From Deltaproteobacteria bacterium (GTDB lineage: Bacteria > Myxococcota_A > Polyangia > Nannocystales > Nannocystaceae), in the NCBI GenBank assembly GCA_003696955.1, contig RFGU01000026.1, positions 1 to 64,000 on the forward strand: a stretch of 64,000 nt of DNA, read 5' to 3'. Positions within the stretch are counted from its first letter, which is position 1, and each line of letters starts with the position of its first letter. The position numbers were made by a program, and so were the translations under genes. Below, piece after piece: positions 1 to 64,000 of the stretch. The notes below the pieces were generated by a model that did no database searches, was not told where the DNA came from, and was given only the letters and a program-made list of their open reading frames with translations.

Positions 1-759
1 CACGGGGCGTACGGTTGGCTCGAGCAGTTCTTCGAGGGCGAACGCCTCGTGCGGGTCGAGGACGTCGCGATCGCGTCCCTCGTCGACTTCCTGCACGGCA
101 AGCGCGTGGATCTCGAGTCTCGGAACGGGTCGGTGGTGCCCGAACCGGGCGACCGGCTGCGGATCGTGGTGCGGCTGCCGGTGGCGGTGGTGCAGATCGG
201 CAAGAAGTCGGTGCCCAAGGCGGCGGACGCCGAGGCGCGCGTGGCGGCGTTGGGGCGCCCCTACGGCGTCCTCGACGCGACGCGCAAGCCCTATCACGTC
301 TTCGTGGTCGGGGCCGAACCCAAGGAGTTCGACGCCATCGCGGCCGCACTCGAGTCGGGCATCGAGGTGGAGAACCGGGCCGACCCCGGCCAGGGCGTGA
401 TGGTGTTGCCGAAGATCGCCGCCTACCTGGTCGATCCGGCGGCCTTGCACATCGAAGGGGACGAACTCGTCTTTCCGTACGGCGAGAACAAGGCGTCTCC
501 CGGATTCGTCGAGACGGACGGTCGGCTCGTGGAGCAGGTGCCCGAGGACGGTCGGCTCCGCGTCCCGGTGGTGCGGGTGCAGGCCGTGCGCCTCGAACGC
601 CCCATCGTCCTCGATCCCGAAGGCTACGTGCTGCTCCACGGTGAGCGCCCCTCGTCCCTGCGGATGCACGGCATCCTGTGGCTCGTGGTCTTCGGGCTCG
701 TATCCGTCAACACGGCCAGTTTCGTCCTGTGGTGGCGCCGGCGCCGAGCAGCTCGCTGA
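1..759 (+). CDS. Unknown protein with C-terminal membrane anchor (5' end missing)
   Basis: The reading frame is open from the first base of the window, so the N-terminus lies upstream; 252 codons plus the stop are visible. The visible part is a hydrophilic region without a motif I recognise, with several short valine-rich strands. Near the C-terminus comes one clear hydrophobic stretch (about bases 665-730, key residues ILWLVVFGLV) followed by a positive tail ending RRRRAAR. That layout, with the charged tail after the helix, suggests a protein whose bulk lies outside the cytoplasm and which is held by a single C-terminal helix. It stops 24 bases before thyA and could share its transcript. 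I do not recognise the family and assign no function. Confidence 0.75.
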   Translation, partial: HGAYGWLEQFFEGERLVRVEDVAIASLVDFLHGKRVDLESRNGSVVPEPGDRLRIVVRLPVAVVQIGKKSVPKAADAEARVAALGRPYGVLDATRKPYHVFVVGAEPKEFDAIAAALESGIEVENRADPGQGVMVLPKIAAYLVDPAALHIEGDELVFPYGENKASPGFVETDGRLVEQVPEDGRLRVPVVRVQAVRLERPIVLDPEGYVLLHGERPSSLRMHGILWLVVFGLVSVNTASFVLWWRRRRAAR

Positions 760-783
760 TCTTGCGGCCTTCCAGGGGGATCC

Positions 784-1581
784 ATGCGCGCCTACCTCGA
801 TCTCTTGGCACACATCCTCGAACACGGCGAGGACCGGCCCGACCGCACGGGGACGGGGATCCGTGGCGTGTTCGGCTACCAGATGCGCTTCGATCTGGCG
901 CAGGGCTTCCCCCTGCTCACGACCAAGAAGCTCCACATCCGTAGCATCGTCCACGAGTTGCTGTGGTTTCTGCGCGGAGATACGAACATCGGCTACCTGC
1001 GCGAGCACGGCGTCTCCATCTGGGACGAATGGGCGGACGAGAACGGCGACCTCGGTCCGGTCTACGGCAAGCAGTGGCGCTCGTGGCCGGCGCCCGACGG
1101 CACGTCCATCGACCAGATCGCGCGGCTCGTGGAGGGGTTGAAGAACGATCCGTTCTCGCGCCGCCACGTCGTCACTGCCTGGAACCCGGCCGACGTGCCG
1201 CACATGGCCCTGCCGCCCTGCCACTGCCTGTTCCAGTTCTACGTCTCGCGCAGCGGTCGGCTTTCGTGCCAGCTCTACCAGCGTAGCGCCGACGTCTTCC
1301 TGGGCGTGCCGTTCAACATCGCATCCTACGCCTTGCTCACCCACATGCTCGCCCACGTGCTCGACCTCGAGCCGGGGGTGTTCGTGCACACCCTCGGGGA
1401 TGCGCACCTGTACGCCAACCACTTCGAGCAGGCCCGATTGCAACTTTCCCGAAAGCCGCGAGCGCTGCCTCGCCTGAGGATCGCACGCCCGGTCCCCTCC
1501 ATCTTCGACTTTCGCTACGAGGACTTCGTCATCGAAGGCTACGATCCCCATCCCCACATCCCGGCGAAGGTGGCGGTATGA
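784..1581 (+). CDS. thyA: Thymidylate synthase ThyA
   Basis: Converts dUMP to dTMP using methylene-tetrahydrofolate, releasing dihydrofolate; cytoplasmic. The protein has 265 residues, close to the 264 of E. coli ThyA. The family landmarks are in order: the folate/phosphate loop RTGTG near residue 21, the nucleophile Cys146 in the PPCHC motif, the phosphate-binding [13 protein letters not shown] segment and the HTLGDAHLY motif. A purine-rich AGGGGGA precedes the ATG by a few bases. Its stop codon overlaps the start of folA by 4 nt (ATGA), so the enzyme that makes dihydrofolate is translationally coupled to the one that reduces it. Nothing is unusual; identification is secure. Confidence 0.97.
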
Positions 1582-2063
1582 GTCCGCAGATGATCGTGGC
1601 GGTGGCCGAAGGCGGCGTCATCGGACGTAACGGCCGGCTGCCCTGGCACGTGCCCGAGGACCTGCGGCACTTCAAGCGCACGACCATGGGACACGTGCTC
1701 GTCATGGGCCGGCGGACCTTCGAGGGGCTGCCGGGCGTGTTGCCCGGGCGCCCCCACGTGGTGGTCAGTCGCACGCTCCGGCGGGCACCGCGGAACGTGC
1801 ACCTCGTCTCCTCCCTCGAGGCTGCCTTCGAGAAGGCTCGTGAACTCGGCGATCCCTCGCCCTTCGTGGTGGGGGGCGCCGCGATCTATCGGGCGGCCTA
1901 TCCTCACGTGGAGCGGATCGTCCTGACCCGGCTGCACATGACGGTCGAAGGGGACACGGTGCTTCCTCCGATCCCCACGGCGTTCGAACTCGTCGAGACC
2001 ACGCCCCTTGGCGACCGCGCGTCCGTCGAAGTGTACGTGCGCGGCCGCCGTGGCCTTGCGTGA
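1578..2063 (+). CDS. folA: Dihydrofolate reductase FolA
   Basis: Reduces dihydrofolate to tetrahydrofolate with NADPH, recycling the folate oxidised by ThyA. The protein has 161 residues, the usual size. The N-terminal strand [14 protein letters not shown], the substrate loop [13 protein letters not shown] (the Asp corresponds to E. coli Asp27), the NADPH-binding VMGRRTFEG and the VVGGAAIY motif are all present. The ATG lies inside the last codons of thyA (4-nt overlap), which fixes the start. The thyA-folA order is common in bacteria and fits a two-gene operon. Confidence 0.96.
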
Positions 2064-2107
2064 CCCACGGCACGGGGCGGCGTTGCGAGGCTGCGCGGCA
2101 GCCGGTG

Positions 2108-2113
2108 TATGCT
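2108..2113 (+). promoter_or_regulatory. -10-like hexamer TATGCT before the 2124 gene
   Basis: TATGCT ends 10 nt before the ATG at 2124 and contains an in-frame ATG (2109) that could be mistaken for the start. The same arrangement recurs before many genes in this window. No good -35 box is visible (TTGCGA lies 19 nt upstream). The promoter role is an inference from position and recurrence. Confidence 0.45.
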
Positions 2114-2123
2114 CCGAGCCGCC

Positions 2124-2819
2124 ATGCCGAGCCCACGCAGCATCGTCGAGCGCGCCGCCCGCTACCTGCGGGATCACCCCGAGGAGATCGGTCGCACGGC
2201 GCGCGACCTGCTCGGCCTGCGCGTGGGCGTGCCGGTCGGCGTGTTGCGCGAGCTCTTCGACCGCCTCGGCGACGGCGATGGCCCCAAGAACCTCACCTTC
2301 GATGCGGTGCCCCCCGGATTTCGCGTGGGCGCCGACGTGGAGCTGATGGGTACGGCCGTTCGGGCCGAGACGACGATCTACGTCGAGCGCATCGAGACCG
2401 GTCCGGACACCCTGCGGATCGAATTGCGGCTCGAGGACACGCGGATGCAGGTGCTCGACGAGGGCGAGACGGCCGTGGCCGCGCTCATCCGTTCCGGCGC
2501 CCTCGACCTCACCAAGGCCGGCAGCCTTGCCGCCCATCTCCCCGAGGTCCGGGCCCTGCTGGCCGACTCCCACGACAACCGTCTGGTGATCGATCTGCAC
2601 CGCCATCGGGCCTTCGGCGATCCCGTCGTGCGGCGCATCGTGGCGGTGCTCTCGTCCCTGCTGACGGTCCGCCACGTGGAGACCGAGTCCGACCGTCTCG
2701 AGATCGGGTTTCGCGCCTTTCCGCGGGGAATTCGGGGGGCCGCCCGTGCGGTCCGCGAGCACGTGGTGCGGCCGGCCAAGCCGTGGATCCGCGGCATGCT
2801 CGGCGCGGGCCGCAGGTAG
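2124..2819 (+). CDS. Hypothetical protein
   Basis: A soluble protein of 231 residues with no signal peptide or membrane segment; I do not recognise the family. The N-terminus (about residues 1-60) is basic and helical, with VERAARYLRDHPEE and the RDLLGLRVG segment. The middle alternates strands and charged loops around residues 65-130, and the C-terminus (VREHVVRPAKPWIRG) is again basic. I chose ATG 2124 rather than ATG 2109 because the latter sits inside a TATGCT hexamer that looks like a promoter element. It follows folA by 60 bases and converges on adk. Coding is supported by strong third-position GC bias and by the clean gap on both sides. Confidence 0.7.
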   Translation: MPSPRSIVERAARYLRDHPEEIGRTARDLLGLRVGVPVGVLRELFDRLGDGDGPKNLTFDAVPPGFRVGADVELMGTAVRAETTIYVERIETGPDTLRIELRLEDTRMQVLDEGETAVAALIRSGALDLTKAGSLAAHLPEVRALLADSHDNRLVIDLHRHRAFGDPVVRRIVAVLSSLLTVRHVETESDRLEIGFRAFPRGIRGAARAVREHVVRPAKPWIRGMLGAGRR

Positions 2820-2826
2820 GTCCATC

Positions 2827-2865
2827 GGCGTGGGCGCGCCGGGGGATCGCCCGGTCACGCCCGCC
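2827..2865. terminator. Possible convergent terminator hairpin
   Basis: A compound inverted repeat lies between two converging genes: GGGCG (2832-2836) pairs with CGCCC (2858-2862), and inside it CCGGG (2839-2843) pairs with CCCGG (2850-2854). There is no T-run on either side, so this is only a candidate stem for ending or protecting the two transcripts. Confidence 0.35.
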
Positions 2866-2876
2866 GAGCCATGGCC

Positions 2877-3518
2877 TCATCCCTTGCGCGCAGCGTCGAG
2901 CGCACCCGTGATGGCGGCGAACACCTCGTCGGGGTGGGCGAGGCCGTCGACCCGGATCAACAGGCCCTTGTCCTCGTAGAACGGAAGGACCGGTTCCGTC
3001 TCCGCGTGGTACTTCGCGATGCGCGCGCGCACGGCCTCGGCCGTGTCGTCCTTGCGCTGAACCACCCGGTCGGCGATCTCGGGCGGCGGCGGGTTGAAAC
3101 GCACGTGGTAGATCGTGCCGGTCTCCGGGTCCGAGCGGCGGCCCGTGATCCGGTCGAGGATGGCCTCGTCGGGCACGTCGATGAGCACGACCGCGTCGAG
3201 GGGGATCTTCGCCTCGGCAAGGGCGCGGTCGAGGGCCTCGGCCTGGGGACGGGTCCGCGGAAAACCGTCCAGGATGAACCCTTTGGCACAATCGGGTTGC
3301 CCGAGACGCTCGATCACCATGGCGATGACGAGGTCGTCGGGGACCAGGTCGCCGGCCCGCATGTAGGCATCGGCCTTCTTGCCCAGTTCCGTGCCGGCGG
3401 CCACCGCCGCCCGTAGCATGTCCCCGGTGGAGATGTGGGGAATACCGTAGTGTGCCGCAAGACGCTTGGCTTGGGTGCCCTTGCCCGCTCCGGGGGCGCC
3501 GACGAGGATCATGCGCAT
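2877..3518 (-). CDS. adk: Adenylate kinase
   Basis: Interconverts ATP + AMP and 2 ADP in the cytoplasm. The 213-residue length fits the long-lid bacterial form. The P-loop GAPGAGKGT is at residues 6-14, the AMP-binding STGDMLR follows, then DGFPRT and the LID region beginning GRRSDPETG. The LID has no CxxC pairs, so it is the non-zinc type. The frame is open well upstream, but homology begins exactly at MRMILVGAPG, which sets the start at 3518. It lies 91 bases downstream of the BatA-like gene and may be transcribed with it, or from its own promoter in that gap. Confidence 0.96.
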   Translation of the reverse strand: MRMILVGAPGAGKGTQAKRLAAHYGIPHISTGDMLRAAVAAGTELGKKADAYMRAGDLVPDDLVIAMVIERLGQPDCAKGFILDGFPRTRPQAEALDRALAEAKIPLDAVVLIDVPDEAILDRITGRRSDPETGTIYHVRFNPPPPEIADRVVQRKDDTAEAVRARIAKYHAETEPVLPFYEDKGLLIRVDGLAHPDEVFAAITGALDAARKG

Positions 3519-3609
3519 GGATGGCCTCCGTGGTGCGCCGGGACGTTGGCAGTCCGGGCGGCGGTTTGCAAGGCGATCACGGGTGGACGGGGCTCGTCGG
3601 GGCGGCCGG

Positions 3610-5703
3610 TCACCGGCGTCTTCGCCACGGGGCGCCGATCCCCGGCAGGACCCGCAGCGCCGCCTCGAAGAGGAGCAGCCATGCGGCGAGTTCGAGCACA
3701 CGACCGGCCAAGGGCGCCGAGCGGGGGATCTCGGTGACGCCGGCTTCGAGGCCCGGATCGCGCGCCGGGGCGGGCTGCGGCCGCAGATCGGACTCGGCGG
3801 GATCGAACACGACGGAGAAGCGGTCCACGACGCGCTGCTCTGCGTCGCGGACCTCGTACGCGCCAAGCTGCCAGGTCTCGTCGAAGACCGCCGCGCCGTC
3901 CTCGTCGCCTGCCGTGACCGTGCGCCGGCTACCGTCGGGCAACTCCACCGTCCACGGCGCGGTCCCCGAAAGGGGGCGTGGCGCGCCCGGACGGATGCGA
4001 CGGCCCGCGTGCCCGCCGCCCCGACCACGGGCGAGGTTGCGCACCACCGCCTCGCACAACGCCACGAAGCCCGGCTGGAGGGGCAGGTCCGTCCAGTCCC
4101 GATCCAACGTCGTCGTGAGCAACGCGACGCGCCCGCGTCCGCGCTGCGCCGAAAGGAGGGCCGGCGCGCCGCTTTGGAAGGTCAGGGCCGTGTCCACCTC
4201 GGCGTCGGGCGTCGGTTCGAGCAACAGGAGCCTGTGGGTCGTGGTGGTCGAAAGGTCGAGATCGGCCGCCCCGGAGAGGAGCGGGTCGTCGAGATTGGGC
4301 GGCGCGAGGTGCTCTGCCTTGGCCTCGGCGCGGCCCGGCAGGGTGCCGGTGACCTTGGCGTCCCGCAGGGCCAGGGGCAGCAGGGGGCCGAAGGTGCGGT
4401 TGTAGTCGGCGGGGAGCACGTGGTCGCCGGCCGTGATCCACAGTCCCATGCCCCGGTCGACCGCCTGTGCGACGGCGGAGGCCACGGCCGGATCGGGCGC
4501 GGGCACGTTGGCGAGCACCAGGACGTCGGTCCGGCCGAGCGCCCCGTCGTCGTCGCGTAGCCGTTGCGCGAAGGCGTTGGGCGTCTGGACCGTGACCTCG
4601 AGCGCGGGTTCGCGTTTCGCCACACCGAGGGCCGTCACCAGATAGAAGACCTCGTCGTGGGGGCGAAGCTCGCTCGGGGCCCCATCTACCACGAGCACGT
4701 CCACGCGTTCGTCGGCCTGCAGCCAAAGGGTGTGGGTATCGTCCGCGGGGAGGGCGTCGTCCGCGACGATGCGCAACGTGGCGGCCACGGGCGTGGTCGG
4801 GTCGTCGAGGACGTGGGTGAACACGACGGTGCTTCGGTCGTCCGCGAAGGCGGCCTCCGTGCGCGCAATCTCGCGACCTTCGACTTCGAAGGCCACGGGG
4901 AGTCGGTCACCCGGCCACGATCCCATACGGCGCAGTTCGGCTTCGATGCGCACGGCGCCCGGCTCGACGGCGGGGTCGGGCGTCCAGCGCACCGAGGCGA
5001 ACCACGCTTGGCGCACGTCGGGTGGGGCGTCGGGAACGGCATCGGGTAGGACGGCGGTCGTGCCGGCGGCCCTCGGTACGCTCGGGACGCCGCCGGCCGT
5101 GTGGTCCCCGATGGGATAGAGGACGAGCGGCCGAGACGATCCGGCGGGGACGAGTGCGGCGGCCTCGGCGACGGCTTCACCGAGCGCGCGCGCGACAGGC
5201 CGCGGCGGGGCGTCGCGCCAGGCATCGATCCGTTCGCGTACGGTCGCGAAGTCCTCGGTCGGTTCGAGGCCGGGGCGCTCGGGGTCGGTGAACGCCAAGC
5301 CGACCCGACTTCCGGCCGGGAGCGCATCGACGAGTTCCCGCGCCCGCAGGGCGATCGCGTCGCGCACCGTGCCGGGGCCGAGGACGGCGGCCGTGGATGC
5401 CGAACCGTCCAGCACGACGATGGCATCGTGGGGCGTGCCATAGACGGCCAGGTGCGTGTCGGCCTCGACGTGGGGGCGCGCGGCGGCGAAGGCCAGGGCC
5501 AAGGCCAACGCGACACGGGCGGCCAGCAGCCACCGGTCCTCGACGCGTCGCCTCCGGGTCTTCGGCTCCGACGGCGGCGGCAGGAAGCGCACGGCGGCGA
5601 ACGGCACGGTGCGCACCCGCCTTCGGCCCCGCAGGTGCAAGACGGTGAAGGCTGCGGCTGCAAGGGCACCGGCCAGCAACATCCACGGCGCGAGGAGATT
5701 CAT
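3610..5703 (-). CDS. BatA-like membrane protein with VWA-like domain
   Basis: A membrane protein of 697 residues. The N-terminal hairpin (residues 1-90) has two hydrophobic helices joined by a basic linker carrying RTVPFAAVRFL, which is the signature of the BatA/aerotolerance-regulator N-terminal domain. A region resembling a von Willebrand A fold follows (IVVLDGSAS, near residue 100; only part of the metal site is intact). A long extracellular-type region with strand-rich repeats comes next, then a final hydrophobic helix (VLELAAWLLLFEAAL) and a basic tail. It is the last of three genes coupled by 4-nt overlaps with the DUF58 and MoxR genes, the classical neighbourhood. The family is linked to envelope or redox stress and chaperone-like assembly; the exact role is unknown. 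Confidence 0.85.
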   Translation of the reverse strand: MNLLAPWMLLAGALAAAAFTVLHLRGRRRVRTVPFAAVRFLPPPSEPKTRRRRVEDRWLLAARVALALALAFAAARPHVEADTHLAVYGTPHDAIVVLDGSASTAAVLGPGTVRDAIALRARELVDALPAGSRVGLAFTDPERPGLEPTEDFATVRERIDAWRDAPPRPVARALGEAVAEAAALVPAGSSRPLVLYPIGDHTAGGVPSVPRAAGTTAVLPDAVPDAPPDVRQAWFASVRWTPDPAVEPGAVRIEAELRRMGSWPGDRLPVAFEVEGREIARTEAAFADDRSTVVFTHVLDDPTTPVAATLRIVADDALPADDTHTLWLQADERVDVLVVDGAPSELRPHDEVFYLVTALGVAKREPALEVTVQTPNAFAQRLRDDDGALGRTDVLVLANVPAPDPAVASAVAQAVDRGMGLWITAGDHVLPADYNRTFGPLLPLALRDAKVTGTLPGRAEAKAEHLAPPNLDDPLLSGAADLDLSTTTTHRLLLLEPTPDAEVDTALTFQSGAPALLSAQRGRGRVALLTTTLDRDWTDLPLQPGFVALCEAVVRNLARGRGGGHAGRRIRPGAPRPLSGTAPWTVELPDGSRRTVTAGDEDGAAVFDETWQLGAYEVRDAEQRVVDRFSVVFDPAESDLRPQPAPARDPGLEAGVTEIPRSAPLAGRVLELAAWLLLFEAALRVLPGIGAPWRRRR

Positions 5704-6674
5704 CGATCCACCCCCGTGGCCGGGCGGTCCACCAGGCCGGCGAGCCGCGCGAGCAACGTTCGAAGGCACGGCAACAGGGATCCCGGGACGCGGGCGTCGG
5801 CGAGGTGGATCCCGCCGTCGCGGCAGGTTGCGTCCACGCGCTCGAGGTGCGCCGACAGGGCCTCGAGATAGGTGCGGCGCACCCGGGCGACGTCCAGCTC
5901 GCGTTCGGGACGCACGCCCCGAAGGTCGACGAACCGGATGCGCTCGTCGCCGGGGAAGTCGAAGCGCGTCTCGTCGTCGTGCAGGCACCGGACGATCGCC
6001 ACGTGGTGCCGGCGGGCGAGCCGGGAGAATCCGCGATGGACCGCCCGTTCGTGCTCCTCGGGATCGTCGGCACCGGCGCCCGGATCCAGAAAGTCGGACA
6101 GGGCCACCACGATCTGTTCCCCGCGCCCGAGGGTCGGCGCGCCCCGATCGAGGAGATCGAGCCACGGACAGGTGCCCGCGGGGACGAGGGCCTCGAGGGC
6201 CGCGGCGAGGTCGGCCACGGCGGCCATGCCGCCGCGGGGCCGGGGAATCAGGGGGTGGATCGCGTCGTCCCGGCCGGCGAAGGCGACGAACCGGTCGCCA
6301 CCCCGCACGGCCAAGATGGCCAGCGTACAGGCCAGGGCCCGTACGGCGTCGAACTTCGTGACGCCCTCGCCGTAGGCCATCCCGCCGCTGGCGTCGACGA
6401 GCAGCACGAGGGTGACGCTGCGTTCGGCCTCGGTGCGGCGCACCACCAGCCGGTCCCGGCGGCCGATGGCGCGCCAGTCGAGGAACCTCGGGTCGTCGCC
6501 GGGCGCGTAGGCGCGGTGGTCGAAGAAATCGACGCCGTGGCCGGTCTGGCGTGAGCGATGGCGCCCGAGCGTGCCGCCGGTCACGGCGGTCCGCAGGGTG
6601 ATCGCGCTGCGGCGCGCGAACGCGTAGAGGTCCGCCGGGACGATCTCGGCGAGGGACCGTGGCGTGCCCGTCAT
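5700..6674 (-). CDS. DUF58 domain protein (MoxR partner)
   Basis: A soluble protein of 324 residues of the DUF58 family. The hallmark block GVDFFDHRAYAPGDDPRFLDWRA is readable near residues 46-68 (key pieces: DFFDHRAYAPGDD and DWRA), followed by a VWA-like part with LVLLVDASGGMAYGE around residues 90-105. DUF58 proteins sit beside MoxR ATPases and are thought to act as their VWA partner. The start ATG overlaps the end of moxR, and its stop overlaps the start of the BatA-like gene (ATGA at both junctions), so all three proteins are probably made in step. No membrane helices are visible. Confidence 0.9.
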   Translation of the reverse strand: MTGTPRSLAEIVPADLYAFARRSAITLRTAVTGGTLGRHRSRQTGHGVDFFDHRAYAPGDDPRFLDWRAIGRRDRLVVRRTEAERSVTLVLLVDASGGMAYGEGVTKFDAVRALACTLAILAVRGGDRFVAFAGRDDAIHPLIPRPRGGMAAVADLAAALEALVPAGTCPWLDLLDRGAPTLGRGEQIVVALSDFLDPGAGADDPEEHERAVHRGFSRLARRHHVAIVRCLHDDETRFDFPGDERIRFVDLRGVRPERELDVARVRRTYLEALSAHLERVDATCRDGGIHLADARVPGSLLPCLRTLLARLAGLVDRPATGVDR

Positions 6675-7705
6675 GGTCCTTCGGCGGCGGCCGGATCCAC
6701 CGCTTCGAGGACGCGGTCGACGATGCGCTCCGGATCGATGCCCTCGGCCTCGGCGGCGAAGCTCGGCACGATGCGATGCCGCAGGGCCGGACGCGCGAGG
6801 GCCCGCACGTCCTCGATGCGTGCGGCGGGCACACCGGCCAGGGCGGCGCGGGCCCTGGCCGCGGTCACGAGCTGGCGCCCCGCCCGCGGGCCGGCACCCC
6901 ACCGCACGAGGCGGCGCACGTCGGCAGGGCAGGACGGATCCGACGGGCGAGTGGCCCGTAGCAGATGCACCACGTACTCGACCACCGACGGCGGAACGGG
7001 CAGCCGCCGCACGAGCGCCTGGTGCCGGACGAGTTCGGCGGGGGAGAGCACGGGGGCCGGGGCAGGCGGATCCTCGCCACGGGCGACGATGGCCTTCTCG
7101 GCCTCGGGATCGGGATAGTCCACCCGGATCTCCAGCATGAACCGGTCGAGCTGCGCCTCGGGCAGCGGGTAGGTCCCCTCCTGCTCGATGGGATTTTGGG
7201 TGGCGAAGACGTGGAACGGCGATGGCAGGGCGTGGGTCTTGCCGCCGGCCGACACCCGGCCCTCCTGCATGGCCTGCAAGAGCGCGGCCTGGGTCTTCGG
7301 CGGTGTTCGATTGATCTCGTCCGCCAGGAGGATGTTGCAGAAGACGGGGCCGGGGATGAAGCGAAACGTTCGGCGCCCCGTGGCCGGATCCTCGTCCAGG
7401 ACTTCGCTGCCCGTGATGTCGGCGGGCATCAGGTCGGGCGTGAACTGGATGCGCGAGAACTCGAGGTCGAGGGTGTGGGCCACGGTCGAGACGAGGAGCG
7501 TCTTGGCCAGGCCCGGGGCGCCCACGAAGAGCGCGTGGCCCGACCCGAAGAGCGCGACGAGGAGCTGGTCGACGACCTTGCCCTGGCCGACGACGACCTC
7601 GTGGACCGCCGCCACGATGCGGTCGCGGGCCTCGGCCAGGGACGCGAGTTGGGCGATGTCCGGATCTTCGGCGTCTTGCGCGCTGGCCGAGGGCGTAGGA
7701 TGCAT
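6671..7705 (-). CDS. MoxR-family AAA+ ATPase
   Basis: An AAA+ ATPase of 344 residues, thought to remodel or activate VWA-containing partners. Walker A is GAPGLAKT (residues 62-69), Walker B is LLADEINR, the sensor segment ATQNPIEQEGTYPLPEAQLDRF is the MoxR signature (sensor 1 plus arginine-finger region), and a helical lid follows. Two starts are possible, ATG 7738 (MAQPLG) and ATG 7705 (MHPTPS). I prefer 7705 because a TATATC hexamer lies 9 nt upstream of it, in the position seen before other genes here. It is the first gene of a three-gene unit with the DUF58 and BatA-like genes and is divergent from the MoeB-like gene. Confidence 0.93.
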   Translation of the reverse strand: MHPTPSASAQDAEDPDIAQLASLAEARDRIVAAVHEVVVGQGKVVDQLLVALFGSGHALFVGAPGLAKTLLVSTVAHTLDLEFSRIQFTPDLMPADITGSEVLDEDPATGRRTFRFIPGPVFCNILLADEINRTPPKTQAALLQAMQEGRVSAGGKTHALPSPFHVFATQNPIEQEGTYPLPEAQLDRFMLEIRVDYPDPEAEKAIVARGEDPPAPAPVLSPAELVRHQALVRRLPVPPSVVEYVVHLLRATRPSDPSCPADVRRLVRWGAGPRAGRQLVTAARARAALAGVPAARIEDVRALARPALRHRIVPSFAAEAEGIDPERIVDRVLEAVDPAAAEGP

Positions 7706-7714
7706 CGTCGGCGT

Positions 7715-7720
7715 GATATA
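7715..7720 (-). promoter_or_regulatory. -10-like hexamer TATATC before moxR
   Basis: On the minus strand TATATC ends 9 nt before the ATG at 7705. It fits the recurrent hexamer-to-start spacing in this window. The rest of the 191-base divergent gap is unusually A/T-rich around 7820-7930 and also holds TTGACG (7856-7861) with CAGATT 17 nt on, a weak plus-strand promoter candidate for the MoeB-like gene. Confidence 0.35.
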
Positions 7721-7929
7721 GCCGAGGGGCTGCGCCATCGGTAGCCGGGCCGGCGCGGTGCGCCACCGGCGGTCGCGGGGCCGCCGACGGGGAAGGCCGC
7801 GGCGGACGAAACCGTCGCAAAATAACCTCGTTTTTGACCGGGAAAAGGCTCGTGTTTGACGAACCGGCGATCTGGGGTCAGATTCTGGCCGCCGAAAGAT
7901 TCACCCATTCAACGGAAGAAAAAGGGAAA

Positions 7930-9093
7930 ATGCCCACCGTTCAAGACATCCTGGGAAAGGCCCGTGCCGTGGTGCGCGAGGTCTCGGCCGACGACGTCAA
8001 GGCGCGCCTGGACGCCAACGTCCCGCTTCGGGTCATCGACGTGCGGGAACGCGACGAGTACGAACAGGGCTACGTGCCCGGGGCCGACTGGGTGCCGCGG
8101 GGATTCCTCGAGTTGCGGATCGAGGACCTGTGCCCCGAGCGGGACACGGAGATCGTGCTCTACTGCGCCGGCGGCGTGCGTTCGTTGCTCGCCGCGCGCA
8201 ACCTCGCCGAGCTTGGGTACACCAACGTTGCATCCATGTCCGGAGGTTTTCGGGCATGGAAGAACGCCGGACATCCGCTCGCCCGGCCTCGCACGTTGAC
8301 GGGCGATCAGCTCAAGCGCTACGCGCGACACATCATGCTGCCCGAGGTGGGGGAAGAAGGGCAGGCGCGGCTCCTCGACGCCAAGGTCCTGTGCCTCGGC
8401 GCAGGTGGCCTCGGTTCGCCCTCGGCCCTCTATCTGGCGGCCGCCGGGGTGGGCACCATCGGAATCGTCGACGACGACGTGGTGGACGAGAGCAACCTGC
8501 AGCGGCAGGTGCTCCACAACGTCGAGCGGCTCGGCATGCCGAAGGCGGAGAGCGCTGCGCGTACGCTCAAGGCCCTCAATCCCGACGTGGAGGTCGTGCC
8601 GCACCGGACCCGGCTTACGTCCGAGAACGTGATGGAGATCCTCGCGGGCTACGACCTGGTCGTGGACGGCGCGGACAACTTCCCGACGCGGTACCTGCTC
8701 AACGATGCGGCCCTCAAGTTGGGCAAACCGGTGATCCACGCGTCCATCTTCCGGTTCGAGGGGCAGGTCACCACCTTCCTGCCGGACGAGGGGCCGTGCT
8801 ACCGATGCCTCTATCCCGAACCGCCCCCGCCGGGCATGGCGCCGTCGTGCCAGGAGGCCGGCGTGCTCGGCGTGTTGCCGGGCATGGTGGGTACGTTGCA
8901 GGCGAACGAAGCCCTCAAGCTCATCCTGGGCATCGGTCGCAGCCTGTCGGGCCGGCTCCTCGTGCTCGACGCGCTCGAGACCCGCATTCGGGAGCTCAAG
9001 CTGCGCAAGGATCCGAAGTGCCCGGTCTGCAGCCGCCCACCCGAGGAGATCGAGCTGGTGGACTACGAGGCGTTTTGCGCCATCGGCGGCTGA
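7930..9093 (+). CDS. MoeB/ThiF-type adenylyltransferase with N-terminal rhodanese domain
   Basis: A protein of 387 residues that probably activates the C-terminus of a ubiquitin-like sulfur carrier (MoaD, ThiS or similar) with ATP and helps load sulfur. Residues about 1-115 form a rhodanese domain with the active-site loop YCAGGVRS (Cys79). Residues about 125-385 form an E1-like domain with the nucleotide loop GAGGLGSPSALYL (near 157), the RQVLH and DGADNFPTR motifs, and two cysteine pairs for zinc (CYRC at 290, CPVC near the end). In MOCS3 and MoeZ the rhodanese domain is C-terminal, so the order here is reversed. I chose ATG 7930 for the purine-rich GGAAGAAAAAGG before it and the fold boundary. 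The cysteine-desulfurase-like gene follows. Confidence 0.92.
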   Translation: MPTVQDILGKARAVVREVSADDVKARLDANVPLRVIDVRERDEYEQGYVPGADWVPRGFLELRIEDLCPERDTEIVLYCAGGVRSLLAARNLAELGYTNVASMSGGFRAWKNAGHPLARPRTLTGDQLKRYARHIMLPEVGEEGQARLLDAKVLCLGAGGLGSPSALYLAAAGVGTIGIVDDDVVDESNLQRQVLHNVERLGMPKAESAARTLKALNPDVEVVPHRTRLTSENVMEILAGYDLVVDGADNFPTRYLLNDAALKLGKPVIHASIFRFEGQVTTFLPDEGPCYRCLYPEPPPPGMAPSCQEAGVLGVLPGMVGTLQANEALKLILGIGRSLSGRLLVLDALETRIRELKLRKDPKCPVCSRPPEEIELVDYEAFCAIGG

Positions 9094-9214
9094 CCGGTCC
9101 GCGCCCCCTTCCGACGGGGGAAAACGCCGTTCGACCGAAAGCGATCTTCGGTGAGCCTGCAGCGTGGCACAGCGGCGGTCGCACCGGCCGACGGCGTCGG
9201 ATACGCTCGTGTCC

Positions 9215-10963
9215 ATGGACGGTCCGCCCCCCGATTTCGAAACCGTCGCAAGTCTCCTCCGCGCCCACGAGGTGGGACGCAGGGCGCACATCGAGACGCC
9301 CTTCGGTCGCCGCCTGGTCGCGTACGCCGACCTGACCGCCACGGGCCGCTACCTCCACTTCGTGGAGGCGTGGATCCGTCGGGTCCGGCCCTTCTACGCC
9401 AACACGCACACGGCCGTCTCGTCCACGGGCAGGATCCTCACCGAACTGCGCGAGCAGGCCCGCGAGGTGGTGCGGCGCGGCGTCGGTGCGGGCCCGGACG
9501 ACCTGGTTCTCTTCTGCGGGGCGGGCGCCACCGCGGCGATCAACAAGCTCGTAGGGCTCCTCGGCTGGAAGATCCCCGAGCCCCTCGACCGCGCCTACGA
9601 CCTGTCGTCGCGGATCCCGCCGAACGAGCGCCCGCTCGTCCTCCTCGGTCCCTACGAGCATCACTCGAACGAGCTGCCCTGGGTCGAGTCGGTGGCGGAC
9701 GTCGTGGAGGTGGGGCTCGACGACGATGGGCGCGTCGATCTGTCCGACCTCGAGGCCAAGCTCGAGGCCCACGCCGACCGTCCCGTCAAGCTCGGCAGCT
9801 TCTCTGCGGCGTCCAACGTGACCGGCGTGCTCACGGACGTCCATGCCGTGGCGCGGCGCTTGCACGCCCACGGTGCCTACGCCTGCTTCGACTTCGCCGC
9901 AGCCGGACCGTACGTCCCCATCGAGATGCACCCCCAAGACGACCCGGCCGGGCATCTCGATGCGGTGTACCTTTCCTGCCACAAGTTCATCGGCGGACCG
10001 GAGGCGTCGGGTGTGCTCGTGGTGAAGCGGGATCTCGTGCGCAGCCGCGTGCCCGAGCGGCCGGGCGGCGGGACGGTGGCCTACGTCGCGGCCGCGGATC
10101 ACGACGCCATCGACTACCTGTCCAATCCCGTCGAGCGCGAGGAGGGGGGGACGCCGGACATCATGGGGGATCTTCGGGCCGGGGCCGCCATGCTCGTCAA
10201 GGCCATGGTGGGTGCCGACCGCATCCTCGAGCACGAACGGTCCCTGGCGCGCGCAGGGCTCGAGCGCTTGCGCCGCCACCCGAAGGTGCGGATCCTCGGA
10301 CCTGCGGACGCGGACCGGTTGGCGATCCTGTCGTTCAACATCGACGGGCTCCACCACGATCTCGTCAGCGCGCTGCTCGATCACCTCTTCGGGATCCAGA
10401 ATCGGGCGGGTTGTTCGTGCGCCGGTCCCTATGGTCACCGCTTGCTCGGCATCGACCGGGCGACATCGGAACGCTACCGTCGGCTCATCGCCCGGGGCGT
10501 CGAGGGCATCAAGCCCGGTTGGGTGCGCCTTACGCTGCCGTTCTACGCGTCGCCCGAGGACGTGGAGTTCCTCTTGTCGGCGGTGGAGTTCGTGGCGGAC
10601 CACGGCCGGACCTTCGTGCCTCTCTACGAACTCGATTGGAGCACCGGGGTCTGGCACCACCGGGAACGTCCCCAACCCGACTTCTGGCCCATCGATCTGT
10701 CGGTGGAAGCGCTCGCCGAGGCGGCGCACAGCTTCGCCGCGGGCGATCACGAGGCGCCCATTCGCGAGGCGGAGATCGCGGCCGAGCGGGCCCGGTACTT
10801 CGAGCATGCTCACCGCCTCGTCGGCCACCTCGAGCGCCGCTGGGCGCAGACGCGGCTTACGTGGAATCGCCCCACCGGCGACGCGGAGATCGACGCCCTG
10901 CGTTGGTTCGACTACGTGTACGACCGCGGGCTCGACCTGGACGCGCCGGCGGCCTCGGCATGA
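9215..10963 (+). CDS. Cysteine-desulfurase-like class V aminotransferase with long C-terminal extension
   Basis: A PLP enzyme of 582 residues, well above the roughly 400 of SufS/NifS. The PLP lysine is Lys257 in SCHKFIGGP, preceded by the AYACFDFAAAGPY segment that binds the cofactor. The small-domain cysteine motif GCSCAGPYG holds Cys400 and Cys402, one of which is placed like the persulfide-forming Cys of desulfurases. After about residue 460 comes a region of more than 110 residues rich in Trp/Glu/Arg that I do not recognise. Start: ATG 9215, with TACGCT ending 7 nt upstream; GTG 9209 is possible. It follows the rhodanese-MoeB gene by 121 bases, which suggests it supplies sulfur to it. The substrate is not proven and could be another cysteine-like compound. 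Confidence 0.85.
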   Translation: MDGPPPDFETVASLLRAHEVGRRAHIETPFGRRLVAYADLTATGRYLHFVEAWIRRVRPFYANTHTAVSSTGRILTELREQAREVVRRGVGAGPDDLVLFCGAGATAAINKLVGLLGWKIPEPLDRAYDLSSRIPPNERPLVLLGPYEHHSNELPWVESVADVVEVGLDDDGRVDLSDLEAKLEAHADRPVKLGSFSAASNVTGVLTDVHAVARRLHAHGAYACFDFAAAGPYVPIEMHPQDDPAGHLDAVYLSCHKFIGGPEASGVLVVKRDLVRSRVPERPGGGTVAYVAAADHDAIDYLSNPVEREEGGTPDIMGDLRAGAAMLVKAMVGADRILEHERSLARAGLERLRRHPKVRILGPADADRLAILSFNIDGLHHDLVSALLDHLFGIQNRAGCSCAGPYGHRLLGIDRATSERYRRLIARGVEGIKPGWVRLTLPFYASPEDVEFLLSAVEFVADHGRTFVPLYELDWSTGVWHHRERPQPDFWPIDLSVEALAEAAHSFAAGDHEAPIREAEIAAERARYFEHAHRLVGHLERRWAQTRLTWNRPTGDAEIDALRWFDYVYDRGLDLDAPAASA

Positions 10964-10993
10964 AGCGCCCGTCGTGGCACGCGCCGGAGCGCT

Positions 10994-13312
10994 CTACGAC
11001 CTACGGGCCCGGCGGTCCTGGAGGATCGCCCGAAAGTAGTACGTCACCTTGACGATGAGTTCGTGATAGGGGGAGGAGAGGGCCTGGCTTCCGAACGGCA
11101 CCTGGGTCCGATAGACGACGAAGATGTCGCTTCCGGGCAGGTAGCGTGCACGTAGCCGGGACTGCAGGCCGAAGCCCTCGTTGCCGGGCGAAAGGTCGAG
11201 CCGCACCATGTTGTCGATGGCGACGTTGGGGGTAAACGCGATGGTCAGCGACCCGTTGGCGTAACCGAAATCGAAGGACTGGTCGCGCTTGCCCACGTAG
11301 CCCACCACGTGGTCGTAGCCGCCGTCGATGGTGACGTGCGGGCCCATGCGGATCGTTGCGCGTACCGATGGACGGTGGATGATCCCATCGAAGGCCTCGC
11401 GTACGCCATAGCCCACCCGAAACTGAACGGGTCGTCTTCCGCCGAGGCGAAACGATGCGTTCTGGGTCATGCCGCTGTAGAGCCGCGCCGGGACCTCGTA
11501 GCCGAAGAGGACGAACGGCATCTGTACGTCGTCGCGCAAGTGCCCGACGGAGTAGTTCAGTTGGGCGCCGGCCCGCCAGACGAAGGAGATGCGCCCCGAC
11601 ACCGTTTGGGTCAGCAGGCGCCCGTAGTCGGGCGAAACGTCGGCCGCGTACGTGGGCCCGATGGCGATTTCACGCAGCCCCAGGTCGCGGGGGCGCGGCA
11701 CGAAATCGATCCCCGCCTCGTGACGTCCGGTGCCCGGTCGCCGGTAGAATCCGAGGGGCGCTTCGAAGTTTCGCGTGCTGTACAGCCACGAGGTGCGCGG
11801 TCGTACGTAGAGGCCGCGGTACGTCACGCTGGCGTAGGCCGTGGTGCCCATGGTCGTGCGCGCGGGCGATGCGGGTGCGGCGAGGGCCGAGCCCGTCTCG
11901 TCGAAGGTGCCCGTCGATGCAGGGTGTCGCACCCAACTGCCGGCGACGAAGCCATATCCCTGTACGCGTCCGTCGCGGGAGATGAGCTGGGCGTCGATGC
12001 CACCCGACGCCGAGTCCGATGCATGGTCGCCGAACACATAGTTGCCGAGGGCCATCACGCCGACGTTCACGGTGTCGGTGGCCTGGACCCGAAGCCGCCC
12101 CACCGTCGTGCTGGTCGGGTCGGCGTCGGGAAGGCCCCGGACGGGGTCCTCCTTCGAGCCGAGGGTCTGGACGTGGAGCACGCCGAAGGAGACGGGGCCT
12201 TCTCGCCCGTAGCCCTTGAGGCCTCCGGCGATGGCGACCGGCTTGCGGTCGACGAGCCCGATCCGCCGCGAGAAGAAGAGTTGCGCCTGGCCGGGGACGC
12301 CGAAGTTGAAGGTGTCGAGCCCGTTGATGAAGAACGGGCGTCGCTCGGGGAAGAAGAGGGGGAAACGGTCGCTCGCCACCTGCACGTTGTCCACCTCGAC
12401 CTGGGCGAAGTCGGTGAGCAACGTGCCTTCGACGTAGGAGGCGGTACCGAGCTGGACGCGCACGTTGCCCCCGGCCGCCACGTTGGGACGCTTGCGGGGG
12501 TCGGCCGAGAAGGTGGGGCGAAAGTCGGTGCGACCGAGCACGTAGGGGACGAATTCGATGGCGCGCCCGCTACGGATGCCTTCGATGCCCTCGAGTACAC
12601 CGAAGTTGCTCGCCGACGCGGGGCTCGCGGGGGGCACGATGAGGCGCCAGTCGTAGGTGGCGTTGCGGTCGGCGTGGTCCCGGGAGATGTCGAACCCCAT
12701 GTGGGTGCTCTGGGTACCCCGCACGCCCAACGTGGCGAACGGAATGCGAAACTCCGCCTGGTAGCCCGTCGCCGTCCGCCGGGTCTTGGCTTCCCAGACG
12801 CCGTCCCACTGGCCGAGAAAGACCCGGCCGTCCTCGAGGGCGAGCGAATCGATCTGGGCTCCGGCGGCGTTGATCCCAAATACGTAGGCGGTGCGCCGGT
12901 CGTGGAGCGGATCGATCTTCAGGACGATGTCGTCGTCGTCGTAGATCCCGAAGCTGTCCCGTCGCAGGGTCCGCACGCGAATCGATGCGGGGGGCATCTC
13001 GACGTACACGAACACGTAGAGCGCACGGTCGTCGTAGGCCACCTGGAATGCCGTGCGCACGGGGGGGTGGCCGCCGAGTTCGGGTTGTCGTTCGACGAAG
13101 CGGTCGTCGACCGGCGCACGCCGCCACACCTCGTCGTCGGGGCGCCCGTCGATGCGGACGCGGGTGCGGGCGCGTGTCGCCCGGTAGGTGCGTTCGTAGG
13201 CATGGAGCGCGTCGGCCGATGGGCCGGCAACCGCCGCGGGCGTTGCGCTCGAGATCGTCGCCACAGCCGCCGCGCAGAGGGCGGCCCGGGCAGGGGGGGC
13301 GGAGACGAACAC
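10994..13312 (-). CDS. DUF5916 protein: N-terminal carbohydrate-binding-like domain plus outer-membrane barrel
   Basis: An exported protein of 772 residues starting at GTG. An Ala-rich signal peptide (about residues 1-30) is followed by a CBM9-like sandwich (about 45-210; RIDGRPDDEVWRRAP, then YDDRALYVFVYVEM and the DDDDIVLKIDP segment). The rest fits the DUF5916 barrel region, with the typical FPERRPFFINGLDTF and FFSRRIGL motifs around residues 325-350 and many alternating strands to the aromatic-rich end (VKVTYYFRAI). The family is common in Bacteroidetes and myxobacteria; it is presumed to be in the outer membrane and its function is unknown. The gene stands alone, facing away from the structured gap at 13313-14010. 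Confidence 0.88.
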   Translation of the reverse strand: MFVSAPPARAALCAAAVATISSATPAAVAGPSADALHAYERTYRATRARTRVRIDGRPDDEVWRRAPVDDRFVERQPELGGHPPVRTAFQVAYDDRALYVFVYVEMPPASIRVRTLRRDSFGIYDDDDIVLKIDPLHDRRTAYVFGINAAGAQIDSLALEDGRVFLGQWDGVWEAKTRRTATGYQAEFRIPFATLGVRGTQSTHMGFDISRDHADRNATYDWRLIVPPASPASASNFGVLEGIEGIRSGRAIEFVPYVLGRTDFRPTFSADPRKRPNVAAGGNVRVQLGTASYVEGTLLTDFAQVEVDNVQVASDRFPLFFPERRPFFINGLDTFNFGVPGQAQLFFSRRIGLVDRKPVAIAGGLKGYGREGPVSFGVLHVQTLGSKEDPVRGLPDADPTSTTVGRLRVQATDTVNVGVMALGNYVFGDHASDSASGGIDAQLISRDGRVQGYGFVAGSWVRHPASTGTFDETGSALAAPASPARTTMGTTAYASVTYRGLYVRPRTSWLYSTRNFEAPLGFYRRPGTGRHEAGIDFVPRPRDLGLREIAIGPTYAADVSPDYGRLLTQTVSGRISFVWRAGAQLNYSVGHLRDDVQMPFVLFGYEVPARLYSGMTQNASFRLGGRRPVQFRVGYGVREAFDGIIHRPSVRATIRMGPHVTIDGGYDHVVGYVGKRDQSFDFGYANGSLTIAFTPNVAIDNMVRLDLSPGNEGFGLQSRLRARYLPGSDIFVVYRTQVPFGSQALSSPYHELIVKVTYYFRAILQDRRARRS

Positions 13313-13405
13313 GCGGAGGCGGAGGGTTGCACGACGTGGGGCGAAAAGCGCGCAGCCTCGAGGGAGTGTCGCCAGGGGCGGATACGGGCAATTTGGGGAT
13401 GTGTT

Positions 13406-13441
13406 GTGAGATACCTCACTCTACTCGGCGCTGCGGAGTAG
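13406..13441. promoter_or_regulatory. Two adjacent small inverted repeats in a gene-free gap
   Basis: GTGAG-ATAC-CTCAC (13406-13419) is a perfect short inverted repeat such as a dimeric regulator might bind. Directly after it, CTACTC (13421-13426) and GAGTAG (13436-13441) pair around a 9-nt loop. The surrounding sequence is more A/T-rich than its neighbours. They lie about 100 bases upstream of the DUF5916 start on the minus strand and about 100 bases upstream of the candidate RNA on the plus strand, and could control either. Binding is an inference. Confidence 0.35.
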
Positions 13442-13541
13442 AAACCCACAAAAACGAAGTTCCCTGCGTAGGATCGTGCGCACTAGGCCTGGGGCCCGGG
13501 AGCCTCATCGTGTGGGGGGAAGAAAAAATCCCTGGCAGGGC

Positions 13542-13887
13542 CCCAGTGGCCTGGGTATAAAGGCCTCGTCGCGTGAGGCTTGGCTGGCCGGGCCCCCATC
13601 CCCCCTTCCGCATCCTACCGGCCAGCCAAGCCCCCGACCTTTATGCGCGCGGTAGGTTTCGTTGGAATTGGTAGATAAGCCGGCGAGGACCGGGGCACAC
13701 GCACCGAACCAAACACGCGCCGGCCCGACGAGGCGAGGTCCCCCTGGTCATCCCCTCGCGCTGCGCACACGCGCACTCGTCGGACCGGATCCCGACCTTG
13801 GTTGTCCCCGCGGACCGGCATGCCGGCCGCTGTCGTGGGTTCGACACCGGTCGTCGTTTCAATTCCGGCCGCTGGGTCCATTTTTTT
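13542..13887 (+). ncRNA. Candidate structured non-coding RNA, about 345 nt, novel
   Basis: No gene fits here, yet the sequence folds into nested perfect stems. The ends close on each other: CCCAGTGGCC (13542-13551) with GGCCGCTGGG (13867-13876), 10 bp with one G-U pair. Inside, ATAAAGG (13557-13563) pairs with CCTTTAT (13638-13644) and encloses a 14-bp hairpin (13578-13591 with 13618-13631; 26-nt C-rich loop). A second unit is a tight three-way junction: CCGACGAG (13725-13732) with CTCGTCGG (13776-13783), holding GCGAGG/CCTCGC (13733-13738/13754-13759) and TGCGC-ACAC-GCGCA (13762-13775). The 3' end runs into TTTTTTT (13881-13887). The A6 run at 13523-13528 would serve as a T-run for the other strand, so the direction is uncertain; the G-U pair in the closing stem favours plus. 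RNase P, tmRNA and 4.5S signatures are absent. Confidence 0.55.
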
Positions 13888-14010
13888 CGAGGGGCGCATC
13901 CTCGGGCGTCGGCCGCACGAAGCCGCGCGAATGCCGCGTCGTGGGCAGGTAGGACGAGGAAGGCGGCGCACTGGCGAAGGAGCGGCGGCAGGCGCAAGTT
14001 TGCAGCGCCG

Positions 14011-14946
14011 ATGGACCCGACCACAGACCTGCGCAGCGCGCTGCTCTACGCCCTCAAACCGGCGAGCTGGAGCAAACTCGCCGTTCCGGGGCTGCTCGGC
14101 ACCGCCGTCGGGGTCGCCTCCGCGGGGCGGATCGATCTATCGGCCGCCGCGTTCGGGTGGGCATACACGGCGTTGCTGCTCGTCGGCATCGTGTTGCTCA
14201 ACGACTGGGCCGACGTGGACGTCGATGCGCTCAAGCGCAGGATGTTCCCCGAAGCCGGCTCCCCCAAGACCATCCCAGATGGGATCCTGTCGCGGCAGAC
14301 GGTCTTTCGTCTCGGAGCTGGCGGCCTGTTGGGGGCTTTCGGGACGTGTGTCTGGCTCGCGGGATGGTACGGGCGAACCGAGATCCTGGCGGTCGGGGGG
14401 CTGGGCATCGGCCTGTTCGTGGCCTACAGCCTGCCGCCGGTACGGATCAACGCACACGGCGGCGGGGAGGTGCTCGAAGCCCTCGGCGTCGGGATCGTGC
14501 TGCCCACCTACCACGCCTTGCTGCAACACGAGGGGCTCGCCCTCGAGCACCTGCTGCCCTTCGTTCCGTACGCGATGTTGTCCATGGCCAGCGCCATCGC
14601 CAGCGGTCTTGCCGACGAGCGCAGCGATCGGCGCGGCGGCAAGGTCACGGTGGTCACCACCTGGGGCAATCGGCGGGCGCGTCGAGCCACCGAGGCGGCG
14701 TGGATCGCCGGCACGCTGGCCTACGGACTGTTGCCGCCCCTCGCTCCCGAACTCGTCACGCCGTGGGCGGCCTTCGCCGCGGGCGGCACGAGTCTGTTCT
14801 TCGGGCGCACGATGCTGGCGTGGAGCGACGCGGCCACGCCCGAGGCCTGGGGCCCCTTGCGACGATACAAGGGCGCACTGCATCGGGCGATCTGGGGCAG
14901 CGGCGCCGTCTTGGCCCTGGGCATCGCGTTGGGCGCCGTGTCGTGA
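14011..14946 (+). CDS. UbiA-family prenyltransferase
   Basis: An integral membrane enzyme of 311 residues that attaches a prenyl chain to an aromatic or other acceptor. It carries both Asp-rich motifs of the family: NDWADVDVDALKRR (near residues 68-81) and DERSDRRGGK (near 205-214), which bind the diphosphate through magnesium. About eight or nine hydrophobic helices surround them, and the YSLPPVRI segment after the fifth matches the family. The frame is open far upstream through the candidate RNA, but the similarity and the ATG at 14011 mark the real start. The acceptor (menaquinone, chlorophyll-like or other) cannot be told from the sequence. An unknown gene follows after 64 bases. Confidence 0.92.
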   Translation: MDPTTDLRSALLYALKPASWSKLAVPGLLGTAVGVASAGRIDLSAAAFGWAYTALLLVGIVLLNDWADVDVDALKRRMFPEAGSPKTIPDGILSRQTVFRLGAGGLLGAFGTCVWLAGWYGRTEILAVGGLGIGLFVAYSLPPVRINAHGGGEVLEALGVGIVLPTYHALLQHEGLALEHLLPFVPYAMLSMASAIASGLADERSDRRGGKVTVVTTWGNRRARRATEAAWIAGTLAYGLLPPLAPELVTPWAAFAAGGTSLFFGRTMLAWSDAATPEAWGPLRRYKGALHRAIWGSGAVLALGIALGAVS

Positions 14947-15010
14947 CCGCGGGGCCGCGGTCGTCGAGTCGGGCGAACCGGACGGCGTTTCGCGTTACCC
15001 TGCCGCCGCC

Positions 15011-15718
15011 GTGCTCTCCGCCGACCTCCGACGTCGACTCGAACGGCTCGAGGCCGAGCTTCCCGCTCGGCGTTCCGTGGTGCGGACCCGAGGTCGGGCG
15101 ACGCCGGCCGCGGATCTGATCGATCGGCTCGCCGACGATGCGTCGACGGCACGCGCCCTCGCGGATGGGATCGAAGCCGTGCTGGTCGCGATCGCACGGA
15201 ACTTCCCCGACAATCTCTATGCCGACCTCGACCGCCTGATCGGGACGATGGCCGAGCGCCTGCGCGAAGGTGGATCCGATGCGCTCGAGCCCTACGTCGC
15301 GGACGTGGTGGCCGTGCACGAGCGGTTCGGTTGCCATGGGCCCATCCGGTTCCGATACGTCCACGATTTCCTCTATGGGTTCGATTGGGCGCGGTGGGTC
15401 CGGCGGGACGTGCGGGGGCGAAGTGGCGTCGACCCCTACGCGCCCGGCTTCGTGCGGCGCATGCTGGCCCGGGGGGCCGAGCTCGAGGCGGAGATCGAGC
15501 GGAACGGGCCGATCTACCGAAGGCTCGCGGGATCCGACTACCGCAACCCCTTTCGATTCTCCCGCGAGCCCGAGGTGGAGGCGGCCGTGTTCGCACGGAT
15601 GGCCGCCGACGGGAACCTGCCCGTCGAGGCCCACGTCGTCGGCGGGGCCGCGCGGGCGGATCGGGATTTCGAGGCGCTGCGAAGGGCCTACGTCGACCGC
15701 CTCGTGGAACGTCACTGA
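15011..15718 (+). CDS. Hypothetical protein
   Basis: A soluble protein of 235 residues from GTG 15011, chosen because TACCCT (14996-15001) ends 9 nt before it and no earlier start is better. It is rich in Arg and Glu, with a helical N-terminus (LRRRLERLEAELPAR), a middle block with DNLYADLDRLIGTMAERL, and a striking aromatic block (IRFRYVHDFLYGFDWARWV) near residues 115-133. I see no signal peptide, helix anchor or catalytic motif and do not recognise the family. It follows the UbiA gene by 64 bases and its stop overlaps the 3' end of the opposite gene by 7 bases. Confidence 0.7.
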   Translation: MLSADLRRRLERLEAELPARRSVVRTRGRATPAADLIDRLADDASTARALADGIEAVLVAIARNFPDNLYADLDRLIGTMAERLREGGSDALEPYVADVVAVHERFGCHGPIRFRYVHDFLYGFDWARWVRRDVRGRSGVDPYAPGFVRRMLARGAELEAEIERNGPIYRRLAGSDYRNPFRFSREPEVEAAVFARMAADGNLPVEAHVVGGAARADRDFEALRRAYVDRLVERH

Positions 15719-18393
15719 CCCGCGCCCGCGCCTCCGAGGAGGTCGCGCACGGCATCGGTGTCGCCGCGACGGGCGAGGAGGCTGGCGTAGAACCGCACCA
15801 GCTCGACATCGTCGGGAGCGCGCTCGATCATGAGGGGAAGCACGCGGTCGGCCGTCGCCGGATCGCGTAGGGACGCCTGGAGGAGCATCCCCCTGGCCGG
15901 ACGGAACTCGGGCGCGATCTCGTAGGCCGAAAGGTACGCATCGACGGCAGCGCGTGGGACATCCGCATCGGGCTCGGCGGTCCGCACGAGTTCGCCACGC
16001 AGGTAGAGCCGCAGGGCCCGGGCGAATCGGTCGGCCTCGGCGGCCCACGCCTCGGCATCGTCGCCGTGGATCTCCGCGGGTTTCGGCGGCTCGGACAAGG
16101 CGAGGAGGCGGGCCACGTTCTCCGGCCCGCGCGGGATCGTGCGCGGGCGCCTCGGCGCGAGCAGCGTGATGCGCTGGTTGCGGTCGGTGTTGGCCGGGGC
16201 CCCCTCGGCGAGGGTGCGCAAGGCGTCGGGGCCGAGTAGGCGCGCGGCCAGGACGTCTCGAACGTCCGCCATGAGGAGCTCGCGGTATACGGGGTGGGAG
16301 GCGAGCCGGGCAGCGATGCGTTCGGGGGCGAGATCGATCCCGCCCGCCGCAAGCGCGAGGGCGGGGGTCTCGACGTTGTAGATCCCGAGGAAACCGTGAG
16401 CCTCCCCGAACACGTCGAGGAAGGTGCGTGTGACGATGCGCAGATCCTCGAAGGCGAACTGGTGGAGTGGCAGCCACTGCACGAATACGCCGCCTTCGGC
16501 CAGCCGGTCCCGGACGTGCTCGAAGTGTTCGCGGGCATACAACGAACCCGCGCCGTCCCGTTCGGGATGGAAGAGGTCGGCCACGATCACGTCGAAGCGC
16601 CGCCGCTCCCCGGCGACGAACCTGCGGGCATCGGCGGCCACGAGCCGAACGTCCGGGTCCTCGGCAAGACCTCCGTTCGTGGCCGCGAAGTAGGGCAACA
16701 TCTCGAGGACGGCCGGCACCAACTCCACGCCGGTGGCCGAAACGCCTTCGTAGGTCGTGACCGCGCCCATGGTGGCCCCCGTGCCCACACCGAGGTAGAG
16801 GACTTCGGCGGGCGCGGGGTGCAAGAGGAGCGGCAGGTGCCCCATGCGCCGCTCCCCGAAGGCCAGGGCTCCGCCCATGCGATATCGCTTGCCCACCTGA
16901 AGACGCCGCAGGGGCGGGTCGCGGGGGGCGTCCTGGCCCGCGAACTCGCTGACGAGCACGAGGCCCATGGCGGTCTCGCGGCGTTCGAGTTCCTTCCAAT
17001 CCGGGTCGGGCGCGACCAGGACCAACGACCTGGGCCCGACCACCGTGGCGGCGAACAAAAGGGCGATCCCGCCGATCTTTGCGCCGATGCCGAACCGGCG
17101 AAAGTACGTGAAGAAAAGAAAGACGGCGCCGTAGCCATAGGCCACCGCATAGAGGGCATCGGCGTATCCGAAGCGGTCGATGGCCCACAGGCCGAAGACG
17201 AAGGGCGCGACGGCGCTTCCGAGGGTGTTCGCGGCGTAGATCCGTCCGACGCCGCGATGGGGCACGAGCCCCACCAGGTGCGCGAAGGAAAGCCCCATCA
17301 GGAACGTCGGGAGGGCGAAGACGATGGCGGCGCAGGCGGCTTCCACCGCGGAGCGCTGCCAGGTGTTCGCATCCGTCCGAGCCCACACCTCGAAGACGCT
17401 TGGCACGAAGGTGGCCGCATGGGCGGCGAGCGGGACGGCGAGGCCGAGGAGTACGAGCAGGGCCGCGAGCACGGTGGCGGGACGGCCGTTTCTGGCGCGC
17501 GCCGCCAGGGGAGCGTAGGCCCTCGATCCGGCCCAGGTACCCGCCAGGTAGACGGCCAGGACGGCTGCGAACGTATAGATCGTGCCGTCGAAGACCTGTC
17601 CGAGCACGTCCACGAGTACGACCTCGAGCCCGACGCCGAGTGCGCCCGTCCCGAACGCCACGACGTACAGCACCCAGGTCTCGTCCGCGACGTGGGGATC
17701 CGGATCCGCCGCCGTGTTCAGATCGAACGGGACGTCGTCCGAGGGGGTCGCAGGGACGTTCGTCCGGCGCGCGACGTTACGGGCGATCCCGGCGGCTGCG
17801 AGGCCGAGGGCGGCGCACGCCAGGCCACCGCCCCACATCCCGAGTGCGGGTAGCAAGAGGTGGATCGTCGCCAGGACCCCGACGACCGCGCCGAGGGTGT
17901 TGGCGGCGTAGAGGAACGCGACGCCCCTGCCGTCGTCGTCGCGCACGAGTCGTCGCCGCGCCTCGACGAGGGCCGGAAAGGTGGCGCCCATGGCGAAGGT
18001 GGCGGGCACGAGCACGGCACCGGCCACCGCCGTGTGGACGAAGACCGCGACGGGATTCGCCCGGTCCGCTGCGTCGGGGCCGAGCCACACCGGAAGAAGA
18101 TCCGCAAGGGGCGGAAGTACCAGCGGGGCCAGTACGGCGAAGAGCGCGACGACGATCTCGAGGCGGGCGAAGGCACCGAGGGGATCGGGCGAGCGCCGCA
18201 TCCGCCCGTGCAGCACCGCTGCACCGAGGGCCATGCCGCCGAAGAACCCGCCGAGGACGCCGAGGACGCCGAGCATCTCGTGGCCGAGGGCGGCCGACAG
18301 GAGACGGGTCCATACGATTTCGTTGCCGAGGGCGGCCGCGCCCGAGAGCACGAAGGCGGCGGCGAGTGCTCGGTCGGTGGGGGGCCGGGACAT
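15712..18393 (-). CDS. Fused multi-helix membrane protein / spermidine-synthase-like protein
   Basis: A protein of 893 residues. The first about 470 residues hold around twelve hydrophobic helices in two similar halves, each containing an AANTLG(A/S) motif ([11 protein letters not shown] and [11 protein letters not shown]), as in the MFS-like membrane part of these fusions. Then comes a Rossmann fold of the spermidine synthase family: [15 protein letters not shown] (nucleotide/decarboxy-SAM loop), [11 protein letters not shown], and [13 protein letters not shown] where the family has its catalytic Asp. The last 180 residues are helical and look like tetratricopeptide-type repeats. The actual product is unknown; many such fusions have no proven aminopropyl-transfer activity. 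I chose ATG 18393 over ATG 18408, which is inside a TATGCT hexamer. Confidence 0.85.
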
Positions 18394-18403
18394 GGACCGG
18401 CGC

Positions 18404-18409
18404 AGCATA
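18404..18409 (-). promoter_or_regulatory. -10-like hexamer TATGCT before the spermidine-synthase-like gene
   Basis: On the minus strand TATGCT ends 10 nt before ATG 18393 and contains an in-frame ATG at 18408. This is the same layout as at 2108-2113. Promoter activity is inferred from recurrence and position. Confidence 0.42.
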
Positions 18410-18575
18410 CCGTAGGGCCTGCTCGAACTGCGGCCCGCCGTCTTCGTGCGGCGCCAGCGTTGCGCGCGACGACGACGGCGTGAGGGGACGCAAGGCGGGC
18501 CGGTGCACGGGGGCGAGACGGTGGCCTACCATCTACCGAGCATCGATTCCGCGGACCCAGGCGAAAGGCGACAAC

Positions 18576-20840
18576 GTGAAGATCAACGTCATCGGCGGCG
18601 GCCCCGCCGGGCTCTACTTCTCGATCCTCATGAAGAAGGTGCGCCCGGGCGCGCAGATCACGGTGTACGAGCGCAACCGGCCCGACGACACCTTCGGATG
18701 GGGGGTCGTCTTCTCGGACGAGACCCTCGGCCACTTCCGAGAGGCCGATGCCCCCACCTACGAGGCGATCACCAGCGACTTCGTGCACTGGGACGCCATC
18801 GACATCCACTTTCGCGGACGGACGATGCGGTCGGGCGGACACGGCTTCTGTGGCATCGCCCGAAGACGACTGCTCGAGATCCTGCAGCAGCGCGCTGCCG
18901 AGCTCGACGTGGACCTGCGCTTCCAGACGGAGATCGAGCCCGCAGACATCGAACGGCTCCACGCCGAGGCCGACCTGCTCGTCGGCGCCGACGGCGTCCA
19001 CAGCAAGGTGCGCACGCACTTCGCCGATGCGTTTCGGCCGAAAATTACCGAAGGCAAGGCGCGCTACATCTGGCTGGGCACGACCTGTCGATTCGACGCG
19101 TTCAAGTTCTTCATCCACACCGGTGAACCCGGTGTCTTCCAGGTCCACGCCTATCCCTTCGACGCGAACACGTCCACGTTCATCGTGGAGACGAGCGACG
19201 AGGCCTTCGCGGCTGCGGGATTCGACGAGATGCCCGTGGAGGAGAGCATTCGCCGCCTCGAGGAGATGTTCGCCGAGCACCTCGACGGACATCCCTTGTT
19301 GTCCAACCGTTCCATGTGGACGCGGTTTCGGTTGGTCGAGAACGAAACGTGGTACCGATCCAAGGCGGTGCTCATCGGGGATGCGGCCCACACGGCCCAC
19401 TTCTCCATCGGTTCGGGGACCAAGCTGGCCATGGAGGACGCGATCTCCCTGGTGGGCGTGTTGTCGCGGTTCGACGACGTGCAGGAGGCCCTCGCCGCCT
19501 ACGAGGACGAGCGCTGGGTGGATGCCGCCAAACTGCAGAAGACGGCCAAGACGAGCCAGCGGTGGTTCGAGAATCTGCCGCGCTACGTGGACGATCCGCC
19601 CCTGTGCTTCGCGATGAACCTCTTGTGCCGGAGCAAGCGGGTCACCCACGGCAACCTCAAGGTGCGGGACCCCGAATTCGTCGCCAAGGTGGACCGGGAC
19701 TTCGCGGATCGAAACGGCCTGGCCGACGTGGACCCCCCTCCGCCTCCGATGTTCGTCCCCTTCGACCTCGGCCCGGTCCGGCTCGAAAACCGTGTCGTCG
19801 TCTCGCCCATGTGCATGTACTCGGCGACCGACGGGACCGTCGGTGACTTCCACCTGGTCCATCTCGGCAGCCGCGCCGTCGGCGGCGCCGGACTCGTGAT
19901 GTGCGAGATGACGGCCGTGTCCCGGGAAGCCCGCATCACGCCCGGATGTGCGGGGCTCTATCGTGACGAACACGTCGCCGCGTGGCGTCGGGTGATCGAC
20001 TTCGTGCGGGCCGAAAGCCGCGCCAAGATCGGCATCCAACTCGGACACGCGGGGCGCAAGGGCGCGACGAAGCGGCCCTGGGAGGGCGAGCCCGACGAGC
20101 CGCTCCCCGAGGCCGAGGCCTGGCCCATCGTGGCCCCCTCGCCGCTACCGTACCGGCCCTACAGTCGCACGCCCCGGGCCATGACCCGCGAGGACATGGA
20201 CCGCGTCGTGGCCGACCACGTGGCCGCCGCCCGTCGCGCCCTCGAGGCGGGATTCGACGTGCTCGAGATCCACATGGCCCACGGCTACCTGCTCGCGAGC
20301 TTCCTATCGTTCATCACGAATCGGCGCGACGACGCCTATGGCGGCGATCTTACGGGCAGGCTGCGCTTTCCCCTCGAGGTGCTCGATGCGGTGCGGGCCA
20401 TCTGGCCAAAGGACCGTGCCCTCGGGGCGCGGATCTCTGCGGTGGATTGGATCGACGGCGGCAACACCGAGGACGACGCGGTGGAGATCGCTCGCGCGCT
20501 CGCCGACCACGGAATCGACTTCATCGACGTGTCCTCGGGACAGACGGACCCGGCGCAGCAGCCCGAGTACGGGCGCATGTACCAGACGCCGTTCGCCGAT
20601 CGGATCAAGCACGAACTCGGGATCCCCACCGTGACGGTCGGCGCGATCCTCGGGTGGGACCACGTCAACACCATCGTGGCCTCGGGGCGGGCCGACGTGT
20701 GCGCCATGGCGCGTCCGCACCTCTTCGACCCGTACCTTACGCTCCACGCGGCGGCCGAACAGGAGTACTTCGACGTGCCGTGGCCGCCGCAGTACCTCGC
20801 GGCCAAGCCCCGTCCGCCGGAACCGCCACGACGCCGCTGA
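18576..20840 (+). CDS. Bifunctional aryl-CoA FAD monooxygenase / OYE-type reductase
   Basis: A fusion of 754 residues. Residues 1-385 are a flavoprotein monooxygenase: the FAD loop [11 protein letters not shown] at 7-17, [12 protein letters not shown], and the ribityl-binding [23 protein letters not shown]. Residues about 392-750 are an Old Yellow Enzyme domain: [19 protein letters not shown] and [15 protein letters not shown] with the NRRDDAYGG segment. The closest characterised architecture is 2-aminobenzoyl-CoA monooxygenase/reductase and the related salicylyl-CoA 5-hydroxylase fusions, which hydroxylate and then reduce an aromatic CoA ester. The substrate here is an inference. The start is GTG 18576, where similarity begins, with AAAGG a few bases upstream. 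It precedes mutA by 76 bases. Confidence 0.9.
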
Positions 20841-20901
20841 CGCAGGTGCGCTCGTGCGCCGGACGGGGGGACGCGCCGCGGCGGTCGTGGAGCGCCTCTT
20901 G

Positions 20902-20907
20902 TATGAT
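20902..20907 (+). promoter_or_regulatory. -10-like hexamer TATGAT before mutA
   Basis: TATGAT (20902-20907) ends 9 nt before GTG 20917 and is the closest of the set to the TATAAT consensus. It lies in the 76-base gap after the monooxygenase gene and would give a leaderless or nearly leaderless mutA message. No -35 box is obvious. Confidence 0.45.
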
Positions 20908-20916
20908 GCGCGGGCC

Positions 20917-22410
20917 GTGGCTCCGACCGATCCCTTCTATCCACCCGGCACGCCCCTGGCCGCATGGGCCGAGCGGGTGCGAGCCTCCCTCGGCGAAGGC
21001 TTCTTCGAGACGGACGAAGACGGGCTCGTGCGCGCGCCCATCTACGGTCCCGAGTCCGCGCGCGCCGTGCCCGACCCCGGTTGCGCGCCGTTCCTGCGCG
21101 GCTTCGGCTCCGATGCGGGGGGGCGGACGGCGTTCGGCTACCGCACGCCCACGGCGGCCCGGCTCGTGGCCGACCTGGCCGAAGACACTCCCTTGGGGCT
21201 CGACGTGGCGTGGGTCGTGGTGGACCACGAGATCGCGGCGGGCCGCATGCGCGAGGCCGTGCCGGCGCCCTTGGAGGCGGGCTTCGTACCCACGCAGGTC
21301 CAGGTGGCCGAGTTGGCCGCGGCCGACGTCGATGCGCAGGTCGTGCTCGATGCCGGCGCCGCGGCTGCGGCCGTCGCGCGGAAGCTTCCGCCGGACGCCG
21401 CGCTGACGGTTCGGGCGGATCCCGTCGTGGCCTGTCTGCGTGCCGGGATCGTTCCCGCGGATCCCGCACGGATCTTCCGGGTGACCGAGTCCATGCGCGC
21501 CGGGAACGCCCCGCGGCGGGTCGTGTACCTGGTGGACGGTGCCTCGTTCGCCGACGCGGGTGCCACGCCGGTGACCGAACTCGCATGCACCGTCGCTGCA
21601 GTGGTGGAGACGGTCGGGACGCTTCGTCGCGTCGGTGCCGATCTGCCCGTGCCCATCGTGGTCCGCGTCGCCACGGGTACCTTCGTTCTGGACGAAGTGG
21701 CGAAGATCCGGGCGCTTCGCCCCATGCTCGCCGAGGCCCTCGCGCCGGCTGGGTACGGGCCGCACGACGTGCGCATCGAAGCACGCATGTCGGCGGCTGC
21801 GCTCGTGGCCACGGACATCTGGTCCAACCTGCTGCGCGGAACCCTCGCGGCGCTCGCGGGCCTGTGCGCCGGCGCCGACGCGGTCGGGGTGGAGGCCCTC
21901 GACGCCGCGTGTGGCCTGCCCGGCCGGCTCGGCCGTCGCCTCGCCCGCAACACCGTGACCTTGCTCCGCGAGGAGGCGGGGCTCGGGCGGATCCGCGATC
22001 CCCTCGCGGGAGGTTTCCATCTCGAGCGGCGCACCGGAGAACTCCTCGAAGCGGCATGGAACCAGCTGGTGGAGATCGCCGAAGCTGGCGGGCTGCTCGC
22101 GTACGCGCGGGCGGGAACGTTGGCCGAAAAGCTCGCCACGGCCGTGTCGAGGCGCACCGAACGCGTGCGACGCGGCGACCGGCCCATCGTCGGGGTGACG
22201 CTGCACCCGGACCCGTCCCTGTCGCCGCCGGCCGACGCCCGTCCCCTCGGGGACGACGATGCCCGGGCGCTGCGGGATCCGGCCGTGGACGAACTGGTGG
22301 CGGAGGTGGGCCGGGATCTCGGTCCCACCGAAACGGTGCCGCCCATGGTGCTGCGCCGGATCTCGGCGCCGTTCGAGGGTACCGATGCCGGAAAGGAGGA
22401 TCGTCCATGA
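20917..22410 (+). CDS. mutA: Methylmalonyl-CoA mutase small subunit
   Basis: The structural partner of the B12-dependent MutB; 497 residues from GTG 20917. It keeps the barrel fold of the mutase family ([67 protein letters not shown]) but lacks the histidine motif that binds cobalamin, as expected for the small chain. The C-terminus diverges and is shorter than the catalytic subunit. I prefer GTG 20917 to GTG 20854 because of the TATGAT element between them and because the extra N-terminus is Arg-rich and unlike the family. Its stop overlaps the mutB start (ATGA), giving equal synthesis of the two chains. Confidence 0.9.
22394..22399 (+). promoter_or_regulatory. Strong Shine-Dalgarno AGGAGG for mutB
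   Basis: A full AGGAGG lies 7 nt before the mutB ATG, inside the last codons of mutA. It contrasts with mutA, which has no such sequence, and fits a gene translated within an operon. Confidence 0.8.
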
Positions 22411-24587
22411 CCGAGGCACGGTCCGACTTGGATCTGCTGGCGCACATCGCGGGACGGGCGGGCGCCGACGTGGTCCGGGCGGCGTTCGTCGGGCGTCGCG
22501 CCAAGGGGGACGGGCCGAGGAAGGGCGAACGGACCCCCGAGGGGATCTTCGTGCCCGAGGTGCCGCGGGAGGACGACCGCGAGGGCGTGCCGGGGCTCGA
22601 CAGCGTGCCTGGTGAGCCGCCCTTCGTGCGCGGCCCCTACCCGACCATGTACCTCGGCCGGCCATGGACCGTGCGTCAGTACGCCGGCTTCTCCACCGCC
22701 GAGGAGAGCAATGCCTTCTATCGGCGCAACCTCGCGGCGGGGCAGCGGGGACTCTCCATCGCCTTCGATCTCGCCACCCACCGCGGCTACGACTCCGACC
22801 ACCCGCGGGTGCGCGGAGACGTGGGCATGGCCGGGGTCGCCGTGGACTCGATCCTCGACATGCGGATCCTCTTCGACGGGATCCCCCTCGACCGCATGAG
22901 CGTGTCGATGACCATGAACGGCGCCGTGCTACCCATCATGGCCCTGTACATCGTCGCGGCCGAGGAACAGGGCGTTCCCCAGGAGAAGCTCTCGGGGACG
23001 ATCCAAAACGACATCCTCAAGGAGTTCATGGTCCGGAACACCTACATCTATCCGCCCGGACCGTCCATGCGGATCGTCGGCGACATCTTCGCCTACACCG
23101 CCGCCCACATGCCCAAGTTCAACGCGATCAGCGTCTCGGGCTATCACATGCAGGAGGCGGGGGCGTCAGCGGACCTCGAGTTGGCCTACACCATCGCCGA
23201 CGGCCTCGAGTACGTCCGCTGTGGCATCGGCGCGGGGCTTGCGGTCGATGCGTTCGCCCCGAGGATCTCCTTCTTCTTCGGGATCGGGATGCATCCTTTG
23301 ATGGAGGTCGCCAAGTTGCGGGCCGCCCGGCGCCTGTGGGCCGAGGAGATGGAGAAGATCGGGGCCGAGCACCCCAAGTCCCGCACCCTGCGGACCCACT
23401 GCCAGACCTCGGGGTGGAGCCTGGCCGCCCAGGACCCCTACAACAACGTGATGCGCACGTGCCTCGAGGCCCTTGCGGCCGTGTGGGGGCACACCCAATC
23501 CCTCCACACCAACGCCTTCGACGAGGCCCTCGCCCTGCCCACGGATTTCTCCGCTCGAATCGCCCGTAACACCCAGCTGCTCTTGCAGCACGAAGCGGGG
23601 GTGATCCGGCCCATCGATCCCCTCGGCGGAACGTACGTCGTGGAGTATCTGACGGATCGACTGGTCCGGCGGGCGCGGGAGCACCTTGCGGAGATCGACG
23701 CCCTCGGCGGCATGACCCGTGCCATCGAGGCCGGCGTACCCAAGCGCCGTATCGAGGAGGCGGCGGCGCGCACCCAGGCACGGATCGATGCGGGCGAGTT
23801 GCCCATCGTCGGCGTGAACCGCTATCGCATCGACGACGAGCCCGAGGTCCCGGTCCTGGAGATCGACAACGAGGCGGTGCGTCGCAAACAGATCGAGCGT
23901 CTCGAACACTTGCGCGCCACGCGGGACGCCGCGGCCGTGGAGGCCGCCCTCGGTGCGCTCGAGCAGGCTGCCCGGGACGGCTCGAAGAACCTGCTCGAGG
24001 CTTGCGTCGAGGCGGCCCGGGTCGGGGCCACGGTGGGCGAGATGTCCCTCGCCCTCGAGCGGGTGTTCGGCCGCTACGAAGCCACGCCTTCCCTCGTCGA
24101 GGGCGTGTATGCTGGGCAGATGAAGGGGCGCGGGGATCTCGATCGGATCCGCGAGCGCACCCGGGCCTTCGAGGCGCGGGCGGGCCGCAGGCCCCGCATC
24201 CTCGTGGCCAAGATGGGGCAGGACGGGCACGATCGCGGTGCCAAGGTCATCGCCACGGCCTTCGCGGACATGGGGTTCGACGTGGACGTAGGACCGCTCT
24301 TCCAGACGCCCGAGGAGACGGCGCGGCAGGCGGTCGAAAACGACGTGCACGTGGTCGGCGTCAGTTCCCTGGCGGCAGGCCACCTCACGTTGGTGCCTGC
24401 GCTGCGCGCGGCCCTCGAGGATCTCGGTCGACCCGACATCCTGGTGGTGGTCGGGGGCGTGATCCCCCCGGACCACGTACCGCGTCTGAAGGACGCGGGC
24501 GCCGCCGCCGTGTTTCGGCCCGGTACGAAGCTCGCGGACGCCGCCGCCGAGGTCCTCGACCTGCTCGAAGGAGACCTGCCCCCGTGA
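22407..24587 (+). CDS. mutB: Methylmalonyl-CoA mutase large (catalytic) subunit
   Basis: Isomerises (R)-methylmalonyl-CoA and succinyl-CoA with adenosylcobalamin, the entry of propionyl-CoA carbon into the TCA cycle. At 726 residues it is full length. The substrate barrel shows [36 protein letters not shown] and TMNGAVLPI; the cobalamin domain at the C-terminus carries [13 protein letters not shown], with the cobalt ligand His608, followed by GVSSLAAGH and VVVGGVIP. Key residues near the substrate ([23 protein letters not shown]) are intact. It overlaps mutA and meaB by 4 nt each. Identification is secure. Confidence 0.98.
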
Positions 24588-25591
24588 CCTTCGACGCGGG
24601 TACGTGGCTTTCGGCCATGCGCCGCGGGGATCGGGCGACCATCGGACGTGCGCTCTCCTTGGTGGAGAGCACCCGCCCCGAGGATCGCGCGCGGGCGCGG
24701 GCGCTGCTCGACGCCGCGGGTCCCGAGCGCACCGACGTGCACCGGATCGGCGTCACGGGGCCGCCCGGGGTGGGCAAGAGCACCCTCATCGACGTACTCG
24801 GGATGCGCCTTCTGGACCGGGGACACAAGGTGGCCGTCCTCGCCGTCGATCCGTCGTCGGAGCGAAGCGGCGGCAGCATCCTCGGTGACAAGACGCGGAT
24901 GACCCGGCTCGGCAAGGATCCGCGGGCGTTCGTGCGGCCGTCCCCGAGCCGTGGGGCGCTCGGTGGCGTGGCACGCCGCACGCGGGACGCCATGCGGCTG
25001 CTCGAAGGTATCGGCTATGATCGGATCTTCGTCGAGACCGTGGGGGTGGGCCAGAGCGAGACCCTCGTGGCCCAGCTCACGGACACGGTGCTCGGGCTCC
25101 TTTCGCCCGGCGTGGGGGACGGACTGCAGGGGGTCAAGCGCGGGCTGCTCGAATGGGTGGACGTGGTGGCCGTGACCCATGCCGACGGGGCCATGCGCGG
25201 TGCGGCACAGCGTACGCGGCGCGAGTTTCGTGCGGCCCTCGGGCTGTTCGGGGCGCGAGACGACGGATGGATCCCACCGGTGTGCGCCGTGTCCGCCGTC
25301 GAAGGGGACGGTGTCGACGAGCTGTGCGATCGCATCGAGGCCCACTTCGAACATCTGGTGGGAGAAGGTCGCTTGGAAGCGCGACGGGCCGAACAACGGG
25401 TGCGGTGGATGTGGCATCTCATCGAAAGCGGTCTCCTTGCGGGGTTGCGCGGCCGGCCCGGACTCGCCGCGAGGGTCGCGGCGTGGGAGCGTGCCGTGGG
25501 GCAGGGCGAGGAGGCCCCGGAGACCGTGGCGGAGTCCGTGGTCGAAGCCTGCCTCGAGGGGCTCGAACGCAGCGTGGGATCGGACACGTGA
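24584..25591 (+). CDS. meaB: MeaB/ArgK-type GTPase chaperone of methylmalonyl-CoA mutase, atypical G4 motif
   Basis: A G-protein of 335 residues that gates cobalamin delivery and protects the mutase. P-loop GPPGVGKST is near residue 58, then [20 protein letters not shown] (switch region typical of MeaB) and [11 protein letters not shown]. The base-specificity motif, usually NKxD, reads T198-H-A-D201 in [13 protein letters not shown]. The Asp is kept but Asn and Lys are replaced, so guanine specificity could differ; many known relatives keep the Lys. The C-terminal dimerisation helices are present. The GTG start overlaps the mutB stop (GTGA), and its own stop overlaps the next gene (GTGA). Confidence 0.94.
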
Positions 25592-26424
25592 GTCTTCACC
25601 TTCTTGCGATCGCCGCCCTCTTCGTCGGCCCGGCCGTGGGCGGCGTCGTGCTGCGGTCGCGCCGGTTGGTATGGGGCTTGGCCGCCTTCGTGACGGTCGT
25701 CGTTTTCGGTCTGGTGGTCGGCCACATCGTGCCGGACGTGGTGGCCGCGGGTGGTCCGTGGACGGTGGCGGCGTTGCTCGGGGGCATCGCGCTGGCGTCG
25801 TTGCACCACCGCGTGCATCCGGCCCACGGCAACCGCCGCGACGCAGAAGACGGCCAGCTGCACGAGCCCCACGACGATCATGAATCGGGCGCCGCCGTCG
25901 TCGTGGCCCTCGCGGCGCTGCTCCTCCACATGCTCCTCGAGGGCGTGGCCATGGCGGTGGAGCCTCGGGGAACCGACACCGCGGTGCTGGTGGCTGCGGT
26001 GGCGATCCACCGCATTCCCATCGGGCTTGCGATCTGGTGGGTGACGTGCCGGCGCGCGGGGAGGACGGGCGCTCTCGCACTCCTCGGCCTCGGCGGGGTG
26101 GTGACCCATGTGGGCTACGTGGCGGCCGCAGCCCTGTCGAGCCCGGACTCCATGGCCCTCTTCGCGTGGTTGCAGGCCGTGACGGCCGGATCCCTCCTGC
26201 ACGTCGCAGGTGCCCACCTTCCGGTCGAAGCGCAGTGCGGGGCGCGAAATCGTGCCGGCGCCGTAGGGGTGGCCCTGGGGGCGGCGTGGGTGCTCGCGGC
26301 CGCGCTCGTCACGCACGAGCGTCCGGCGGGGCTCGCCCTCCATGGTGCGGCGGTGGTGGCTGGCGCCGTGGCGTTCGTCGCAGCCCATCGGCACGGCACG
26401 TCGGCCCACGGCGTGGCACGATGA
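25588..26424 (+). CDS. ZIP-like metal transporter (divergent)
   Basis: A membrane protein of 278 residues with about eight hydrophobic helices. Two helices carry metal-site motifs of the ZIP family in altered form: LHMLLEGVAMA (HxxxEG) around residues 112-122 and AIHRIPIGLAIWW around 139-151. Between helices 3 and 4 lies a His/Asp/Glu-rich cytoplasmic loop (HEPHDDHE), also a ZIP trait. It probably moves a divalent metal, but the metal cannot be read. The GTG start overlaps the meaB stop, and the stop overlaps the kinase start, both by 4 nt. A cobalt link to the B12 enzymes upstream is tempting but unproven. Confidence 0.7.
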   Translation: MSLHLLAIAALFVGPAVGGVVLRSRRLVWGLAAFVTVVVFGLVVGHIVPDVVAAGGPWTVAALLGGIALASLHHRVHPAHGNRRDAEDGQLHEPHDDHESGAAVVVALAALLLHMLLEGVAMAVEPRGTDTAVLVAAVAIHRIPIGLAIWWVTCRRAGRTGALALLGLGGVVTHVGYVAAAALSSPDSMALFAWLQAVTAGSLLHVAGAHLPVEAQCGARNRAGAVGVALGAAWVLAAALVTHERPAGLALHGAAVVAGAVAFVAAHRHGTSAHGVAR

Positions 26425-27851
26425 GGCAGGTGTCCGAACCTCCGCCACCGCCCCCGCCGCGCAAGCCCACCGGGGACACCGGGGTGCCCGTCCCGGTCCC
26501 CCCGACGGTGCCGCCCGAGCGTGGCATGGGCGCGGTCTCGGACCACACCGGCCGCGTGCTCGACGGCAAGTACCGCCTCGATGCGTTGGTGGGCAGCGGT
26601 GGCATGGCCCACGTCTACCGTGCGACGCACCTCGGGCTGCGCCGCACGGTGGCGATCAAGCTGCTGCATCCCCGCTTGTCGGACGACCCGGGGGCGGCGG
26701 CTCGTTTCGAGCGCGAGGCACGATCGGCCTCGCGCCTCAAGCACCCCAACTGCGTGCAGGTCACCGACTTCGGGCGCACGGAGGACGGCACGCTCTACAT
26801 GGCGATGGAGTTCCTCGAGGGCCACGATCTCGGCCAGGAACTCGGTCGTCCGTGGCCCGTGGATGCCGCCGTAGAGGCCATGGTCCAGATCCTGCGGGGA
26901 CTCGCCCACGCCCACGGCCAGGGGCTCGTGCACCGCGACTTGAAGCCCCAGAACGTCTTCGTCACGACGGACCACGAGGGCCGCCGGTCGTACAAGCTGG
27001 TGGACTTCGGGCTGGCCAAGATCTTCTCCGGGGCGGTCACGGACCCCGCGCTCACCCAGATGGGGCTCGTGTTCGGAACGCCGCTCTACATGAGCCCCGA
27101 GCAGGCCCTCGGCAAGGACGACGTCGATGCGCGCGCCGACATCTACGCCGCCGGCGTCATCTTCTACGAACTGCTCGTAGGCGAGCCTCCGTTTCGCGCC
27201 GAGGAGCCGGTGGCACTGCTGCACCAGCACGTAAGTCAACCGGTGCCGCCCCTGCCGGCCACCGTGCCCGAACGGGTCCGCATGGTCGTGACCGGCATGC
27301 TCGCCAAGCGTCGAGAGGAACGCTTCGCCTCGGCCCAGGCGGTGCTCGACGCCCTCCGTCCGCGGCCCGACGCGCCGGACCATCGACCGACGGCCGAGTC
27401 GTCGGCCGCCATCGCGGCCGCCATCGTCAAGGCGGTGGCGACGCCGCAGTTGACGGACGTAGGCGGCGACGATCTCGCGCCCCTGCCGCCGCCCGATCCC
27501 CTGGACGCCCCGGCACCGGTTCCGGCCCTCGGGGTTCCGGCTCCGAGTTCCACGGCATCGGGCCGGATCCCCACCCGACCACCCGACGCCCCCGTCGAAC
27601 TCGCCTACCGCCCACCCGTCGAGCGGGCGACCCGTCCCCCCCGAAGCCGCCCGGTGATGTTGCCGTTCCTGCTGGCCCTTCTCGCCGCCACGTTGTGGTC
27701 GGCCCGAGGGCTTTTCGGGGTGGGGCTGTGGGACGTGCTGCCGCCGGGCAAGGCGCCGGCGTGGCTGCGGCCGGTGCACGTCTCGGCGCTGCTTTGGGCC
27801 CTGGTCGGCATCGCCGCGGTGCACGCCTACCGGTCCGCAAGGCGCGCGTAG
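26421..27851 (+). CDS. Ser/Thr protein kinase with C-terminal membrane helices
   Basis: A Hanks-type kinase of 476 residues. A Pro-rich N-terminus leads to the kinase domain (about residues 48-315): glycine loop VGSGGMAHVY, Lys in VAIKLLHP, catalytic HRDLKPQN (Asp173), DFGLAK and the GTPLYMSPEQ substrate-binding loop, so it should be active. A Pro/Ala-rich linker of about 90 residues follows, then two hydrophobic helices near residues 412-432 and 455-472. There is no extracellular sensor domain of any size. The ATG overlaps the stop of the ZIP-like gene, placing a signalling kinase at the end of the mutase operon; whether it phosphorylates Mut proteins or the transporter is unknown. Confidence 0.93.
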   Translation: MRQVSEPPPPPPPRKPTGDTGVPVPVPPTVPPERGMGAVSDHTGRVLDGKYRLDALVGSGGMAHVYRATHLGLRRTVAIKLLHPRLSDDPGAAARFEREARSASRLKHPNCVQVTDFGRTEDGTLYMAMEFLEGHDLGQELGRPWPVDAAVEAMVQILRGLAHAHGQGLVHRDLKPQNVFVTTDHEGRRSYKLVDFGLAKIFSGAVTDPALTQMGLVFGTPLYMSPEQALGKDDVDARADIYAAGVIFYELLVGEPPFRAEEPVALLHQHVSQPVPPLPATVPERVRMVVTGMLAKRREERFASAQAVLDALRPRPDAPDHRPTAESSAAIAAAIVKAVATPQLTDVGGDDLAPLPPPDPLDAPAPVPALGVPAPSSTASGRIPTRPPDAPVELAYRPPVERATRPPRSRPVMLPFLLALLAATLWSARGLFGVGLWDVLPPGKAPAWLRPVHVSALLWALVGIAAVHAYRSARRA

Positions 27852-27947
27852 CACGGATCGTCGGCGTTGCATCGGGACCGGGGGATCGCCGCCGGGTGTG
27901 CACGACGCAGGACCCCCACGGAATCGTTCGCTACCCTGGGCGGCGCC

Positions 27948-29765
27948 ATGCAGTGCCCGTCGCGGAAGATCCTCCCTCGTGCCGTCGGTCTCGCGGCGGC
28001 GGTCTGGCTCGGGGCCTGTGCACCCGCCGCGTCCGAGTCGCAGGTCCGGGCTCCGGCGTCCGGGCCCACCGAGGTATCGGCGTCGCCCTCGGGCACCGAC
28101 CGCATCGGCGCGGACCTTTCGTACCTGGCCGGCGATGCCCTCGAAGGTCGGGCTCCCGGTACGAAAGGGGACGAGGCGGCGCGCCGCTACATCGCCGAGG
28201 CGATGCGTGGGATCGGTCTCCTACCGGCGTTCGCGTCGGGCTATGAGCAGACCTTCGAAGTGACTGAGGGGGTGGCGCCTCGCCCGGGCGCGCACGTGTG
28301 GCTTACGGTGAACGGCGATGCGCTGCCGGTCGGCCCGCTCGCGGTGTCGTCGGCGGGGGCGGTGGAGGATGCGGCTCCCGTGGTGTTCGTCGGGCCCGGC
28401 GTGGCACCCAAGGGACGAGGATCCGGTGACTACGCCGGTGTGGGACGTGCGGTCGAAGGGGCCGTCGCGGTTGCGGTGGCCCGCGATCCGGAGGACCCCC
28501 ACGTCGATCCCGCGGCGCTTCGGATCGGTGCGCGGACCCTCGCCGCCAAGGAGCACGGGGCCGTCGCGTTCGTCTGGTGGGACCCCGAGGCCGACGCGGA
28601 CGCGGTCGCGGCCCTCGCTCTCGGACGGGCCGACGATCTCGGGATCCCGGCGGTGGTCTGCGGGGCGGCGTGCAACGAGGCGCTCGAGCGCGCCTTTCGG
28701 ATGAAGGCGCCCGGTGCGTGGCCGAAGCCGGGCACGCGGTCGCGGTCGTGGGCCACGCTATCGGTGCCCATCGAACGGGTTCGGGTCGAGACGGCCAACG
28801 TGGCCGGCATCCTGCCCGCCGGTGCGGAGGACGACGGGGACCGGGGCATCGTGGTCGTCGGGGCGCACCACGATCATCTCGGCCGTGGCCGGCCGGGGAG
28901 CCTTGCGCCCGAGGCGCGAGAGATCCACAACGGTGCCGACGACAACGCGAGCGGGGTGGCAGCGATCCTCGAGCTGGCCCGGCGGCTCGCCGCGCGACCG
29001 GCTCGCGAGCGGCGCTTCGACGTGATCGTGGTGGCGTTCGGCGCCGAGGAGATGGGCCTGATCGGTTCCAAGCGCTTCGTCGAGTCCCTCGACGATGCGA
29101 CGCGCAAGCGGATCGTCGCCATGCTCAACTTCGACATGGTGGGGCGCTATCGGCCGGACACCGGCCTCGTCGTGTCGGGCGTGGGGACGGCGGACCGTTG
29201 GAACGAGATCCTCGACGCCGTCTCCACCTCCTTGGTGCTGCGGCGCAAGCAAGACGGCTACGGGCCTTCCGATCACAGCAGCTTCTACGAGGCCCAGATC
29301 CCCGTGCTCCACTTCTTCACGGGCAACCACCCCGACTACCACCGGCCCACCGACGACGTGGACCGGGTCGACGTCGAGGGGATCGAGGCGATCGTGGCGC
29401 TCGCCGAAGGTGTGGTGGCCGGGCTCGAGGAGGGGCCGCGCCTGGCCTATCGCCGCATGGAACGCCCGAAGCGGGCCGTCCGGGGCTTTCGCGTGTCCTT
29501 GGGCACGATCCCCGACTACGCCGCCGAGGTGAAGGGCGTGCGCCTTTCGGGGGTGCGCCCGGGCGGCGCGGCCGATCGGGCGGGGCTTCGGGCGGGCGAC
29601 GTCGTGGTGGAACTTGCCGGACGTCCCGTGGAGAACATCGAGGCCTACATGGCGGCCTTCGCCCTGCTCGAGCCCGGCAAGCCGGCGCGGGTCGTCGTGC
29701 TTCGGGACGGTGCGCGCACGGTGCTCGAGATCGTCCCCGACGCGCCCCGTCGCAAGGCCCGGTGA
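27948..29765 (+). CDS. M28-family zinc aminopeptidase lipoprotein with PDZ domain
   Basis: A protein of 605 residues. The signal peptide ends in the lipobox LGAC (near residue 24), so the mature protein is a lipoprotein. The peptidase part has all five M28 metal and catalytic elements in order: VGAHHDHLGRG (His), NGADDNASGVA (bridging Asp), FGAEEMGLIGSK (general-base Glu), LNFDMVGR (Asp) and FFTGNHPDYHRPTDD (His). A protease-associated insert lies before it, and the last about 90 residues form a PDZ domain (GVRPGGAADRAGLRAGDVV). It likely trims peptides in the periplasm or at the outer membrane. TACCCT (27932-27937) ends 10 nt before the ATG. Confidence 0.93.
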   Translation: MQCPSRKILPRAVGLAAAVWLGACAPAASESQVRAPASGPTEVSASPSGTDRIGADLSYLAGDALEGRAPGTKGDEAARRYIAEAMRGIGLLPAFASGYEQTFEVTEGVAPRPGAHVWLTVNGDALPVGPLAVSSAGAVEDAAPVVFVGPGVAPKGRGSGDYAGVGRAVEGAVAVAVARDPEDPHVDPAALRIGARTLAAKEHGAVAFVWWDPEADADAVAALALGRADDLGIPAVVCGAACNEALERAFRMKAPGAWPKPGTRSRSWATLSVPIERVRVETANVAGILPAGAEDDGDRGIVVVGAHHDHLGRGRPGSLAPEAREIHNGADDNASGVAAILELARRLAARPARERRFDVIVVAFGAEEMGLIGSKRFVESLDDATRKRIVAMLNFDMVGRYRPDTGLVVSGVGTADRWNEILDAVSTSLVLRRKQDGYGPSDHSSFYEAQIPVLHFFTGNHPDYHRPTDDVDRVDVEGIEAIVALAEGVVAGLEEGPRLAYRRMERPKRAVRGFRVSLGTIPDYAAEVKGVRLSGVRPGGAADRAGLRAGDVVVELAGRPVENIEAYMAAFALLEPGKPARVVVLRDGARTVLEIVPDAPRRKAR

Positions 29766-29784
29766 GGGCGAGCCGCGCGAAGCG

Positions 29785-29802
29785 GCAGCCACGGGGGGCT
29801 GC
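29785..29802. terminator. Possible terminator hairpin between converging genes
   Basis: GCAGCC (29785-29790) pairs perfectly with GGCTGC (29797-29802) around a 6-nt loop in the 43-base gap between two converging genes. There is no T-run on either side. Confidence 0.35.
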
Positions 29803-29808
29803 AGCCCA

Positions 29809-31116
29809 TCAGATCACCGTGCGCGTGTCGTCGGTGTGCTCGTCCGCGGCGCCGGTGGCGATCCAGACGCCGACGCGGCGATGGGGGCCATCCATGGCCC
29901 GCAGCCGTTCGATCTGCCGCGCGGAGAGTCGTGAACGGCTCGCCACGAGGGCGAGTTGGCCCGAGAGCACCGGTCGCGACACGACCATGCCTTCTTCGAG
30001 TTCGTCGAGGCGAACGCGCCGCTCGTCGCGGCCGAGGAGTCCCGGGAGGATCTCGAACAAGACCGATTCGAGCAGATTCGGTTCGAATCGGCTGCCCGCA
30101 TGGTGTGCGAGTTCGTCCGTGGCTCGGGCGATCTGGACGTCCTCGTCCTCCACCGACGCAGTGCGCAGCGACGTCTCGAACGCCGACACGATCTGCAGCA
30201 GGCGTGCCGTCCGCGGCGGACGCAGCAGTTCGTCCTCCTCCTCGTGGGCTTCGTGGTGGCGGGCGACGATCTCCGCGATGGTCTCGAACGCCGGGAGCTT
30301 GCCAAGGAGGCGGCCAGCCGTGGCCGAGTGCTCGCAGAACCCGCGAGGGACCGGGACGTCCTCGTCCGGGTGGGCCGGCAGCAGGACATGGTGCACCAGG
30401 GCGGCGAGGCGAAGATCTTCGATCTCGGTCGTCGACCAGCCAAGGGCCGACGCGCAGGCGACACACCACTGGGCGACGCGTTCGCTGCGGCTCGCCATCT
30501 CCGGGGCGGCGGCGCGCAAGGTGGCGACGAGGGTGGCGGTGATCGCCTCGGCATCGGCGGGTAGGGCGGTGATCTGTTCGATGCTCGCCTGCTGCATGAC
30601 CTCGACCTGGGAGGACAGGTCGTCGATGAGGCGGCGGGCCCGCGAAAGATCGAGGCGCAGCCTACGGCGGTCCCGATCGAGCCGGGACACGCGGACGCTG
30701 TCGAGGGCCAGGCGGCGGTTCCGCCGCGTGTCGCACCGATACCCTTCGGCTGCTTCGAAGACGTCCTCCCACAACTCGTCGGGGTCCCAGGGGCGGACCA
30801 GAATCTTGACGGCGCCGCAGCGGTTGACGGCACAGGCGGCCACGCGGATGTCATGGGCCTCGCTCACGAGCAGTACGAGCGCGGTTTCCGGGTCCACCTC
30901 GCGGGCGTCGTAGAGGAAATCGATGCCCGAAGCGTCGTTGCCCAGGTCCTCGTCGGCGATCACGACGGCGAACTCCCGCGCGGCCAGATCGGCGAGGGCG
31001 GCGTCCGGCTCGTCGTGGACGTGCACGTCGTAGCCGGCCTGCTCGAGTTGCGAACCCATGAGGTCCCGGTCCGCCGGGTTGGGCGAAAGGAGAAGCACGC
31101 GGGGGGCCCGGGCCAT
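29809..31116 (-). CDS. Response regulator with degenerate HD-GYP-like domain
   Basis: A protein of 435 residues. Residues about 4-125 are a receiver domain (VLLLSPNPADRD, the acidic pocket VVIADEDL with the phospho-acceptor Asp, and the conserved Lys in KILVRPW). A coiled-coil-like linker (RLRLDLSRARRLIDDLSSQVEV) leads to a domain laid out like HD-GYP phosphodiesterases: LVHHVLLPAHPDE, EHSATAGRLL, IAEIVARHHE. However, the HD pair reads HH, the GYP motif is missing and the late Asp ligand is replaced (LLQIVSAFE), so cyclic-di-GMP hydrolysis is doubtful. Start: ATG 31116 with GGGGGGA a few bases upstream; an earlier GTG at 31158 is possible. No partner kinase gene is adjacent. Confidence 0.82.
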   Translation of the reverse strand: MARAPRVLLLSPNPADRDLMGSQLEQAGYDVHVHDEPDAALADLAAREFAVVIADEDLGNDASGIDFLYDAREVDPETALVLLVSEAHDIRVAACAVNRCGAVKILVRPWDPDELWEDVFEAAEGYRCDTRRNRRLALDSVRVSRLDRDRRRLRLDLSRARRLIDDLSSQVEVMQQASIEQITALPADAEAITATLVATLRAAAPEMASRSERVAQWCVACASALGWSTTEIEDLRLAALVHHVLLPAHPDEDVPVPRGFCEHSATAGRLLGKLPAFETIAEIVARHHEAHEEEDELLRPPRTARLLQIVSAFETSLRTASVEDEDVQIARATDELAHHAGSRFEPNLLESVLFEILPGLLGRDERRVRLDELEEGMVVSRPVLSGQLALVASRSRLSARQIERLRAMDGPHRRVGVWIATGAADEHTDDTRTVI

Positions 31117-31223
31117 GCCGATCCCCCCATCGGCCGATGCGGGCGGGCGCCCAAGCACGGGCTGGGGACCGTTGTGGCTCCGTTGCCCTTACGTGGCCCC
31201 CTGCGGGGCCGGCGCGGCCCGGA

Positions 31224-31880
31224 TCAGTCCACGGGCATGGTGCCCACCGGGTCTGCGACTCGAAAGTCGCAGGCCGTCTTCGCGCGCACCTCGTCGAGGG
31301 TGACGCCCGGGGCGAGTTCCACGAGGGTCAGGCCCTCCTCGACGCGGAAGTAGGCCAGGTCCGTGAAGATCTCGTGGACGACCTCCTTGCCCGTCAGGGG
31401 CAGGGTGCACTCGGGCAGGATCTTGGGGGCGCCCGACTTGCTGACGTGCTCCATCATGACGATGACCCGGCGCGAGCCAGCGACCAGATCCATGGCGCCG
31501 CCCATGCCCTTGACCTTCTTGCCCGGGATCATCCAGTTGGCCAGGTCGCCGCGCTCGCTGACCTCCATGGCTCCGAGGACGCAAAGGTCGAGGTGACCGC
31601 CCCGGATCATGGCGAAGGACTCGTGGCTGCCGAAGAACGAGGCACCGGGCCGGAACGTGACGGTCTGCTTGCCGGCGTTGATGAGATCCGGGTCCACCTC
31701 GTCCTCCCGCGGGAAGGGGCCCATGCCGAGCAACCCGTTCTCGCTGTGGAGGATGACGTCCATGCCCTCGGGGATGTGGTTCGCCACGAGCGTGGGCATC
31801 CCGATGCCGAGGTTGACGTAGAAGCCGTCGCGCAGTTCCTGGGCGATGCGGCGGGCAATCTGATCGCGGGAAAGGGGCAC
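31224..31880 (-). CDS. scoB: 3-oxoacid CoA-transferase subunit B
   Basis: The beta chain of succinyl-CoA:3-oxoacid CoA-transferase, which moves CoA between succinate and acetoacetate. It has 218 residues, the usual size, and starts at GTG 31880. The catalytic Glu47 is in [11 protein letters not shown], and the family blocks [29 protein letters not shown] and [16 protein letters not shown] are intact. Only one base separates its start from the scoA stop, so the two chains are co-translated. With the AtoE-type transporter at 51858 this points to acetoacetate or short-chain acid use. Confidence 0.97.
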
Positions 31881-31881
31881 G

Positions 31882-32577
31882 TCAGTCCTCCCGGACGGTT
31901 CGGAATTCGATGGGCTTTTCGTAGGACGCCCCCTGGAGGATCCGGTGCACGTAGATCCCCGGGGTGTGGATGAAGTTGGGGTCGAGCTCGCCGGCGGGCA
32001 CGAGTTCCTCGACTTCGGCGATGACCACCTTGGCTGCGGTCGCCATGGCCTGATTGAAGTTATTGGCGGTGTAGCGGTAGACGAGGTTGCCGTGGGTGTC
32101 TCCGCGCCAGGCCTTGACGATGGCGAAGTCGGCCGTCAGGGCCCGCTCGAGCACGTACATACGACCGTCGAACTCCCGGACCTCCTTGCCCTCGGCCACG
32201 ACCGTGCCGTAGCCGGTGGGCGTGTAGAAGGCGGGGATCCCGGCGCCGCCGGCCCGGATCCGCTCGGCCAGGGTGCCCTGGGGGACGAGGTCCACCTCGA
32301 GTTCGCCGGACAGGAAGAGTTTTTCGAAGGTCTTGTTCTCGCCGACGTAGGACGAGGTCATCTTGCGGACCTGGCCGGCGGCGAGCAGGATGCCGAGCCC
32401 CTTGTCGTCGATGCCGCAGTTGTTGGAGATGATGTGGAGATCCTTGACGCCCTTTTCGTGCAGGGCGTAGATCAGGTTTTCCGGGTTGCCGCACAGCCCG
32501 AATCCGCCCGACATGATCGTGGCGCCGTCGGGAACGTCGGCGACGGCCTCGGCGGCCGATGGAACCGTCTTGTTCAT
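31882..32577 (-). CDS. scoA: 3-oxoacid CoA-transferase subunit A
   Basis: The alpha chain of the same transferase, 231 residues. The CoA-binding [13 protein letters not shown] is near residues 24-36, then [22 protein letters not shown] and [14 protein letters not shown], all typical. The frame is open far upstream, but similarity starts at [12 protein letters not shown], and a GAGG lies about 10 nt before that ATG. It is the first gene of the scoAB pair. Confidence 0.97.
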
Positions 32578-32761
32578 GGTGGATGCCTCGTCCGGGAGTG
32601 TTCCGGCTCGGCGCGTCCGTGACAAGCCGCAACGTGGCAAGTTGCAACGGCCCACGCCGCGGGGGTGAAGCGACTTGCCCGCGGCGGGCGCGGATGCGCC
32701 GTGATACCTCGCCTGCGCGGCGGCACGGCGGTTGGCATCCATGTTGCTTCGTGGGGGGGGC

Positions 32762-33178
32762 ATGATGGCCCGCTCGCTCCCCGCCGCCCTCCTCCCCGCC
32801 GTCTTCGCCGCCTTGGCCGCTTCCACGGCGGTGGCCGCCCAACCCGCGCCGGGCAGCGAGCTGCGCGATCTGCACGCGTCCCGGCCCGCCTCGGCCAGCG
32901 ACTGCCCTCCGTGCCCGTGTGCGACCCCCCTCCGCGGCGAGCCGGGCCCGCCGGCCGCGCCCGACCTCAAGGATCTACCCGAGCCGCGACGGGGTGCTGG
33001 GGCCGCCCGACCGGCGCCACCTACCGATCTCCTGCCCCTCGAACGGGATCTTCCCCGCGCGTCGGGGCCCCGGGCCGTGGAGCTCTCCGATCCCTTCGTT
33101 TCCAGTCGGGCGAGGATGCGCAAGACCACCGTCGCCCCGGCGCCCATGCCGGGGGACCTCAAGCCCCTCGGACGCTGA
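32762..33178 (+). CDS. Small secreted protein with repeated Asp-Leu motifs
   Basis: A protein of 138 residues, family unknown to me. A clear signal peptide (basic start, hydrophobic [18 protein letters not shown], cleavage near AAQPA) implies export. The mature part is Pro/Arg/Asp-rich and disordered-looking, with recurring short motifs [28 protein letters not shown] and DLKPLGR, and one CPPCPC cluster. A basic segment ([13 protein letters not shown]) precedes the end. ATG 32762 or 32765 can start it. It sits between scoA and the VWA lipoprotein with no evident operon partner. Confidence 0.62.
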
Positions 33179-33200
33179 TCGTGCCCCGTGCCGGCCCGGT

Positions 33201-34379
33201 TCAGCCGGCCGGCTTGGTGGGGCAGCCGAACTTGATCTGGATCTGGGCGTTGTCGAAGCCCTGGACCTTGTCGCAGGTCTGTGGGCACAGGAGGATCTGC
33301 GTCGGGTTGGCCGGGTCGTCGTAGTACCAGCCGTCGGTGACCGAGGGGCAGTCGGCGGGGTCGTCGACGCGGCCGATGTCCAAGATGCCTCCCATGCCGT
33401 CGTCGAACTGCACGTTGACCTTGTCCGGATCGAAGTTCTCGGTATCGGGGATGTCCCAGGAGCAGGCGATGGCCGCATCCTGCACCACCTTCTCGGAGAC
33501 CGCGTCGAAGACCGGGGCGAAGTCCTGGTCGCACAGGTTGCCGAACACGCCTCCGGTCATGTTGACGAGCGCCTCGTACTCCTTGCCCTGGTCGGCCGCG
33601 AGCAGGCAGCACGACGTCATCTGCAGGCAGGCCAACGCCGGATCCTCCGGGGAGGCGATGGCATGGAAGACGTACTTGCCGTACTCGGGGTTGATGGCCA
33701 CCAGCATCGAATGGAACGCGCCCGCCGACAGGCTCGAGTCGTCGTCCGTGATGACGATCATGTGCAGCGATCCGTCGGGCCGCAGGATCTGGCTCCATTC
33801 GGGTTCGGTGTCCAGGATGTCCTGAAGCGCCGAGTTGCTGCTGACCTTCTTGTCGATGTGGAGGAACGAGGGCGGATTGTTGTCGTCGGGCGGATTCTCG
33901 AGGCAACCGCCGGGCTTTCCGAGCGGGGCGTTGATGCAAATGCCGTTGCCGTTGCCCGGATACGACGAGATGAGGGCGACGTGGGCCTCGATCCCCGCTT
34001 GAATGATCTGGTTCGAGAAGGTATTGAGGTAGTTTTGGACGAAGTTGGCCTCGAAGTCCATGCTGCCGGAGTTGTCGACGACGACGATGATGTCGGCCGG
34101 CTGCAGCTTGTTCTCGGCCGTGTCCGTGACCTCCTCGCACGTCGGGCCGGTGCCGGCCGAGGTCTCGGCTTCTCCCACGTCGAACAGGGTTCCGGTGGAA
34201 CTGCCCGTGCCGGTTGCGCTGGCCGTGCCGGTGGTCGAATCGGTGGCCGAACCGTTCGACGTCGAGTTGCCACCCGTCGTAAGGGTGGTGGACGTGGTGT
34301 TCTTGTCGTCCCGTCCCTCGCCGCCGTTGCAGGCGACGAGCAACGCGACCGTCGTGGCACATACGTACGATCGAAGCAT
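33201..34379 (-). CDS. VWA-domain lipoprotein with Ser/Thr/Gly linker
   Basis: A protein of 392 residues from ATG 34379. The signal peptide ends at Cys17 (LLVAC), so it is a lipoprotein. A linker of about 50 residues made almost only of Thr, Ser, Gly and Asn follows, then a von Willebrand A domain with the metal site [10 protein letters not shown] (Asp102, Ser104, Ser106). The second half is rich in Cys ([24 protein letters not shown]), consistent with disulphides outside the cytoplasm. Such proteins are abundant in myxobacteria and thought to bind ligands or other surface proteins; no target is visible. TATGCT lies 26 nt upstream of the ATG on the minus strand. Confidence 0.88.
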
Positions 34380-34405
34380 GGGCGCGTGTCCCCCCTTTGG
34401 GCCAG

Positions 34406-34411
34406 AGCATA
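34406..34411 (-). promoter_or_regulatory. -10-like hexamer TATGCT upstream of the VWA lipoprotein gene
   Basis: TATGCT on the minus strand in a short A/T-richer patch, 26 nt before ATG 34379. The spacing would give an mRNA with a short leader of about 20 nt, longer than for the other members of this hexamer set. Confidence 0.4.
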
Positions 34412-34473
34412 TCAGCACCGCCGCGTCCCGACCGCCCCGCCGGGCGCGGCCCCGGGTCGTGCGGGATCACACG

Positions 34474-34734
34474 CTAGTGCAAGATGCGCTCGTCGGCGTC
34501 CTCGTCCTCGTCGTCCTCGGCTTCGTCGAATTCCGCGCGCGCACGTCGACGGTCGCGCTCGAGGAGGAAGCCGGCGACGATGAAGCCCACGGCGAGGCTC
34601 CACAGCAGCACGACCACGAGCAGCCACAGGAGGTCGGAGCGCTCCTCCGCTGCGTCGAGCGCATGACCCCATTGGGCGAGGAAGGCCGCGTGGGCGAGGT
34701 AGGCGACGGCGGCCAGGACGCATCGGGAGCGCAC
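34474..34734 (-). CDS. Small two-helix membrane protein
   Basis: A protein of 86 residues from GTG 34734 (an ATG at 34815 in the same frame would overlap the divergent gene start and seems less likely). Two hydrophobic helices (CVLAAVAYLAHAAFLAQW and LLWLLVVVLLWSLAVGFIVAGFLL) are joined by a short acidic loop. The C-terminus is very polar: an Arg-rich stretch followed by an acidic tail (DEAEDDEDEDADE). No motif reveals a function. It is divergent from the phosphohexomutase gene. Confidence 0.6.
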   Translation of the reverse strand: MRSRCVLAAVAYLAHAAFLAQWGHALDAAEERSDLLWLLVVVLLWSLAVGFIVAGFLLERDRRRARAEFDEAEDDEDEDADERILH

Positions 34735-34813
34735 GTTCGCGAGTATGGCACGGCCTCGGCCGCCTGACACGCCGATTCCGCCGCCGCGTGCCGGGCGTGT
34801 ACCATCGCGCGCC

Positions 34814-36601
34814 ATGGACGCCTCGGCCCTCGGCCGCCTTCCCCTCCCTCCCTCCGTGATCCAAGAGATCCGGCGCTGGCTCGCCGAACCGGCCTACGCG
34901 GATACCCGCGCCGAACTCGAGAAGGAAGTGCGCAGTGCCCTCGAAGGCGACGGCGCCGCCGTCGACGAGCTCGCCGACGCCTTCAGCGGCCCGCTCCCCA
35001 TCGGGACGGGCGGGCGGCGGGGGCCGTGCGGACCGGGGCCCAATCGCATGAACGCCGTCGTGCTGCGCGAGACGGCACGGGGGATGGCGGCCGCCATGCG
35101 ACGCTTCGGCGTGGCGCCGGTGGCGGCCGTGGCCTACGACACGCGCGCCACGTCCCGCGCCTTCTCCCGCATCGTGGCCGACACCCTCGCCGGGGAGGGG
35201 ATCGACGTGCGGGTCCTCGACGCGCCGCGACCGACGCCCCAGCTTTCGTACTTCGTGCGGCGTAGCGGCTGCGGCGCCGGGGCCGTGATCTCGGCCAGCC
35301 ACAATCCGCCGCGCGACAACGGGATCAAGGTCTACGGCGACGACGGCGCCCAGGTGATCGGCCGATGGGCCAAGGTCCTGACCGAGGAGATCCGACGGGC
35401 CGCCGGGCGCGGGGCGGAGGGCGCGTCCGCCCCGTCCGGGAGGGTCGAGTACCTGTCGGGCGACGCGCTGGCGCAGGCGGATGCGGACTATCGCGGGTAC
35501 GTCGCGGCCCAGGGGGTGACCGGCGACGATCTGGGCGCGGCGGGCCTTCGGGTGGTCTACACGCCCCTTCATGGGGTCGGTGCGGCCAGTGTCGTGCCGG
35601 TGCTCGAGAACAGGGGCCTATCGTTGCATACCGTGGAGCGACAGATGGACCCGGACGGCGGCCGGTTCTCGACGGTCGCCACGGCCAATCCCGAAGACCC
35701 CGCCGCGTTCGACATGGCGCGCGGCGTGGCGGAAGAGGTCGGCGCCGATCTCGTGCTCGCCACGGACCCCGATGCCGACCGCCTCGGGGCGCTCGTTCGG
35801 GGCAAGGACGGTCGCCTTGCGTTCGTCGACGGCAATCGGCTCGGCGTGCTCATGCTCGATCACGTGCTGCGCCATGCGGCCGATCCGTCGGGCTGGGTGC
35901 TGACCACCCTCGTGACGACCCCCTTGGTGGCCAAGCTGTCGGAAGCCGCGGGCGTGCCGGTCGTCGACGATCTGCTCGTCGGGTTCAAGCACCATGCGGG
36001 GATGGTGCGGGAGCACCCGGAGCGCCCCGTCGTCTTCGCGTGCGAGGAGAGCCACGGCTACCTTCGCGGCAACGAGGTCCGCGACAAGGACGGTGCAATC
36101 GCGGCGCTGCTCCTCGCCGAGGCCGCGGCCGCGGCCAAGGCCGCCGGGCTCACGTTGTTCGACCGGTTGGCCACGGTCTTCGAACGACACGGTTACCACC
36201 GCGAGCGCACGCGGAACCTGCGAAGGGAGGGCCCGAAGGGCCGCGCCGCCATGGCGGCCGTCATGGAGCGGTTGCGTGCGGCGCCGCCTTCGGCGTTCGG
36301 CCCCTTCCTGGTCCGCGGGACCATCGATCGCGCCGCCGGCCAGAGGACCGGCAGCCCCACGCGGGACCTTCCGGGCAACGTCGTGGTGTTTTCGGGAGAG
36401 ACCAACGAGGGGCCGCTCGCCGGGGCCAAGGTCGTGTTCCGCCCGTCGGGAACCGAGCCCAAACTCAAGATCTACGTCCTCGGATGGACGGAACCCGGGA
36501 CGCCGTCGGAAATCTGGCCCGAGGCCGATGCTGCGGTCGACAGCGTGGCGGACGCCGCCGAGGCGTGGACCCATCGGATCCTGGACGGGGCCTTGGGTTG
36601 A
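34814..36601 (+). CDS. Phosphoglucomutase/phosphomannomutase-type phosphohexomutase
   Basis: A 595-residue alpha-D-phosphohexomutase that moves phosphate between C1 and C6 of a sugar phosphate. The phosphoserine loop SASHNPP is near residue 160, the metal loop ATDPDADRLG near 318, the sugar-binding CEESHGY near 415 and the phosphate-binding RPSGTEPK near 543. The size and the GYHRER segment match the large bacterial PGM type of the PgcA kind, so glucose-1-phosphate is the likeliest product, but mannose or deoxyribose phosphates cannot be ruled out. TACCAT (34800-34805) ends 8 nt before the ATG. The next gene starts 13 bases after the stop. Confidence 0.9.
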   Translation: MDASALGRLPLPPSVIQEIRRWLAEPAYADTRAELEKEVRSALEGDGAAVDELADAFSGPLPIGTGGRRGPCGPGPNRMNAVVLRETARGMAAAMRRFGVAPVAAVAYDTRATSRAFSRIVADTLAGEGIDVRVLDAPRPTPQLSYFVRRSGCGAGAVISASHNPPRDNGIKVYGDDGAQVIGRWAKVLTEEIRRAAGRGAEGASAPSGRVEYLSGDALAQADADYRGYVAAQGVTGDDLGAAGLRVVYTPLHGVGAASVVPVLENRGLSLHTVERQMDPDGGRFSTVATANPEDPAAFDMARGVAEEVGADLVLATDPDADRLGALVRGKDGRLAFVDGNRLGVLMLDHVLRHAADPSGWVLTTLVTTPLVAKLSEAAGVPVVDDLLVGFKHHAGMVREHPERPVVFACEESHGYLRGNEVRDKDGAIAALLLAEAAAAAKAAGLTLFDRLATVFERHGYHRERTRNLRREGPKGRAAMAAVMERLRAAPPSAFGPFLVRGTIDRAAGQRTGSPTRDLPGNVVVFSGETNEGPLAGAKVVFRPSGTEPKLKIYVLGWTEPGTPSEIWPEADAAVDSVADAAEAWTHRILDGALG

Positions 36602-36614
36602 CCGGGAGGCTGCC

Positions 36615-37724
36615 GTGGGCTCGGGGGAGCGGAGGTGGAGCACGGCGGTGGCGGTGGTGGTGGCCGTCGCGGTCGTCGCCTGGCTCGTGGCCGAGCCGGG
36701 TGCGCCGGTCCCCGACGAGGGAACCGCCGCGGGCCCCGAGACGCCGAGCCCGACTCCGAACGTCGCTCGATCCCGACGACCTCCGTCGGCGCGGCCGCGC
36801 CCGCCCGCCGGCCCCTTGCCGCGTGCCGACGGTCGCGTAGGCGTCGTGCGGGGGCGGGTCGTGGGCCCCGACGGCGAACCCGTCTCCGGGGGGACGCTGT
36901 CGGCCCGCTGTCTCGACGACGACGGCGAGGTGCATCCGATCCCGGGTGGCAATGCCGTCGTCGGGGACGACGGGGCGTTCGAATTGCTCGGGTGCGACGG
37001 CACCGTGTGCATCGACATGCACCACGCGGAGTACGTGCGGGCCGAACCGTGGGAGACCCGCCCGTCGCCGCGTCCCGTGACGCTGCGGGCACGGCCCTTC
37101 GCCCGCTTGAGCGGCCGGGTCGAGGACGAGGACGGAGCGCCCGTGCCCGGCGCGCGGGTCGTGGCGCTTCCCGGGGCGGGCACCGATCCCCATGCCGTGC
37201 CGCCGTTTACGGCGGTGCGCACGTCCACCGACGCCGACGGTGCCTTCTCCTTCGCCCGCGTCGAGCGCCCGCCCTGCGATGCCTGCGATGCGCAACAGGG
37301 ACGCTGCGAGGAGGGGGCCGACGACGCGCTGCGCACCTGGAGCGAGGTGCGCCTGACCGCGTGGAGCGAGGACCGACCTCCGGCCGAACGGACGGTGGAC
37401 CCCGAGGGCGGGGACGCTCCCGTGGTGCTTCGGCTTCCGCGCCCCCTCGCCCCCATCGAGGGGCGCGTGACGGGACGGTTGCCGCCCGGAAGCTACGTCC
37501 TGGCGCGTTCCGAGGCGCGGCCCTACGAGGTCCACCGGGCCGACGTCGGCCCCGACGGTCGCTTTGCGGTGATCGGCCTCGGGGACGGCCCCTACACCCT
37601 GCGCCTTTTGGCGGGGCGGCGTGAACTTGCGCGGCGGCGCGGCGTCACGGCCGGTGAACGCCTCGATTGGTCGGTCGGCGGCTCCGAGAACGACGAGCCG
37701 CCATCCGGCAACCCCTCGAAATAA
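36615..37724 (+). CDS. Membrane-anchored protein with carboxypeptidase-regulatory-like domains
   Basis: A protein of 369 residues from GTG 36615, which has GGGAGG about 6 nt upstream. An N-terminal helix (STAVAVVVAVAVVAWLVA) anchors it or acts as an uncleaved signal. A Pro-rich linker follows, then three beta-sandwich units of the carboxypeptidase-regulatory-like type, each starting with a G(R/V)V...DG pattern: VRGRVVGPDGEPVSGG, LSGRVEDEDGAPVPGARV and IEGRVTGRLPPGSY. The second holds a Cys cluster (CDACDAQQGRC). These domains usually serve as surface or adhesion modules. It sits between the mutase and the dual kinase. Confidence 0.78.
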   Translation: MGSGERRWSTAVAVVVAVAVVAWLVAEPGAPVPDEGTAAGPETPSPTPNVARSRRPPSARPRPPAGPLPRADGRVGVVRGRVVGPDGEPVSGGTLSARCLDDDGEVHPIPGGNAVVGDDGAFELLGCDGTVCIDMHHAEYVRAEPWETRPSPRPVTLRARPFARLSGRVEDEDGAPVPGARVVALPGAGTDPHAVPPFTAVRTSTDADGAFSFARVERPPCDACDAQQGRCEEGADDALRTWSEVRLTAWSEDRPPAERTVDPEGGDAPVVLRLPRPLAPIEGRVTGRLPPGSYVLARSEARPYEVHRADVGPDGRFAVIGLGDGPYTLRLLAGRRELARRRGVTAGERLDWSVGGSENDEPPSGNPSK

Positions 37725-37797
37725 CGGGCGAAATCCCCGTATCGGCGGCACCGCCCACCGGCGTCGTCCGCAACCCGCGCTATCCTTGGCCACGCGC

Positions 37798-40700
37798 GTG
37801 GGTCCTCAGGCATCTACCGACGCTTCCATCGGGCGCTCGTTTCCGGACGGATTTCCGGCCGTGTTCGGCAAATTCGTGCTGCTGCGACCCATGGCGCGCG
37901 GCGGCATGGGGGAGCTCTTCCTCGCGGCCGCCGGCGAGGTCGGTGGCTTCGAGAAGCTGTGCGTGGTCAAGAAGGTCCTCGCCGAACTCGAGGACGACGC
38001 GATCCACCGGCGCTTCATGGACGAGGCGAAAGTGGTGGTGCGCCTCAACCACGCGAATCTGGTTCAAGTCTTCGACGCCGGCAAGGTGGGCCAGGAGTAC
38101 TACCTGGCGATGGAGTTGGTCGAGGGCAAGGACCTGCGGGCCGTGTGGAACCGGTGTGCCAAGTTGCATCGAAGGATCCCCGTGGACGTCGCGATCTTCA
38201 CCATCCGGGAGATCCTGCGGGGGCTCGCCTATGCCCACGACGCCCTCGGCATGGAACTCGTCCATCGCGACATCTCGCCGCCCAACATCCTGCTTTCGTA
38301 CTACGGCGATGTAAAACTCACGGACTTCGGGCTCGCCAAGAGCGCGCTCAAACGCGAGACCACGAATCCTGGGGTGGTGTTCGGTCGATACAGCTACCTC
38401 TCCCCCGAACAGGCCCGGGGACTTCCTGCCGATCGGCGGACGGACATCTACGCGGCGGGTATCGTGCTGTGGGAGCTGTTGACGGGTCGGCAGCTCTTTC
38501 CGTCCCACAGCCTCGGGCACCGCGAGGCGCTGGCGGCCGTGCGCGATCCCGTGGTGCGACCGCCGTCCGAGGTGGTCCCCGGCGTCCCCGAGGGTCTCGA
38601 TGCGGTCATCATGAAGGCCCTGGCCCGGGACCGGGAGGATCGGTTCGCACGGGCCGAGGAGTTTCGCGCCGCCCTGTCGGAGATCCTCGCGCGGGAGTTC
38701 CCGACGTGCGACCGGGACCGCGTGGCAGAGTTCATGCGCGAGATCTTCGTGCTCGAGCGCAAGCAGGAACGGCGCGAGTACGAGGCCTTCGCACGGGAGG
38801 ATTTCGGCGAGATCCGTGCCCTCGGCAACGACGACGACGTGGTGAGTGTCAGCGATACGATCTCCCTCGACCCGGACGAGGATTCCGGGATCGTGCTCGT
38901 GGCCGACGCTGCGGACGACACCGCCGTCATCGAGCACGAGGCCACCGACCGCGGCCTGCGCATGTCCGCTCGCAGGCTCGTGGGCAAGGTGCTCGACGGC
39001 AAGTACCGCATCGAGCGCCTGCTCGGCGTCGGCGGCATGGGGGCGGTGTATCGAGCCGAACACGTCGGTATCGGCCGCGTCTGCGCCGTCAAGGTGCTCC
39101 ATCGTCGGTACACGCGGGACCCGGACATCGTGGCCCGCTTCGAGCGCGAGGCGCGGGCCGCGACCCAGACCGGGCATCCCAACATCGTCGACGTGTGGGA
39201 CAGCGGCACGACACCGGCCGGCGAGACCTACTTCGTGATGGAGCTGCTCGAGGGCGAGAACCTCGGGGATCTCCTGCGGCGCGAGGCGCCGCTTCCGGTC
39301 GAGCGCGTCGTGCACATCGTCACCCAGATCTGCCGTGCCGTCGCGGCCGCGCACGACGTGGGGATCGTGCATCGAGACCTCAAGTCGGACAACGTCTTCC
39401 TCGTGGCGCGGGGCAAGGACGCCGATTTCGTCAAGGTGCTCGACTTCGGGATCTGCAAGTCGCTCGAGGACGGGGCTCAGACGGCGCCCGGCTTGGTCAT
39501 GGGCTCGCCGGACTACATGGCGCCCGAGCAGGCCGCGGGACGACCGGCGACCATCGCATCCGACGTCTACGCCGTCGGGTGCATCCTCTTCGAGGCGTTG
39601 ACCGGGCGCATGCCCTACGAGGGACGCAACGCCATCGAAGTGCTGATGCGCAAGGGCAGCGAGGATGCGCCTTCGGTCCGTGAGTTGCGTCCGGAGGTTC
39701 CCGAGGCCGTCGCGGAGGTGGTCGCAGCGTGTCTGCGGCGGACGCCGGGCGAACGACTCCCCTCCATGCGCGTGGTCGAGTACGAGTTGACGCGAGCCAT
39801 CGAGGGGCGTCCGGCCGCCGTGCGCCGCGTCCTCGGACTGCCCGATGCGACCGCCTCCGGGCGATTCGGATCCAACGCCCTTCCGCCTCCCACGGCCCCC
39901 CACGACTCGTCGGCTGCGGCCGGGACCGTGCCGGGGGCAGCAGCGAGCACGGCGGCGGCCGTCGCGCCCGGGTGGTGGCAGGTCGCTGGACGGGCCCTGC
40001 TCTTCGTTGGGCTTGGAGCGGCCCTGGGGGTGGCGGTGCTCGTCGCTCGGTCGCCCGATCTCATCGATCGGCTCGTCTCCACCCCACGAGCGGCCGAGGG
40101 GGCGTCCGGCACCGCCGTCGCCGGGGTGACCGCCGCCGCCCCGATGCATCGTGCACGTCCTCCCGGATCCGATGCGTCCCACGATCCGGCGGTGTCCGCC
40201 GGTGGGCCGCCGGGCACGGCGTCCGGCGGTCCTGCGGCCTCGGATGGTGCGGCGCAGGCCGATGCGAAGGCACCGGCGGACCGGGATCCGGACGCGGGCG
40301 GCGAACCGGCAAGCATCGAGGATCTGGTCCGACGCGCCGAGGCCGCCCTCGAGGAAGGCCGGTTTCGTACGCCCGCCGACGAGAACCTGAGCGTGCTGCT
40401 CGCCCAGATCGCCGCCCGCAAACCCGACCATCCGGACATCGCCCGATTGCGCAGCGAAGCGGCCCAACGTCTGTGGAAGTCCGCCAAGCGCCAGGTGGAT
40501 CGCAAGCGCTATGCCGAGGCCCTCGATCCCCTGCGCGACTTGGTGGCGGTGGCGCCGGGTCACGAGGCCGGGCGTGCGGCCCTCGTCGAGGCGTTGCGCG
40601 CGATGGCCCGCCGCGCGCTGCGCACGGGGGACGCCGATGCTGCCGTGGCCTTGGCCGGCGAGTGGGCCAACGTCGCACCGGACGACCCGCGTGCCCACGA

Positions 40701-40857
40701 ACTCGTGGGGGACGCCGAGATGCGGCTCGAGCACTATGCCGAGGCCGTCGATGCCTACCGGAGGGCCTACACCCTGGGTTTGCGCCGCGCGTCGCTGCGG
40801 TCGAAGCTCCGGCGCGCCCGGATCCTGCGCAAACGGGCCGAGCGCAAGGACGGCTGA
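37798..40857 (+). CDS. Tandem dual Ser/Thr kinase with transmembrane helix and helical repeat tail
   Basis: A protein of 1019 residues from GTG 37798 (TATCCT ends 11 nt upstream). Two complete kinase domains lie in one chain. The first (about 25-305) has the loop MARGGMGELF, Lys in VVKKVL, HRDISPPN (near 157) and DFGLAK. The second (about 400-660) has LGVGGMGAVY, Lys in AVKVLH, HRDLKSDN (near 526) and DFGICK. Both keep every catalytic residue. An acidic linker joins them. A hydrophobic helix near 731-750 follows, then an Ala/Gly/Pro-rich stretch and a helical C-terminus of the TPR type (RYAEALDPLRDLVAVAPGH, HYAEAVDAYRRAY). The tail would lie on the other side of the membrane from the kinases. 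Confidence 0.9.
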   Translation: MGPQASTDASIGRSFPDGFPAVFGKFVLLRPMARGGMGELFLAAAGEVGGFEKLCVVKKVLAELEDDAIHRRFMDEAKVVVRLNHANLVQVFDAGKVGQEYYLAMELVEGKDLRAVWNRCAKLHRRIPVDVAIFTIREILRGLAYAHDALGMELVHRDISPPNILLSYYGDVKLTDFGLAKSALKRETTNPGVVFGRYSYLSPEQARGLPADRRTDIYAAGIVLWELLTGRQLFPSHSLGHREALAAVRDPVVRPPSEVVPGVPEGLDAVIMKALARDREDRFARAEEFRAALSEILAREFPTCDRDRVAEFMREIFVLERKQERREYEAFAREDFGEIRALGNDDDVVSVSDTISLDPDEDSGIVLVADAADDTAVIEHEATDRGLRMSARRLVGKVLDGKYRIERLLGVGGMGAVYRAEHVGIGRVCAVKVLHRRYTRDPDIVARFEREARAATQTGHPNIVDVWDSGTTPAGETYFVMELLEGENLGDLLRREAPLPVERVVHIVTQICRAVAAAHDVGIVHRDLKSDNVFLVARGKDADFVKVLDFGICKSLEDGAQTAPGLVMGSPDYMAPEQAAGRPATIASDVYAVGCILFEALTGRMPYEGRNAIEVLMRKGSEDAPSVRELRPEVPEAVAEVVAACLRRTPGERLPSMRVVEYELTRAIEGRPAAVRRVLGLPDATASGRFGSNALPPPTAPHDSSAAAGTVPGAAASTAAAVAPGWWQVAGRALLFVGLGAALGVAVLVARSPDLIDRLVSTPRAAEGASGTAVAGVTAAAPMHRARPPGSDASHDPAVSAGGPPGTASGGPAASDGAAQADAKAPADRDPDAGGEPASIEDLVRRAEAALEEGRFRTPADENLSVLLAQIAARKPDHPDIARLRSEAAQRLWKSAKRQVDRKRYAEALDPLRDLVAVAPGHEAGRAALVEALRAMARRALRTGDADAAVALAGEWANVAPDDPRAHELVGDAEMRLEHYAEAVDAYRRAYTLGLRRASLRSKLRRARILRKRAERKDG

Positions 40858-40883
40858 GCCCGACGACGGGGAGGTACGGCAAC

Positions 40884-40902
40884 CACCGTGACGGCGACGG
40901 TG
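40884..40902. terminator. Possible terminator hairpin
   Basis: CACCGT (40884-40889) pairs with ACGGTG (40897-40902) over a 7-nt loop, in the 46-base gap between converging genes. It has no T-run and borders the stop of the antiporter gene. Confidence 0.3.
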
Positions 40903-40903
40903 C

Positions 40904-42295
40904 CTACATGAAGAACAAGACGGTCGTCAGCACGAACAGCGGGACGAGGAACATGAGCGACCACCGCATGTATCCGAAGAACGACGGCATCCGCACGCCC
41001 TGCTCCTCGGCAATCGCCTTGACCATGAAGTTCGGGCCGTTGCCGATGTAGGTGTTGGCACCCATGTAGACGGCGCCGCAGGAGATCGCCGCCAGCGTGA
41101 CCAGCGGAACGTTGCCGCCGGTCACTTGCAGCATCTCGCCGGTGAGGGCCCCCTGCTCGACCATGCCCTGGGCCGTCTCGAAGAAGACGAGGTAGGTGGG
41201 CGCATTGTCGAGGAAGCTCGAGAGGATGCCCGTGGCCCAGAAGAACTTGGCCGTCGAGTCCACGCCGAGTTGGCCGCCGTTGGCCTTGAGCAGCATGAGC
41301 GCCGGGATCATGGTGATGAAGATCCCGATGAACAGGGCGGCCACCTCGAGGATCGGGAACCACGTAAACTCGTTCTTCTCGCGCAGCCCCTTCGGGGTGG
41401 TGAAGCGCGAGGCGACGGCGCACGCGATCATCACGGCTTCGCGGAGGAATCGGCCGTGCTCGGGACGGATGAGCGCCACGCAGAGCACGATCCCGACGAG
41501 CCAGACGAGGTTGACGAGGCCCTCGACCCGCAGGGGCTCGACGTGGGTGTCGTCGGCCTTGCGATCCGAGGGGTTCTCCTTGAGGTAGAAGTGCCGGTCG
41601 AGGAAGTAGAAGATGACGAGGAGGGCGCCGGCGACGAAGAGGGTCTCCTTCCAAAGGGACAGGGTCCACAGGAAGGGCACGCCGCGCAGGTAGCCCAGGA
41701 ACAGGGGCGGGTCGCCGATGGGAAGCAGCGAGCCCCCGATGTTGCTGACGAGGAAGATGAAGAAGACGACGACGTGGACCTTGTTCTTGCGCTCCATGTT
41801 CGTCCGCAGTACGGGGCGGATGAGGAGCATCGAGGCACCCGTCGTGCCCACCAGGGACGCGATGAGGGTGCCGAAGACGAGAAAGGCCATGTTGGTCTTC
41901 GGCGTCGCGCGAAGGTCGCCGCTGAAGACGATCCCCCCCGAGACGTAGAACAGGGTCCCGAGCAGGATGATGAACGGGATGTACTCGTCGAGAATGCTGT
42001 GCTCGAGGGCGTGGAAGTTCGGCTCGAGCACCGTAAGGTAGATGAGGGGGTAGAGGCTCAGGATCGCCGAGACGATGAGCTTGTTGCGGTTGTGCTCCCA
42101 CCAGTGCTCGAGCTTCGTCAGCGGGAGGATCGCGATGGACAGGAGCATCACCACGAAGAAGGACACCATCCACACCGGCGGCAGCTTCTCGTGGCCGTGA
42201 CCGCCACCTTCGGCGGCGAGGGCGGCATCGGCGGCCGAAAACAGCAGGAGGAAGGTGAGGGCAGGGAGCAGGGCGCGGAAGCGTCGGCCGGGCAA
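40904..42295 (-). CDS. CitMHS-type sodium:proton antiporter / anion transporter
   Basis: A membrane protein of 463 residues with about eleven helices, of the ion-transporter superfamily (the CitMHS/NhaD-like type often labelled sodium:proton antiporter). The two discontinuous-helix signatures are visible: FLVSNIGGSLLPIGDPPLF (near 178-196) and ISCGAVYMGANTYIGNGPNF (near 410-429), plus SSFLDNAPTYL. The first 28 residues look like a cleavable signal peptide, followed by the short His-rich EGGGHGHEK, which might sense pH or metal. The start is TTG 42295, supported by a perfect AGGAGG 5 nt upstream. It is divergent from the protease gene. Confidence 0.87.
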   Translation of the reverse strand: MPGRRFRALLPALTFLLLFSAADAALAAEGGGHGHEKLPPVWMVSFFVVMLLSIAILPLTKLEHWWEHNRNKLIVSAILSLYPLIYLTVLEPNFHALEHSILDEYIPFIILLGTLFYVSGGIVFSGDLRATPKTNMAFLVFGTLIASLVGTTGASMLLIRPVLRTNMERKNKVHVVVFFIFLVSNIGGSLLPIGDPPLFLGYLRGVPFLWTLSLWKETLFVAGALLVIFYFLDRHFYLKENPSDRKADDTHVEPLRVEGLVNLVWLVGIVLCVALIRPEHGRFLREAVMIACAVASRFTTPKGLREKNEFTWFPILEVAALFIGIFITMIPALMLLKANGGQLGVDSTAKFFWATGILSSFLDNAPTYLVFFETAQGMVEQGALTGEMLQVTGGNVPLVTLAAISCGAVYMGANTYIGNGPNFMVKAIAEEQGVRMPSFFGYMRWSLMFLVPLFVLTTVLFFM

Positions 42296-42300
42296 GGGGA

Positions 42301-42306
42301 CCTCCT
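42301..42306 (-). promoter_or_regulatory. Shine-Dalgarno AGGAGG that decides the TTG start of the antiporter
   Basis: A perfect AGGAGG on the minus strand lies 5 nt before TTG 42295. No ATG or GTG is suitably placed, so the rare TTG start is well supported. Confidence 0.75.
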
Positions 42307-42392
42307 ACGGGCGGTTCGTGGCGCATGGTACGCCTTTCGTGCCGCGTTGTCAGGACGCGCGGGCGAGCCTGCGCGACGTCCCTCCACGGCGG

Positions 42393-42398
42393 TATGCT
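42393..42398 (+). promoter_or_regulatory. -10-like hexamer TATGCT before the SppA-like gene
   Basis: TATGCT (42393-42398) ends 10 nt before GTG 42409 and contains an in-frame ATG (42394). The layout is the same as at 2108 and 18404, so the ATG is probably not the start. Confidence 0.42.
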
Positions 42399-42408
42399 CA
42401 CGGGGACC

Positions 42409-45138
42409 GTGCACGATCCTTCCTCGGTGGAGCACGGCGACCGCGGCACGGTCGCCCGGCGACGTCGTCGCGGCGTCGTGGGTGGACTCGTCGCGGCCGT
42501 GGCCCTGGCGTCGAACGTCGTCCGCGCCGATCCCCTCGAGGGCGAGGCGCGCACCATCGTTCGCGACGCGGACCGTCCCTACACCGTGGTGGCCGGGGAG
42601 GCCGACGCTGCGGCCACCGTGACCAATCCCGCGGGCCTCGGCCTGCTCGACGGCGTGGATGGCGTGGCGGACGTGGCTTGGATGCGTCCTTCGGCCCGGA
42701 TGCGGGGCAGCGGCGCCGGGTTGTTCGTCGGACTTCCCGTCTTTCTCGAGCCGTTGCTCGGGCGGCGATCGGACCCGCTCGTCGCCTTCGGCTTGGGGGC
42801 GCAGTACCTGGACCTGCAAGGGGGGCAGGAGGCCGCCTCGATCACCGGTTCGTCGCCGGCCCTCGACACGGCCGACCTCCCGTTCGTCAAGCTGACGGCC
42901 GCATTGGCCGTGCCGTTCGGGCCCGTCCTTCCCGGGCTCTCGGTGGGCCTGGGCCTTTCGCGGCTCGTCGCGCGGCGCAATCGGCATGCCGACGGGGTCA
43001 CGTCCGTCGACGTGGGGATCGCCTACTGGATCAACCGCTTCCTGGCCGTCGGTGCGGTCGGGCGGGCCCTCAATCAACCGCGAACCGGGGGGGACGAGGG
43101 CATCGTGCAACCCCTCGTCCTCGAGCCGGAGATCACGTTGCGCCCCCTCGGGCACAGGGCCTTGGAGCTTGCGTTGGGGGCGCGTACCTATCCCACGCGC
43201 AGGGTTCCGGCCGAGCCGCGGTTTCGCGTCGGGATCGGGTCGAGCGCCATCGAGCCCCATGGTCGACTCTTGGTCCGGGCCGGCCCCGTGGAGGTCTTCA
43301 CGGAGGTGGACACGTTTCGCTTCTTTCCGGTCCGCGACCCGGCGGCCCTCGAGCCCCTCGACCCGCAAGACGCCGTTCGCCTGACGGCGGGGATCGGCCT
43401 TTCGTTCGAGCACGTTGCGGCCCTTGCCGGCGCGACCAGTGCCTTCGGCGCCGGTGATCCGGCCCAGGCGACCGGCGGTGTGGGACGCGTCCGAGTGTCC
43501 GCGGGCCGGCTGCCCGGGATCGCGGTGCGACCTCGCCGCGTGGATCGAGTGGAGCTTGCCGGGGTACGAGGGGATCGAAGCGTCTTCGCCACCGTCGAGA
43601 CCCTCGATCGCATCGCGTCACGGGGCGGCGACGTGCTGCTCGACCTGCGCGAGGTGTCGGCGAGCTACGCCGAACTCGAGGAGATTCGCGAGGCCGTGCT
43701 GCGGGTGCGCGGCCGTGGCGGCCGGGTGGTCGCCTACGTCGAAGGTGGCGGCCTACGCACCTACTTCCTCGCGGCCGCCGCCGATCGGATCGTGGCCCAC
43801 CCCCATCGCTCCCTGGCGATCACCGGGATGCGCTTTCGTACCCTCTACTTCGCGGACCTCCTGCGCAAGCTGGGCGCCCGGCCGGAGTTCATCCGGATTG
43901 CCGAGTACAAGGCGGTGCCCGAGTCCTACCATCGGATGTCGGCCAGCGAGACGGTGCGTGCCAATCGGCGCCAGGTGCGGGGCGACGTGTGGAACCACGT
44001 TCTGCGGATCATCGCCAAGGATCGCAACCAAGATCCCATGGCGGTTCGGGCCTGGATCGACGAGGCCCCCCACACGCCCCGCGCGGCCCTCGAAGCCGGG
44101 ATCGTGGACGAGCTGGCCTACGAGGACGAGCTCGACCGCGTCCTCGAACGATACCTGGGCAAGAACGTCCGGATCCGTCGCCCGAAGCCCCGGCGCCGGA
44201 TCGACGTCGATCTCGGCGATCCCGTGGAGATCGCGGTGGTGTCCGTGGAGGGCGACCTGCTCGACGGCCGCAGCGTGCGGATCCCGTTGCTCGGCGTCGA
44301 GGTGGCGGGCGCCAAGACCTACGTGGAGATCTTCGAGGCGCTACGCAAGGATCGCAGCGTGCGGGGGGTCGTCGTGCGTTGCAACACCCCGGGCGGCTCG
44401 GTGAGCGCGGCCGACGACATCGCGCGGGCCATCGACCGCCTGCGCAAGGAGAAACCCGTCGTCGTCTCCATGGGGACGGCCTGTGCGTCGGGTGGATACT
44501 ACATCGCTACCGCGGGCCAGTACGTGTTCGCGGACGCGACCACCCTGACCGGGAGCATCGGGATCTTCTATCCGAAGATGGACCTTTCGGGCACGCTGGC
44601 GCTCCTGGGGGTGGCGGTGGACGAAGAGGGGTACGGCAAGCGCTCGAAGATGCGGTCGTGGTGGAAACCCTACGGACCGGACGAGCGAGCGGCTGCGATG
44701 GCCGAGATGCGCGCAAGCTACGACGTGTTCATCGGCCGGGTCGCCCGCGCGCGCGCGACGACGCCCGAGGACGTGGATCGGCGGTTGGCGCGGGGCCGGA
44801 CCTTCGCGGGAGTCCGCGCCATGGAAGTGGGGCTCGTCGACCGTTACGGGGGCATGCGGGATGCCGTGTTGCGCGTGCGGGAGATGGCCGGTCTCCGACG
44901 TCGGCCCGTGCAGGTGCGGTTCGTGCCCGAGGCGCCCGGGCTCGTGGCGCGCGTCGTATCGATCTTTGGCTGGAGGTTGCCGCTGCCGAGCCTCGCAGCG
45001 CCACCTACGGAGGCGGGCACGGCCTTGCTCGCCGCTCACCCGGTCGTCTCGGTGCTGCGCCAGCTCCCGGCGAGTCTGTACCTCGGATCGCGGCCGGGGC
45101 CGCTGGCCATCGACCCGGAGCCCCTGGTCGTCGAGTAG
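42409..45138 (+). CDS. SppA-type (S49) protease fused to an outer-membrane-barrel-like N-terminus
   Basis: A protein of 909 residues. After a signal peptide (RRRRR followed by VVGGLVAAVALASNVVRA), residues about 40-370 resemble a small outer-membrane barrel of the FadL/PorV kind: VTNPAGLGLL near the start, then many amphipathic strands (VAFGLGAQYLDLQG, LSVGLGLSRLV). Residues about 380-880 hold the two alpha/beta halves of signal peptide peptidase A: the general base Lys501 in AEYKAVPESYHRM and the nucleophile Ser694 in GTACASGGYYIAT, 193 residues apart as in E. coli SppA (about 200). SppA normally sits in the inner membrane, so the barrel-like part is odd and suggests an outer-membrane or surface protease. 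GTG 42409 is chosen because ATG 42394 lies in a TATGCT element. Confidence 0.87.
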   Translation: MHDPSSVEHGDRGTVARRRRRGVVGGLVAAVALASNVVRADPLEGEARTIVRDADRPYTVVAGEADAAATVTNPAGLGLLDGVDGVADVAWMRPSARMRGSGAGLFVGLPVFLEPLLGRRSDPLVAFGLGAQYLDLQGGQEAASITGSSPALDTADLPFVKLTAALAVPFGPVLPGLSVGLGLSRLVARRNRHADGVTSVDVGIAYWINRFLAVGAVGRALNQPRTGGDEGIVQPLVLEPEITLRPLGHRALELALGARTYPTRRVPAEPRFRVGIGSSAIEPHGRLLVRAGPVEVFTEVDTFRFFPVRDPAALEPLDPQDAVRLTAGIGLSFEHVAALAGATSAFGAGDPAQATGGVGRVRVSAGRLPGIAVRPRRVDRVELAGVRGDRSVFATVETLDRIASRGGDVLLDLREVSASYAELEEIREAVLRVRGRGGRVVAYVEGGGLRTYFLAAAADRIVAHPHRSLAITGMRFRTLYFADLLRKLGARPEFIRIAEYKAVPESYHRMSASETVRANRRQVRGDVWNHVLRIIAKDRNQDPMAVRAWIDEAPHTPRAALEAGIVDELAYEDELDRVLERYLGKNVRIRRPKPRRRIDVDLGDPVEIAVVSVEGDLLDGRSVRIPLLGVEVAGAKTYVEIFEALRKDRSVRGVVVRCNTPGGSVSAADDIARAIDRLRKEKPVVVSMGTACASGGYYIATAGQYVFADATTLTGSIGIFYPKMDLSGTLALLGVAVDEEGYGKRSKMRSWWKPYGPDERAAAMAEMRASYDVFIGRVARARATTPEDVDRRLARGRTFAGVRAMEVGLVDRYGGMRDAVLRVREMAGLRRRPVQVRFVPEAPGLVARVVSIFGWRLPLPSLAAPPTEAGTALLAAHPVVSVLRQLPASLYLGSRPGPLAIDPEPLVVE

Positions 45139-45176
45139 TCGAGCGCCCGGGGCCCGCACAACCGGCCGAACGGCGA

Positions 45177-45209
45177 GGGGCGCCCCGGCCGAGCCGGTGG
45201 CGCCCCTTT
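45177..45209. terminator. Strong terminator hairpin between converging sppA-like gene and sodB
   Basis: GGGGCGCC (45177-45184) pairs with GGCGCCCC (45199-45206), and inside CCGGC (45185-45189) pairs with GCCGG (45193-45197), with one bulged T and a CGA loop: 13 bp in all. TTTCCT follows on the plus strand. It is the best terminator in the window and serves the plus-strand gene; it could also stop the minus-strand sodB message. Confidence 0.7.
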
Positions 45210-45233
45210 CCTGCCGGATACGGTCCTCGACGG

Positions 45234-45821
45234 TCAGCCGGCCTTGCGCAGGTTCTCCGCGGCGAAGTCCCAGTTGACCAGGTGGTCGAGGAACGCCTTG
45301 ATGAACGACGGCCGGTCGTTGCGGTAGTCGATGTAGTAGGCATGCTCCCACACGTCGAGGGTGAGCAGCGGCGTGTCCCCCGAGCGGATCGGCGTATCGG
45401 CATTGGCCGTGTCGACGACGGCGAGCTTTCCGTCTTTGAGGACCAGCCATGCCCACCCCGAGCCGAACCGACCGGCGGCGGCGTCGAAGAACGCCTTCTT
45501 GAACTTCTCGAGATCGCCGAAGTCACGGTTGATCGCGTCGGCGAGGTCGCCCGTGGGTGCGCCGCCGCCACCGGGCTTCATGGAGTGCCAGAAGAAGGTG
45601 TGGTTCCACGTCTGGGCCGCGTTGTTGAACAGGCCGCCCTCGGCCGACTTGATGATCTCCTCGAGGCTCTTGCCCTCGAAGGGCGTGCCGGCGATGCCGG
45701 CGTTGAGCTTGTTGACGTAGCCTTGGTGGTGCTTGCCGTAGTGGTACTCGAACGTCTCGGCGCTCATGTGAGGGGCGAGTGCGTCCTTGGCGTACGGAAG
45801 CGGCGGAAGTTCGAAGCTCAT
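45234..45821 (-). CDS. sodB: Iron superoxide dismutase
   Basis: Dismutates superoxide in the cytoplasm; 195 residues, the standard Fe-SOD size. Metal ligands are His27 (TFEYHYGKHH), His in NHTFFWHSM, and the Asp and His of DVWEHAYYIDY. AAQTWNHTFFWHSM with Gln before, and the GGGG-x-P-T loop, favour the Fe type over Mn, though metal cannot be settled by sequence alone. GAGGAG lies 5-6 nt before the ATG. A minus-strand promoter candidate is at 45944-45972. Confidence 0.96.
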   Translation of the reverse strand: MSFELPPLPYAKDALAPHMSAETFEYHYGKHHQGYVNKLNAGIAGTPFEGKSLEEIIKSAEGGLFNNAAQTWNHTFFWHSMKPGGGGAPTGDLADAINRDFGDLEKFKKAFFDAAAGRFGSGWAWLVLKDGKLAVVDTANADTPIRSGDTPLLTLDVWEHAYYIDYRNDRPSFIKAFLDHLVNWDFAAENLRKAG

Positions 45822-45943
45822 GGGGACTCCTCTCGTGTGATGGCGTGAAGGGGCCGGTATCGCCGCGCGCTCGCGCGTCGGGGCCGTCGCATCGGGATCC
45901 GTGGCCGCGCACGTGACGGCGACCGGTTCCCGCAGCGCGGCGC

Positions 45944-45972
45944 AATGTGGCAGCGGGCCATGGGGTTGTCAA
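45944..45972 (-). promoter_or_regulatory. Candidate sodB promoter (TTGACA, 17 nt, CACATT)
   Basis: On the minus strand a consensus TTGACA (45972-45967) is followed after exactly 17 nt by CACATT (45949-45944), a moderate -10. It points toward sodB, about 120 bases downstream. A perfect -35 is rare in this GC-rich window, which is the main support. Confidence 0.45.
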
Positions 45973-46035
45973 TCCGCGCAACGGTGTGCGCGAAGGGCGG
46001 CGCGAGGAACGCACGGGCTGGTCGGCCGGTCGAGC

Positions 46036-46095
46036 GCCGCGCAGTCGATTGCGCGGCCGTCGAACGGCGAGGCTTGTCGCGGCAACGCTGCCGCG
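46036..46095. promoter_or_regulatory. Two perfect hairpins upstream of panB
   Basis: GCCGCGCA (46036-46043) pairs with TGCGCGGC (46050-46057) over a 6-nt centre, and CGCGGCA (46078-46084) pairs with TGCCGCG (46089-46095) over an ACGC loop. They lie 214-273 bases before panB. They may be parts of a leader RNA or protein-binding sites; no known riboswitch pattern is recognised. Confidence 0.35.
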
Positions 46096-46308
46096 TCGTC
46101 GTCTTCCGACGTGCTCGACGAACGGGGGGCACGGTGGGCCGTGCGTCCGTCCGTCGGGACGAGCCTTCCCGCCGATGGCGCCGTGGGCGGCCGCTTCGAG
46201 CCCGCGGGAGGGCGCGATGGGGCACGAACGGGCGAGCCCTCTGGTAACGTCCACGGACGCCTCGACAAGCCGCGACCGGCCACGCCGGCGCAGACCGAAA
46301 GGGCAGCC

Positions 46309-47184
46309 ATGACCAGCTCCGATTCGTCGCCCACCTACGGCACCGCTGCAACCGAGGTCGCCTCGACGCGGCCCGTCACCATACCGAGCCTTCACGCCCT
46401 CTACCGAGCGAACACCCCCATCGTGATGGTCACGGCGTACGATGCCACGTTCGCCCGTATGTTGGACGATGCGGGGGTGGACATCCTGCTGGTGGGCGAC
46501 TCCCTCGGTATGGTGGTGCAAGGGCGTGACGACACCCTCGAGGTGACGGTGGACGACATGATCTACCACGCCCGCTGCGTCGCCCGCGGGGCGCGACGCG
46601 CCCATCGCGTCGTGGACATGCCGTTCCTTTCCTACCAGGTCTCGCCCGAGGAGGCGGTACGCAACGCGGGGCGACTTCTGGCCGAGGGGCGCGCCCATGG
46701 GGTCAAGCTCGAAGGCGGTCGCGCCGTCGCTGCGACCATCCGGCGTATCGTGGACGCCGGCATCCCGGTCATGGGGCACGTAGGTCTCACGCCCCAGAGC
46801 GTCCATGCCATGGGCGGCTTTCGCGTGCAGGGCAAGCGGCCGGAGGACGCCGAGCGCATCCTCGACGACGCCCGGGCGGTGGAGGCGGCGGGCGCCTATG
46901 CCCTGGTGCTCGAGGGGATCCCGGGACCGTTGGCCGAGCGCATCACCGAGGCCGTGTCGATCCCCACCATCGGGATCGGTGCCGGGGTCGGCTGCAGTGG
47001 CCAGGTGCTCGTCTGCTACGACCTCCTGGGGATGTTCAAGGCCCTCCAACCCAAGTTCGTTCGCCGTTACGACACGTGGTACGAGCGCGGCGTCGAGGCC
47101 GTGCGGGCCTTTTGCGACGACGTGCGCGCCCGGCGGTTTCCGGGCCCGGAACACACCTTCGGCCTGCCCAAGACGGGCGGGTAG
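46309..47184 (+). CDS. panB: 3-methyl-2-oxobutanoate hydroxymethyltransferase
   Basis: Adds a hydroxymethyl group from methylene-tetrahydrofolate to 2-oxoisovalerate, the first step to pantothenate and CoA. The protein has 291 residues; the catalytic core begins near residue 25 ([20 protein letters not shown]). The metal and substrate loops [31 protein letters not shown] and VLEGIP (catalytic Glu) are all present. ATG 46309 has AAAGGG about 6 nt upstream, and the extra 25 N-terminal residues are low-complexity. No other pan genes are adjacent. Confidence 0.95.
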
Positions 47185-47234
47185 GGCGCTCGGTCTGTCG
47201 TTTCGGGGCGTCGCGGTGTAGAGTCTTCGGTGTC

Positions 47235-47951
47235 GTGTCCGACCCCATCGACACCTGGGTTCTGATCGCGGCCGGGCTCATCGCCCACGCCGACGAGCGG
47301 ATCGAGGTCGAGGAGTGGGACATCGTGGTCGATCTCCTCGACGACCGGGAGCGGCCGGATCTGGAGGCGTGGCTGGAGATCCTCGCCGATCCCGAGCGCG
47401 TGTCGGCGAAGTTCGAGGCGCTGGAACCTCCGTCGGATCGGGAGGCAGCCGAGGCCATCGCCTACCGAGCCTGGCAGATCGCCCTGGCCGATGGCGAAGC
47501 CTCGGAGATCGAGGCCTCGGTCCACGCACGGATCACCGATCGCCTGGGCATCGCGGCGGCCGACGCCGAACGGCTGCGGGCCGAGTGGTCGGCCTTGGCG
47601 GCGCGCCGGGGCGAGGTCGCGGTGGGGCTCGCCGCCCATCTCGCCCACATCGATGGTGCGCTCGATCCCGCCGAGGCGGCGAAGTTCGCCGAGATCCTCG
47701 AACGCGTTCCGGTGTCCGTCGCTCGCCGTCTCGAACTCGGGGAGCGGCTCCACGCGCCACCGTCCCTCGAAACGCTGGCCGAGAGCGCGGCGGAGCTTCC
47801 TCGCGACGAGCGCCTCGAGATCCTGCGTACGGTCGCGCCGATGGTGCGAGCCAGTGCCCGGGGCGACGCCGAGATGGCAGCCCTGCATGCCTTCGCCCGC
47901 CTCGTCGACCTCGACGACGCCGAGGTGGACCGCATCGTCGCAAGCCGCTGA
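47235..47951 (+). CDS. TerB-like helical protein
   Basis: A soluble all-helical protein of 238 residues. It holds TerB-like units, each with an acidic metal-binding pattern: LIAHADERIEVEEWDIV (about 13-29), ALADGEASEIEASVHARITDRLGI (about 85-108) and HLAHIDGALDPAEAAKFAEIL near 138-158. TerB domains occur in tellurite and stress-response proteins and bind metal; a precise role is not known. Start: GTG 47235, with TAGAGT (47219-47224) ending 10 nt upstream and no Shine-Dalgarno. It follows panB by 50 bases but seems to have its own promoter. Confidence 0.75.
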   Translation: MSDPIDTWVLIAAGLIAHADERIEVEEWDIVVDLLDDRERPDLEAWLEILADPERVSAKFEALEPPSDREAAEAIAYRAWQIALADGEASEIEASVHARITDRLGIAAADAERLRAEWSALAARRGEVAVGLAAHLAHIDGALDPAEAAKFAEILERVPVSVARRLELGERLHAPPSLETLAESAAELPRDERLEILRTVAPMVRASARGDAEMAALHAFARLVDLDDAEVDRIVASR

Positions 47952-47979
47952 CGGGGCCGTGGGGCGACGGTTGCAGCCG

Positions 47980-49641
47980 TCAATTGGCCGCGACCCAATG
48001 GGCGACCGCCCGCAGCAAGGCTGCCACCTGCTCGGGTTCGAACCGCGCGAGGTCGGTACCGAAGTCGACGTGGGCGCCCGCCTCGGACCATGCGATCCGG
48101 GCCGTGGGAAAGGCGAGCAGGGCGTCGAGGACCGCCTCGTCCACCGCCTCGAGGGCGTTGCGGCCGCCTCGAATTCGATGGGTTCGCGACACGGGATGGA
48201 GTGGCCGCATGCCCGTGGCGTCGTCGCCCGCGGGCTCGAGGACGATGCGGGGGCGAGTCGAAGGCCCTGCGCCGAAGCTGGCCTCGCAACGCAGCCGCCC
48301 TCGGGCCAGCCGCCCCCGCACGCGGACATCCACGCCGCACACGACCGCGTCGAGGGCGTAGGTCCGCCCGGTGCGGGTGCCGACCACGACCGCGGGATCG
48401 GTGTTCAGCATCCTCGCAAGGCCCGCGAAGACCTCGCTGGTTGGAAGCGGCGGCGGCTCCGGGACCGCGACCGGCTGGTCGGGCAGCGCCCAGGCCACGA
48501 ACGCGAGCCAACCGGCGCCCGCCATCAGGACCGTCTGGGGCGAAGTGAGGCCGACGCCGGCCAGGAACGCCACGGCCAAGGCGAGTCCCACGGCGCGTCG
48601 CTCGGCCGAGACGAGGGCCGCATAGACGGTGGCGATGGTGCAGAAGAGGCCGAGGGCCATGGCCAGCCGCACACCCTCGGGGACGTAGGGCGGATAGGGA
48701 GGGGAGAATCCCAGGAAGGAGCGGGCGAGTGCATCGAAGCTCCCGTCGACCTCGCCGAAGAAGCGGGTGTACGTCACGTACACCGCCGCCACGGCCAGAC
48801 CGCTCGCCACCTGCACGAGCAGATGCAGACCGATGGACAGCCGAGGCCGTAGCGTGGCGTAGGCGACGATCCCCGCCGCCACCATGGCGGCCGCGACGGC
48901 GATCCGTGACGTTCCCGCGAGGGGCTCGCCCACCAAACCTTCGCTGCCGCCGGTGGCGACCCGCACCCCGAGGGGGGCGAGCAACACCAGCGCGGCAAGG
49001 GCCCGGCCGATGCGTCGAGACGCCACCGTCCGGGCCAACGACGCCGCGCCGATGGCGACGAGGAAGGCGACGACGGCCCCACGTTGCAGCGGCGCCGAGG
49101 CCTCGGTCGCGGACGTGTGGGCGACGACGTGGGCGGCAAGTCCCGTCACGGCCCCGCCGAGGGCGGCCACCGTAGCCAGGCGCCCGGTCCACCGGGCAAG
49201 GGGCGGGCGTGGCGGCGCAAGATCGAAGGCCACGCCGATGGAAGCCAACGTGGCGGCGACGGCCGCCCAATGGTGGGCGAGCAGTTCGGCATGGTAGGAA
49301 AGCCCCGGTCCGGTCATGTGGCGGGCGGCGGGCGCGAGGATCCCCGCTTCGAGCGCGAGGATCACGATCGCCGTGACGAGGGGCCGCCGCCGCAGGAAGA
49401 GGACGGCGGCGGCAAGCCCGGCGAGGAGTGCTCCGGTCGCTGCGAGATAGGGCCAGGCCGGCTCCGCCGCCGCTGCGGCGACCACCTCGGGCCGCGCAAG
49501 GCCCAGATCCACGGTGGCCGCAAGCTGGATGGCGCCTGCGAAGGCCGTCCAGAGGAGCGCATGCAGCGCCATCTGCGCGCGTGGCGGCACGGCGAACCGG
49601 GTTCTAGCACGGCTCGTGCCCCAATTTTTGGCCAGACTCAC
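47980..49641 (-). CDS. Large multi-helix membrane protein of unknown function
   Basis: A protein of 553 residues with about ten to twelve hydrophobic helices over residues 25-415, then a soluble C-terminal domain of about 140 residues (ARMLNTDPAVVVGTRTGRTY to the end) that is strand-rich and ends in a helix with Trp. I do not recognise the family. GTG 49641 has AGGA 7 nt upstream and is my choice; ATG 49572 is an alternative that removes 23 polar residues. With GTG 49641 only 22 bases separate it from the divergent amidase gene. Confidence 0.72.
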   Translation of the reverse strand: MSLAKNWGTSRARTRFAVPPRAQMALHALLWTAFAGAIQLAATVDLGLARPEVVAAAAAEPAWPYLAATGALLAGLAAAVLFLRRRPLVTAIVILALEAGILAPAARHMTGPGLSYHAELLAHHWAAVAATLASIGVAFDLAPPRPPLARWTGRLATVAALGGAVTGLAAHVVAHTSATEASAPLQRGAVVAFLVAIGAASLARTVASRRIGRALAALVLLAPLGVRVATGGSEGLVGEPLAGTSRIAVAAAMVAAGIVAYATLRPRLSIGLHLLVQVASGLAVAAVYVTYTRFFGEVDGSFDALARSFLGFSPPYPPYVPEGVRLAMALGLFCTIATVYAALVSAERRAVGLALAVAFLAGVGLTSPQTVLMAGAGWLAFVAWALPDQPVAVPEPPPLPTSEVFAGLARMLNTDPAVVVGTRTGRTYALDAVVCGVDVRVRGRLARGRLRCEASFGAGPSTRPRIVLEPAGDDATGMRPLHPVSRTHRIRGGRNALEAVDEAVLDALLAFPTARIAWSEAGAHVDFGTDLARFEPEQVAALLRAVAHWVAAN

Positions 49642-49648
49642 ACTTTAT

Positions 49649-49660
49649 CCTACATGTAGG
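49649..49660. promoter_or_regulatory. 12-bp perfect palindrome CCTACATGTAGG between divergent starts
   Basis: CCTACATGTAGG is a perfect palindrome in the centre of a 22-bp gap between divergent start codons (GTG 49641 minus, ATG 49664 plus). Each arm supplies an AGG upstream of one start. It may be a shared operator or simply a shared ribosome-site arrangement. The sequence is A/T-rich compared with its surroundings. Confidence 0.45.
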
Positions 49661-49663
49661 TGC

Positions 49664-50479
49664 ATGTCGTTCGCCATCCTCCGTCCGTGGCTGCTCCTCG
49701 TCGGGTTCGTGACCGCCTTCTTCGCGGCCGACCCCGCGAAGGCGGCTCCCCGTCCCGCGACGCCCACCGAGTTCGTGGTCGTGGTGGACCCGGGACACGG
49801 CGGGGAGAACGACGGGTGCGAAAGTCCCGACGGCACCGTGCGCGAAAAGGATGTGACCCTCGCCATGGCCCGTCAGCTTCGCGCCGAACTCGCGGACCTG
49901 TTGCCCCACGCGACCGTGGTCCTCACCCGGGAGGACGACGTGACCATGACCCTCGCCGAACGTGCCGCGTTCGCCAATCGCGTCGGCGCCGACCTCTTCG
50001 TGAGCCTGCATGCCAACGCCTCACCGGGCCACGGGCAGACCGGGTACGAGACGTACGTCCTCGACGTGCGCGCCAGCACCCTCGAGGCGGCCCGCACGGC
50101 CCGGCGGGAGAACGACGGGGCCCTGCCGGCCCCGGGGGCGGACGATCCGGCGGCGGTCGCCCTGCGCCAGCTCGCCTCCTCGGCCCATCGCAGGGCGGCG
50201 GCGATGTTGGCGGCCCTCGTCCAGCGCGCCCAGGGCCGGCGTTTCCCCGGGCGGGTCGACCGCGGCGTGCGCCAGGCCCCCTTCGACGTGCTCATGGGGG
50301 TACGGGCGCCCGCGGTGTTGTTCGAGGCCGGCTTCCTCGATCACCCGGACGAATCCCGCGTGCTGATCGATCCACGACGACGCGCCCAGGTGGTCCGGGG
50401 GCTCGCCGAGGCCATCGCCACCTACTTCCAGCAGGTGCACGTGCGTGCCGGTATGGGCACCGGTACCGACGGTCGGTGA
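49664..50479 (+). CDS. N-acetylmuramoyl-L-alanine amidase (AmiC type)
   Basis: A periplasmic zinc enzyme of 271 residues that cuts the peptide from peptidoglycan glycan strands. A signal peptide (WLLLVGFVTAFFAADPAKA) is followed directly by the Amidase_3 fold: VVDPGHGGENDG (first zinc His), the Glu in VREKDVTLAMA, LFVSLHANASP (second His) and VLFEAGFLDHPDESRVL (catalytic Glu). There is no AMIN targeting domain or SPOR domain, so it is the short form. The region QAPFDVLMGVRAPAVLFE fits the family. It probably acts in cell separation or spore/fruiting development; regulators are not in the window. Confidence 0.93.
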   Translation: MSFAILRPWLLLVGFVTAFFAADPAKAAPRPATPTEFVVVVDPGHGGENDGCESPDGTVREKDVTLAMARQLRAELADLLPHATVVLTREDDVTMTLAERAAFANRVGADLFVSLHANASPGHGQTGYETYVLDVRASTLEAARTARRENDGALPAPGADDPAAVALRQLASSAHRRAAAMLAALVQRAQGRRFPGRVDRGVRQAPFDVLMGVRAPAVLFEAGFLDHPDESRVLIDPRRRAQVVRGLAEAIATYFQQVHVRAGMGTGTDGR

Positions 50480-50486
50480 CGAGGAA

Positions 50487-50509
50487 GGCCGGCGGGAGGC
50501 GAGCCGGCC
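50487..50509. terminator. Terminator-like hairpin between converging genes
   Basis: GGCCGGC (50487-50493) pairs with GCCGGCC (50503-50509) over a 9-nt loop, in the 57-base gap between the amidase and the enoyl-CoA hydratase genes, which converge. No T-run is present. Confidence 0.45.
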
Positions 50510-50536
50510 CTGCGCCGCCAACGCCTTTCGCCGCCG

Positions 50537-51328
50537 CTACTTTCCGGCGAAGCGTGGCGGACGCTTCTCGAGGTAGGCGGCCAGGCCCTCGCGGGCGTCC
50601 TCGCCTTCGAAGAGGCGTTGCTGGAGTTCACGCTCGAGGGCGAGACCGTCGTAGAGATCGATCTCGCCGCCCGTGACGCATGCCCGCTTGATGAAACCGA
50701 CGGCCCGCGAGGGGGCTGCGGGCGGGACGAGGGCCCGGACGTACGCGGTGACGGCCTCGTCGAAGGCCGCCGAGTCCGGGGCGTCGATGACCTCGTTGAC
50801 GAGACCGAGTTCCAAGGCGCGGTCGTAGTCGAACGTCTCCCCCTTGACCATCAATTCGATGGCGCGGGCGCGGCCGACGGCCCGCACGAGCCGCTGGGTG
50901 CCGCCGGTGCCGGGCAGGACCCCGAGCCGCACCTCGGGCAGGCCGCACTTGCCCGATCCCCGCCGCGCCAGCCGGATGTCGCAGGCCAGCGCCACCTCGA
51001 GGCCGCCGCCCACACAATGCCCCTCGAGGGCGGCGACGACGATCTTGGGGGTCTGTTCCAGCCGCAGCAGGGTCTCGTTGGCGTGCAGGCAGAAGTAGTA
51101 CTTGAACGTCGGATCGGACTTCTCGAGCATGCCGATGTCCGCGCCGGCGCAGAAGAACTTCTCGCCGGCGCTGCGCACGACGATGGCGTGGACGTCGGCA
51201 TCGAAGCGCGCCTTCAAGATGGCGTCGTCGAAGGCGCGCATCAGTTCGTAGGAGTAGCAGTTCGCCGGAGGGGCATCGAGGGTGATCCGGGCGATGCCGT
51301 CGCGGGCTTCGTACTCGACGTGGACCAT
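50537..51328 (-). CDS. Enoyl-CoA hydratase/isomerase family protein
   Basis: A crotonase-fold enzyme of 263 residues. The oxyanion-hole segments FFCAGADIGML and EGHCVGGGLEVAL are present, and both catalytic glutamates of true hydratases are kept (in GGGLE and LPEVRLG), followed by LPGTGGTQRLVRAVG. It probably hydrates a 2-enoyl-CoA, though related hydrolases and isomerases cannot be excluded. ATG 51328 is preferred; a GTG at 51343 lies just before the TATGCT hexamer. It is divergent from the thioesterase, only 22 bases away, so the two may be regulated together. Confidence 0.92.
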   Translation of the reverse strand: MVHVEYEARDGIARITLDAPPANCYSYELMRAFDDAILKARFDADVHAIVVRSAGEKFFCAGADIGMLEKSDPTFKYYFCLHANETLLRLEQTPKIVVAALEGHCVGGGLEVALACDIRLARRGSGKCGLPEVRLGVLPGTGGTQRLVRAVGRARAIELMVKGETFDYDRALELGLVNEVIDAPDSAAFDEAVTAYVRALVPPAAPSRAVGFIKRACVTGGEIDLYDGLALERELQQRLFEGEDAREGLAAYLEKRPPRFAGK

Positions 51329-51334
51329 GGGCGG

Positions 51335-51344
51335 AGCATACACT
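51335..51344. promoter_or_regulatory. Overlapping divergent -10-like elements (TATGCT minus, TACACT plus)
   Basis: In the 22-bp gap between the enoyl-CoA hydratase and thioesterase starts, TATGCT reads leftward (51340-51335, 6 nt before ATG 51328) and TACACT reads rightward (51339-51344, 6 nt before GTG 51351). The two hexamers share two bases. If both work, the messages start almost at the start codons and the two polymerases compete for one site. Confidence 0.42.
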
Positions 51345-51350
51345 CGCGCC

Positions 51351-51818
51351 GTGGCGACTCAAGACGAGCAGGGCGGACGGCACCGGCTCGACGTGGCCGT
51401 CCGCTGGGGGCACTGCGATCCCGCGGGCATCGTCTACTACCCGGTCTACTACGACTTCTTCCACCAGGCGATGGAGACGTGGTTCGACCGCGTGCTGGGT
51501 GTGCCGTATCGGAGCGTCATCGAAACGCGCCGGATTGGATTTCCGTCCGTGCACACGGAAGCGGACTACCACGCTCCGAGTACCTACGGGGATCGGCTGT
51601 GCGTGATGCTCGCGGTGTCCGCCATGGGCCGCACCTCCCTGACCTTCGCCCTCTCCATCGAGGGCCCCGACGGGGGCCTGCGGGTGTCGGGGCGAAAGAC
51701 CGTGGTCGCCATGGATCTCGATCCCGCGTCCCCCACGTTCCGCCGGGCCATCCCCATCCCGGACGACGTGCGCGGGCGGATCGAGGCCTTCGGCATCGCG
51801 CCGGCCGCCCCTGCCTGA
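51351..51818 (+). CDS. Hot-dog fold acyl-CoA thioesterase (4-hydroxybenzoyl-CoA/YbgC type)
   Basis: A protein of 155 residues. The hot-dog helix motif WGHCDPAGIVYYPVYYDFF with Asp23 is that of the 4-hydroxybenzoyl-CoA/YbgC thioesterases, where the Asp is catalytic. The later strands (PSVHTEADYHAPSTYGDRL and the RVSGRKTVVAMD segment) fit. Aromatic or short acyl-CoA substrates are possible; the sequence does not decide. Start: GTG 51351. It is divergent from enoyl-CoA hydratase and 39 bases before the fatty-acid transporter gene. Confidence 0.9.
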   Translation: MATQDEQGGRHRLDVAVRWGHCDPAGIVYYPVYYDFFHQAMETWFDRVLGVPYRSVIETRRIGFPSVHTEADYHAPSTYGDRLCVMLAVSAMGRTSLTFALSIEGPDGGLRVSGRKTVVAMDLDPASPTFRRAIPIPDDVRGRIEAFGIAPAAPA

Positions 51819-51857
51819 TCCCATGGCCGCTTTGCGGCTGGTAGGGTAGGGCACTCC

Positions 51858-53213
51858 ATGGGGCCCATCGCACGACTCGCGCTCGCCGCCCGTTACGGGT
51901 TCGGTCGCATCGTCCCGGAGCCGTTCGTGGTGGCCGTCGGCCTTGCGGCCCTGGTGGTGGGCGCCGCACTGCTCTTCGGCATGGCCCCTTCGGCGCTGCT
52001 CGATGCGTGGGCGACGACGGGACTTTGGCGTCTTTCCGTCTTCGCCATGCAGATGGCCCTGATGTTGCTGTTCGGCGGTGCGCTCGCCCGCGCTCCGGCG
52101 GTGGAGAAGGCCCTTTCGGCCCTCGTCGGGCTCGGTCGCGGCCCCCGCAGCCTCGTGGCCATCGTCGCGTTCGCCAGCGCCTGCCTCGGCGTGCTCAACT
52201 GGAGTCTCGGTCTCGTCGGCGGTGCGCTCTTGGCTCGGGCGGCGGGGATCCGGGCGCGGCGTGAGGGCATGCGCCTGCACTATCCCATCCTGTGCGCCGC
52301 CGGCTACGCGGGGCTTTCGGTGTGGCACGGCGGGCTTTCGGGCAGTGCGCCCCTCAAGGCGGCCTCCCTCGACGGCCAGCGCGAAGTGCTCGGGGCGGAG
52401 CTTGCATCCCGGGTGGGCGCGTTGCCCCTGGGCGAGACCCTGTTCGGACCCATGAACCTGGTGGTCACGGGTGGACTCGTCGTGTTGGCCCCCCTCGTCT
52501 TCGCGGCCATGGTGCCCGATCACGATCCGGACCCGCGGCCGTGTCCGGCGAGCTTCGTTGCGCCGGCGTCCGCCGAACGGGACGGCGAGACGGGCGGCCT
52601 CTTGCAACGCATCGAGGACGCGGCGGTCGTCTCCTGGGTGCTCGCGCTCCTGCTCGGGGCGGGGTTCGTCCACCGGATCGCGGCGGGGCGGTTCGACTTC
52701 GACACCGTGGTGCTCGGCCTGTGGACGGCGGCGGTGGTCGCCCATGGGACGCCCTCGCGATTCCTGCGGGCCTGCGAGGAGAGCGTCCACAGTTGTACCG
52801 GCGTACTCGTGCAGTTTCCCCTGTATGCCGGGATCATGGGGGTCATGGCGGCCTCCGGGCTGTCCGCGGCCTTGGCCACCGGGATCGCCGCCGTCGGTCC
52901 GGGCGGGTTCCTGCCCGCCGTGTTCGCCAGCGCCGCCCTCATCAACCTCTTCGTCCCGTCGGGCGGTGGGCAGTGGGCCGTGCAGGGACCCATCGTCCTC
53001 GAGGCCGCCGAGCGGCTCGGCGTCGAACCGGCCCATGCCCTGCTGGCGGTCGCGTACGGGGATCAGTGGACGAACATGCTGCAACCCTTCTGGGCGCTGC
53101 CGCTGCTGGCGATCACGGGGATCCGGGCGCGGCATCTTGTGGGGCTTTCGGCCGTGTGGATGTTGGTCGCCGGCATCTGGATCCTCTCGACCATGACGTG
53201 GATGGGGGCTTGA
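51858..53213 (+). CDS. Short-chain fatty acid transporter (AtoE family)
   Basis: A membrane protein of 451 residues with about eleven helices. The family blocks are clear: ACLGVLNWSLGLVGGALLAR, YAGLSVWHGGLSGSAPL, FVPSGGGQWAVQGP and AYGDQWTNMLQPFWALPLL. AtoE takes up acetoacetate or butyrate; with ScoAB encoded 20 kb away this fits short-chain acid use. Start: ATG 51858, with TAGGGT (51842-51847) ending 10 nt upstream. Its stop overlaps the potassium-channel start by one base (TGATG). Confidence 0.95.
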   Translation: MGPIARLALAARYGFGRIVPEPFVVAVGLAALVVGAALLFGMAPSALLDAWATTGLWRLSVFAMQMALMLLFGGALARAPAVEKALSALVGLGRGPRSLVAIVAFASACLGVLNWSLGLVGGALLARAAGIRARREGMRLHYPILCAAGYAGLSVWHGGLSGSAPLKAASLDGQREVLGAELASRVGALPLGETLFGPMNLVVTGGLVVLAPLVFAAMVPDHDPDPRPCPASFVAPASAERDGETGGLLQRIEDAAVVSWVLALLLGAGFVHRIAAGRFDFDTVVLGLWTAAVVAHGTPSRFLRACEESVHSCTGVLVQFPLYAGIMGVMAASGLSAALATGIAAVGPGGFLPAVFASAALINLFVPSGGGQWAVQGPIVLEAAERLGVEPAHALLAVAYGDQWTNMLQPFWALPLLAITGIRARHLVGLSAVWMLVAGIWILSTMTWMGA

Positions 53214-54862
53214 TGGAACGTCGCGTCCGCCGCCGCATCGCCGTCTTCGTCGCCGTCCTGCCGGTGGCGGTGCTGCTTTTCGCCCTCGTCTACATGGTGG
53301 GCATGGACCACCTCGAAGGACGCCCGCGGACGTTCGGGCAGGCCGTGGTGTGGGCCAGCGAGACGCTTACGTCCACCGGCTACGGGGGCGACAGCCGGTG
53401 GTCCCATCCGCTGATGATCGCCTACGTGGCGCTGGTGCAGTTCGTGGGGATCACGCTCCTGTTCGTGTCCTTTCCGCTCTACGTGATCCCGTACATCGAG
53501 GAGCGGTTCGAGGGCCGGCTGCCGCGTACCGTCCCCCGCAAGCTGCGGGACTACGTCCTCGTCTACCGCTGGGGGCCGGAGGTCGAGGGGCTCCACGCCG
53601 CGCTCGTGCGGGCCGACGTGCCGTGCGTGGTCTTCGAGGAGGACGAATCGACGGCCCGCCGCCTGGCCGATCGGGGGCTGACCGTCGTCTTCGGCGACGT
53701 GGAGGACGACGACGTACCCGACGAGGTCGTGCGTCGGGCCCGGGCCATGGTCTTGAACGGCAGCGACGCCGACAACGGCGCCTTCGTCTGGAGTGCCCGC
53801 AACGCAGGGTTCGACGGGGACATCCACGCCTTCATGGCCGAGCCGCGCCACCGCGGCCCCATGCTGCGGGCCGGCGCGACGAGCGTCTATACGCCCCAGC
53901 ACGTCCTCGCGGCGGCCCTCGCCGCCGCGGCGAGTGAACGGATCTCGCCGCGGATCTCCGGGGTGCGGCGCCTCGGGGGGGGCCTCGAGGTCCAGGAGCT
54001 TCGCATCGACGCCCAAAGTCCCCTGGCCGGGCGCAGCCTCTCCGACGCCCGGATCCGCGAGCGGACCGGCGCCACCGTCATCGCCCTGTGGCGCGAGGGG
54101 CGGTTCGACCCGTGTCCGCGGCCCGATGCCCGTCTTTCGCCCGGGACCATCATCCTGGTGCTCGGCACCCCCGACGCCATCGAGCGCCTGTCGGAGACGG
54201 CCCGCCCCCTTCGCCGAACGGGTCCCATCTTCGTACTCGGTCACGGCGAGGTGGGACGCAAGGTCGTCGAGTTGCTCGCGGACGCCGACGAGTCCGTCTG
54301 CGTGGTGGACCGAAGGCCGGACGCGGGCGCGGACGTGGTCGCCGACGCCCTCGACGCCGACGCCCTCGAACGCGCCGGGATCGCCGACGCCCGAGCCGTG
54401 GTCCTGTGCCTCGAAAGCGACGCCACGACGGCCTTCGCAGCCGCCATGGTCCGTGATCTCGCGCCCGATGCCGCCATCGTCGCCCGCGTGGACCGTCCCG
54501 CCAACGTGGTCCGGGTACACCGGGCCGGCGCCGACTTCGCGGTGTCCATCGGCCAGGTCGCCGGCGAGATCCTCGTGCAGCACCTGCTCGGCGACCAGGC
54601 GGCCGCCCACGAACAACGCGTGCGCATCGTCGAACGCCCCGGTCGTCCGCTCGCGGGAAGGACGCCGGCCGAGCTGCGCCTGCGCGAGACGTGCCGGACG
54701 AACCTGGTGGCGATTCGGCGGGCCGGTCGCGTGGTGACGGACGTCGATCCGAACGCCCCCATCGAGCCCGACGACGTTCTGGTCCTCGCGGCCACATCCG
54801 AAGGACTGCGGGCCTTCGATGCGCGCTACGGCTCGGACGCGGGGAGCGGGCGTCCGGCGTAG
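53213..54862 (+). CDS. Potassium channel with two RCK (TrkA) modules
   Basis: A protein of 549 residues. Two membrane helices (residues about 8-32 and 70-95) flank a pore loop with the selectivity filter TLTSTGYGGDS (near 52-62), the pattern of a single-pore potassium channel. The cytoplasmic part has two RCK/TrkA modules in tandem: DYVLVYRWGPEVEGLHAAL then QELRIDAQSPLAGRSL, and FVLGHGEVGRKVVELL then RIVERPGRPLAGRTP. The second module keeps the GHGEVGRKV nucleotide loop; the first has it replaced (YRWGPEVEG), so only one may bind NAD(H) or nucleotide. It is translationally coupled to the AtoE-type gene. Confidence 0.93.
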   Translation: MERRVRRRIAVFVAVLPVAVLLFALVYMVGMDHLEGRPRTFGQAVVWASETLTSTGYGGDSRWSHPLMIAYVALVQFVGITLLFVSFPLYVIPYIEERFEGRLPRTVPRKLRDYVLVYRWGPEVEGLHAALVRADVPCVVFEEDESTARRLADRGLTVVFGDVEDDDVPDEVVRRARAMVLNGSDADNGAFVWSARNAGFDGDIHAFMAEPRHRGPMLRAGATSVYTPQHVLAAALAAAASERISPRISGVRRLGGGLEVQELRIDAQSPLAGRSLSDARIRERTGATVIALWREGRFDPCPRPDARLSPGTIILVLGTPDAIERLSETARPLRRTGPIFVLGHGEVGRKVVELLADADESVCVVDRRPDAGADVVADALDADALERAGIADARAVVLCLESDATTAFAAAMVRDLAPDAAIVARVDRPANVVRVHRAGADFAVSIGQVAGEILVQHLLGDQAAAHEQRVRIVERPGRPLAGRTPAELRLRETCRTNLVAIRRAGRVVTDVDPNAPIEPDDVLVLAATSEGLRAFDARYGSDAGSGRPA

Positions 54863-54921
54863 GCGCCGACCGAGAACGGGGGCCCTTGCGGGGCGTGCCG
54901 ATCCTTGCGTAGCGTCGCACC

Positions 54922-56433
54922 ATGCCGCGCCCCCTTGCATTCGTCGGGTCGCATCTCGTCCTGGCTGCGGCGCTCTCGGCGTGCTCCAAGCCCGGGCGCA
55001 CGACGACGCCGCCCGAGACCCGTGCGACGCCGACGCCCAGCCCACCGACCCAGACCCGGCCCGCGCCCGGTCCCAAGGTCGCGTTCGTCGGTGCGCGGGT
55101 GATGACCGCTGCCGGCGTCACCTACGACCGCGGTGTCGTGCTCGTCGAGCGCGATCGCATCGTCGCCGTCGGCAGCGATGTGGCGATTCCCCCCGGCACG
55201 AAGGTGGTGGACGTGGCGGGCAAGGTGATCACGCCGGGACTCATCGATACCCACTCCCACATCGGCGTCTATCCGGCTCCGCACTTCGATGCCCACCAGG
55301 ACGGCAACGAGGTGGTCGATCCGATCACCCCCTATGCCCGGGCCGAGGACGCCTTCTGGCCCCAGGACCCACAGATCGACCGTGCCCGGGAAGGCGGCGT
55401 GACCACCATGCAGATCCTGCCCGGGTCGGCCAACCTGATCGGCGGGGTCAGCGTCGTGGTGCGGACGGTGCCGGGCGCCCGCAGCATCCACGACGTGCGT
55501 TTCCCGGGGGCGCCCTACGGCCTCAAGATGGCCTGTGGCGAAAACCCCAAGCGTGTCTACGGCGACAAGAGCGGCCCCGATACGCGCATGGGCAACATCG
55601 CCGGGTTTCGCCGGGCGTTCCAGCAGGCGGTGGAGTATCGCGCCGCGTGGGAGCGCTACGAGGACGAACTCGAGGCGTACGAGCGCAAGGAGGCGGACGG
55701 CGAACTCGAGGAGGACGAGCGTCCGCCCGAGCCTCCGACCCGCGACTTCGGCCTCGAGACCCTCGCCAAGGTCCTCGACGGCGAGATCCTGGTCCACAAC
55801 CACTGCTATCGCGCCGACGAGATGTCCATCATGCTCGAACTCGCCGAGGAGTTCGGGTTCCACATCCGCAGCTTCCACCACGCCGTGGAGGCCTACAAGA
55901 TCGCCGACCGCCTCGCAGCCGCCGAGACGGCCGCCTCGGTCTGGGCGGACTGGTGGGGATTCAAGGCCGAGGCCTTCGACAGCATCCGCGAGAACGCCGC
56001 CATGCTCGAGATGGTCGGCGCGCGGGCCATCATCCATTCGGACAGTCCCCTCGGGATCCAGCGCTTGAATCAGGAGGCCGCCAAGGCCATGTACGCGGGG
56101 CGTCGCGCCGGGATCGAGGTGAGCGAGGATCGAGCCCTGCGCTGGATCACGGCCAATCCCGCCTGGGCGCTCGGCATCGACCATGAGGTCGGGACCCTCG
56201 AGCCCGGCAAGCTGGCCGACCTGGTGGTCTGGGACGCCTCGCCGTTTTCGGTCTACGCCCATGTGGAGCAGGTCTATCTCGGCGGGGAACTCGTCTACGA
56301 CCGCAACCGCGACGAAAACCCCCATACCGACTTCGAGACGGGGCTTCGTCCCTTCGAGCTTGCGCCCGAAGGCATCGCACCGAAGGCCGGCGACGGCGCA
56401 CGACCGGCTTCGACCCGGGAGGCAACGAAATGA
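54922..56433 (+). CDS. Amidohydrolase-family lipoprotein
   Basis: A protein of 503 residues. The signal peptide ends with the lipobox LSAC (Cys21), then a Thr/Pro-rich linker, so it is anchored in a membrane. The amidohydrolase barrel has metal-binding HxH in DTHSHIGVYPAPHF, later His residues in ILVHNHCYR and FHIRSFHHAVEAYK, and the final Asp in IIHSDSPLG; all are kept, so it should be active. The SANLIGGVS and FPGAPYGLKMACGENPKRVYG segments match periplasmic amidohydrolases of unknown substrate. TAGCGT (54910-54915) ends 6 nt before the ATG. The stop overlaps the next amidohydrolase gene by 4 nt. Confidence 0.9.
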   Translation: MPRPLAFVGSHLVLAAALSACSKPGRTTTPPETRATPTPSPPTQTRPAPGPKVAFVGARVMTAAGVTYDRGVVLVERDRIVAVGSDVAIPPGTKVVDVAGKVITPGLIDTHSHIGVYPAPHFDAHQDGNEVVDPITPYARAEDAFWPQDPQIDRAREGGVTTMQILPGSANLIGGVSVVVRTVPGARSIHDVRFPGAPYGLKMACGENPKRVYGDKSGPDTRMGNIAGFRRAFQQAVEYRAAWERYEDELEAYERKEADGELEEDERPPEPPTRDFGLETLAKVLDGEILVHNHCYRADEMSIMLELAEEFGFHIRSFHHAVEAYKIADRLAAAETAASVWADWWGFKAEAFDSIRENAAMLEMVGARAIIHSDSPLGIQRLNQEAAKAMYAGRRAGIEVSEDRALRWITANPAWALGIDHEVGTLEPGKLADLVVWDASPFSVYAHVEQVYLGGELVYDRNRDENPHTDFETGLRPFELAPEGIAPKAGDGARPASTREATK

Positions 56434-57743
56434 TTCGACGAAGGACGTTACTATGGGGAGCGGCCCTCTCGGCCATCGGCAGCGTGCGTGGCGCCCATGC
56501 GGCGGCACCTTCGCGGCGCAGGCCCCGTGACCTGCCGTTCGACTGGGACGGGCCGCGGGTCGCCATCGTCGGCGGCAAGGTCCTCGTAGGGGACGGTACG
56601 GTGGTCGAAGGGGGCACCGTCGAATTGCGTGGCGCCCGCATCGTGCGGGTGGGCACCGGTGCGCCGCAGGCGGGCGCGGATCTCGTGGTCGATGCCTCCG
56701 GCAAGGTCGTGACCCCGGGGTTCATCGCCGCCCAATCCCAGGTGGGGTTGGTGGAGATCGAGGCCGAGCGGAGCACACGGGATCTCGGCCGCGACGACGA
56801 GCATCCCATCCGCGCGGCCTACGACGTGGCGCCGGCGGTCCACGCGGGGTCGAGCCTCGTTCCGGTGACGGCCGTCGAGGGGGTCACGACCACCGTCACG
56901 GTGCCCCGCGGGGGCGTGATCGCCGGCCAGGGGGCCGTGCTCGACATGGTGGCGTGGGACCATCGCGGCATCGTGGGCCGCCCGCGGGTGGTCATGGTGG
57001 GAAGCCTGGGCCGGGCCTACGCCGGTTCGCGGGCTGCAACCCTGGCCCTCGTGCGCCGCACCCTCGAAGACGCCCGCTTCTACCTGGCCAATCGGCGGGC
57101 CTACGATCGCCGCGCCCTGCGCGACCTTGCGGCCGCACCCGCGGATCTTGCGGCCCTCGGTCCGGTCCTCGCCGGGCGCATGCCCCTTGCGCTTTCCGCC
57201 CATCGCGCAAGCGACATCCTCGCGGCCATCGAGCTGGGGCGCGCTTTCGGGCTGCGCGTGGTGGTGGTCGGAGGCGCCCAGGCCTGGCAGGTGGCCGATG
57301 CCCTTGCCGAGGCGAAGGTGCCCGTGGTCCTGCAACCGAGTCACAACCTGCCCGGCTCCATCGATCACCTCGGGGCCACCATGGAGAACGCCGCGCGACT
57401 GCACGCGGCCGGCGTCGAGATCGGCATCGCGGTGCTCGACGAGGGGCACAACGTGCGCAACGTGACCCAGGAGGCGGGGATCGCCGTGGCCGCCGGGCTA
57501 CCCTACGATGCGGCGATCCGGGCGATGAGCGGTGGCCTTGCGCGGATCTACGGCATCGACGACGCATGGGGGACGTTGGCGGAAGGCAAGGTGGCCAACG
57601 TGGCCGTCTGGCCGGACGATCCCCTCGAGCTGTCGTCGTGGCCGGAGGCGGTGTTCGTCCACGGCCGGGCCCTTCCCATGGAGAGCCGGCAGACGCGCCT
57701 GCGGGATCGGTACCTCTCCCGCCTGCGACCCGGCGAACGATGA
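56430..57743 (+). CDS. Amidohydrolase-like protein lacking the metal site, Tat-like signal
   Basis: A paralogue-like partner of 437 residues. The N-terminus (RRRTLLWGAALSAIG) looks like a twin-arginine signal. The barrel entry reads TPGFIAAQSQVGLVEIE, where active members have DTHxH, so both first metal histidines are missing; later positions are also changed (LALSAHRAS, LQPSHNLPG, VLDEGHN). The C-terminal composite sandwich (GTLAEGKVANVAVWPDDPL) is intact. It probably cannot hydrolyse on its own and may assist or scaffold the active upstream lipoprotein, with which it is coupled by an ATGA overlap. GGGAGG lies just upstream of the ATG. Confidence 0.88.
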   Translation: MIRRRTLLWGAALSAIGSVRGAHAAAPSRRRPRDLPFDWDGPRVAIVGGKVLVGDGTVVEGGTVELRGARIVRVGTGAPQAGADLVVDASGKVVTPGFIAAQSQVGLVEIEAERSTRDLGRDDEHPIRAAYDVAPAVHAGSSLVPVTAVEGVTTTVTVPRGGVIAGQGAVLDMVAWDHRGIVGRPRVVMVGSLGRAYAGSRAATLALVRRTLEDARFYLANRRAYDRRALRDLAAAPADLAALGPVLAGRMPLALSAHRASDILAAIELGRAFGLRVVVVGGAQAWQVADALAEAKVPVVLQPSHNLPGSIDHLGATMENAARLHAAGVEIGIAVLDEGHNVRNVTQEAGIAVAAGLPYDAAIRAMSGGLARIYGIDDAWGTLAEGKVANVAVWPDDPLELSSWPEAVFVHGRALPMESRQTRLRDRYLSRLRPGER

Positions 57744-59236
57744 GCGATTCGACCGACCTGGAGCTATCGGGGGCGGCGTTCGAGGATCTCGTCCGGCGGG
57801 CGGCGGCCATGTGCGCGCGGGCCATCGACGGGTTGCCCGACGTGCATGCCGCAGGGCGGATCGGGGCGGAGGCCGCCGCAGAGGCGGCCGCCCTGCGCAC
57901 CGACTTCTCGGACGAACCCGTGGAAGGCGGCTTCGACGCCCTCGTGCCCGTGCTCGAACGGGCCTTCGATCTCGCCCTCGTGACGTCGGGCCCCGGCTAC
58001 CTGGCCTACGTGCCGGGCGGCGGCCTGCCGGTGGCGGCGGTCGCCGACCTCGTGGCGGGGGTGATGAACCGCTACGCCGGTCTCGCCGAGGCCGCGCCCG
58101 GTCCGTGCGCCCTCGAGGACGCGGTGGTGCGCTTCCTCGCCCGTGAGATCGGCTACGGCGAGGGGGCCGCGGGCGTCCTCCTGTCGGGCGGATCCCTTGC
58201 GAACTTCACGGCCCTCGTGGCCGCCCGCGAGGCCTGCCTGCCCGATGGTGCCGATCTGCGCCGGGCCATGGTCTACGCCTCCGACCAGGCCCACCACAGC
58301 GTCGCCAAGAGCGTACGGTTGGCCGGCATCCCCGCCGAGAACGTCCGCGCGATCGGCGTGGACGCACGGCTGCGCATGGATCCGTCGGCCCTCGAGACCG
58401 CCATGGCCGAAGACGTCCGGGCCGGCAGGATCCCGATGTGTGTGGTCACCTCCGCTGGGACCACCAACACGGGGGCCATCGATCCCTTCGAGGCCGTGGC
58501 CGCCGTGGCCCGAGCCCACGGGGCCTGGCACCACGTCGACGGCGCCTACGGCGGAGCCTTCGCCCTCTGCGGTCCGGGGAAGGCGCGTCTTCGCGGCATG
58601 GAACTCGCCGACTCGATCACGGTCGATCCCCACAAGGGGCTCTTCCTTCCCTATGGGACCGGCTGCCTGCTCGTGCGGGATCGGGAAACGCTCGTCCGCG
58701 CATTTCGGATGGGGGCATCGTACCTGCAGGACTTCGCGGATACGCCGGAGCTCATCGCATCGCCCGCGCACCTCGGGCCCGAGCTTTCCCGTCCCTTTCG
58801 GGGACTGCGGCTGTGGCTCGCGTTTCGTTTGCACGGGGTCGCCGCGTTTCGGCGCGCCCTCGAGGAGAAGCTCGCCCTCGCCGAGCGCCTCGCCGAGCGT
58901 CTCGCCGATCTCGCGGCGCAGGGCGTACCCGTGGAGCTGGTCGAGCGCCCCCAGCTTTCGGTCGTGGCGTTTCGCCTGGCACCTGGACGAGATCAATCGC
59001 TCGCCGACGCCAACGCGGAAAACGCCGCCTTCCTGCGTGAGATCGTGCGGCCGGGGCGCGTGTTCGTGTCGAGCACCATGCTGCCTTCGCCCGAGGGCCC
59101 GCGGTTCACCGTGCGAGCCTGCGTGCTTTCGTTTCGCACCCACCGTGCCCAGATCGATGCCGCCATCGAGGACGTGGCCGCCGCGGCCCGCGCCGTCCGC
59201 GGACCGACCCCAGCCGGAAGCGGGGTTGTGGTATAG
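57740..59236 (+). CDS. PLP-dependent group II (aromatic-L-amino-acid type) decarboxylase
   Basis: A cytoplasmic enzyme of 498 residues. The PLP-binding lysine is Lys299 in TVDPHKGLFLPYG, the Asp-Ala pair that contacts the cofactor is near WHHVDGAYGG, and GPGYLAYVPGGGL and LLSGGSLANFTAL match the aromatic-amino-acid/glutamate decarboxylase family. It would remove CO2 from an amino acid, but the side chain preferred is not clear. The ATG overlaps the stop of the Tat-type amidohydrolase gene, so amidohydrolase products outside may be linked to the decarboxylase inside. The stop is 27 bases before icd. Confidence 0.9.
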   Translation: MSDSTDLELSGAAFEDLVRRAAAMCARAIDGLPDVHAAGRIGAEAAAEAAALRTDFSDEPVEGGFDALVPVLERAFDLALVTSGPGYLAYVPGGGLPVAAVADLVAGVMNRYAGLAEAAPGPCALEDAVVRFLAREIGYGEGAAGVLLSGGSLANFTALVAAREACLPDGADLRRAMVYASDQAHHSVAKSVRLAGIPAENVRAIGVDARLRMDPSALETAMAEDVRAGRIPMCVVTSAGTTNTGAIDPFEAVAAVARAHGAWHHVDGAYGGAFALCGPGKARLRGMELADSITVDPHKGLFLPYGTGCLLVRDRETLVRAFRMGASYLQDFADTPELIASPAHLGPELSRPFRGLRLWLAFRLHGVAAFRRALEEKLALAERLAERLADLAAQGVPVELVERPQLSVVAFRLAPGRDQSLADANAENAAFLREIVRPGRVFVSSTMLPSPEGPRFTVRACVLSFRTHRAQIDAAIEDVAAAARAVRGPTPAGSGVVV

Positions 59237-59263
59237 GTCCGCCGCCCCAACGAGGAGAAGACC

Positions 59264-60493
59264 ATGGCCGAAGCAATCCAGATGACCGACAAGGGCCTTG
59301 TGGTGCCCGACGAACCCATCATCCCATTCATCGAGGGCGACGGTACGGGGCCCGACATCTGGGCCGCGGCGGTCCGGGTCTTCGACGCCGCGGTCGACAA
59401 GGCCTACGGCGGACGGCGCAAGATCGCCTGGAAGGAGGTCCTGGCGGGGGAGAAGGCCCATGCCCGGACGGGCAATTGGTTGCCCGAGGAGACCCTCGAG
59501 GCCTTCGCCACGTACCTGGTGGGGATCAAGGGACCGCTGACGACACCCGTCGGCGGTGGGATCCGCAGCCTCAACGTGGCCATCCGCCAGCGCTTGGATC
59601 TCTATACGTGCCTGCGTCCCGTGCGGTACTTCGAGGGGGTGCCGAGCCCCGTCAAGCATCCCGAGCGGACGAACATGGTGATCTTCCGCGAGAACACCGA
59701 GGACATCTACGCCGGGATCGAGTTCCAGAACGGCACGGAGGATTGCGAACGGTTCAAGACCATCTTCGCCGAGGCGTTCCCCGAGCGCTTCGCCAAGATC
59801 CGCTTCCCCAAGACCTCCGGGATCGGCATCAAGCCCGTCTCCGAGGAGGGCACCAAGCGTCTCGTCCGCGCGGCGATCAACTACGCCTTCAAGGAGAAGC
59901 TGCCCTCCGTGACCCTCGTGCACAAGGGCAACATCATGAAGTTCACGGAAGGGGCGTTTCGGGATTGGGGGTACGAGCTTGCCAAGCAGGAGTTCGGCGC
60001 CGAGGATCTCGATGGCGGGCCGTGGCAGATCATCCGGCGGGACGGCCACGAGGTCGTGGTCAAGGACGTCATCGCCGATGCCTTCTTGCAGCAGATCCTC
60101 ACGCGGCCGGAGGAGTACTCCGTCATCGCCACCATGAACCTGAACGGCGACTACATCTCGGATGCCCTTGCCGCGTGCGTCGGGGGCATCGGGATCGCGC
60201 CGGGGGGCAACATCAACTACGACACCGGCGTGGCCGTCTTCGAGGCGACCCACGGCACGGCCCCCAAGTATGCGGGCCAGGACAAGGTCAATCCCGGATC
60301 GCTGATCCTGTCGGGGGAGATGATGTTGCGGTACATGGGCTGGACGGAGGCTGCGGAGAAGATCATCGAGGGGATGAGCGGCGCAATCCGCGCCAAGACG
60401 GTCACCTACGACTTCCATCGCCTGATGGAGGGGGCGACCTTGCGCAAGTGCTCGGAGTTCGGCGACGACGTGATCGCCCACATGAACGACTGA
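59264..60493 (+). CDS. icd: Isocitrate dehydrogenase (NADP+)
   Basis: Oxidises isocitrate to 2-oxoglutarate and CO2, a TCA-cycle step. The 409 residues match the E. coli-type enzyme. [13 protein letters not shown] holds the phosphorylatable Ser of E. coli (Ser113); [15 protein letters not shown] and [15 protein letters not shown] are intact. NADP preference is indicated by [15 protein letters not shown] (Lys and Tyr) and TYDFHRLM (Tyr and Arg). TATAGG (59232-59237) lies 26 nt before the ATG, and GAGGAG precedes the start as a ribosome site. Confidence 0.97.
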
Positions 60494-60707
60494 CGCCGGT
60501 CCGGCACCGGCGGGTCGAATGCGGCGATCCCTCCGAGGCGCAGGCAGGGCACTCGGCTCGGTCCCGGTGCAGAGCACGCGCCGGCGCCGCCCGCGTGGCC
60601 CGCGCGGCCCGAGGGGCGGACCGCGGCTGGTGCGGCGTGCGTGCCGCGGGACGGCGCTTGAGTCACCCCCCGATCCTGCCTAGCCTCGAAGTCGCGGAAG
60701 GAACTCC

Positions 60708-61826
60708 ATGCCGTCGAACCGAAGCGCAATCTTCTCCGTCTCCTTGGCCCTCGCCTTCCTGCCCAGCGTCGCCTGTTCGGGTGACGACACGTCGACCACC
60801 GGCGGCGGGACGGAGACGTCGACGACGGCCGGCTCGACGGGTGCCGGCAGTGGCTCGGGCGCGACCACCCGACCTGGTACCACTTCGGCCGGGACGGACT
60901 CGGCCACGGGGTCCTCGACGGGCGCCGGTACCACCACCGGTGCCGGCACTACCACCGGCGCCGGCACCACCGGCGGCGGCACGTCCGTCGTGCGGTTCGT
61001 GGCCATGGGCGATGCCGGAGAAGGGAACACGCGACAGTACGAGGTGGCCACCGCGGTCGAGGAGGTCTGCGCCGAACGGGGCTGCGACTTCGTCCTCTAT
61101 CTCGGCGACAACTTCTACGACGACGGCGTCTCGTCCGCGATGGACCAGCAGTTCATCGACAAGTTCGAGATGCCCTACGAGGGGCTCGATCTTCGCTTCT
61201 ACGTGGTGCTCGGCAACCACGACTACGGCACCCTCAGCAACAGCTGGGAGAAGAGCGCCTTCGAGATCGAGTACACCCAGTACAGCGACAAGTGGTACCT
61301 GCCCAACGAGTGGTACACGTTCACGGTCGAGAACGTGCAGTTCTTCGCCCTCGATACCACGCGATTGATGTGGGACAACGGGACCGACGATCAGCAGACG
61401 TGGCTCGACGGAGAGGTGGCGGCGAGTACCGCGACGTGGAAGATCGCCTTCGGGCACCACCCCTACGTCTCGAACGGCCCCCACGGCAACGCGGGCAACT
61501 ACGAGGGCGTGCCGTTTCCGCCAATGATCGCCGGTACGGTGGTCAAGGATTTCTTCGATGCATCCGTGTGCGGCAAGGTCGACGTCTACATGTCGGGGCA
61601 CGACCACGACCGTCAGGCCCTCGAGGCCGTCTGCGGCACCGAGTTCTTCGTCTCCGGGGCCGGTGCCAAGCTCACCGACTTCGTCCACCGCGACGACAAT
61701 CCCGTCCACTGGGAGGACGACCAGAAGGAAGGTTTCCTGTGGGTCGAGGTGGACGGGAACACCATGCACACGGCCTTCTTCGACTACATGGGCAACCTCG
61801 ACTTCGAGCGCACCCTGCAGAAGTAG
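60708..61826 (+). CDS. Metallophosphoesterase lipoprotein (tartrate-resistant acid phosphatase-like)
   Basis: A protein of 372 residues. The signal peptide ends at Cys23 (SVAC), so it is a lipoprotein; residues about 28-93 are a Ser/Thr/Gly linker. The catalytic domain has the five purple-acid-phosphatase blocks: FVAMGDAGEG, LYLGDNFYDDG, VLGNHDYG, IAFGHHPYVS and YMSGHDHDRQ. The Tyr in GDNFY is the metal-charge-transfer ligand of the family, so a two-metal acid phosphatase is likely; the substrate is unknown. GGAAGGAA precedes the ATG. TAGCCT (60681-60686) lies 21 nt upstream. Confidence 0.93.
   Translation: MPSNRSAIFSVSLALAFLPSVACSGDDTSTTGGGTETSTTAGSTGAGSGSGATTRPGTTSAGTDSATGSSTGAGTTTGAGTTTGAGTTGGGTSVVRFVAMGDAGEGNTRQYEVATAVEEVCAERGCDFVLYLGDNFYDDGVSSAMDQQFIDKFEMPYEGLDLRFYVVLGNHDYGTLSNSWEKSAFEIEYTQYSDKWYLPNEWYTFTVENVQFFALDTTRLMWDNGTDDQQTWLDGEVAASTATWKIAFGHHPYVSNGPHGNAGNYEGVPFPPMIAGTVVKDFFDASVCGKVDVYMSGHDHDRQALEAVCGTEFFVSGAGAKLTDFVHRDDNPVHWEDDQKEGFLWVEVDGNTMHTAFFDYMGNLDFERTLQK
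60921..60971 (+). repeat. 18-bp tandem repeat in the lipoprotein linker
   Basis: Nearly identical 18-bp units at 60921-60938, 60939-60956 and a partial one to 60971 encode Gly-Ala-Gly-Thr-Thr-Thr repeats in the linker of the metallophosphoesterase. Third-base changes between units show the amino-acid repeat is kept. The number of units may vary between strains. Confidence 0.75.
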
Positions 61827-61878
61827 GGGCGCACGCCGCCGACGGTCGCCGCAGCGAAGTCCGGCGGGGCCTGCCGTG

Positions 61879-63197
<1,319 letters not shown>

Positions 63198-63201
<4 letters not shown>

Positions 63202-64000
63202 GGCAGGCTCCTTTGGGGGGCAGTGGCATTCGGGTTGGTCGGTCGGGCGGACGGGCCACGGGGGCCTTCGGCGAGCAGCGCCGGGACGTCCACGCCGGTG
63301 GTCTCGGCGAGGGCACGCAGCACCGCGGCGATGGTCTGGGGATAGGCCGCGGCGTAGCTGGCCAGGCCCGAACCGTCGCCCGGGTCGAGGATGTTCACCT
63401 CCTCGACGTCGATCCGTCGCAGGTGGGAGACGATGGTGCCCACGATCTGTTCGAGGTGCTGGATGACGTAGATCTCGCGGGCCTGGGGCCCCATCTTGCG
63501 CCAGGCGGCGGCGGTGGCGGCCAGGACCTCGGCCACGGCCTTGCCTTCCTCGGCCGTGGGTGCCGCTTCTCCCTTGGCGACGATGGCTTCGGCCTGGCGG
63601 CGAAACTCCGCCGGGATCACCACGTCGGCCTGCAGGCGCTTGCGCTCGAGTTCGGAACGGAGCTGTTGCAGCTCCTGCTCGGCTTGGGCCCGGGCCGTCA
63701 AGGCTGCGACCTCGGCCTCGCGCTCTACGGCCGCAGCCTTGCCCTCGAGTTCGGCCGCGAGCTTGGCCAGTTCGTTCTTCTTCTGCACGATGGCCGTCTC
63801 GGCCTGGGCGCGGGCCACCTCCGAACGGCGGTTGGCGTCGGCCTGGGCCTCGGCGATCTCCTGCATGGCCTGGTTCTCGGCATTCTCGGCATCGCGCAGG
63901 GCCGCGGCGATGGCCGGCCGGCCCAGGGAGTCGAGGTAGCCCGTGTCGTCGGCGACGTTCTGGATCTTGAGGGTGTCGAGTTGCAGCCCGAGCTTGTCGA
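63198..64000 (-). CDS. Flotillin-like SPFH protein (second of pair, 5' end missing)
   Basis: The frame is open to the window end, so the N-terminus lies outside. The visible 266 codons begin in the SPFH domain (LQLDTLKIQNVADDTGYLD, close to the same block of the neighbour) and continue with a coiled coil (RRSEVARAQAETAIVQKKNELAKL) and a C-terminal tail (YVIQHLEQIVGTIVSHLRRIDVEEVNILD). It ends with a 4-nt overlap with the downstream flotillin gene. It is related to, but clearly diverged from, that gene, so the duplication is old. A role in membrane domains is inferred from family. Confidence 0.88.

Follow-up and report, generated by a model that had tools for sequence, protein, structure and literature searches.

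A predicted hairpin small RNA with a covarying stem beside DUF5916 genes in Nannocystaceae-like Myxococcota

Results

The window, by which we mean the whole stretch of 64,000 nt that was analysed, contains a DUF5916 / CBM9-like gene for a predicted surface protein on the minus strand (10994..13312; Pfam) and a UbiA prenyltransferase gene on the plus strand (14011..14946; Pfam UbiA, E = 3e-20). In the literature searched on DUF5916 with the outer membrane, no description was found. A preliminary description had proposed that the gap between these genes is an undescribed structured RNA of 345 nt. Judged by sequence comparison, the gap does encode a previously undescribed structured small RNA on the plus strand, divergent from DUF5916, supported by covariation among its relatives and unmatched in Rfam, but its predicted length is about 75-80 nt (13568 to ~13645) and not 345 nt. 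Its lower stem GTCG/CGAC (13568-13571/13635-13638) is part of a 20-pair stem, and its upper stem of 15 bp (13577-13591/13618-13632) encloses a 26-nt loop. Within this loop lies the C-rich stretch CCCCCCTTCCGCATCC (13600..13615, plus strand), which is near-invariant in the orthologue alignment and is a candidate pairing seed.

Minimum free energies (MFE) were compared with those of shuffled sequences on both strands, a check suggested in the preliminary description, where the stems of the gap had been considered unlikely by chance. For the hairpin (13566-13645) this was borne out, with z = -5.6 and none of 200 shuffles equally stable. The whole 345 nt, however, was only weakly better than its shuffles (z = -1.9 on the plus and -0.2 on the minus strand), and the region 13566-13887 had z = -1.7.

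Ten orthologues were then assembled by loop pattern search followed by inspection. The compensatory changes that had been proposed as a further check in relatives are present, since 8 of the 20 pairs in the hairpin stem changed on both sides; in one genus, for instance, the basal GTCG/CGAC has become GTTG/CAAC. Overall 99.5% of the stem cells are paired, none of 500 shuffles reached the values of pairing and compensation of the stem, and shifting the partner arm by 1-3 columns abolished the covariation signal. The 198 stem cells comprise 184 Watson-Crick pairs, 13 G-U pairs and no A-C pair, and therefore the fold is selected on the plus strand. This settles the strand of the hairpin, which had been left uncertain, and a minus-strand RNA was rejected on these wobble pairs. 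Covariance-model scores are 70-100 bits on the plus strand and at most 34 on the minus strand. The loop CCCCCTTCCGCATCC is the same in nine genomes, and the tenth (G024) has one T fewer. With a stem held by compensatory change and a promoter-like element of its own, the hairpin counts as a candidate independent structured small RNA.

The promoter-like element lies on the plus strand and consists of a -35 box CTGGCA (13532-13537), an 18-nt spacer and a -10 box TATAAA (13556-13561), and the orthologues carry CTACCG-N18-TATA at the matching position. The combination CTACCGCA-N11-TTTGCTATA has a single genomic occurrence, at the small-RNA locus, in each of seven genomes. Since the -10 box stands ~6 nt ahead of the stem, transcription is predicted to start close to 13568, at the base of the stem. 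The 3' end is conjectural, because in most genomes the hairpin is followed by a short U-tract (3-5) or by none.

The other structures that had been pointed out in the gap can all be seen in the sequence, and relatives constrain how they should be read. The supposedly perfect 10-bp stem closing the gap has one G-U pair and is not conserved in the congener. As its 5' arm (13542-13551) is unconserved and lies upstream of the predicted start, in the spacer of the plus-strand promoter, a whole-gap RNA closed by this stem was rejected. The 7-bp stem starting at 13557-13563 overlaps the -10 box and is likewise not conserved in the congener, and CGGGG/CCCCG, also unconserved there, lies in or beside an insertion that the congener is missing. 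The three-way junction (13720..13788) has z = -2.9, and the congener G001 keeps its fold with one compensatory pair, its other changes falling in unpaired bases, but it is kept only there. Covariation of the junction is weak, coming from two sequences, whose consensus fold chooses its own compensatory pairs, and it was counted for one pair only.

The preliminary statement that no RNase P, tmRNA, 4.5S or known riboswitch signature is visible held: the covariance models of Rfam 15 gave no match at gathering score in the window, and the best sub-threshold result (E = 0.56) was miRNA/lncRNA noise. Known RNA families and tRNA/tmRNA were searched as candidates and none matched. In a DNA search the congener copy was 72% identical, and the short matches in other genomes of the same family were all to the hairpin. 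With the covariance model, the RNA was found in 10 of 29 genomes of the Nannocystaceae-like family of Myxococcota, and no carrier was found outside this family among 331 genomes of the phylum, in a search that scored limited candidates per genome and that very diverged copies could escape. An exact scan for the loop in 84,980 species genomes returned seven family members and five unrelated matches scoring 14-22 bits, and no copy of the RNA was found in viral contigs. Named carriers include Paraliomyxa miuraensis (SMH-27-4) and 'Nannocystaceae bacterium'. The hairpin represents a small RNA family that is new and absent from Rfam, although its general kind is known, and it is smaller than first proposed.

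In seven genomes DUF5916 is the gene closest to the RNA on its promoter side, and in two more one small gene intervenes, so that the linkage extends to 9 of the 10 genomes and to four genera. UbiA adjoins the RNA in the window's own genus only; gaps upstream of UbiA, where homologues had been expected, are therefore not the common setting, and the neighbour across genera is DUF5916. Of the 15 genomes that possess the close DUF5916 gene, 10 have the RNA, compared to none of the 14 that lack it; these counts ignore kinship. G008 has the RNA apart from DUF5916 and without the ECF element described below, and it retains the loop. Genomes with a close DUF5916 gene and no RNA have no ECF element in the stretches examined (that of G005 being short), and G008 alone therefore separates the element from the RNA.

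On the minus strand, CCGGAA-N14-GGTGTC (13843..13868) forms a putative ECF-sigma-type promoter, which has a predicted start at ~13835 and points through the hairpin gene to DUF5916. Its plus-strand form GACACC-N14-TTCCGG, or a close variant, lies 50-300 nt downstream of the hairpin at constant spacing in 9 of 10 genomes, and GAC-N17-TTCC occurs exactly once in the 400 nt downstream in all nine DUF5916-linked loci (0.02 expected). The spacing GGAA-N17-GTC is that of ECF-sigma promoters. Across the family genomes CCGGAA-N14-GGTGTC has 78 occurrences compared to 11 for the reversed pattern, a difference to which composition may add; it often directly precedes genes for lipoprotein-like or secreted proteins, and in two genomes an ECF sigma gene. 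The orthologous ECF sigma gene has an ECF-type element upstream, in the same place, in 9 of the 10 RNA-bearing genomes (the exception being G008), with a spacer of 17 nt (18 in G001) and 0.0015 expected per 520 nt region. The element beside the T7 has a GGAA -35 and a GTC -10 about 17 nt apart, as shared with the region upstream of the sigma gene, and no consensus RNA structure was found in the GACACC-N14-TTCCGG stretch across orthologues. As the element is common to the region upstream of the ECF sigma gene, has fixed spacing and lacks RNA structure, it was taken as an ECF promoter toward DUF5916. We infer that the same orthologous ECF sigma factor uses it.

The T7 at 13881-13887 had been read as a terminator at the 3' end of the RNA. 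It is present, yet the orthologues argue against this reading: the tract beyond the ECF element is either a T-run or an A-run, depending on the genome, a U-run ends the region in four genomes, and G024 has no tract; the position has 76% A+T in an 8-base bin. Lying just upstream of the ECF -35, the T7 is probably the AT tract of the minus-strand ECF promoter, likely an UP-type element, and not a terminator. The case shows that the AT tract of a promoter can be mistaken for a terminator.

Some further observations concern these elements. In nine genomes (L191-L198 and L200, not L199 of G008) CGGAA-N17/18-GTC stands ~350 nt before the WLYRIT codons of the sigma gene and is likely an ECF promoter under autoregulation. 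Several lipoprotein-like genes (L168, L169, L179, L180, L184) have similar sites ahead of them. G011 and G019 (L028, L029) have a genus-specific conserved block, AACGTTGAGAACGGCATC-TCCTGCGCCGTC, between the hairpin and the ECF element, just before GACACC. In G015 (L086, upstream of DUF5916) the promoter box CTGTACCGCA...GTTTGCTATACGG of the small RNA is kept, and neither the hairpin nor the ECF -10 is present, as though a deletion had removed them.

Discussion

The reading that we tentatively prefer, with somewhat less than even confidence, is an antisense regulator: a hairpin RNA from a sigma-70-like promoter would pair with the leader of DUF5916 and lower its output until an ECF sigma factor is active. 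The ECF promoter (13868-13843, minus strand) would give DUF5916 a leader of ~520 nt running through the hairpin gene, and the hairpin RNA would be encoded on the opposite strand to, and inside, this predicted leader. The small RNA would be made in non-inducing conditions, and its loop would be the first part to pair with the complementary leader. This pairing, perhaps reinforced by convergent transcription, would lower the output of DUF5916 until the ECF sigma factor becomes active. In CopA/CopT and RNAI/RNAII, an antisense RNA encoded in cis makes loop-to-loop contact with the leader of an mRNA or primer. The hairpin RNA would resemble these in being encoded opposite a predicted leader to which it would be fully complementary. 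It differs in being chromosomal, in lying beside an ECF-type promoter, in having a loop that is near-invariant across genera, and in being kept in one unlinked genome.

An antisense RNA that acts purely in cis has no need of a fixed loop, since the two strands of such a pair can change in step, and the near-invariance seen here suggests that the loop has another partner. Because the loop is invariant also in G008, in which the RNA and DUF5916 are not linked, there is perhaps trans action too, in which the loop may bind sites rich in G (GGAAGGGGG) on other mRNAs. However, a conserved trans target was not found in the loop-complement searches: with the two patterns searched, no gene recurs among the complementary sites, and at the unlinked DUF5916 of G008 the match to the loop is at most 7 bases, as by chance. 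Two loci in genomes without the RNA (L095, L096; G003, G013) have a nine-base loop match, CTTCCGCAT, upstream of DUF5916, which may be chance (P ~0.03 each). In G009 only, two near-identical gene starts (L152, L158) carry GCGGAAGGGGGTGTGTG-ATG, which is the complement of a portion of the loop.

The small RNA could instead act only in trans, through a C-rich loop resembling an anti-Shine-Dalgarno sequence, its position opposite the DUF5916 leader being incidental. We consider this possible but rather unlikely. Near-invariance of the loop while the stem covaries, and its retention in G008 without the linkage, speak for such an RNA, and the exposed C-rich hairpin loops of Staphylococcus aureus RNAIII are complementary to G-rich ribosome-binding sites, which they are known to bind (PMC2837412). 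Against it stand the lack of a recurrent gene among loop-complementary sites and the fact that the RNA is linked to DUF5916 in all but one of the ten genomes, across four genera. The exposed C-rich loop is common to RNAIII and the hairpin RNA; RNAIII, however, is long, comes from another phylum and has several hairpins, whereas here there is one hairpin, for which no recurrent target was found.

It is improbable that the hairpin is the 5' domain of a longer plus-strand RNA of ~320 nt (13568-13887), with the junction as its middle and GACACC-N14-UUCCGG plus the U-run as its 3' domain and terminator. The junction as kept in G001, the terminal U-run in four genomes and a terminator-like match at 13864-13876, of which ~0.7 would be expected in the region, are consistent with such an RNA. 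Yet the middle part measures 50-300 nt and is unrelated between genera, the 3' element has no consensus structure, an A-run replaces the U-run in other genomes, and GACACC-N14-UUCCGG has a counterpart upstream of the ECF sigma gene. Far less credible is a cis element of the DUF5916 mRNA leader itself, on the minus strand; the ECF-type promoter would transcribe the hairpin region, but the wobble pairs fit the plus strand only and the hairpin occurs unlinked in G008. Just as hard to credit is a sponge RNA that binds protein instead of base-pairing, or a hairpin site acting at the level of DNA. An invariant loop would equally be expected of a protein-binding site, but the invariant part of the plus-strand loop has no GGA-type CsrA site and the G-U wobbles point to RNA and not DNA.

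We also compared the hairpin RNA to Pxr of Myxococcus xanthus, a stem-loop small RNA whose first loop is required for function (PMC5684412). Both are myxobacterial stem-loop small RNAs. Pxr, reported from Cystobacterineae, has three stem-loops, a sigma-54 promoter and pxrR/pxrK as neighbours (PMC5684412, PMC5568312), whereas the hairpin RNA has one conserved stem-loop, a sigma-70-like TATA-type promoter, DUF5916/UbiA neighbours and Nannocystaceae-like hosts. With architecture, promoter, neighbours and hosts all different, identity with Pxr was rejected.

Conclusions

No small RNA of Nannocystaceae is described, by title or abstract, in the literature searched, and a covariation-supported RNA family is hereby added to a myxobacterial family for which we found no such description. 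The presence of the RNA in the named strain Paraliomyxa miuraensis SMH-27-4 makes it open to testing, and the arrangement, in which an ECF-type promoter and the hairpin RNA face each other over a predicted leader, offers a clear regulatory proposal that can be tested. In a more far-reaching form, which we regard as improbable, the locus would be a lineage-specific stress switch, in which the leader of a surface-protein gene driven by an ECF sigma factor is opposed by a constitutive hairpin RNA on its other strand, whose one loop would act in cis on this leader and in trans on additional mRNAs. If true, this would tie the activity of one promoter to a wider post-transcriptional network.
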